This document shows, piece by piece, positions 1 to 33,050 of a stretch of 33,050 nt of DNA. The notes below the pieces were generated by a model that ran no database searches, was not told the origin of the DNA, and saw only the letters and a list, made by a program, of their open reading frames with translations. This DNA comes from Bacteroidota bacterium (GTDB lineage Bacteria; Bacteroidota; Bacteroidia; Bacteroidales; UBA5342): contig QKHT01000096.1 of NCBI GenBank assembly GCA_003249935.1, positions 1 to 33,050 on the forward strand, read 5' to 3'. The position numbers were made by a program, and so were the translations under genes. The first letter of the stretch is position 1. Each line of letters opens with the position of its first letter.

Positions 1-947
1 GTAGTTACATAATCGAGTAATTGATGTTCGTAATCGGCAATGTTCTGAATCCCTATTTTTTGCATATACCGTATCGCTTCGGCCATACCAACCGAACCGA
101 TAAAATCGGGAGTTCCGGCCTCAAACTTAAAGGGCAACACGTTATATGTTGTTTTTTCGAAGGTCACCGTTTCAATCATTTCGCCACCACCTTGGTAAGG
201 AGGAAACTGTTCGAGCCATCCGGCTTTACCGTAAAGCACGCCAATACCGGTTGGTCCGTACATTTTGTGAGCCGAAAAAGCCATAAAATCCACATCTATA
301 TCCTGCACATCGAGTACCACATGTGGCGACGATTGCGCAGCATCGAGCATTACAGGCACATTGTGTTCGTGGGCCAAACGTACAATGTCCTTTACATCGT
401 TCACGGTGCCTAACACATTCGAAACCCAGGTTATCGCCACAAGTTTCGGCTTTTCAAGCACCAATACTTTAAGTGCCTGCATATCCAGTTCGCCATTATC
501 GAGTACCGGCACAACTTTTAACTGCATCCCTTTTCGCTCGCACAGCATTTGCCAAGGCACAATATTCGAATGGTGCTCCATGCCCGAAATTACAATAGAA
601 TCGCCAGCACTACAAGCAAATTCGCCAAACGACCATGCCAGCAAATTAATACTTTCGGTAGTACCACGGGTAAAAATACACTCGCGACTCTCCTTCGCAT
701 TAATAAAATGCCGGACCGTTTCGCGGGCTGCTTCGTGCGCTTCGGTGGCCTTTCGGCTCAAAAAATGCACACCACGATGAATGTTACTATTAAACTTAGA
801 ATAAGCATTGGTGAGTGCATCCAGCACCTGACGGGGCTTTTGCACCGTGGCACCGTTATCGAAATAGATAAGCGGCTTATTGTAAATCAACTCTTTTAGA
901 ATTGGAAAATCGGCGCGTATTTCGTTTATTTCGTTTGCTGTAAGCAT
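1..947 (-). CDS. sufS: SufS-type cysteine desulfurase (partial, C-terminus beyond left edge)
   Basis: PLP-dependent enzyme of the group II cysteine desulfurase family. It takes sulfur from L-cysteine as a persulfide and passes it to the SUF scaffold for Fe-S cluster assembly. About 315 of the roughly 405 residues usual for the family are present. Visible motifs are FDNGATVQKP near residue 29, TRGTTESINLLA, the cofactor His region SGMEHHSNIVPW, LDAAQSSPH with the PLP-pyridine Asp, and the Schiff-base lysine in FSAHKMYGPTG. The catalytic cysteine loop lies in the missing C-terminal part. The ATG at 945-947 gives the standard N-terminus. The gene follows sufD after a hairpin with a U-tract and has a TAACTTTG box of its own just upstream, so it may be transcribed partly independently of sufBCD. 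Family assignment is secure. Confidence 0.96.
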   Translation of the reverse strand, partial: MLTANEINEIRADFPILKELIYNKPLIYFDNGATVQKPRQVLDALTNAYSKFNSNIHRGVHFLSRKATEAHEAARETVRHFINAKESRECIFTRGTTESINLLAWSFGEFACSAGDSIVISGMEHHSNIVPWQMLCERKGMQLKVVPVLDNGELDMQALKVLVLEKPKLVAITWVSNVLGTVNDVKDIVRLAHEHNVPVMLDAAQSSPHVVLDVQDIDVDFMAFSAHKMYGPTGIGVLYGKAGWLEQFPPYQGGGEMIETVTFEKTTYNVLPFKFEAGTPDFIGSVGMAEAIRYMQKIGIQNIADYEHQLLDYVT

Positions 948-971
948 AATATTACGGTATAATATGAGCTG

Positions 972-979
972 CAAAGTTA
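972..979 (-). promoter_or_regulatory. Candidate -7 box for sufS
   Basis: Read on the minus strand this is TAACTTTG, an exact match to the Bacteroidota sigma-ABfr -7 consensus TAnnTTTG, 24 bp upstream of the sufS start codon. I see no TTTG at the expected -33 spacing, so this rests on one element. Confidence 0.4.
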
Positions 980-1011
980 CCTAAAAAGTATGTGAATCGG
1001 GTTCAATAAAA

Positions 1012-1042
1012 CAAGAAAAGGCATCGGTTTCTACCAATGCCT
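1012..1042 (-). terminator. Rho-independent terminator-like hairpin between sufD and sufS
   Basis: On the minus strand a 10-bp stem (arms 1033-1042 and 1019-1028, one G-U pair) with a 4-nt loop is followed by a T-rich stretch. It lies 26 bp after the sufD stop. It would end or attenuate the sufBCD transcript before sufS. Confidence 0.65.
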
Positions 1043-1067
1043 CCCCAAAATTTGTATCTTTAAGTGG

Positions 1068-2412
1068 TTACTTTTTGCAAATTGCACATCCAACACACTT
1101 CGAAAGCTCACCTCGAAACCGCTTTTCAACCAACTCCTTAATGCGTTCCTTCAAAGGTTCAAGCCGTATATTTTCGATTACTTCGTTAGTAAAAGCAAAC
1201 ATCATCAATAACAAAGCCTCACTCTCCGGTATGCCACGCGAACGCAAATAAAACACCTGCGATTCATCAAGCTGACCTACGGTTGCACCATGACTGCATT
1301 TTACATCGTCGGCATAGATCTCAAGCTGTGGCTTGGTATACATTTTTGCATTCGGTGTCATGCAAATATTCTTATTGCTTTGGTAAGCCATTGTTTTCTG
1401 AGCATCCTTGCGCACCAGAATGCGACCACGAAATGCCCCCGAAGACCGATCATCAAGCACGTATTTGAACAATTCGGTGCTGGTGCAATTCGGTTTAGCA
1501 TGGTCTATAAACGTAAAATTATCGACCTGCTGTGTTTTGTCGGTCAACGCCATGCCATACAAGTGCGATTCGGCATGTTCGCCGGCTAGTTCTACGTAGG
1601 TATTATTTCGGGTGATCCCGTTGTGCAAAGTCACAATGTTACTCAACACATTGGATGATGCTTCCTGTTTTATAAACGTTGAAATAACCTGACTCACAAG
1701 ATTGTGCTGATTTTCGACAAGATAATAGTCGAAAACACCATTTTCGGCGGGCATGAACCGCTGCAAAATGATTGTCGGAAAGGGTATGGTCGCATACAAG
1801 CACCTTGGCTGTAGCACCTTCTTCGATGATATACAATCCGCGTTGAAATGTGAGTCTGTCGTGCGCCGAAGAGAGAATATTGATGATCTGAATTGGCTTT
1901 TCGAGCATTATGCCACGTGGTACGTACATAAAAACGCCATCCTGGGCAAACATGGTATTAAAATGCGCCATTGGATCGTCCGATTTCTCAACTTGCTTGT
2001 TGTAGTACTTAGCCACAATATCACCGTGTTTTTCGGTCATTTCGGCCAAACTGCCAATAATTACACCTTTTGGCAATGGATTTTCGCCAAAAGTATCGCT
2101 GTAATAATGTCCGTTAATTACCGTAATGAGATAAGTGTCCAGCTCGGGCACATCGCATCTGAAAACTTCTTCGAGTGTTACATCAACCGACGATCTTTTT
2201 AATTCCACACCATAGTTATGCTGAAATATCTTGGCATAATCGGTAATCTGAAAATCCTCGTGCCTGTAATCGGGAAAGCCGATGGCCGAAAACTGCTTCA
2301 GCGCAGCCCTTCTCGGCGTATTTAATACGTCAGAAATATTATTACATATTTGGGCATAATTCTGCTCAAATATATCGATGTATTCTTGTTCTGTATTTGT
2401 AATATTGCTCAT
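1068..2412 (-). pseudogene. sufD: SufD, FeS assembly scaffold component, interrupted by a +1 frameshift
   Basis: SufD partners SufB and the ATPase SufC in the SufBC2D scaffold. The reading starts at ATG 2412 and follows SufD as far as about residue 220 (VLVCDHTLSDNHFAAVH). It then runs out of frame, while the true continuation (AENGVFDYYLVENQ, later DVKCSHGATVGQLDESQ, then YLRSRGI) is in another frame ending at 1068. Removing one base from the GGG at 1749-1751 (CCC on the coding strand) joins the halves into a protein of about 447 residues, the usual SufD length. Both halves look well conserved, so the change is either very recent or a sequencing or assembly error. The C-terminus ends in a three-cysteine motif, CVGCAICKK. 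sufC lies 15 bp upstream. Confidence 0.9.
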
Positions 2413-2427
2413 TTTAAACAGTTTAAA

Positions 2428-3180
2428 TTATTGAGCAAATTCCGCTTTAATCCAGTCGTAACCTTTTTCTTCGAGAACCAAAGCCAACTCTTTTCCTGCC
2501 GATTTAACAATACGTCCTTTGTAAAGCACGTGCACAAAATCGGGCACAATATAATCGAGCAATCGCTGATAATGCGTTATAACGATGGTGGCGTTGTCGG
2601 CCGATTTAAGCTTATTTACCCCATTGGCCACAATGCGCAGCGCATCGATATCGAGGCCCGAATCCGTTTCATCCAGAATAGATAGCTTCGGTTCAAGCAT
2701 AGCCATTTGAAAAATCTCGTTCTTCTTTTTTTCGCCACCCGAAAAGCCTTCGTTTACCGAACGATTGGCCAAATTCGAATCCATTTCGACCAATGCCTTT
2801 TTTTCGCGCATCAAACGCAGAAAATCGCCCGCCGAAATTGGTTCAAGTTGTTTATATTTACGATGTTCGTTTACCGCTGTACGCAAAAAGTTTACCATAC
2901 TCACTCCCGGAATCTCTACCGGATACTGAAAACTTAGAAACACCCCCTCGCGCGATCGGTCTTCCGGATTCAGTTCGAGCAAATTTTTGCCGTTAAACAA
3001 AACTTCACCTTTGGTTACTTCAAAAGTTGGATTTCCGGCCAATACTGCCGACAATGTACTTTTGCCTGAACCGTTTGGCCCCATAATGGCATGTATTTCG
3101 CCGGGTTTTATGCTAAGATTTATCCCGTTTAATATCTCTTTGCCATTAATACTGGCATGTAAATTTTTAATTTCGAGCAT
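2428..3180 (-). CDS. sufC: SufC, Fe-S assembly ABC-type ATPase
   Basis: Soluble ABC ATPase that binds SufB and SufD and drives conformational change of the scaffold during cluster assembly. At 250 residues it has the normal length. Walker A is GPNGSGKST near residue 35, followed by a Q-loop in [13 protein letters not shown]. The ABC signature is [13 protein letters not shown]. The Walker B region [15 protein letters not shown] has the SufC-typical ETDSGLD ending, and the H-loop is in VITHYQ. It sits between sufB (40 bp upstream) and sufD (15 bp downstream) and is probably cotranscribed with both. ATG 3178-3180 gives the canonical N-terminus. Confidence 0.97.
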
Positions 3181-3220
3181 ATTGTATTGTTGTCTTTTTT
3201 TTCGTTATTAATTTCGTTTA

Positions 3221-4669
3221 TTATCCTACACTGCCTTCGAGACTTATTGCCAAAAGCTTTTGAGCTTCTACGGCAAACTCCATCGGCAACTTATTCAACA
3301 CTTCGCGTGCATAACCGTTTACGATTAATGCCACCGCATCTTCGGTCGAAATGCCTCGCTGATTACAATAGAATATCTGATCTTCGCTAATTTTTGAAGT
3401 GGTGGCCTCGTGTTCAATAATGGCCGTATTATTTTTAACGTCGATGTACGGAAAAGTATGTGCACCGCATCTGTCGCCGAGCAAAAGCGAATCGCACTGA
3501 CTGTGATTTCGTGCATTTTCGGCTTTTTTCCCCACACGCACCAATCCACGGTATGAGTTTTGACTTCGACCTGCCGAAATTCCTTTCGATACAATCGTCG
3601 AGCGGGTATTTTTGCCCAAATGAATCATTTTGGTGCCTGTGTCTGCCTGCTGATAATTGTTGGTAACAGCTACCGAATAAAACTCGCTCACCGAATTGTC
3701 GCCCATTAGTATGGTACTTGGGTATTTCCATGTTACGGCCGAACCGGTTTCTACCTGAGTCCACGATATTTTCGAACGCTCACCTTTACAAATACCGCGT
3801 TTGGTTACGAAGTTGTAAATGCCGCCTTTGCCATTTTTGTCGCCGGGGTACCAGTTTTGAACCGTAGAATATTTAACTTCGGCACGGTCGTGTGCTATAA
3901 TTTCTACAATTGCGGCATGCAATTGATTTTCGTCGCGCATTGGGGCTGTACATCCTTCGAGATAACTCACATAACTATCGTCGTCGGCAATAAGTAAAGT
4001 ACGCTCAAACTGCCCGGTATTCATGGCATTAATTCTGAAATACGTACTTAACTCCATGGGGCAACGTACGCCTTTCGGTATATACACAAACGAACCATCG
4101 CTGAATACTGCCGAATTTAACGCCGCAAAATAGTTATCGGATGTTGGAACCACTGTCCCCATATATTTCTGAACCAAATCGGGATGCTCCTGAACCGCTT
4201 CACTAAACGAGCAAAAAATGATACCCATTTCTGCTAATCGGTTTTTGAAAGTCGTTTTAACCGATACGCTATCAATTACCGCATCCACAGCCACACCGGC
4301 AAGATGCATTTGCTCCTGCAACGGTATCCCAAGTTTATTGAACGTTTCAATCAACTCCGGATCTACTTCGTCGATACTGGCATATTTCGCTTGTTGCTTT
4401 GGTGCAGCATAATAGATTATATCCTGATAATCGATTTCAGGAATGTTTAAATGTGCCCATTCAGGCATTTTCATCGACTTCCAATGTTCGAATGCTTTTA
4501 ACCGGTAGTTAAGCATCCATTCCGGTTCATTCTTTTTTTGCGAAATCAAGCGAACCGTATCTTCACTCAAACCCTTACCAATAGTTTCGGTGTCGATTTC
4601 CGATACAAAGCCGTATTCATACTCTTTGTTCGTTAAATCGTTTAATATATCGTTTTGATCATTAGCCAT
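3221..4669 (-). CDS. sufB: SufB, Fe-S cluster scaffold subunit
   Basis: Core scaffold subunit of the SufBC2D complex on which Fe-S clusters are built. The 482-residue length is typical. Family hallmarks include [19 protein letters not shown], the cluster-region cysteine in [16 protein letters not shown], the [20 protein letters not shown] block, [18 protein letters not shown], and the C-terminal [22 protein letters not shown]. First gene of the suf operon. A TAATTTTG box lies 36 bp upstream of the ATG at 4667-4669. Together with the N-terminal region ending in MLNYRLKAF it is a complete, intact gene, unlike sufD downstream. Confidence 0.97.
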
Positions 4670-4704
4670 AATTCCTATAAATCTCTATTCTTTAAAAAGC
4701 ATTG

Positions 4705-4712
4705 CAAAATTA
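4705..4712 (-). promoter_or_regulatory. Candidate -7 box of the suf operon
   Basis: TAATTTTG on the minus strand matches TAnnTTTG and would give a leader of about 30 nt to sufB. No convincing -33 TTTG at 19-21 nt. The rest of the 256-bp gap 4670-4925 is AT-rich and I see nothing else certain in it. Confidence 0.4.
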
Positions 4713-4925
4713 ACAAACTTTCTACCAGCAAGGGAATGATAAAAGGAAAAACAATATAAAATTATTCTAAATAAAGACTAAATACGAAACAAATAGTCCG
4801 CTAAATACCCGAATAAATATCATTTTATCAGACTCTAACCGCTACGAAAGCCGTTTACAGGTAATAACAGTAAAACAAGTATAATGTTGATTTCGTATGA
4901 ACCGCCGGGGTCCAAGAGTATCAAA

Positions 4926-5663
4926 CTAAAGTAATCCTTCGGCTTCGAGGCGTTCTATAGTTTGCCGGGCTGCATTCTGATGACTCTCCTTTTTCGAAGT
5001 TCCGGTACCTGAACCATAGGTTTCGCCAAGTATTTTTACCTGCGACACAAATTTTGGGATATTGTCTCTGCCGAGTACTTCCTCAATGACCTCGAACTCT
5101 ACTTCCTTTTTATTCTTTTGGCTCCATTCGAGTAGCCGCGATTTGTAGTTTGTATCCTCTAACAATATCGAACTCAACGAAATTGGCCCATGAAAGATAT
5201 GTTTCAGAACAAAACGTCTTGTCACCAAATAACCCTGATCCAGATACAAAGCACCTATAAAGGCTTCGAAAGCATTGCCTAATATATTAGAATTCGAAAG
5301 GTTGGAAGTTGCCACAACAAATTTATCGAAGGCCAGTCGCTGAGCAACCTGGTTTAGAAAAGCACGATTTACAATTTTGGATCGGATATTGGTTAGTTCC
5401 CCCTCATTTTTTTCGGGAAACTTCTGGTAAAGGATGTCGGCAACCAATGCATCGAGAATAGCATCACCCAAAAATTCGAGACGCTCGTTGTTTTGAGTTT
5501 GTCCGCCTTTTTTTGTTGCCGAACTCGATTTGTGAACAAAAGCAAGTTTATATAGACTAATATCTTTGGGTTTTGAAGATATTAGATTCTCGACCAAATA
5601 AAACGACTTTTCCCGTTTAACGGAGAAAAGTCGCATTATATTAGTCAATGTTTTTCTTAGCAC
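4926..5663 (-). CDS. rnc: Ribonuclease III
   Basis: Endoribonuclease that cleaves double-stranded RNA, needed for rRNA maturation. The 245 residues hold an RNase III catalytic domain (about 25-160) with signature ERLEFLGDA at 60-68 (metal-binding E63 and D67) and the second acidic site in AFEAFIGALYLD (E133). A C-terminal dsRNA-binding domain (about 175-245) follows. The residue three before E133 is Asn130, where E. coli RNase III has Asp. The start is GTG at 5661-5663, 2 bp after the fabF stop. The alternative in-frame ATG ten codons in would remove part of the N-terminal LxRLF segment I associate with Bacteroidota homologues. Last gene of acpP-fabF-rnc. Confidence 0.95.
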   Translation of the reverse strand: MLRKTLTNIMRLFSVKREKSFYLVENLISSKPKDISLYKLAFVHKSSSATKKGGQTQNNERLEFLGDAILDALVADILYQKFPEKNEGELTNIRSKIVNRAFLNQVAQRLAFDKFVVATSNLSNSNILGNAFEAFIGALYLDQGYLVTRRFVLKHIFHGPISLSSILLEDTNYKSRLLEWSQKNKKEVEFEVIEEVLGRDNIPKFVSQVKILGETYGSGTGTSKKESHQNAARQTIERLEAEGLL

Positions 5664-5665
5664 AA

Positions 5666-6919
5666 TTAGTCAACCAGTTTTTTAACTATTACCGAAGCGT
5701 TGTGTCCGCCAAATCCAAAAGTATTAGATAGTGCTGCATTTACAACACGTTTCTGAGCCTTATGGAAGGTAAAGTTTAGCTTTGGATCGAGATTTTCGTC
5801 CAGCTCTTTCAGGTTGATCGTCGGCGGCACAATATCGTTCACCACCGAAAGTATTGCTACCATGGCTTCGAGTGCTCCGGCAGCACCTAACAGGTGACCG
5901 GTCATCGATTTTGTTGAACTGATGTTTAAGTTGTAAGCATGATCGCCGAACACATCCAATATTGCTTTTGTTTCGGCAATGTCGCCCAATGGGGTCGATG
6001 TACCATGAACATTTACATAATCGATCTCTTCAGGTTTCATTTCTGCATCTTTCAATGCGTTGCGCATTACCAACTTCGCACCCAAACCTTCGGGATGAGG
6101 TGCAGTAAGATGATGAGCATCGGCCGACATGCCACCGCCAACAACTTCGGCGTAAATGCGTGCACCACGGGCTTTGGCATGTTCATACTCCTCGAGTACC
6201 AAACTTGCAGCGCCTTCGCCCATTACAAAACCATCGCGGGTTTTGCAAAACGGACGCGATGCCGATTCAAACTCTTCGTTATTGGTCGATAAGGCCTGAG
6301 CCGAATTAAAACCACCAATACCACTTTCTGCAATGGTAGCTTCCGAACCACCGGTAACTATTACATTTGCTTTACCCAAACGAATAAGGGTCATTGCATC
6401 AATAATAGCTTGGGTAGAAGAAGCACAAGCCGAAACAACGCCATAGTTCGGACCATGAAAGCCATGCTCTATTGAAATGTGACCCGGCGCTATATCAGCA
6501 ATCATCTTTGGGATGAAAAACGGATTAAAGCGCGGGGTTCCATCTCCACCGGCATAGGAGGCAACTTCCTGTTGAAAGGTAATTAACCCGCCAATACCTG
6601 CGCCCCAAACCACGCCAACCATGTCTTTATCCACAGTCTCAAGATCGAGACCCGAATCAACAATGGCTTGCCGGCTGGCAACAATAGCATACTGTGCAAA
6701 TAAATCGAGTTTACGTGCCTCCTTTCGATCCATATGATCTTCGGCCTTAAACCCTTTTACTTCGCAAGCAAACTTAGTCTTGAACTTGGTGGCATCGAAT
6801 CGAGTTATAAGGCCCGCTCCACTAACTCCGTTTACAAGGTTTTCCCATGTCTCGCCAACTGTGTTGCCGAGTGGAGTGAGTGCACCCAGACCAGTAACTA
6901 CAACTCTTTTTAATTCCAT
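5666..6919 (-). CDS. fabF: Beta-ketoacyl-ACP synthase II
   Basis: Condensing enzyme of type II fatty acid synthesis. It elongates acyl-ACP with malonyl-ACP. The 417-residue length is normal. The catalytic triad is visible: C165 in VSACASSTQ, H305 in VHGTSTPLGD and H342 in MTGHLLGAAG. The TKSMTGH lysine and the C-terminal FGFGGHNASV motif are also present. Its substrate carrier acpP lies 15 bp upstream and rnc 2 bp downstream, so the three are surely one operon. The start ATG at 6917-6919 is canonical (MELKRVVVTGLG). Confidence 0.97.
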   Translation of the reverse strand: MELKRVVVTGLGALTPLGNTVGETWENLVNGVSGAGLITRFDATKFKTKFACEVKGFKAEDHMDRKEARKLDLFAQYAIVASRQAIVDSGLDLETVDKDMVGVVWGAGIGGLITFQQEVASYAGGDGTPRFNPFFIPKMIADIAPGHISIEHGFHGPNYGVVSACASSTQAIIDAMTLIRLGKANVIVTGGSEATIAESGIGGFNSAQALSTNNEEFESASRPFCKTRDGFVMGEGAASLVLEEYEHAKARGARIYAEVVGGGMSADAHHLTAPHPEGLGAKLVMRNALKDAEMKPEEIDYVNVHGTSTPLGDIAETKAILDVFGDHAYNLNISSTKSMTGHLLGAAGALEAMVAILSVVNDIVPPTINLKELDENLDPKLNFTFHKAQKRVVNAALSNTFGFGGHNASVIVKKLVD

Positions 6920-6934
6920 AAAAAAGGTTCTTGA

Positions 6935-7171
6935 TTAACCTACATTTTCTTCGATGTACTTGATCGCATCGCCCACAGTGCCGATTTTCTCAGCTTTGTC
7001 ATCCGGAATAGAGATGTTAAACTCTTTTTCGAATTCCATGATAAGCTCCACAGTATCAAGCGAGTCAGCGCCAAGATCGTTGGTGAAGCTAGCTTCCGGA
7101 GTTACTTCAGTTTCGTCAACTCCCATTTTGTCAACAATAATTGCTTTAACTTTTGCTGAAACGTCAGACAT
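6935..7171 (-). CDS. acpP: Acyl carrier protein
   Basis: Carrier of growing acyl chains in fatty acid synthesis. The 78 residues form the four-helix ACP fold, with the 4'-phosphopantetheine attachment Ser37 in [12 protein letters not shown] and an acidic composition typical of ACPs. I chose ATG 7169-7171 ([10 protein letters not shown]), which gives the family length. An in-frame upstream start would add 25 residues unlike any ACP. First gene of acpP-fabF-rnc, divergent from purN. Confidence 0.97.
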
Positions 7172-7214
7172 AGTCGTGAATTTTTGATTAATAACTCTAT
7201 TAATTTTTGCGGTA

Positions 7215-7247
7215 CAAAGAAAAATATTTTTTCCCGTATTTTTCAAT
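7215..7247 (-). promoter_or_regulatory. Possible acpP promoter
   Basis: Minus strand ATTG (7244-7247), 21-nt spacer, TTTCTTTG (7215-7222). Each box has one mismatch to the sigma-ABfr consensus. It would give a leader of roughly 40 nt. Weak. Confidence 0.3.
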
Positions 7248-7266
7248 TTTTATTGCACAAAAATGA

Positions 7267-7274
7267 TAATTTTG
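7267..7274 (+). promoter_or_regulatory. Candidate -7 box for purN
   Basis: TAATTTTG matches TAnnTTTG exactly, 51 bp before the purN ATG. It supports the downstream start at 7326 over the in-frame ATG at 7263, which would lie upstream of the transcript start. No clear -33 box. Confidence 0.45.
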
Positions 7275-7325
7275 AGCGAATATATATATGAACACCAGTA
7301 TGTGTATTCTAAAAATTATACTTAT

Positions 7326-7898
7326 ATGATTAATATAGTGTTATTTGCGAGTGGTTCGGGCAGCAATGTCGAGAACATCACAAAGTACTTTAAAAATTAC
7401 AAAAACGTATCGGTAAGGGCTATTTTTTGCAACAAACCCGATGCTTATGTACTCACAAGGGCAAAAAATTTGGGGATAAAAAGCGTACTTTTCAATAGAA
7501 ATGACTTTTACAACTCATCAAAAGTGCTCGATGAACTACAAAAAAACGGTGCCGATTTTGTGATACTTGCAGGATTTCTTTGGCTGATTCCTGAAAACAT
7601 TCTGAAAGCGTACGATGGTAAAATAATAAATATACACCCGGCACTACTTCCAAAATATGGTGGTAAAGGGATGTTTGGAATGAATGTGCATAAAGCCGTT
7701 GTAGAAAATTGCGAAACTGAAACCGGAATCACAATTCATTATGTGAATGCGAATTACGACGAAGGCAGACATATATTTCAGGCAAAATGCCCGGTTTTAC
7801 CAACTGACACAGCCGAAGATGTAGCTCACAAAATTCACGAACTTGAGGGTTTATATTTCCCTAAAATCATTTCAGAAACGATTGGTGCGGAAGAATAA
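7326..7898 (+). CDS. purN: Phosphoribosylglycinamide formyltransferase
   Basis: Transfers a formyl group from 10-formyltetrahydrofolate to GAR, step 3 of purine synthesis. The 190 residues match the family length. The N-terminus INIVLFASGSGSNVENI holds the phosphate-binding GSGSN loop. The catalytic Asn and His are in INIHPALLPKYGGKGMFG and the catalytic Asp is in NYDEGRHIFQ. I chose ATG 7326 because the beta-strand MINIVLFASGSGSN is the normal family start. It stands alone, divergent from acpP, and its stop is 5 bp from the stop of the convergent membrane protein. Confidence 0.95.
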   Translation: MINIVLFASGSGSNVENITKYFKNYKNVSVRAIFCNKPDAYVLTRAKNLGIKSVLFNRNDFYNSSKVLDELQKNGADFVILAGFLWLIPENILKAYDGKIINIHPALLPKYGGKGMFGMNVHKAVVENCETETGITIHYVNANYDEGRHIFQAKCPVLPTDTAEDVAHKIHELEGLYFPKIISETIGAEE

Positions 7899-7903
7899 CC
7901 GCC

Positions 7904-9409
7904 CTATTTCTTATGCCACACAGTAATGATACCATTGGTTTCTCCTTCAGTAAAATGAGATTTCCATCCCGGGAAGTCAACCTTTAACTGAGGGAGCAAA
8001 GCATTTGGTACAAGTGCAGTTTTTATAGGGAACTTGTAAACTTCGGGCTCTGGTTCCTTAATTTGAGCACCAATGCAATATCCCGACCGGTTCAGTGCAA
8101 TAAAAGGAACATTTGGGGCAAAGGCTCCATAAACGAGCAATTGTTCGCCAGATGGCACAGTTTCAGCAACCCAAGCGGCCGAAGACTCATAATACCCTTG
8201 CGCTGCACTATCAACGCCGGGCAAAAATTCGGGCGAATTGGTAGCCAGTGAATAATTAACTGCCAGATTAAACATAGCCCCTGTAAAAACAATCGACAAC
8301 ACCACAGTCAGTTGCTTATGGTAATTAATATTGTATGAACCTAATCCAAGTGCACCAAAAATCATAGGGGGCACAAGTACATCGAGCCAATAATAGTTAT
8401 GGTTTAAAAATTGGCCGGCCATTACTATCAGATAAATAAGTTCAAAACCCACAATCAAGAAAAATATTGTAAAAAGGAGCGATGTATCTCTTCCTTTTCT
8501 AAGCCTGATTTTTCTAAAATGCATATCACCAACCCAAAGTCCAATTAAAAGCATGGCAGGCACAGGGACCACATTTTTTATATTTATGACAAACCCAAAC
8601 AAAAGATTATGTACCGAATCGGCAAAAGAATAACCATCGGGAGGAAAAACAAGAAACAAAGTCCCCAAATGCCGGGCCATCCAAATTTTATAACCATACC
8701 AAGCTATAAATAGCAAAACAGTTACGCCATAACCGAAAATAACCCAATCAAGCTTTTTATGTCTGAACCAAAGCGCAATAGTTACAGCCAAAAGGCCAAA
8801 AACAAAAGGAGGCCGGACTAAAGCCGCTAAAAGAAAAAAAACAGCCGCTATAAAAACCCATTTTGTTCTGCTCGAACCAAGATACTTTACAAAAAAGAAT
8901 ACTGCGATACACAATAAAGCAATGGCATGAGTCGTTGGCAAAAAACCGTTGGAAAACAGAGCCAATACAGGCATGAAAGCGAACAACGACAAAAGAATTA
9001 TCGAAGTACTTAACGTCATGCCCGAAATTCGAAATGTCCAAAACAGTGCAAGCATTCCAATAACAAGGAGCAAAAGCGAAATCAATCTAAAAATTAAAGG
9101 CGAAACACAATCTGAAATTTTCATGACCACCGCCGACAGCCATGGGACTAATGCAAAATCGGCAGAGGTAAAAAAGTTTTCCGGTTCGTTCGACATGGGT
9201 TTGATCGGTTTATTTATAACCAAAGTAGACGGCTTCCATGGTTTAAGACTATTATTTACGTACCCCAACGACACCGCATACCAATCGCTCTGGGACCACA
9301 GATGAACATTAACCGGCCCTTTTGTAAAGGTGCGCATACCGCTTAAGCCATAGCCAACCACCAATATCAACACCACCATTAAATTCTGAACCCAATACTT
9401 ATTTATCAT
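7904..9409 (-). CDS. Polytopic membrane protein, GT-C glycosyltransferase-like
   Basis: A 501-residue protein with roughly ten predicted membrane segments (the first at about 9-25, then a dense series from about 105 to 390) and a soluble C-terminal domain of about 100 residues. After the first helix is a loop with HLWSQSDWYAVSLGYVNN. This resembles the first periplasmic loop (H-x-W-R-Q-x-D type, followed by an aromatic/Asn helix) of GT39/ArnT-like GT-C enzymes that use polyprenyl-phosphate sugar donors. The usual Arg of that loop is Ser here. Substrate unknown. No glycan-synthesis neighbours. It is monocistronic, converging on purN. A general membrane protein of unknown function is the alternative. 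Confidence 0.6.
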   Translation of the reverse strand: MINKYWVQNLMVVLILVVGYGLSGMRTFTKGPVNVHLWSQSDWYAVSLGYVNNSLKPWKPSTLVINKPIKPMSNEPENFFTSADFALVPWLSAVVMKISDCVSPLIFRLISLLLLVIGMLALFWTFRISGMTLSTSIILLSLFAFMPVLALFSNGFLPTTHAIALLCIAVFFFVKYLGSSRTKWVFIAAVFFLLAALVRPPFVFGLLAVTIALWFRHKKLDWVIFGYGVTVLLFIAWYGYKIWMARHLGTLFLVFPPDGYSFADSVHNLLFGFVINIKNVVPVPAMLLIGLWVGDMHFRKIRLRKGRDTSLLFTIFFLIVGFELIYLIVMAGQFLNHNYYWLDVLVPPMIFGALGLGSYNINYHKQLTVVLSIVFTGAMFNLAVNYSLATNSPEFLPGVDSAAQGYYESSAAWVAETVPSGEQLLVYGAFAPNVPFIALNRSGYCIGAQIKEPEPEVYKFPIKTALVPNALLPQLKVDFPGWKSHFTEGETNGIITVWHKK

Positions 9410-9544
9410 TGCAATGCTTTAAATGGAAATTTATCAGCCTTCTTCCGAGGTTCAAAAATAACTAAATTATAGCGAATTACTATCTCTGGTTTCCAATTGC
9501 CCATTGAAGTTTGGAAATATAATTTGACAAAAAGACATTTTAAG

Positions 9545-9575
9545 TTTTTCGTTTAACTTTACTATATTATATTTG
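9545..9575 (+). promoter_or_regulatory. Promoter of the coiled-coil gene-zapA-rny cluster
   Basis: TATATTTG at 9568-9575 fits the -7 consensus exactly. TTTT at 9545-9548 is one mismatch from TTTG with a 19-nt spacer. It lies 19 bp upstream of the ATG at 9595. Confidence 0.5.
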
Positions 9576-9594
9576 TAACTGGATTGTCCGAAAT

Positions 9595-9888
9595 ATGACC
9601 GGAGAACAACAGCTACTGCTTGAACATACAAAGCAAAAATTTGAGAATATGCTGGGTAAATTCGAAAACATGGAAGCCCGAATAGCATATCTCGAATCGG
9701 AACTTGAAGAAAAAGTTTCCGGAATGGAGCGTTTACAACGGGATTATGAAGGACTTCAAAAAAAGCACGATTCATTGAAAATTTGGTTATCACTGGCAGA
9801 AAAAGGTGGCAGTGAGGACAAAACGAAAGAAGAAATTGATAGAATAGTGCGGGAAATTGACAATTGTTTACAGCTGTTAAGCGAATAA
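9595..9888 (+). CDS. Small coiled-coil protein upstream of zapA (ZapB-like candidate)
   Basis: A 97-residue, charged, almost wholly helical protein. From about residue 5 to 62 heptad-like hydrophobic spacing (for example FENMEARIAYLESELEEK) predicts a coiled coil, followed by a short Gly-Gly-Ser break and an amphipathic C-terminal helix rich in Ile and Leu. No enzymatic motif, signal peptide or membrane segment. It ends 3 bp before zapA, so the two are translated from one message. The position and coiled-coil character make a divisome accessory role comparable to ZapB plausible, but I cannot show homology. The gene itself is well supported by its promoter and spacing. Confidence 0.75.
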   Translation: MTGEQQLLLEHTKQKFENMLGKFENMEARIAYLESELEEKVSGMERLQRDYEGLQKKHDSLKIWLSLAEKGGSEDKTKEEIDRIVREIDNCLQLLSE

Positions 9889-9891
9889 AAC

Positions 9892-10194
9892 GTGGTTGAT
9901 CCGGAAGAGAAATTCTTAATTCACCTTACAATAAATGGAGACAAGTTCCCATTGGTTGTAAAAAGAAAAGAAGAAAAAATATACAGAGACGCATCGGACC
10001 GCATCAACGAGACGATGAACAGATACAGGAGTACATATTCGGACAACAGCAGGTTTGATGCTTTAGTGATGACAAGCATTCAGTTGGCAGTTAAATTAGT
10101 GTCCATGGAACAAGACAATACAAATGATGTTTTATGGCAGACATTAACTGAGATAAACGAGAGGCTGGATTCAATAGCAGAATTAAAAACCTGA
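9892..10194 (+). CDS. zapA: Cell division protein ZapA
   Basis: FtsZ-binding protein that bundles protofilaments and stabilises the Z ring. The 100 residues show the ZapA layout: an N-terminal beta region (FLIHLTINGDKFPLVVKRKEE), the helix with YRDASDRINETMNRYR, and a C-terminal coiled-coil with ALVMTSIQLAVKLVSMEQ. The start codon is GTG at 9892-9894. No ATG would give the family N-terminus. It sits between the small coiled-coil gene and rny, a familiar Bacteroidota arrangement. The 123-bp gap to rny is AT-rich and too short for a 6S RNA gene. Confidence 0.9.
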   Translation: MVDPEEKFLIHLTINGDKFPLVVKRKEEKIYRDASDRINETMNRYRSTYSDNSRFDALVMTSIQLAVKLVSMEQDNTNDVLWQTLTEINERLDSIAELKT

Positions 10195-10317
10195 TAACAA
10201 CAAGTAATATATTGAACATTATAACCGCATTATTTTCGGGATGGTTTTATTCACAGAACTATTCTGAAATAATGCATTTTTTTTATATATACATTTTAAA
10301 ACAACGACAGATTAATT

Positions 10318-11853
10318 ATGATTACGACTATTGTTATAGCAATTGGAGCATTACTTGCCGGCGTTTCCGGAGGCTATGTACTTCTTCAGCAGCTATTAAA
10401 GTCTCGTATCGCCAAAATGATACAAGAGGCTGAAGCTGAAGGTGAAGTAATAAAAAAAGATAAGATTCTTCAAGCAAAAGAAAAATTTCTTTCCTTAAAA
10501 ACAGAACACGAAAAGCAAGCAAATGCACGCAATGCCAAAATTTTGGCAATGGAAAACCGTATTAAAGAGCAACAAAATACGCTCAGAATTAAATCGGAAG
10601 ATCTCGCACGTAAAGAAAAAGAGTTAGAACAACTTAACGATTCGATTACTGCTCAAATTGACATGATTGACAAAAAAAGGGTCGATTTAGAAAAACTTCA
10701 TAAACAAGCAGTTGAACAGCTTGAAACCATTTCGGGGCTCTCGGGCGAAGAAGCAAAAGAACGATTGGTAGAATCGATGAAGGATGAAGCAAAACACGAT
10801 GCTGCATCAATGATTAACGAAATTATTGATGAAGCCAAAATGACTGCAAACAAGGAGGCCAAAAAAATTGTAATTCAAACCATACAACGGGTAGCCACCG
10901 AAACAGCCATAGAAAACTCTGTAACTATCTTCCACATCGATTCGGATGAAGTTAAAGGTCGTATTATTGGTCGCGAAGGACGCAATATCCGTGCATTAGA
11001 AGCAGCCACCGGTGTTGAATTTATTGTGGACGATACACCCGAAGCTATCGTACTCTCGGGTTTCGATCCGGTTCGTCGCGAAATAGCGCGTTTAGCACTT
11101 CACCAATTAGTAAGCGATGGACGTATTCACCCTGCGCGTATAGAAGAAGTAGTTAATAAAGTACGCAAACAAGTTGAAGAAGAGATTATTGAAACTGGTA
11201 AACGTACAACAATTGATATGGGTATCCACGGATTGCATCCCGAACTTATCCGTTTGATTGGTAAAATGAAATACCGCTCTTCTTATGGTCAAAACCTTCT
11301 GCAACACTCTCGCGAAACAGCCAATCTTTGCGCCATTATGGCCAGTGAATTGGGGTTGAACCCGAAAAAAGCCAAACGGGCCGGTCTTTTGCACGATATT
11401 GGCAAGGTTGCCGACGAAGAACCCGAATTGCCACATGCCATTTATGGTATGAAACTGGCCGAAAAGTACAAGGAAAAACCAGAAATATGTAACGCCATTG
11501 GGGCTCACCACGACGAAGTTGAAATGACAACATTGCTGGCTCCGATTGTTCAGGTATGCGATGCCATTTCGGGCGCACGCCCCGGCGCACGTCGCGAAAT
11601 TGTAGAAGCGTACATTAAACGACTAAAAGACCTCGAAAATCTGGCACTTTCGTATCCTGGTGTAACAAAAACTTATGCTATTCAGGCAGGTAGAGAACTT
11701 CGTGTAATTGTAGGTGCCGACAAAGTTGATGACAAAGAATCGGAAACACTTTCGGCAGATATTGCACAGCGCATCCAAAACGAACTCACCTACCCCGGCC
11801 AGGTGAAAATTACGGTAATTCGCGAAACACGTGCCGTAAGCTACGCTAAGTAA
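10318..11853 (+). CDS. rny: Ribonuclease Y
   Basis: Membrane-anchored endoribonuclease that starts mRNA decay. The 511 residues show the full domain order: an N-terminal membrane helix (about 3-24), a long charged coiled coil (about 30-165), a KH domain with [20 protein letters not shown] followed by [10 protein letters not shown], and an HD domain with its metal-binding pair in LLHDIGKV and the downstream [10 protein letters not shown]. The C-terminal part ends in [12 protein letters not shown], typical of the family. It follows zapA by 123 bp and is closed by a strong terminator 20 bp after the stop. Confidence 0.97.
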
Positions 11854-11872
11854 ACAAATTGTTTTAAATACA

Positions 11873-11905
11873 AAAGGCTACCCTAAATCGGGTAGCCTTT
11901 TTTTA
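11873..11905 (+). terminator. Strong rho-independent terminator after rny, probably bidirectional
   Basis: Perfect 11-bp stem (11873-11883 with 11890-11900), 6-nt loop, then a T-run. Flanking A-residues on the other side let it also serve lplA, which ends at 11923 on the opposite strand. Confidence 0.9.
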
Positions 11906-11922
11906 TGTCGTTTTCTGAACAA

Positions 11923-12783
11923 TTACACAAACAGTTCCGGGTTGAACCTTGTACCTATAAGTTCTTTGGCTGAACCGTCGGCTTCTACAATAATTCCCTT
12001 AGAAACACTTATTTGATTAATTTGGGATGAACCAATACAAGAGACTTTCAGTTGAAAGTCGGGAGAGTAGCCGAAATTCCATTCCCAGGAAGAGAATTTA
12101 TGCTTTGCAAGCCTTTCCGTTTCAGCCACACAATCCAATGGCAACACAAACGGTTCAGCCCGAAAAAAAACAGTTAGAAAATTTTGTATCTGCTGCCTGA
12201 ATTCATCCGAAGAAAACCTATTACCCACTAAATGATTGGCGATACATGTCACCGGACTTCTATGGCTCTTTACGGCCTTGTCGGTATATTCTAACGGTTG
12301 GTGTAAGACATTATGAAGCAATGTCAGGTTACTTTCGAACAGTAAAGTTCCATGGTGCAGCACGCGGTTTCGCCAAATATGACACGCTGTTCCAGTAATT
12401 TTAAGCCCCTTGATATACAAATCGTTACGAGTTCCCACTTCGATATTTAAACCAATACGTTGCAATGCCTCGACAATAACTGGCAAAAAGTAATCCCAAC
12501 GAATTTTGTAATTGGAGTTTTCGGTTGTAATAAACGAAAAGTTAAGATTACCCCGATCATGAAAAACAGTTCCGCCACCAGATATCCGTCGGTATACCCC
12601 AATACCATTGGCTGTGGCATAAGGAATGTTTACCTCTGCAAAGCAATTCTGGTGCTTGCCAACGACAACAGCATTTTGGTTATAGTACAACAAAACCACA
12701 TTGGCTGTTGTATTATGAACCAAATAGTCTTCGAGAGCCAGATTGCAGGCTGCCTGAGAATAAGGAGAAAACAGAATCTGCAT
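11923..12783 (-). CDS. lplA: Lipoate-protein ligase A family protein
   Basis: Attaches lipoate to lipoyl domains of 2-oxoacid dehydrogenases or the glycine cleavage H protein, using ATP. The lipoate-binding loop is RRISGGGTVFHDRGNLNFSF, the conserved lysine is in GLKITGTACHIW, and VLHHGTLLFES follows. At 286 residues it is shorter than the two-domain E. coli enzyme (about 338). The catalytic domain is complete and the C-terminal accessory domain is reduced. It starts 4 bp after the hisF stop, so it is probably the last gene of that transcription unit, with no obvious functional tie to histidine synthesis. A lipoyltransferase of the same fold is the alternative. Confidence 0.88.
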   Translation of the reverse strand: MQILFSPYSQAACNLALEDYLVHNTTANVVLLYYNQNAVVVGKHQNCFAEVNIPYATANGIGVYRRISGGGTVFHDRGNLNFSFITTENSNYKIRWDYFLPVIVEALQRIGLNIEVGTRNDLYIKGLKITGTACHIWRNRVLHHGTLLFESNLTLLHNVLHQPLEYTDKAVKSHRSPVTCIANHLVGNRFSSDEFRQQIQNFLTVFFRAEPFVLPLDCVAETERLAKHKFSSWEWNFGYSPDFQLKVSCIGSSQINQISVSKGIIVEADGSAKELIGTRFNPELFV

Positions 12784-12787
12784 AATA

Positions 12788-13543
12788 TCAGAGTCTTACC
12801 ACAATACCACGCTCGTGCAAGTAAGCCTTGAGCTCGGGAATTCCAATCTCTTTGTAGTGAAATATACTTGCGGCCAGACCCGCATCAGCCTTACCAATTG
12901 TAAACGTATCATAAAAATGTTCCATAGTACCGGCTCCACCCGAAGCAATAATCGGAATGGAGAGCGACTCGGAAAGCATACACAAAGCATTGTTGGCAAA
13001 ACCACCTTTGGTTCCATCGTGATTCATACTTGTAAAGAGAATTTCTCCAGCACCCCGGTTCTCAGCCTCTTTTGCCCAACTAAACAACTCCTTATCGGTA
13101 GGAATACGGCCACCATTAACAGTAACAGTCCAACAATCGTTTGCCAATCGGGCATCAATGGCACAAACTACAAACTGTTTACCAAAATTGAGTGCCAAAT
13201 CATTAATTAGATTGGGGTTTCTAACCGCAGCCGAATTAACCGACACCTTGTCGGCTCCAGCACTCAACAACGCATCGGCATCGGCAATTTCGGTTACGCC
13301 ACCCCCCACTGTAAAGGGGATATTAATATTTCGCGCAATACGCCTAACAAGATCAACGAGCGTTTTACGCTTTTCGTGCGAAGCAGTAATATCAAGAAAC
13401 ACCAGTTCGTCGGCCCCTTGTTCGGCATATAATGCACCTAACTCAACCGGATCGCCAACAGCCTTAATTTCCACAAAATTAACACCTTTAACCGTTTGCC
13501 CATCTTTAATATCAAGACAAGGAATAATTCGTTTTGCTAACAT
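12788..13543 (-). CDS. hisF: Imidazole glycerol phosphate synthase cyclase subunit HisF
   Basis: Uses ammonia delivered by HisH to convert PRFAR to imidazole glycerol phosphate and AICAR. The TIM barrel of 251 residues has the catalytic Asp in IPCLDIKDG and the second Asp in VVCAIDAR. Phosphate-binding motifs are VGGGVTEI and [12 protein letters not shown], and [11 protein letters not shown] is also present. Its partner hisH and the related barrel hisA are upstream, but two unrelated genes lie between hisA and hisF. The start overlaps the DUF3307 gene's stop by 7 bp, which points to translational coupling. hisIE, often next, is absent; lplA follows instead. Confidence 0.97.
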
Positions 13544-14232
13544 TTCGATAAATATTTAATGGCCAATCCAGTAAAAATGGCAAATGAAAAACTAAGCAAA
13601 GTTCCCAACAACAAATATTCCGACAACTTTTGCTGATCTTTTTGAGTGTCACTGAACCGATAGACCGATTTGGCTGCAACCAAAAAACCAATTGCAGTAT
13701 ATTGATTAATAAGAACAAACACCAGAATAAGGCAACGCTCTATTATGCCAATAGTAAAACCAGCACTTGGCATGCCTGCAAAATTTTCTGAGCCAAAAAC
13801 CGACAAAACAACCTTTCGAACAGCAATAGCAGCCGGTCGTCCTACAACAAGAAATCCCAAAAGATAAAGCTCCGGATTAAACGAAATAATCAGATTAACT
13901 TCATCTTGATCTATAAATAATGCTAATAATATTACAGACACTACATGAACCACCTGATCGGCAAAAAAAAGCACCACAGAATCGGTAAAAAGAGCCTTAA
14001 TTCCATCGACACACAAATGAATAATAAACATAACCGGAAAAACCCACCACAAAGTTACATTAAAGAGAAACAACCATGACAAAACCCCAACAATTAAAGC
14101 ATGTTTGTACAAATCGGCCGAAAAAAAACCTCCATCAGCTTTGTTTTCTGCCATTTTACACGACTGAAAATAAAAATCGCTCACAACATGCGCCAACAAT
14201 AAGCGGATAACAGTTACAATAAGTGCATTCAT
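13537..14232 (-). CDS. DUF3307-family polytopic membrane protein
   Basis: A 231-residue, very hydrophobic protein with about six or seven membrane helices. The family pattern is visible in the first half: [10 protein letters not shown] (H15, D19), KHALIV (H44), IHLCVDGIK (H72, D76) and FADQVVHVV (D92, H96). His and Asp residues therefore line predicted helices, which is reminiscent of a buried metal or catalytic site. GIIERCLI and AAKSVYRF follow in the second half. Function unknown. It lies 3 bp after the SatD-like gene and overlaps hisF by 7 bp. Pairing of SatD-type proteins with DUF3307 proteins fits what I know of these families, so it is probably the membrane partner or effector of its neighbour. 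Confidence 0.8.
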
Positions 14233-14235
14233 TTA

Positions 14236-14850
14236 CTAAACAGCGTTAGATTCTACAACATTTAAAACCGCCAAAAATGACCTGAAGCCGACCGAATGTA
14301 AAACCTTACTTACTGCCGGCTGAGAGATCCCCAATTTTTGAGCAATCTCTTTTTGGCTAAGCCCCTTTAAAGCAAGCGAAAGCACTTTCGCCTGCCCCGG
14401 TTTAATATCCCTGATAAAATCGTCGAAAAGCTGAACCATAGCATTAAGTTGCGGGGATTGATATTCGCCCTTACTAAAAACAAAAGTCCGATCCATGCCC
14501 TTCATTGTATCAAGATTTCTGCCCGAGATAGTGAATGGTTCGCCATCCGATTCGCGTACTGTATTTTTGTTAAGATCTGTTTGGCCAACTCCAATACTTA
14601 CGCGGATATCAAAACCTGCACCCAAACCTTTCGCTATCATTTTTAATATAAGAGCATTACGAAACCCCATCCGATCGTTACACGCTAATTGAAACCCATC
14701 TCCCCTAAAAAATTCGAGCGGTAGCTTTACACCGTTCAGTTGGTCCGCTTCATACTTCAAAGTATGGCGTATTTCCGAAAGTTGCTCATTATTCAACTTC
14801 GACGACCAGATGATGTCTCCGGTAATGACAGAATATTTTGCTTCCATCAT
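14236..14850 (-). CDS. SatD-like protein with C-terminal HTH domain
   Basis: A 204-residue soluble protein. The N-terminal part (about 6-130) has SatD-family motifs: YSVITGDIIWSS (D12), EFFRGDGFQLAC (D51) and DIRVSIGVGQTD (81-92). Their order and spacing resemble the metal-Asp strand, the GDG hairpin and the RIGIH-G strand of class III nucleotide cyclases. Cyclase activity is my inference. The C-terminal part (about 150-190) is a LuxR/sigma-4-like helix-turn-helix, LSQKEIAQKLGISQPAVSKV, so the protein probably binds DNA. Its promoter is overlaid by inverted repeats, suggesting autoregulation. First gene of a pair with the DUF3307 membrane protein. Start ATG at 14848-14850; a second ATG follows directly. 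Confidence 0.78.
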   Translation of the reverse strand: MMEAKYSVITGDIIWSSKLNNEQLSEIRHTLKYEADQLNGVKLPLEFFRGDGFQLACNDRMGFRNALILKMIAKGLGAGFDIRVSIGVGQTDLNKNTVRESDGEPFTISGRNLDTMKGMDRTFVFSKGEYQSPQLNAMVQLFDDFIRDIKPGQAKVLSLALKGLSQKEIAQKLGISQPAVSKVLHSVGFRSFLAVLNVVESNAV

Positions 14851-14851
14851 A

Positions 14852-14882
14852 CAAATATAACTCTTTTTTGTTATATTTCAAT
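14852..14882 (-). promoter_or_regulatory. Promoter of the SatD-like/DUF3307 module
   Basis: Minus strand: ATTG (14879-14882), 19-nt spacer, TATATTTG (14852-14859). One mismatch in the -33 box, none in the -7 box. The -7 box ends only 1 bp before the ATG, so the transcript should start at or inside the start codon and be leaderless. The inverted repeat 14853-14878 covers the -7 box and spacer. Confidence 0.6.
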
Positions 14883-14936
14883 ATTATAATATTTTTAGGT
14901 TATATTTTTTACTTATAACCTATTATTGTTATATTT
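14853..14936. repeat. Operator-like repeats: inverted pair plus three 29-bp-phased GTTATATTT copies
   Basis: GTTATATTT occurs on the plus strand at 14870-14878, 14899-14907 and 14928-14936, exactly 29 bp apart. Its complement AAATATAAC at 14853-14861 makes a perfect 9-bp inverted repeat with the first copy (8-bp gap). A second inverted pair, GGTTATA (14898-14904) and TATAACC (14914-14920), surrounds the second copy. The third copy lies inside the 3' end of hisA. The likely ligand is the HTH of the adjacent SatD-like protein (inference). Confidence 0.6.
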
Positions 14937-15644
14937 TTCGAGCTGATTCTTTGTAATCCGTCCTTCATATATTGCCTTTCCAACAATTACAGCAGGAACA
15001 CCCATCTCATCAAGTTTTTCGATATCCTCCATACAACTTATTCCACCACTGGCAATAAGATACAAATCGGGCAATTTGCTCAAAATAGACCCATAAAGTT
15101 CGAACGATGGCCCCTCTAACATGCCATCTTTACTAATATCAGTCGAAATTACCTTGTCGACACCCAGATGCACATAATCACTAATAAAATCCATCACATC
15201 ATGGTCCGAACTTTCGAGCCAGCCTGTTACGGCAATTTTGCCATTATGGGTATCGGCACCGAGAATAATTTTCTCTGAACCGAATATTTCGAGCCAACGA
15301 ACAAATATTTCCGGATTTTTTACAGCGATACTGCCTCCGGTAACCATTGAGGCACCACATTCAAACGCTATTTGCAAATCATTATCGCTTTTTAAACCAC
15401 CACCAAAATCAATCACCAGATTAGTTTTGGTCGCAATGGTTTCAAGTGTTTTCCAATTAACAATATGACTGGCTTTTGCGCCGTCGAGATCGACAAGGTG
15501 TAACCGCATAATACCAGCATCCTGAAATTCCAATGCCACATCGAGCGGATTAGAAGCATACACTTTCTGCGTATTGTAATCGCCTTTACTTAACCTTACA
15601 CATTTACCTTCAATAATGTCAATTGCCGGAATAATTTCTATCAT
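14913..15644 (-). CDS. hisA: ProFAR isomerase HisA
   Basis: Phosphoribosylformimino-AICAR-phosphate ribotide isomerase, an Amadori rearrangement in histidine synthesis. The 243-residue TIM barrel has the catalytic Asp in [14 protein letters not shown] and the second in [14 protein letters not shown]. Phosphate sites are [11 protein letters not shown] and [14 protein letters not shown] chose ATG 15642-15644 (MIEIIPAID). A longer in-frame start would overlap hisH and add 36 unrelated residues. The hisH stop is 1 bp upstream. The last codons (YNNNRL) run through the operator-like repeats of the next gene, so that regulatory region overlaps coding sequence. Confidence 0.97.
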
Positions 15645-15645
15645 A

Positions 15646-16251
15646 TTAAAATTTTTGCTCAATAAACGACTTAATAATTGCCTCACCAACAACGCCACTC
15701 TTTTCGGGATGAAACTGTGTCGAAAAGAAATTATTTTTTTGCAGAGCGGCACTATAAGGCAAAATATAATTTGTGGTCGCTACGGTATAATCACTCAACT
15801 CGCAATAAAAAGAGTGCACAAAATATACATATTTCTCTTCAAGCTCATTTGGAATAAACCCCCTGTATACATCTGTAATCGTATTCCAACCAATCTGAGG
15901 GATTTTTGTAAGCGACGTTTCACCATCTCCGGCCACAAACTCCTTTACGGCCACATCAAAAATTCCCAAACAATCGGTATCACCTTCTTCAGAATGCTTA
16001 CACATTAGCTGCTGTCCCAAACAAATACCAAGCACAGGTTGTTTCAACGAAGGAATCAAGAGGTCTAATCCTGTCGAGCGTAAATGAGCCATAGTAGTAC
16101 TGGCTTCGCCAACGCCCGGAAAAATAACCCTTTCGGCCGAAGCAATCGTTTCGTGATTGGCACTTATTTCAACATCAATACCCAAACGAATTAATGCATT
16201 TTCAACCGAATTAATATTTCCGGCATTATATTTAATAATCACTGTTTTCAT
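15646..16251 (-). CDS. hisH: Imidazole glycerol phosphate synthase glutaminase subunit HisH
   Basis: Class I glutamine amidotransferase that supplies ammonia to HisF. In the 201-residue protein the nucleophile C77 is in [10 protein letters not shown], and the catalytic His and Glu are in TQFHPEKSG. The oxyanion strand FPGVGEA is also present. I chose ATG 16249-16251 ([12 protein letters not shown]), the canonical family start. The in-frame upstream ATG would lie within the promoter. First gene of the his unit. The promoter is only 4 bp from the start codon, so a leaderless message is expected. Confidence 0.97.
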
Positions 16252-16255
16252 TTTG

Positions 16256-16287
16256 CAAAAGTAACTGAAACCAATAAGTTTGACAAA
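16256..16287 (-). promoter_or_regulatory. hisH promoter (full sigma-ABfr match)
   Basis: Minus strand TTTG (16284-16287), 20-nt spacer, TACTTTTG (16256-16263). Both boxes fit the consensus perfectly. The -7 box ends 4 bp before the hisH ATG, which predicts a leaderless or nearly leaderless mRNA. Confidence 0.7.
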
Positions 16288-16350
16288 CAATCATTTATTA
16301 AGAAAACCGACACAAATAATGCCGGTCATAGGCTCAATACAAACAACTAA

Positions 16351-16380
16351 CAGCCAATACTATAATTTACATTTTGGCTG
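16351..16380 (-). terminator. Weak stem-loop after ispH
   Basis: Perfect 7-bp inverted repeat CAGCCAA/TTGGCTG with a 16-nt loop, 31 bp after the ispH stop, followed on the minus strand by a modest T-rich stretch. The loop is large, so terminator activity is uncertain. Confidence 0.3.
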
Positions 16381-16410
16381 AACCGCCTGCGAAAAAATCG
16401 TACAATAAGA

Positions 16411-17283
16411 TTAAAGATTCAATGATTTTACCGCTTCGGCCATTTCTTCCAATTGCCAAACCGGCGTAGAAGTTGCACCACATATACCAACCGACACAGC
16501 ATTTGTAAACCATTCCGTCTGCAATTCAGAGGGTTCACTCACAAAATACGACAAACTATTTACACTTAAACATTTATCATACAACATTTTACCATTACTG
16601 CTCTTTTTCCCGCTTACAAAAATAACCACGTCGTTGGCTAAAGCCAACTCAATTACTGCTGGTATTCTTCGCGAAACCTGACCACATATACTGTTGATTT
16701 TCTTAAGACTATGGGCTGAATCCAAACGAGAATTAATTTCTTTAGCCACATCATCATACGCTTCTTTTCCCATTGTAGTTTGAGAAAAAAGGATCACGTT
16801 GCCATCAAACTTTTTTTCTTTAATTTCATCCTTATTGCTAACCACAATGGCACTATTTTTGGTTTGACCCAGAAGTCCTTCCACTTCGGCATGCCCTCTT
16901 TTACCAAAGAGCACCACAGTACCGCCATTTTTAGCCGATAAAGCGGCACTCTCGCGCACACGTTGCTGAAGTTTAAGTACCACCGGACACGTCGCATCAA
17001 TGACAGTTATATTATTTTTCTTAGCTATTTCATAAGATAATGGGGGTTCTCCATGAGCACGGAACAATACAGTTACATTTTTCAGAGATTCAAACATTTG
17101 TCTGTCTATTGTAACAAGTCCAAGTTTGCGCATACGGATTATTTCGGCACTATTATGAACCAAATCGCCTAAACAATAGAGTGTTTCACCGCGGGCGAGT
17201 ACTTCTTCGGCTAGTTTTGTGGCATTTATCACGCCAAAACAAAACCCACTCTTACGATCTATCGTAACTTTCAAACGGTTCAT
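16411..17283 (-). CDS. ispH: 4-hydroxy-3-methylbut-2-enyl diphosphate reductase
   Basis: Last enzyme of the MEP isoprenoid pathway, a [4Fe-4S] protein making IPP and DMAPP. The 290 residues include the three cluster cysteines in SGFCFGV, DATCPVV and NSICGQVSRR, with substrate-binding motifs LVHNSAEI, FRAHGEP and GICGATSTPVW. As an Fe-S enzyme it depends on machinery such as the suf genes in this window. The ATG (17281-17283) overlaps the cmk stop in an ATGA arrangement, so the two are translationally coupled. The cmk-ispH adjacency is familiar in Bacteroidota. Confidence 0.96.
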   Translation of the reverse strand: MNRLKVTIDRKSGFCFGVINATKLAEEVLARGETLYCLGDLVHNSAEIIRMRKLGLVTIDRQMFESLKNVTVLFRAHGEPPLSYEIAKKNNITVIDATCPVVLKLQQRVRESAALSAKNGGTVVLFGKRGHAEVEGLLGQTKNSAIVVSNKDEIKEKKFDGNVILFSQTTMGKEAYDDVAKEINSRLDSAHSLKKINSICGQVSRRIPAVIELALANDVVIFVSGKKSSNGKMLYDKCLSVNSLSYFVSEPSELQTEWFTNAVSVGICGATSTPVWQLEEMAEAVKSLNL

Positions 17284-17972
17284 TCAGCAACAATTTCTGC
17301 TACCCGGGCCAACACCCATTCCAGTTGTTCCTTAGGAGTAATAAAGCTATTGTCGAGTTCAATGGCATCGTCCCCTTTTCGCAAAGGACTCTCTTTCCGG
17401 TTCATATCGTAATTATCGCGCGATTTAATATTTTCAAGAACCTCATCGAAATGAATATCTTCCTTTTTGACCGAAAGTTCGTCGTAACGGCGTTGCGCAC
17501 GAATTTCGGGCATAGCAGTCATAAATATTTTAAGTTCAGCATTTGGAAATACGACAGTCCCAATATCGCGGCCATCCATTACAATACCTTTATCTTTACC
17601 CATAAGCCGTTGTTGTTCGACCATGGCTTTGCGAACTTCGGCTACTGCACTAACCTGGCTCACCCAATTTGAAACTTTCATACCCCGGATTTCATCTTCA
17701 ATATTTACGCCGTTTAATACGGTTTCATTTCGATTTCTTACAGGGTTATATACAAATCCCACTGAAATTTTATTAATTTCGGCACGCAACTTTTCTTCAT
17801 CCAATTGCCGGTTTACGATAATCCCGTTTTTAATACAGTACAATGTAACCGCCCGATACATGGCTCCGGTATCGACATAAATATAACCCAATTTTTTAGC
17901 CAAATCTTTGGCCATTGTACTCTTACCGCACGATGAGTATCCATCTATAGCTATAATAATCTTTTTGTTCAA
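17280..17972 (-). CDS. cmk: Cytidylate kinase
   Basis: Phosphorylates CMP and dCMP with ATP. The 230 residues show the P-loop GYSSCGKST at about 11-19, where GPSGSGKST is usual. YVDTGAMYRAVTLY, the CMP-binding MDGRDIGTVVFPNAELK, and the lid RDNYDMNRKESPLRKGDDAI follow. The start codon is TTG (17970-17972). No ATG is available at the position the family requires, and IIIAIDGYSS begins directly after MNKK. A TAAATTTG box lies about 25 bp upstream. It overlaps ispH by the ATGA junction. Confidence 0.95.
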   Translation of the reverse strand: MNKKIIIAIDGYSSCGKSTMAKDLAKKLGYIYVDTGAMYRAVTLYCIKNGIIVNRQLDEEKLRAEINKISVGFVYNPVRNRNETVLNGVNIEDEIRGMKVSNWVSQVSAVAEVRKAMVEQQRLMGKDKGIVMDGRDIGTVVFPNAELKIFMTAMPEIRAQRRYDELSVKKEDIHFDEVLENIKSRDNYDMNRKESPLRKGDDAIELDNSFITPKEQLEWVLARVAEIVAE

Positions 17973-17997
17973 AGCAAAAGTTTTATTGTGTGAAATG

Positions 17998-18005
17998 CAA
18001 ATTTA
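17998..18005 (-). promoter_or_regulatory. Candidate -7 box for cmk-ispH
   Basis: TAAATTTG on the minus strand fits TAnnTTTG, 25 bp before the TTG start of cmk. No clear -33 box. Confidence 0.4.
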
Positions 18006-18160
18006 CAATAATATTTACTGCTTTCTACACTAAATAAGTGAATTTCAGAATATCGTGTTTTGGCCATTTGATTGTACCTACTTAAATGTGAACAATTTGG
18101 TATAAATTTATTACTTTCGCATAGTTATACCTCATGCTTAAAGGGGGATAACCCAACATA

Positions 18161-18772
18161 ATGATTATTAAACTGTACAACGATAATCCAAATCCCAAAC
18201 AAGTCCGCTACGTAGCAGACTTCCTTAGGGATGGCGGCATAGTGATATATCCTACAGATACAATCTATGCCATTGGGTGCAGTGTATTCAATGCTAAAGG
18301 CATAGCAGCAATAAGCAAACTCAAGGGATTTACGGCAAAAAATTTTGATTTTTCGCTTATCTGTCACGATTTAAGCCAGTTATCTCAATACACCAAGCCT
18401 CTGCCACAACATGTTTTTAAATTAATGAAACGTAATCTTCCGGGACCATTTACTTTTATTCTTGAAGCCGGCAGTAATACCCCAAAACTTTTTGGCGACA
18501 GAAAAAAAAGCATAGGTATACGAGTCCCCGAAAACAATATCATTCGCGAAATTGCAAAAGAATTAGACAATCCGATAATGAGCACTTCTATTCACGACCC
18601 CGACGAGGTGATAGAATACTCTACCGATCCGGAACTCATTCACGACCGGTATGAACAAATAGCAGGAATAGTTGTAGATGGCGGCTATGGCAACAAAATT
18701 CCCTCGACCATAGTAGATTGTACCAAAGGCGAACCTGTTATTTTAAGGCAAGGATTAGGAATTTTAAAATAG
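18161..18772 (+). CDS. YciO/YrdC-domain protein (Sua5/TsaC superfamily)
   Basis: A 203-residue YrdC-fold protein. The nucleotide-binding start GGIVIYPTDTIYAIGC and the C-terminal STSIHDPDEVI and IPSTIVDCTKG blocks are clear. It resembles the YciO branch rather than TsaC itself. The K-x-R motif of threonylcarbamoyl-AMP synthases is replaced by KGFTAKNFDFSLICHDLS, matching YciO-type FSLxCxDLS, and PGPFTFILEAG follows. A role in tRNA threonylcarbamoyladenosine synthesis is therefore less certain than for TsaC. Stop and next start are 6 bp apart, so it is probably cotranscribed with the PAS protein. Confidence 0.88.
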   Translation: MIIKLYNDNPNPKQVRYVADFLRDGGIVIYPTDTIYAIGCSVFNAKGIAAISKLKGFTAKNFDFSLICHDLSQLSQYTKPLPQHVFKLMKRNLPGPFTFILEAGSNTPKLFGDRKKSIGIRVPENNIIREIAKELDNPIMSTSIHDPDEVIEYSTDPELIHDRYEQIAGIVVDGGYGNKIPSTIVDCTKGEPVILRQGLGILK

Positions 18773-18778
18773 CATGAA

Positions 18779-21511
18779 ATGCCCGAAAAAAGACGAATAG
18801 CTGAAGCCCGAAAACTGTTAATTTTATTCTTAACCTGTTGGACCCTATTTATTTTTATAATTGGGTTTGCAATTCGAACAATTGAAAAAAATCAGGAAAA
18901 ACAAACATTTATCCACAACAATCAACTTATATTTCAATCGTACAGGATCTTTTCTCAACAATACACCACAAGCACATCCATTATGGATAGCCAAATGAAC
19001 ATCAGTACCTTAGAAGCAAAAAAAGAACAACTCTTTTACTTTAATCAACTGCTTCAAAAAGACTTTAATGGCGAATTGGCTATTTCGATACTGCCAATAA
19101 ATGAGATTAATTCAAAACATTTAGGTTCACTCAATAATGTGCAGAACCAAGTTTTTAAAGAAACAAACGGAGTAAAGAACTACTATTACACATTAATCCC
19201 TAATGAAACAGCACAAAAAGAGAAATTTATTTATAAAATAGTTGTCGAAGAAGATATTTATCAAAAGCAAAATTTAAACAAATCCAATCCAATATTTCTA
19301 TTACTCTTGTTGTCTTGGGTATTTTTCGGCCTATTAATTCTAATCACCTACAAAAAAATTTTAAAGCGTTGGAGCACACTTGATGATAAACACCAACATT
19401 TAAGCGACATACAAAAATACGGACTTACCGGCAGTTGGTCATACTTTCCGGATAGTGGAACCATGATTTGGTCGGACCAAATTTTTAAAATTTTGGGCTA
19501 TAATACCAATGAAATAACCCCAGGTTGGGAAATATTTGTAAGTCACGTTATTTTAAAACAGCAGCAAGAATTTCTACAGTTTTTAACCGGATTAAACACT
19601 AACAATTTAAACCAGTTACACAAAATGGAAGTTAAAATATTCGACACACTAAATACCGAAAAACATTGCAAACTACTTACAGAATACATAATCAATAAAG
19701 AAACCCGGAAAATTATAGAAGTAAAAGGGGTTCTTCAAGATATTTCGGAGCAAAAAAACACAGAAGACAAATTAAACATTTTTGACCAAAGAATTAAAAA
19801 TATTGCAGAATTGGCATTTGATTTTTACTATGAAATGGAAGGTGAAACATACTCAATTACTTGGTCGACAGGCAGATTATCTCAAATAACAGGATTTCTC
19901 ATTAATGAGATTAATAAACTACCTTTTAAATGGTTTTCGATTATAAATAGTGAAGACCGAATAGAAATCGAAAACAAAATCAGAAATGCAGGTTCAAATA
20001 CAATGTTCAAATCAGAATATCGAATTACAACTAAAACGGGCACGTCGATCTGGATTGAGGAAAGCTGTAAGATCGTTTTTACACCCAACAATGAAAAGCT
20101 CATTTTTTGTTCTGCAAAAGATATTACCAAACACAAAAACAAACTTTACAATGAATTAGAGACAAATAAAGCATGGAAAAATATTATATCGGCCATCGAT
20201 ACCGAACTGATTCTCTTATCTCAGGATGGGATAATACAGGAAATTAATCCTCTCGCAGCATCAGTTATCGGAATACCTCGACACGAACTTATAAAATGCC
20301 CGTTGTCCGAGTTTATCGTTACCGAACTCAGGCAATTGTTTGTTAATAAAATTAAAAACTTTGATCAGGACGATAGTGTAACTTTCGAAACTAAATTAAC
20401 AACCCATAACCAAAACAATGTTCCATTTCAATTGCATTTGGTAAGGACTTCGGTATTTAACCAAATAGTTGTTTTTTGCTTTCTAAAAAGAATAGGAACC
20501 GATTTTTTAAGAAAGACATTATTTTCAAGGCTGGTTCATTCTACAAATGCCCTCATATCCATATCTGACTTTAAAACCGGTGTATTATTGGAAGTAAATA
20601 ATGCATTTTGCAATAAAACGGGTTATAGTAGAAACGAAATTCTGGGTAAATCATCCATAAATATTGGATTACTTACCAACGAATTGAGAAAGACAATAAT
20701 CCATGAAATTACAAATACAGGATATATCAACAATATAGAAATAAATGTAACAGCAACCAGCGGTAAAAAACTGATTCTGTTGTTTAACGCGATAATATTT
20801 AACTATTCAGACAAAACGCTGCTATATGTATATTGCTTTGACATAACGGATTATAAAACAGAAACTATTCGTTTAATTTCCGAAAACGAACAATTGGCAA
20901 TGGCAAACAGGAATAATCTAAATCTTTTAAAATCAATAACTACAGAGCTGAAATCCTTTAAAACAACTATTTCAGAAAAGCAAAATAGTAGTTTACATGA
21001 AACAATTTTCACATCTTTTTCAGAGAATATTTTACAAAAAACAGAACACTTTCTTTCTAAATCCCAAGAGATACAAAATCAAACATCCAATTCCGGATCA
21101 CTTTTAAAAAATAAAAAACAAACAAATCAATTCCCCCCCCGTGTATTAATTGTTGAGGATAACTACAGCAACAGAATTTTACTGGAGGAATTAATGAATA
21201 AATGGGGCTACTATTTCGATGCTGTGGATGGCCGTACAAGTGCAATTACAAAACTCAATAACGGCACAAAGTACGATATTGTATTATTGGATATGATTTT
21301 AGCAGATGGTCAAAAAGGATACGAATTGGCAAAAATAATTGGGGAGTACCTGCCAAAAGTACCTATTATAGCCGTTTCCGGTGCATGGAATACAGAACTC
21401 GAAACATTGGCCGTACAATCGGGATGCAAGGACTTTATTCAAAAACCAATTAATGTAGAAAAACTGCGACTATCTATTTCGGTTCAACTTGAAAGCAACC
21501 TAACGAAATGA
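18779..21511 (+). CDS. Membrane-anchored multi-PAS protein with C-terminal receiver domain, no kinase core
   Basis: A 910-residue signalling protein. Membrane helices at about 13-33 and 170-191 enclose a periplasmic region of about 135 residues. Four PAS-like domains follow at roughly 205-325, 335-452, 460-570 and 583-692. Examples are WSDQIFKILGYNTNEI in PAS1 and VNNAFCNKTGYSRNEI in PAS4. A helical linker (about 695-785) leads to a receiver domain (788-905) with acidic pair E793/D794, phospho-acceptor D838 in IVLLDM, S867 in AVSGA and K889 in QKP. I find no HisKA or HATPase segment, so phosphate must come from another kinase. A C8 tract (21133-21140) precedes the receiver domain. Signal sensed and output are unknown. 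Confidence 0.85.
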   Translation: MPEKRRIAEARKLLILFLTCWTLFIFIIGFAIRTIEKNQEKQTFIHNNQLIFQSYRIFSQQYTTSTSIMDSQMNISTLEAKKEQLFYFNQLLQKDFNGELAISILPINEINSKHLGSLNNVQNQVFKETNGVKNYYYTLIPNETAQKEKFIYKIVVEEDIYQKQNLNKSNPIFLLLLLSWVFFGLLILITYKKILKRWSTLDDKHQHLSDIQKYGLTGSWSYFPDSGTMIWSDQIFKILGYNTNEITPGWEIFVSHVILKQQQEFLQFLTGLNTNNLNQLHKMEVKIFDTLNTEKHCKLLTEYIINKETRKIIEVKGVLQDISEQKNTEDKLNIFDQRIKNIAELAFDFYYEMEGETYSITWSTGRLSQITGFLINEINKLPFKWFSIINSEDRIEIENKIRNAGSNTMFKSEYRITTKTGTSIWIEESCKIVFTPNNEKLIFCSAKDITKHKNKLYNELETNKAWKNIISAIDTELILLSQDGIIQEINPLAASVIGIPRHELIKCPLSEFIVTELRQLFVNKIKNFDQDDSVTFETKLTTHNQNNVPFQLHLVRTSVFNQIVVFCFLKRIGTDFLRKTLFSRLVHSTNALISISDFKTGVLLEVNNAFCNKTGYSRNEILGKSSINIGLLTNELRKTIIHEITNTGYINNIEINVTATSGKKLILLFNAIIFNYSDKTLLYVYCFDITDYKTETIRLISENEQLAMANRNNLNLLKSITTELKSFKTTISEKQNSSLHETIFTSFSENILQKTEHFLSKSQEIQNQTSNSGSLLKNKKQTNQFPPRVLIVEDNYSNRILLEELMNKWGYYFDAVDGRTSAITKLNNGTKYDIVLLDMILADGQKGYELAKIIGEYLPKVPIIAVSGAWNTELETLAVQSGCKDFIQKPINVEKLRLSISVQLESNLTK
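21133..21140 (+). repeat. C8 homopolymer inside the PAS-receiver gene
   Basis: Eight consecutive C in an AT-rich gene, encoding F-P-P-R at the linker/receiver junction. A +1 slip reaches TGA and a -1 slip reaches TAA within a few codons. Confidence 0.9.
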
Positions 21512-21561
21512 AACACCTGTAATTTCCTTTAGTAGCACACACATATTAGGCAAAAACTTCC

Positions 21562-21569
21562 TATATTTG
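21562..21569 (+). promoter_or_regulatory. Candidate -7 box upstream of the S41 peptidase
   Basis: TATATTTG fits TAnnTTTG. It would leave a leader of about 215 nt before the ATG at 21788, which is long, so either the leader is regulatory or the real promoter is nearer. The rest of the 276-bp gap 21512-21787 shows nothing I can name. Confidence 0.3.
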
Positions 21570-21787
21570 CTAATGGTTTTAGAACAAAAAATGCAAACAT
21601 ATGTCAATGCTATTTACAATAGATCGTTAGATGTTCGATGTTTGACAAAACTTAACAGGCACACATACAGTAATTTATAAAAATTCGAACTTATATGTAA
21701 TATCCTTAATATCAATGCAAAATAAAAGCATAACGAACTATTGATTTAAACAATACAGAAAATTAAATATCACTTAAATATCTAAAA

Positions 21788-23221
21788 ATGAAGAGTTTTA
21801 AAAAAGGGGTGCTTTACATTTCATTATTATTGGCAGCAATTGGCTGTAACCCCGATAATGATGTCATAACATCTACAGAAAGTAAGCTTACACCGACCGA
21901 AAAATTGTATATGAAAGTCAATAGTTTTGCCTACGACAACATGCAAAGCTATTACTTGTGGACAGATTTTCTCCCTTCAAAGGAAAATTCAAAAACCAGC
22001 CCTTTCGATTATTTTGAAACGTTAAAATACAAAAAATACGACCGTTGGTCGTGGATAACCGACGACTACGAAGCACTGATTAAGGGTTTTGATGGCATCG
22101 AAAAATCAATGGGTTATAGCTTACAGCTCTACTGGCGCGATGCCTCACAAACCGAAATAGTAGCTGTAATTAAAATAGTATACCCAAACACTCCGGCTGC
22201 CGAAGCCGGCTTAAAACGTGGTGATGTAATTACAAAAATCAATAACGCCCCACTTGTAGAGAGTAATTATCAGGATTTGCTTGGGCTTGATGTAGCAACA
22301 GTTACCTACGGCACACGGTATAAGGACAATAATGGGGCATCGCAAATTGCCGACAAGGGCACCGTGAGCCTCACCTCACGCGAGATTACTGTTTTCCCGA
22401 TACTTTATCCACAGGTAAAAGATACATTGGGGCATAAAATCGGATATTTTATGTTCGACCAGTTTTCGGCAAGCTACAACCACCAACTCGACACTACATT
22501 TGCCATGTTTAACCGGGCGGGAATTACAGATCTTATTCTCGATTTACGCTACAATCCCGGTGGCTATGGTTCAGTCGCAAACTTTATGGCCAGCAGTATT
22601 GCACCCACAAGTGTAGCCAAAGGTAAAAAACTACTGGTAACCTTTAAATACAATACTGAACTTGCTCAATATTTCAGCCTCAACGGCATGAAAGACCGAC
22701 TCGAAGAGTACTTTACCGATACGGTTCAAAATAACATGAATTTACAAACACTCTACGTATTAACAACAAGTGGCACTGCATCGGCCAGTGAATTATTGAT
22801 TTGCGGGTTACAACCTTATATGAACGTTGTATTGGTTGGCGACACCACACATGGCAAATACACCGGCTCGGTTACTTTGCAGCCGGAGGTGTATAAGAAC
22901 AATCAATGGGTTCTTGACGAAGCTATTAAAAACTGGGCCATTCAGCCAATTATAATGAAATATGCCAACGCTTTAGGCAAAACTGAATTTATCAATGGCT
23001 TTGCGCCGGATATTTATGTTGACGACTATTTATATGCCCCGATTGGTTCGGCTCAGGATCCAATGTACGCGGCAGCATTCAAAGCCATTACCGGCTCGAA
23101 TCCATTAGGAGCCAAAAGTGCCCGAATGGGTCAACAAGAACAATCTATTGGTTCAATTAGCGGCAAAGCACCCATTTTATCCGATGGTTTATTGGTGGTC
23201 GACAAGTTTAAACGCCACTAG
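21788..23221 (+). CDS. S41-family peptidase lipoprotein (CtpA-like)
   Basis: Serine protease of the carboxy-terminal-processing family. The 477 residues begin with a lipoprotein signal (MKSFKKGVLYISLL then AIGC, Cys20), so it is probably membrane-tethered outside the cytoplasm. A PDZ domain covers about 100-170, with NTPAAEAGLKRGDVITKIN. The S41 catalytic part has LDLRYNPGGYGSVA, the nucleophile region TSGTASASELL (likely Ser332) and the general-base Lys357 in GDTTHGKYTGS. The final 40 residues are low-complexity. Probably a single-gene unit, closed by a terminator. Substrate unknown. Confidence 0.9.
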   Translation: MKSFKKGVLYISLLLAAIGCNPDNDVITSTESKLTPTEKLYMKVNSFAYDNMQSYYLWTDFLPSKENSKTSPFDYFETLKYKKYDRWSWITDDYEALIKGFDGIEKSMGYSLQLYWRDASQTEIVAVIKIVYPNTPAAEAGLKRGDVITKINNAPLVESNYQDLLGLDVATVTYGTRYKDNNGASQIADKGTVSLTSREITVFPILYPQVKDTLGHKIGYFMFDQFSASYNHQLDTTFAMFNRAGITDLILDLRYNPGGYGSVANFMASSIAPTSVAKGKKLLVTFKYNTELAQYFSLNGMKDRLEEYFTDTVQNNMNLQTLYVLTTSGTASASELLICGLQPYMNVVLVGDTTHGKYTGSVTLQPEVYKNNQWVLDEAIKNWAIQPIIMKYANALGKTEFINGFAPDIYVDDYLYAPIGSAQDPMYAAAFKAITGSNPLGAKSARMGQQEQSIGSISGKAPILSDGLLVVDKFKRH

Positions 23222-23243
23222 AATCCGGTTCAACCAAAACAGA

Positions 23244-23282
23244 AAAGGCTGTGCAAAATTGAAATGCACAGCCTCTTTTTTT
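23244..23282 (+). terminator. Bidirectional terminator between S41 peptidase and LytTR regulator
   Basis: Perfect 10-bp stem (23246-23255 with 23265-23274), 9-nt loop, and a T-run on the plus strand. A short T-rich stretch on the minus strand also serves the convergent response regulator. Confidence 0.9.
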
Positions 23283-23294
23283 AGTACCTATTGG

Positions 23295-24038
23295 TCAAAG
23301 TTCCAAAACCTCTTTAAGCCTTTTTGCTCCGGCCTTCGACGTTTTAATGTCGCCACCGCCTTTTATTTGCATTACATAGGTTTCTTTGCCATAACGCTCA
23401 AGTTTTTCGATAAAAAAACTATTAATAATATATGAGCGATGAACCCTGATATATTTGTCTTGTGGCAAACGATCTTCGAGGAAGTTCATGGTGATTTTTT
23501 TCAGGAACCGGCCTTTGGTGCTATAGATCATGACATAATCGTCTTCGGCCTGTATATACCGAATTTCTTCGATTGGAATGAGATCGATTTTAGCCCCGTT
23601 TTTTACCACGATTCGGTTTATTTCCTCATCGTGGTTTCGGATCTCTTCCAGCAGGTTTTCAACAACCGTTTCTTTTTTGGCTGAACCAATCCGGTCCGAG
23701 GCTTTCTTTAAGGCTTCTTTGAATCGTTCGGGCGAAAAAGGCTTAAGTAGATAATCTATCGCATTATGTTCGAATGCTTTAAGAGCAAATTGATCGTAAG
23801 CGGTAATAAAGATTACTTCCGGTTTTTCGTCGCACAATTCAAGCATTTCGAATCCGGTAATTTTTGGCATTTGAATGTCGAGAAATACCAAATCGGGTTT
23901 TTGCTCCTTTATGGCCATAAAACCTTCGAACCCATTGGAACATTCGCCAATCATCTCATAACCATCCATTTCGCGAAGACGAGCCTTAACTAATTCGCGT
24001 GCAGGCATTTCGTCGTCAATAATTAAACACCTTATCAT
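23295..24038 (-). CDS. LytTR-family response regulator
   Basis: Transcription regulator of 247 residues. The receiver domain (1-120) has acidic pair IIDDE, phospho-acceptor D54 in LVFLDIQMP, ITAYDQFALKAF and the K in YLLKPF. A LytTR DNA-binding domain (about 140-247) follows, with IRYIQAEDDYVMIYS and the YIRVHRSYIINS motif. The start codon overlaps the kinase stop by 4 bp, so the two are coupled and almost certainly form a cognate pair. Targets unknown; with a LiaF-like gene at the head of the operon, envelope stress is a reasonable guess. Confidence 0.95.
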   Translation of the reverse strand: MIRCLIIDDEMPARELVKARLREMDGYEMIGECSNGFEGFMAIKEQKPDLVFLDIQMPKITGFEMLELCDEKPEVIFITAYDQFALKAFEHNAIDYLLKPFSPERFKEALKKASDRIGSAKKETVVENLLEEIRNHDEEINRIVVKNGAKIDLIPIEEIRYIQAEDDYVMIYSTKGRFLKKITMNFLEDRLPQDKYIRVHRSYIINSFFIEKLERYGKETYVMQIKGGGDIKTSKAGAKRLKEVLEL

Positions 24039-25087
24039 ATTTCTGTTTTTTGGGGGATTTTAATGGTAACAATAAATCTGTTTTTATCTTTTTGTGTCGT
24101 AATAAGTCCTTTTTGTCCGAACCTTATTTGAAGTTGGTCGTCCACATTACGCAAGCCTGTACCGGTTCCTTTTCGTGGCAAACCATCCGGTTCAAAATCG
24201 TTTTCGATTACAATATTAAGCATTTCGTTCGAAAGAGTGGCCACAGTTTTTATTTTTACCGGTGTAAAACTCTCATAAACACCATGTTTAACTGCATTTT
24301 CGTACAGGGGTTGTAAAATCATTACCGGTACGCGTGCATTCAGGGCATCGGCATCGAACTCAAATTCGGCTTGTAGTTTATCGCCAAACCTAAACTTTTC
24401 GATATCGAGATAGCGCCTACAGTTGCTTAACTCGTCGCTAAGGGTATTGGTATCTACTTCGTTACGTTTAAGCGAATAACGCAAATACTCCGAAAGCACC
24501 ACCAGCATTTCCGATGCTTTTCCCGGATTGGTTTGCGTAAGAAAGTTCGCCGAATTGAGGCTATTGAATAAAAAGTGCGGGTTTATTTGCCATTTAAGTG
24601 CCTTCAGTTCCGTTTCACGCGATAATCGCAATAACTTTTCTTCGTTACGCAGGCGCTCTTCGTTGTTATCTTTAACTTTAATACCAAAATAGTAAAGTAA
24701 AAATACCAAATAAAACACCACCCCTTCAGCCATACGTAAATACAGCATTTTATCGGGCAAGAGCGGCAAAATAGTTCCATCAATCAAATCGACGATTACA
24801 TTTCCGAAAGATATATCAATACTGGTAATAATGGCAATTGATACAAAGTGGGTTACAATCCAGGAAATTTTATCGGCCTCGTCGGCCTTGTTGTAATATA
24901 CCGGATACCAAACAGCAAATCCCATCAAGGCATACAATATCCCAAAAATTGCGGTGTCGGCGATACATTGGTTCATAGTAAAAATTCCTATTGTTTGCAA
25001 AAACATATAATGTAGTGCAAACAAAGGAACCAATACCACAAAATAAATAAGAAGTGCTCGCGATCGTTTTAAAAGTGGATGCTGCAT
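24035..25087 (-). CDS. LytS/YehU-type sensor histidine kinase
   Basis: Membrane sensor kinase of the His_kinase (PF06580-type) class. The 350 residues include about four membrane helices in the first 140, with no sizeable external domain, then a short coiled coil (140-165). The phosphorylation motif LKWQINPHFLFNSLNS follows (His171), then the N-box LYENAVKHGV and a glycine-rich GTGTGLRNV ATP lid. It starts 8 bp after the LiaF-like gene and overlaps the LytTR regulator by 4 bp. Lack of an extracytoplasmic sensor domain suggests intramembrane sensing or control by the neighbouring LiaF-like protein. Confidence 0.94.
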   Translation of the reverse strand: MQHPLLKRSRALLIYFVVLVPLFALHYMFLQTIGIFTMNQCIADTAIFGILYALMGFAVWYPVYYNKADEADKISWIVTHFVSIAIITSIDISFGNVIVDLIDGTILPLLPDKMLYLRMAEGVVFYLVFLLYYFGIKVKDNNEERLRNEEKLLRLSRETELKALKWQINPHFLFNSLNSANFLTQTNPGKASEMLVVLSEYLRYSLKRNEVDTNTLSDELSNCRRYLDIEKFRFGDKLQAEFEFDADALNARVPVMILQPLYENAVKHGVYESFTPVKIKTVATLSNEMLNIVIENDFEPDGLPRKGTGTGLRNVDDQLQIRFGQKGLITTQKDKNRFIVTIKIPQKTEI

Positions 25088-25095
25088 GCCAATAA

Positions 25096-25827
25096 TTAAA
25101 AGGATTTTACTTCACCACCACCTAATATTGCTGTACCGCGAATGGTTATTTTTTTCGCATGATCTACCGGCGACGAAAAAAACTTACGACTATCCGAAAA
25201 TCCGCCCAGAATACCGGTAACATCGAGCTTTACATCCCAATGTGGCGGTACAATAATCGAGCTTCCGCCCAGTAGGTTCATAACCTGAATTTCGTATTCG
25301 CCATCTTCTACATCGGCTTGCGATAAGTCGATTTCACTACCACCCAGAATCGAAGTTACCCGACCGCCCTGAAAAGTTTTGCTGGTAATACGTATTTCGC
25401 CCCCACTGAGTATCGATACACAATCTAACATATCAGTCGAGCTTGTTTTTTTTTTGTCGTGGTATTTACTTTCTATTTTACGCACATTGAGCAGGGAAGT
25501 TATACCAACACCAATGAGAAGGGCCGGCCAGAAGACATTACCGAACTGATGACGGATATGAAATATTTCGTCCAACAAGAAAAATGAACCAATAAAAAGG
25601 ATAACCATATATCCTGTGGTGTTTCCACGGTTCCCGGCAATACCCACCAGACCAATAACAATAAGCATTACCTTCCAACTGAATATATATTCGACCCATT
25701 CGCCATCCAGTACACCCAGATTGCGAAACAACCACATTACGCCAAAAAAGATGGCTAATACTCCAAACATCATTTTACGCGACCTTGCTCTGCTAAGATG
25801 CTGATCTGTACTTTCGAACGGTGCCAT
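25096..25827 (-). CDS. LiaF-like membrane protein
   Basis: A 243-residue protein. The N-terminal half (about 15-110) carries four hydrophobic segments, as in DUF5668/LiaF N-termini (MFGVLAIFFGVMWLFRNLGV). The C-terminal half (about 135-243) is a repetitive beta domain with recurring hydrophobic-GG units (SILGGSEIDLSQ, LLGGSSIIVPP, ILGGFSDSRK), as in LiaF C-terminal/DUF2154 domains. In Firmicutes LiaF inhibits the LiaS kinase. Here the gene leads an operon with a LytS-type kinase and LytTR regulator, so an analogous inhibitor role is inferred. An A10 run (25446-25455 on the plus strand as T) lies between the two halves. Confidence 0.85.
   Translation of the reverse strand: MAPFESTDQHLSRARSRKMMFGVLAIFFGVMWLFRNLGVLDGEWVEYIFSWKVMLIVIGLVGIAGNRGNTTGYMVILFIGSFFLLDEIFHIRHQFGNVFWPALLIGVGITSLLNVRKIESKYHDKKKTSSTDMLDCVSILSGGEIRITSKTFQGGRVTSILGGSEIDLSQADVEDGEYEIQVMNLLGGSSIIVPPHWDVKLDVTGILGGFSDSRKFFSSPVDHAKKITIRGTAILGGGEVKSF
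25446..25455 (-). repeat. A10 homopolymer inside the LiaF-like gene
   Basis: Ten A on the coding strand encode D-KKK-T between the membrane and beta domains. Both +1 and -1 slips meet stop codons within a few codons. Confidence 0.9.
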
Positions 25828-26019
25828 AACTATTATTTTTTAATTGTTTTATTTACTATTCCTATTAATCTCGTAACAAAGTAAAGATAATAAAAACCCT
25901 TACGACAGCAATAATCGGGGAATTGGTGAAAAATATCGGGGAGTAGCGACAATATCCTCAGAAAATGAGAAAAATTAGCTAATATTAAGTTCAATAACAT
26001 GCTGGTAAATATTTTTTCA

Positions 26020-26027
26020 TAAATTTG
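26020..26027 (+). promoter_or_regulatory. Candidate -7 box for the ThiE-like gene
   Basis: TAAATTTG fits TAnnTTTG, 35 bp upstream of the ATG at 26063. No clear -33 box. The remaining divergent intergenic region 25828-26019 shows no other clear signal. Confidence 0.4.
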
Positions 26028-26062
26028 CAGCGAGGGTTAATTTTGTAAAAACAAGGACTTAT

Positions 26063-26728
26063 ATGACTTTGAAGAATATTTTCGGAAAGAAATCACTTCC
26101 GGCAGATAACGCGCGCATTAAACGGTTACATTTTATTACAACAAATCATCCTTTTCTTGCACATTCCGAATTGGTCGAAATAGCACTACAAAATGGAATT
26201 TCACAGATAAGAATTTCTATTTCCGAAGGAGCTGAAGAATTTGCCGAACTCGAAGCATGGAAATGCAAATGGGCCTCGGACAAGTTTGGCGGAACAATTA
26301 TAATTGATGACTACCCCGAAATTGCAGCAAAAGTTAATCTCCATGGCGTACATGTTAAAACGCCCGACCACATTTCATACGCCCGTAAGATTATTGGTTC
26401 GGACAAAATAATAGGTGTAACAGCCCGATCGTTCGACGACATTGTAAATGCTACCATCGAGGGGGCCGATTATATTATGCTCGAACCATATAAAACATCC
26501 GAAAAAACATTGAATAAGAAATCCATAGGAAAAACGGGATTGAAGAACATAATTGATGAAGCACACGATAAAAACATTAAAACGCCGATTTTAATTTGCG
26601 GAGGCATTCTTAAAACTGAAATATCCGATATACTTAGCACCGGGGTCTACGGCATTGGCATTTCCGGAGCGATTGCCCATTCGAGTAATATTGAAAAAGC
26701 CGCCCGTTGGTTTGCCGAAAAGGTATAA
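26063..26728 (+). CDS. Divergent ThiE/TenI-like TIM-barrel protein
   Basis: A 221-residue protein with the thiamine phosphate synthase fold: LHFITTNHPF, IIIDDYPEIAAKVNLHGVHV, KIIGVTARSFDDI, GADYIMLEPYKTSEK, TPILICGGI and GIGISGAI. Several residues usually conserved in ThiE differ: Q-L-R-x-K reads QIRISIS, the G-Q-x-D after GVH reads KTPD, and the S-x-H position reads TAR. It has a 20-residue N-terminal extension and no thiamine gene nearby. A true ThiE, a TenI-like regulator or another function are all possible; I would not call it a functional ThiE from sequence alone. Single-gene unit with a strong terminator. Confidence 0.75.
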   Translation: MTLKNIFGKKSLPADNARIKRLHFITTNHPFLAHSELVEIALQNGISQIRISISEGAEEFAELEAWKCKWASDKFGGTIIIDDYPEIAAKVNLHGVHVKTPDHISYARKIIGSDKIIGVTARSFDDIVNATIEGADYIMLEPYKTSEKTLNKKSIGKTGLKNIIDEAHDKNIKTPILICGGILKTEISDILSTGVYGIGISGAIAHSSNIEKAARWFAEKV

Positions 26729-26753
26729 TTTGGTTTAGCAACACAAAAACAGC

Positions 26754-26795
26754 AAAAAAGGAGGAATCACATTGATTTGTGATTTCTCCTTTTTT
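26754..26795 (+). terminator. Bidirectional terminator between ThiE-like gene and GH97 gene
   Basis: 18-bp arms (26754-26771 and 26778-26795, one mismatch) with a 6-nt loop. The A6/T6 ends make it work in both directions for the two convergent genes. Confidence 0.9.
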
Positions 26796-26817
26796 GGTTT
26801 GAACCAGTAACAGATTT

Positions 26818-28827
26818 TTAATTTTTCTCGAACATGATGGCAAAACCTCCACCAGCAACCATATCAATAGGCAATTTAGTGTTGTTTTCTACTACAACCT
26901 CTTGTTTCGCTATGGCTGTGGGCATCTTGTCGCTGTTTGCTGCATCTTTCCATATTGTAGCGGTATATTTTCCCGGACTCAGGTACGTTGGTTCAACCAC
27001 CACTGTACGCGGCGTATCGGCATTCATCCCACCAACAAACCATCGCGAGCCGCTCTGTCGCGACAACACAATATATTCGCCGGGGACTCCTTCATTAACA
27101 ACTGTTTTATCCCATGTTGTTGGTACAAATTTGTAAAATTCAATGCCATCGGCACCACGATAGTTGTCGGGCGAATCGCAAAATACCGTCAGTGCGCTTT
27201 CGTATACTACCGGCATAGCCAACTGAAATGCCCTTGTGCCATACACATTGGGCATGGGTTGTTCGCCACCAACAGGTTTTTGGTTGAACCCCTTGTTTAC
27301 GAATCCCCCGGGGGTAAAATCCATCTGACCGCCCAACATACGGGTAAAGGGCAACATAAGACAATGTTTTGGGGTAACACGATTGCTCCATTTATTGTAT
27401 TCGTTGCCCATTACCCCTTCGCGGGTAAGAAAATTAGGGTAAGTACGATCGATTCCGGTAGGCATGTAGGCCCCATGAAAATCGACAGTAAGATGATATT
27501 TTGCAGCAGTTTGGATGGTTTTATGATAAAAATTAACCATTTCCTGCGAGTTGCTGTTCATAAAATCTATTTTTACCCCGGCAACGCCCCACTTTTCGTA
27601 AAGTTTAAAAGCTTCATCCATTTGCCGGTTTACATGCCACCAATGCAACCAAAGCATAATTTTTACTTGCTTCGTTGCCGCGTATTTTACCAGCGCGGGG
27701 ATATCCACATCCTTAATTTGTCGGGTTATATCTACGGCTGTATTTGGTTTTTCGAAAGGCTTATAGTTTTTATCGAAAGGCTCGCCGTACCAAAGCCAAT
27801 CTACAAGTTGGTATTCCCAGCCCATTTCCGAGGCAAAATCAACAAAGTACTTCATGGTAGCCTGATTGGGGCCTAACTTAAAACCGGCCTTGGGCGCATA
27901 TCGTCCACTCCACCACCAATCCCATGCACACCTGCCGGGTTTAATCCAGTCGGTTTGTTCAAGGGCACAAGGCGCGTTAAGGTTATGCAACAGATCCGAT
28001 TCGATAAACCGGGCAGGATTATTGGCCACCATTACCACGCGCCATGGCGAAGTGCGGGTTTTTGTCACTTTCACTTTAATCAGTTTTTCACCTTCGCCGG
28101 CTTCCGACAGTAATGTTTTAATCGTACTGGTACTCATCCCGGCATGGGTAAGGTTCATGCCCGACCAATCGGTAAGATTAGCCTCAAGCACTGCTGCATA
28201 TAACTCAGGTTCAACCATAAACAACATGGGCGTACCAAGTACCCGTCCGGGTTTTATGGTGTCGAGGCAGGCCGGATCGAAGGTTTTTTCCTGAGCAGTA
28301 CGGGTTGAACCCCAAAAAGCAACATAGGCCTGAGTTTGGGGTTTGAAAGCAAACACCGTATTCTCGTCGGTAATATTTACATTGCCTAAAGCTTCGGGCA
28401 GTGTATAGTTAAGTGCCACACCATCGTTGTATACGCGTAATGCATATTTTATTTGTCGCTTCGAACCGGTTAGTTCTTCGAGCGTAATATTCAATTGATT
28501 ATATTGGTCCTGTACCATTTTCGATTTACCCCAAATACGTTGCCATGTCGTATCTTTGGCCGAATTTACAGCTTCAACAACACGGTAAGGACCTTTAAAG
28601 GTTGAACCATCGGCTAATGTAAGACTCAGTGGTGCAGGCAGAAGGACTGCTTTTTCGCCCCGGTCAATTTGCCAGACTAATCGACCCGAATCGCCGGCTT
28701 CCACAGTAATTGTTGCCGACAGCATACCATCGGGCGAAGTGAGTTTGTGAACCTCATTGTTGGTACTGCAACACGAAATAGATACAAATACGCAGAGTAA
28801 AATAATGATGCTTCGAGATGTTTTCAT
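26818..28827 (-). CDS. Glycoside hydrolase family 97 enzyme, lipoprotein-like
   Basis: Alpha-glycosidase of 669 residues. A signal peptide ending at Cys19-Cys20 suggests a lipoprotein or periplasmic enzyme. The N-terminal beta-sandwich starts HKLTSPDGMLSATI. The catalytic barrel has WEYQLVDWLWYGEPF, MLWLHWWHVN, GVAGVKIDFMNSNSQEM and TREGVMGNEYNKWS. Asp421 in GVKIDF and Glu476 in GNEY are 55 residues apart, as I recall for nucleophile and acid/base in retaining GH97 alpha-galactosidases, so a retaining enzyme is more likely than a SusB-type inverting alpha-glucosidase. I chose ATG 28825-28827 (MKTSRSIIIL); an in-frame start 13 codons upstream lacks a proper signal. No susCD pair adjoins it. 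Confidence 0.92.
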   Translation of the reverse strand: MKTSRSIIILLCVFVSISCCSTNNEVHKLTSPDGMLSATITVEAGDSGRLVWQIDRGEKAVLLPAPLSLTLADGSTFKGPYRVVEAVNSAKDTTWQRIWGKSKMVQDQYNQLNITLEELTGSKRQIKYALRVYNDGVALNYTLPEALGNVNITDENTVFAFKPQTQAYVAFWGSTRTAQEKTFDPACLDTIKPGRVLGTPMLFMVEPELYAAVLEANLTDWSGMNLTHAGMSTSTIKTLLSEAGEGEKLIKVKVTKTRTSPWRVVMVANNPARFIESDLLHNLNAPCALEQTDWIKPGRCAWDWWWSGRYAPKAGFKLGPNQATMKYFVDFASEMGWEYQLVDWLWYGEPFDKNYKPFEKPNTAVDITRQIKDVDIPALVKYAATKQVKIMLWLHWWHVNRQMDEAFKLYEKWGVAGVKIDFMNSNSQEMVNFYHKTIQTAAKYHLTVDFHGAYMPTGIDRTYPNFLTREGVMGNEYNKWSNRVTPKHCLMLPFTRMLGGQMDFTPGGFVNKGFNQKPVGGEQPMPNVYGTRAFQLAMPVVYESALTVFCDSPDNYRGADGIEFYKFVPTTWDKTVVNEGVPGEYIVLSRQSGSRWFVGGMNADTPRTVVVEPTYLSPGKYTATIWKDAANSDKMPTAIAKQEVVVENNTKLPIDMVAGGGFAIMFEKN

Positions 28828-28903
28828 TGTATTGTTGTAATTTGTAATATTGGCATGAAGATACACAAATTTTAATATTGGGGCAATTCACAATCGGTTC
28901 ATA

Positions 28904-28938
28904 CTAAAAAAGGACACCGGCAAAAATACCAATGTCCT
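28904..28938 (-). terminator. Terminator after the TonB-dependent receptor gene
   Basis: Minus strand 10-bp stem (arms 28929-28938 and 28911-28920, two G-U pairs), 8-nt loop, then a run of six T. It starts about 28 bp after the receptor stop. Confidence 0.8.
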
Positions 28939-28966
28939 TGAAATACAGAGATTAAGGAACCATTAA

Positions 28967-31423
28967 TTACATGCCTGCGTCGAATTCCATACCGCCGCCT
29001 TGCTTGTCGTCGCTGCGACGTTGCGGGGTAAAGTTATTTATTTTATACGATAACGTTAGCGTTATTACCGGACCCACCATATCCATATTTGTTTTAGAAT
29101 AGAATGTTGGCCCCGATATGGTTGATTTTTTGCCGGCGGTATTAAACAAATCCATCACAGACAATGTCGCCGATAATTTGCGATTAAACAGATTTTGTTT
29201 TATGGCAGCACTGGCAAACATCATGGCACTTTCGGTACCTTGTGCGTCGGCTGTTGCGCTTTCGTACATCATATCGTACTGAAACCGTGTATCCATACCA
29301 AGTTTCCAGGTATTACTCATGCGGCCATTCCAATTATTACTTTTACGATCGACCGATACGCCATTAAATTTTTCCAATAAACGGTAGTCGTAAACCGATG
29401 CCGAAAGATTTAGGGTCCACCATTTGGTAAGATCGTAGTTGACCATTGCTTCAGCTCCTGAACGATAATCTTCGCCAATATTTGCAACCCACATTAAATA
29501 GGTTTTGCCGGATGGATCGCCGGAATAAGGTGTTTTTACCCTGTCGATAATTTGTTTGGTATGCCGATGAAACATCTCAATTGAGATAAAATTACTATTT
29601 TTTGCTAATTGGTAACCCAACTCAAACTGGTCGGTAAGTTCGGGCAGCAGATTGGGGTCGCCTTTCATTATCGCATACGCATCGCGACGAACCTCAAAAG
29701 GATTGAGGTAGTAATCGCGCGGACGTTCGATTCGACGCGAATACCCGGCAAAAAGCTGCTGGTCGGCCGGCATTTTGTACGACAGATGAAGTGTAGGAAA
29801 CCAATCCATGGTGTTAATATTGAACGAAGAATCGTTTTTACCAAATGCACTAAAAGTAGTTTTACGTATCGTTTGTTCGCCACGCAAGCCTAATTGATAG
29901 CCTATTTTTCCTATTTCGGCACTGTATGTGGCATAAAACGAAGGTAACGACTGGTAAAAATCGGTCGACTGGTATTGTGGCGAGGATTCTCCAAAAACAT
30001 GACTATTAATTGCAGCCATGGTTAATCCATTGGTCTGGTCGTTCCACGATGTAGTGTTTGTAACGCGCATCTGTACACCGGCTTCCAAACGACCATCATT
30101 TTCAAAAGGTTTTACATAATCGGCTTTTGCACGTATTTCATTACCACTGTTATCGCCTTTTGCAAGAGTGCCTTGTAAAAAGCTTTTGGCCGAACCATAC
30201 TCATAACTATAAGTATTATCCTTACCGTTAGTACCCATGTAAAACAACATGGTTTGTAATATCTGGCCTTTGGTATCGAATTTATGATCGAAAGTAAAGG
30301 TTCCCGATCCAAAAACATTATCGCCCGAAGCATTTGCATTACTCGAAGAAAAAACCGGAGCCTCCTGATTTCTGCTATTTTCATAATTGAGATCAGCCTT
30401 TATAACCTTACCCATTCCGCCACCTTCGAATTGTAGTCCAAAAGTGTTTTTATCGGTAATACGCCATTCGCCGCCTACTTTAAGCGATGTATTTGTAAAT
30501 GACATTTTTCGGTCGCCCGACGAATAATTTCGAATGGTATCAACTCCGTTACTGTAGTTCCACGAATCGGATGTATAGTCGAACCAACGCATACGCGTGC
30601 TTCGGTTTCCTCCAATAAAAAAGCTTTTGTTACCATTTACATAGTTTATAACAAAATCGCCGCCATAGGTATCCTGATTATTGGCATTGATATTTACCAC
30701 ACCATTAATACCTGCTGCACGATTTTTTTTAGTAATAACATTTATTATACCCGAAGCACCATCGGGGTCGTACTTGGCCGAGGGATTGGTAATAATTTCG
30801 ATATTTTCGATTGAACCCACCGGAATCTGTTGCAATGCATCGCTGGGGTCGAAGGGGGTTGGCCGACCGTCGACCAAAACCATAAAATTACTACTACCAC
30901 GCAACGATACACTACCTTCGGCATCTACGGTAATCGAAGGTGTATTTTGTAATACGTCCACGGCAGTTCCTCCGGCTGCAATTGTAAACTGCCCGGGACT
31001 CACTACTTTTTTATCTATTTTATAGGATATGGAGCGTTGTTCGCCTACTACACTTAGTTCTTTGAGATTTTTGACCGAAGGATCGAGTTTTATTTCACCC
31101 AAATCGATGGTTAATTGTTTTGGAGTTAACGTAAAGGGCGAGGACTTTGTATCGAGATAGCCAATAAACTTAGTCACGGTATAATATTTACCGGGCCTGT
31201 TCAGTTTTAGTGAAAACGAACCGTCGGCAGCCGTTACACTACCGGTTGCAAGCGACGAATCGCGGGCGGAATATACCGCTACGTTTGCATATTCGATTGG
31301 CTGACCCGTTTGTTTATCGGCAACCTTGCCATTGATTACACCATTTAATGCCATTTCGGGGGCTGGCTGAGCCGATAAACCCAAAGGCAGTAAAAGGAGA
31401 AATATTAATTTTGTATGTATCAT
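28967..31423 (-). CDS. TonB-dependent outer-membrane receptor (carboxypeptidase-regulatory domain, OMP_b-brl type)
   Basis: Outer-membrane protein of 818 residues. After a signal peptide (MIHTKLIFLLLLPLGLSAQ) comes a carboxypeptidase-regulatory-like beta domain (INGKVADKQTGQPIEYANV, about 30-115). A plug domain (about 130-235) follows, with VDVLQNTPSITVDAEGSVSL, RGSSNFMVLVDGRPTPF and YDPDGASGIINVITKK. A C-terminal beta-barrel of the OMP_b-brl family completes it. The tail is a short Gly/Met-rich segment. I chose ATG 31421-31423, which gives the signal peptide. A 47-residue in-frame extension overlapping the upstream gene is not credible. Ligand unknown. A surface lipoprotein propeller gene lies just upstream, 121 bp away. 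Confidence 0.92.
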   Translation of the reverse strand: MIHTKLIFLLLLPLGLSAQPAPEMALNGVINGKVADKQTGQPIEYANVAVYSARDSSLATGSVTAADGSFSLKLNRPGKYYTVTKFIGYLDTKSSPFTLTPKQLTIDLGEIKLDPSVKNLKELSVVGEQRSISYKIDKKVVSPGQFTIAAGGTAVDVLQNTPSITVDAEGSVSLRGSSNFMVLVDGRPTPFDPSDALQQIPVGSIENIEIITNPSAKYDPDGASGIINVITKKNRAAGINGVVNINANNQDTYGGDFVINYVNGNKSFFIGGNRSTRMRWFDYTSDSWNYSNGVDTIRNYSSGDRKMSFTNTSLKVGGEWRITDKNTFGLQFEGGGMGKVIKADLNYENSRNQEAPVFSSSNANASGDNVFGSGTFTFDHKFDTKGQILQTMLFYMGTNGKDNTYSYEYGSAKSFLQGTLAKGDNSGNEIRAKADYVKPFENDGRLEAGVQMRVTNTTSWNDQTNGLTMAAINSHVFGESSPQYQSTDFYQSLPSFYATYSAEIGKIGYQLGLRGEQTIRKTTFSAFGKNDSSFNINTMDWFPTLHLSYKMPADQQLFAGYSRRIERPRDYYLNPFEVRRDAYAIMKGDPNLLPELTDQFELGYQLAKNSNFISIEMFHRHTKQIIDRVKTPYSGDPSGKTYLMWVANIGEDYRSGAEAMVNYDLTKWWTLNLSASVYDYRLLEKFNGVSVDRKSNNWNGRMSNTWKLGMDTRFQYDMMYESATADAQGTESAMMFASAAIKQNLFNRKLSATLSVMDLFNTAGKKSTISGPTFYSKTNMDMVGPVITLTLSYKINNFTPQRRSDDKQGGGMEFDAGM

Positions 31424-31544
31424 TCTATAAAATGTAATTGATTTTGTATACAGACATAAGCCAAAACAAAAATATTCCGCAAAAAGTCGCGAATTAATTC
31501 GTTTTAACTTTTTGTCGGAATATTTTAAAACAGCAAACCGTTTG

Positions 31545-32618
31545 CTATTGTACGAATACAGCATTCATTGGTTCGTATCCCACTGTAACAATGGTATCGA
31601 GAACACCTTTGGCATTGTAAATTTTTATGCTGTCTGTGACACTTCCATTATCGAGCGTATATAACCAAAGAGCCTTGGTATATGGATTACGATCGAACCC
31701 TGCTGTGTTTCGAAATCCTGCAAAATTAGTACCCGGCACACTTGCAGAATTATAACGCATCGCTTTAAGTCCGTTATTGACAAAAAAGATGGTGTCGCCT
31801 GTACTATTGGCTGTAAGTACATTTTTATGAGTAATTGCTTTTTGTTCAGGCAGTTTCATAGTACGACGCAGCAGCGATTTAGTATCTATTACATCTAATG
31901 AAGCATTGCGCACCAAGCCATCATTATCGGGTGTTCCGGCACAATATACCCAAACCGACCCGCCCATATCCACAGCAAATGCTATTGGTTCAACCCCAAC
32001 CGTTATACTTTTTACCAATGAATAATCGGATGCCTTAAGAACATTTACTTTTTTATCGACCCCTTCGGTACGGGTGGCGGCAAAATAGTATCCGTTATGG
32101 TAATACACTGCACCCGGAATAAATGTTGTAGCCACATTATCTACTAATGTATCGACTTCGGTATTGAGGTTTGCAAAAAAATAGTTGGACGTACCGGCAA
32201 GTGAAACTAAAGCGCGCGACGAACCGGTGTAAAACACCTCGGTTACCGGCATACTAAAATCGACCGAGTCGGATTTTGCAATCGAAGCGTTATTAAACAC
32301 CATGATACGCGATGGGTTATTGCTCAAAATATAAAACTTCGAATTAATCTGATACAAACTCACAGGCTCGCCTGTAATATGACGTCCGTTATTCTTGAGT
32401 AGTAAGTCTCTTAAAATTTGCGACGTATCGGTATAAACAAAACTGATATCGCCCTCGTTAAAACCCGGTCGGCCTTTGCATAGTATGTAAGCACCACTGG
32501 TATAAGTAGTTTTGGTGGTTGAACCATTGTTTGTCGAAGAGTTATCGTCTTTTTTGCAAGAAAAAATTACCATCCCCGAAAGTGCTGCCAACAGCATTAA
32601 ATTTAAAATCTTTTTCAT
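31545..32618 (-). CDS. Beta-propeller lipoprotein (YncE/DUF5074-like)
   Basis: A 357-residue lipoprotein. The signal peptide ends in VIFSC (Cys21), followed by an acidic/Ser-rich spacer (KKDDNSSTNNGS), as in surface-exposed Bacteroidota lipoproteins. The body has repeated propeller-like strands (KFYILSNNPSRIMVFNNASI, YYFAATRTEGVDKKVNVL, SVWVYCAGTPDN, ALWLYTLDNGSV), suggesting a six- or seven-bladed propeller. Similar propellers act as ligand-capture partners of TonB receptors, BtuG for cobalamin being one. Here I see no cobalamin riboswitch upstream and the receptor is not BtuB-like, so the ligand is open. Probably cotranscribed with the downstream receptor. Confidence 0.82.
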   Translation of the reverse strand: MKKILNLMLLAALSGMVIFSCKKDDNSSTNNGSTTKTTYTSGAYILCKGRPGFNEGDISFVYTDTSQILRDLLLKNNGRHITGEPVSLYQINSKFYILSNNPSRIMVFNNASIAKSDSVDFSMPVTEVFYTGSSRALVSLAGTSNYFFANLNTEVDTLVDNVATTFIPGAVYYHNGYYFAATRTEGVDKKVNVLKASDYSLVKSITVGVEPIAFAVDMGGSVWVYCAGTPDNDGLVRNASLDVIDTKSLLRRTMKLPEQKAITHKNVLTANSTGDTIFFVNNGLKAMRYNSASVPGTNFAGFRNTAGFDRNPYTKALWLYTLDNGSVTDSIKIYNAKGVLDTIVTVGYEPMNAVFVQ

Positions 32619-32744
32619 CTATTTTTTTCGAAAATTATGTTTAACAATTTGAGTGTACCTATTTAGAGTTCATTCGTTACATTGCGTTTAATAACCAAAA
32701 ACCGCGGTTAAATTAGTTATTTTTTGCTGAACCAACAAAACGGT

Positions 32745-33050
32745 TTATTTATGCGGTTCGCAGTGAATCGTTGCTTCCATACCAAGTTCATTATTTACAC
32801 GCTCTTCGATTCGCGAAACCACAAGATGTGCATAGTCGAGGGTGGTGTCGCCCGGTAACCGCAAATGAAACGTAAGTTCAACATGATTGCCATAGCGGTG
32901 AATATGAATGTGATGCAGGCTGTTATTTTCGCACAACACATCGCTGCATATTTTTTTCAACTGCGCTATGGTTTCTTTTTCGGGCACTTCACCAAGCAAT
33001 TTTAACATACCATCCTTCACAACTTCGTAAGCAGCATACAATATCATCAT
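32745..33050 (-). CDS. Cation diffusion facilitator, C-terminal part (5' end beyond right edge)
   Basis: About 100 residues remain: the end of the last membrane helix (ILYAAYEVVKDGMLKLLGE) and the cytoplasmic dimerisation domain of CDF metal exporters. The ferredoxin-like domain shows HHIHIHRYGNHVELTFHLRLP and ends in EATIHCEPHK, with His and Cys residues positioned for zinc-type metal binding. The Met codons at 33045-33050 are internal to the family alignment, so the true start is outside the window. Metal specificity cannot be judged because the transmembrane metal site is missing. Confidence 0.88.
   Translation of the reverse strand: MMILYAAYEVVKDGMLKLLGEVPEKETIAQLKKICSDVLCENNSLHHIHIHRYGNHVELTFHLRLPGDTTLDYAHLVVSRIEERVNNELGMEATIHCEPHK

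Follow-up and report, generated by a model that had tools for sequence, protein, structure and literature searches.

The window analysed here, a stretch of 33,050 nucleotides from a member of the Bacteroidota, carries on its minus strand hisA, an array of inverted repeats, a gene for a SatD-like protein, a DUF3307 gene and hisF, in this order. The features are listed below.

14913..15644, minus strand: hisA, the upstream neighbour, with the distal dyad in its 3' end
14914..14933, minus strand: distal putative operator dyad TATAAC-AATAATAG-GTTATA, perfect, within the last codons and stop of hisA
14885..14904, minus strand: middle putative operator dyad TATAAC-CTAAAAAT-ATTATA, one mismatch in the right half
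14879..14882, minus strand: putative -33-like element ATTG, read from the sequence
14856..14875, minus strand: proximal putative operator dyad TATAAC-AAAAAAGA-GTTATA, perfect, between the -33-like and -7-like boxes
14852..14859, minus strand: putative -7-like element TATATTTG, read from the sequence
14236..14850, minus strand: SatD-like putative regulator, class III nucleotidyl cyclase fold (about residues 1-130) with a C-terminal HTH, as predicted
13537..14232, minus strand: DUF3307 membrane protein (predicted), usual partner and presumed target
12788..13543, minus strand: hisF, the downstream neighbour

The dyad array and its surroundings

A first-pass annotation of this DNA had pointed to a 9-mer, GTTATATTT, repeated in exact 29-bp steps with an inverted copy nearby, and these repeats are all present (plus-strand starts at 14870, 14899 and 14928; inverted copy at 14853-14861). 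The repeats are therefore real, but the unit is not the 9-mer, which makes up one half of each element; it is a 20-bp dyad, TATAAC-N8-GTTATA when read on the minus (gene) strand, which occurs three times with a period of exactly 29 bp. In total, 35 of the 36 core letters match the dyad consensus, the sole misfit lying in the middle dyad. The inverted pair GGTTATA (14898-14904)/TATAACC (14914-14920), which had been placed around the middle 9-mer, does not surround it, as that 9-mer occupies 14899-14907; the pair consists of the distal dyad's right half standing opposite the middle dyad's left half. The overlap of the third copy with the end of hisA did hold, since the distal dyad lies inside the final hisA codons (..YNNNRL-stop, compared with ..NIHK in the same-family genome G001). 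The proposed promoter, ATTG-N19-TATATTTG, was likewise found as a candidate at 14882-14879/14859-14852; its two parts resemble the -33 and -7 elements of the Bacteroidota promoter consensus. The right half of the proximal dyad has TATA in common with the -7-like box.

The AT-rich composition of the region had raised the question of chance, for which a shuffle test had been suggested. At fixed geometry (dyad length 20, period 28/29), none of 3000 dinucleotide shuffles reached the three-dyad score of 35/36 (maximum 28), and with the period (20-40) and the dyad length (14-26) left free, none of 60 equalled it, which excludes chance. The two-dyad score was less impressive, the value of 33 in the window being reached by 22 of 725 pooled shuffles. 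The 9-mer itself occurs five times in the whole window against 1.14 expected, and 2 of 100 shuffles contained at least five copies. A search of the organism's own genome (4.27 Mb, 326 contigs) located perfect dyads at two places, both within the array, and a single instance of AAATATAAC/GTTATATTT as an inverted pair with a gap of 2-30. Dyads with one mismatch occur at 15 places elsewhere, including two close pairs (44 and 22 bp) and none at a distance of 28/29, while those with up to two mismatches occur at 256 places, compared with 622 for a reversed control pattern. The idea of a genome-wide regulon was dropped because perfect dyads are confined to this array. Another dyad, TATAACTCAAGTGAGTTATC, is identical on two contigs of the genome (C289, 3028-3069; C25, 15212-15231), and its C289 copy has a near copy at 22 bp. 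An Rfam search of the window gave no match.

The position of the array relative to the gene depends on which of two consecutive ATG codons (14850 and 14847) is used, the array ending 5 nt from the first and 8 nt from the second. In the family, arrays most often end 8 nt before the ATG (16 of 77 genes), which makes the second ATG a possible true start; together with the -7-like box, such a start would predict a nearly leaderless mRNA.

Next, the neighbouring his genes were compared with those of eight other genomes having a hisA match. In four of these, hisF adjoins hisA (9, 3, 20 and -6 bp in L249, L253, L255 and L256), in two (L250 and L251) other sequence lies in between, and in the remaining two hisF was absent from the fetched piece around hisA. 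The same-family genomes G001 and G002 gave no SatD match, and in a same-family genome without a detected SatD homologue hisA and hisF are 9 bp apart. Because of this adjacency elsewhere and the lack of a SatD match in G001 and G002, the SatD-like/DUF3307 pair looks to have been inserted, together with its putative operator, at the hisA-hisF junction. The stop of the DUF3307 gene overlaps the start of hisF (13537-13543), which may make expression of hisF dependent on the inserted pair.

Conservation of the array and its association with DUF3307

The alignment of regions upstream of SatD-HTH genes in relatives had also been proposed as a check. A SatD match at E ≤ 0.001 was found in 60 of 393 order-level genomes, the nearest being 40% identical, and a profile search at class level was positive for 72 of 395 genomes, many with weak HTH-only matches; named genomes were also scanned, and of 572 relatives the best 80 were kept. 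The weakest matches of the first homologue collection were left out, L001-L003 and L052 were skipped, and L044 had no tblastn match. The upstream set further omits L073 and L081 (no ATG found), seven duplicates, L053 and L156 (same genomes as L034 and the window) and L056 and L130 (short upstream region), while L240-L247 stand outside the analysed set. With duplicates and incomplete loci removed, the scan covered 145 upstream regions, and neither the dyad length (12-30) nor the period (18-45) was fixed. As controls, upstream regions of ORFs from the same loci were used, 353 of which were reduced to 231 by requiring an AT content of at least 0.62. The best period was 28 or 29 in 126 of the 145 SatD upstream regions compared with 17 of the 231 controls, and a score of at least 32 (a cut-off picked after the scores were seen) at these periods was reached by 114 of 145 compared with 0 of 231. 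The commonest dyad length was 20. When whole loci were scanned (147 loci, 752 kb; dyad length 20, score at least 33), 279 hit positions, which overlap and hence are not independent, fell at 28/29, while twelve other periods gave two in total; in 89 loci the 28/29 hits lay within 200 bp upstream of satD. Thus, the spacing is widely kept among the relatives, but the half-site letters are not; as described below, they covary with the recognition helix.

The two periods differ in a simple way: the 6-nt half-sites alternate evenly at 14 bp in 28-bp arrays, and in 29-bp arrays the distance is 14 inside a dyad and 15 between dyads. Because the inside-dyad distance stays at 14 in both classes, TAT..ATA appears to form a rigid unit. 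The possibility that a TTTG in each spacer serves as the -33 box of a next, tandem promoter was rejected, the enrichment being too weak (internal spacers 27% vs inner N8 7% in the 28 class; 25% vs 10% in the 29 class). Arrays also vary in extent and position. One locus (L160) holds about 12 copies at 29 bp from about -407 to -39 relative to satD, as counted by spacing, and second 29-bp arrays away from the satD promoter were seen in L155 (-1479), L158 (+1370) and L046 (-222).

A DUF3307 gene follows the SatD gene in 138 of the 145 cases, and one further locus with an array (L025) has a truncated DUF3307 remnant, read by eye. The six homologues without DUF3307 (L014, L016, L018, L021, L026 and L036) had no array; five of them (all except L036) have GE instead of GD at the first metal Asp. 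On the other hand, 25 of the 145 genes have DUF3307 and no array over the cut-off upstream of satD. Seven of these (L005, L007 and L009-L013), once regarded as array-less, turned out to carry the array some 650-700 bp past the start of satD, at or within the 120-219 bp that separate satD from DUF3307, and 11 of the other 18 peak at 28/29 below the cut-off. What by eye is an ABC-F ATPase gene precedes satD in L005, L007, L009 and L011-L013, but not in L010.

Sampling was then based on DUF3307 itself, a family found in 77 of 296 genomes of the phylum; 62 loci were analysed and 15 genomes left out. SatD lies upstream in 58 of these 62 loci (the first set already contained 9 of the 58 proteins), and 38 of the 58 have 28/29 arrays, 35 upstream of satD and 3 in the satD-DUF3307 gap, leaving 20 without an array over the cut-off. 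None of the four DUF3307 loci without a recognised SatD had one. Among the 14 loci with a gap of at least 99 bp, three have gap arrays over the cut-off and four more peak at 29 below it. Taken together, the SatD-based and DUF3307-based samples hold ten long-gap loci (seven and three) with the array in the satD-DUF3307 gap, which makes the DUF3307 membrane-protein gene or its transcription unit the apparent constant target. Because the array goes with this unit, it would be auto-regulatory only where satD comes first in the unit, as in the window.

The same geometry extends beyond the Bacteroidota. Among plasmid records, the best period was 28/29 in 7 of 12 loci, five with a score of at least 32. 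Within the Gammaproteobacteria, period 28 was found in Vibrio, two Pseudoalteromonas and two Salinivibrio loci (the Salinivibrio score being 29), and the haloarchaeal plasmids of Natronosalvus and Halorientalis have dyad length 20 and period 29 with half-sites TACAAC and GTTCGC, the GTTCGC array lying in a region of 54% GC. For Vibrio, one Pseudoalteromonas and both archaea, none of 1000 shuffles each reached the score at fixed geometry. Bacteroidota and haloarchaea thus share the geometry, although the letters drift across lineages. DUF3307 is the next gene in Halorientalis, and the neighbour genes in Natronosalvus and Arthrobacter had no Pfam match. No array was found in the Fusobacterium, Aerococcus, Arthrobacter and Sphingomonas loci, and the one in Segatella was seen by eye only. 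The Salinivibrio pairs (L261 and L262) sit behind an ABC-F ATPase gene, and the SatD-DUF3307 pair on a Sphingomonas plasmid (L260, 3375-3878) adjoins a gene for PycTM, a Pycsar effector. A phage origin was rejected after tblastn of phage records matched neither window protein, and the SatD-like protein was not found among viral contigs by peptide patterns. DUF3307 is nevertheless not foreign to phages, since ORF187 of the Ralstonia jumbo phage RsoM2USA is DUF3307-like according to the gene table in the accessible part of its description (PMC8504454).

Half-site letters and the recognition helix

To describe the letters, half-sites were written as eight positions, outermost first; the consensus is mostly WTATxxxx, and the four inner letters differ between lineages in step with the recognition helix. 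In the SatD-like protein of the window, this helix comprises residues ~177-186. The 114 genes with arrays were dereplicated at 75% identity to 77, in which the similarity of half-sites (letters 2-8) correlated with that of the helix when identity of the cyclase domain was controlled (partial Mantel r 0.497). None of 5000 permutations, in which species were treated as exchangeable apart from the cyclase-domain covariate, reached this value (maximum 0.236). When a 9-residue block was slid along the protein (starts 6-195), the best block was 177-185, i.e., the recognition helix, and the median block gave 0.03.

Two residues carry clear rules in the 77 genes, the window included. N178 goes with C at half-site position 5 (31/31) and P178 with A (9/9); K182 goes with C at position 7 (11/11), Q182 with G (10/10) and G182 with T (20/26). 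The window (P178, K182; ATATAAC) fits both residue rules. The phase rule for half-sites favoured TAT/AAT in letters 2-4, and the residue rules rest on letters 5 and 7 only. In further genes (identical proteins removed, relatives allowed, weak arrays uncounted), the rules for K182 (4/4), Q182 (10/11) and P178 (1/1) were followed, and the one for N178 failed in its single further case (L206, 0/1). Two loci whose proteins are 30-31% identical to that of the window (L233 and L237) share its helix QPAVSK, and their weak, sub-cut-off arrays read TATAAC. Prediction from nearest neighbours was moderate: the nearest helix gave 3.92 of 6 letters, compared with 3.47 for the cyclase-domain neighbour and 3.20 at random, and for the window the nearest helix (L127) predicted 4 of 6, hardly above the 3.85 of random partners. 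These results favour self-binding more strongly than plain conservation would, because the half-site letters change together with the recognition helix.

Two loci are of interest with respect to how such letters differ. L127, from Mariniflexile (helix QDAVSK), has a mixed array with a distal dyad TATCACC/CGTGATA and proximal dyads of TATTCC types, as if its operator letters had been caught in change. The paralogues L041 and L008 of one genome (G166) have different half-sites, AATCAACC and (by eye) AATCAGCC, as expected if private codes avoid cross-talk.

The proteins, the proposed switch and its alternatives

The AlphaFold2 model of the SatD-like protein is confident (mean pLDDT 93), and Foldseek placed it with class III cyclases (4wp9, E 1.7e-5; cUMP synthase 7r65, E 8.5e-5); in a profile search the protein matched 3mr7 (E 7.3e-6). 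On the basis of this model, the protein is a class III cyclase fold with an HTH. D12 and D51, which align with the metal-binding Asp residues of 3mr7, are present in all 77 proteins, so the fold and both metal Asp are shared with class III cyclases such as Ma1120, Rv1264 and the cUMP synthase. In contrast to those enzymes, an HTH is fused to the fold and the transition-state Asn/Arg-like positions are variable: positions 107-111, equated by eye with the catalytic Asn/Arg, vary among the 77, which makes a nucleotide role a guess. The Pfam SatD model (PF16264) spans both domains (residues 6-194) and scores 20.7 bits against the window protein (E 3.4e-4), below the cut-off of 29; it matches 31 of 48 aligned members, and run against the whole own genome it gave no match. 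The SatD loci of Aerococcus and Fusobacterium differ from the window in that no array was found there. A weak structural match (rank 45, E 2.8e-3, TM 0.30) was BAD_0249 (3onq), presumably a member of the PucR/CdaR family, which combines a GGDEF-like palm-fold nucleotide domain and an HTH in one regulator.

The partner passed the gathering cut-off of DUF3307 (PF11750; 69.1 bits vs 23). Its structural model is also confident (pLDDT 93), and neither the structure (best E 0.69) nor the sequence found a relative in the PDB. Among 57 sequences, 17 columns are invariant, including H15, D19, H72, D76, D92, H96, E165 and R166, which suggests a membrane protein whose polar residues resemble those of an enzyme. 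YdjM matched one of the 57 (E 2e-4). The pair resembles Pycsar in that a cyclase-fold gene stands beside a membrane-protein gene, and differs from it in that DUF3307 is not PycTM and SatD carries a putative operator. PADLOC gave no match for DUF3307 and only weak ones, to the HTH part, for the SatD-like protein.

Considering these data together, the array is very probably the operator of the adjacent SatD-like protein, through which that protein would repress its own gene and DUF3307. The first-pass annotation had likewise seen an autorepressor site here; self-binding is supported by the spacing and the helix covariation and is close to certain, while repression, read from the position of the array over the promoter, is likely. 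We propose that one SatD-like dimer would sit on each 20-bp dyad, its recognition helix reading both 6-nt half-sites, and that two to about a dozen dyads at the fixed 28/29-bp period would be filled, probably cooperatively. With the proximal dyad placed between the two promoter boxes, -33-like and -7-like, a dimer bound there should exclude RNA polymerase and hold expression of satD and of DUF3307 behind it at a low level. Binding would then be loosened by a ligand, probably a nucleotide held at the two conserved metal-binding Asp, or by a catalytic state, and DUF3307 would be made; whether a nucleotide signal acts on the protein is, in our judgement, an even bet.

The most serious competitor, which we consider unlikely, is that the array-bound protein acts as an activator, sitting inside the promoter spacer in the manner of MerR. 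It draws on the same location of the proximal dyad, inside the 19-bp spacer, and on many Flavobacterium loci in which the array ends 32-34 nt before the ATG and not at the -7 box. However, a 19-bp spacer is ordinary for Bacteroidota promoters, which leaves no spacer defect to correct, and in 16 of 77 genes the distance from the last dyad to the ATG is exactly 8 nt, which by eye puts the dyad on top of the -7-like box, a position suited to occlusion. Binding by some other cellular protein, with the position beside satD being incidental, is very improbable: no other block tested tracks the half-site letters as well as the recognition helix of the adjacent protein, the homologues without DUF3307 are array-less, and perfect dyads in the genome are unique to this array.

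That the repeats arose by chance or through functionless local tandem duplication is more improbable still. The AT-rich setting and the identical neighbouring copies in some arrays (L033 and L160) would suit this explanation, but the shuffles and the AT-rich controls gave no equal, and a GTTCGC array at 54% GC, in a family whose letters drift while the geometry stays constant, speaks against it. The least probable alternative is a partition site or iteron-like centromere, to which tandem, evenly spaced sites, some of them on plasmids, bear a likeness; most loci examined, however, come from genome contigs and not from plasmid records, and the array is tied to the promoter region of a conserved neighbour, DUF3307.

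Local autoregulation and family-wide recognition codes are already known from the LacI and MerR families. For MerR such a code has reportedly been worked out, and LacI proteins have a fold and sensor domain different from those of the SatD-like protein. According to the accessible part of one report, the local autoregulators of the LacI family have operators beside the regulator gene and a recognition code known family-wide (PMC2978694). The SatD arrays are alike in that base choice follows a few residues of the DNA-binding domain and operators lie beside the gene, but, unlike those of LacI, they comprise 2 to ~12 dyads with a strict 28/29-bp period and appear to have a membrane-protein gene as the constant target. 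As for SatD itself, satD and other sat genes have been linked to acid stress tolerance in S. mutans, and satD is essential in the S. pyogenes strains tested, although only 178 of 249 genomes have it (PMC11323703, accessible part); being both essential and accessory would be expected of a gene that silences a harmful partner. The accessible parts of PMC11323703 and PMC10326533 describe no DNA-binding role of SatD, and in the accessible literature at large, with subscription journals mostly outside it, no SatD DNA binding, DUF3307 pairing or array is described.

Overall, the SatD regulator family gains a precise predicted operator, a partial recognition code (residues 178 and 182) and DUF3307 as its apparent constant target. 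A geometry that is constant from Bacteroidota to haloarchaea despite drifting letters is unusual, and the two-domain design of cyclase fold and HTH is worth solving. More tentatively, DUF3307 may be a harmful membrane enzyme that a cyclase-fold repressor, wrapped along its strictly spaced array, silences until a nucleotide signal arrives. If this doubtful but possible picture were true, SatD-DUF3307 would be a widespread two-gene switch of bacteria and haloarchaea, released by stress or phage attack, and a private operator code for each copy would allow movement between genomes without cross-talk.
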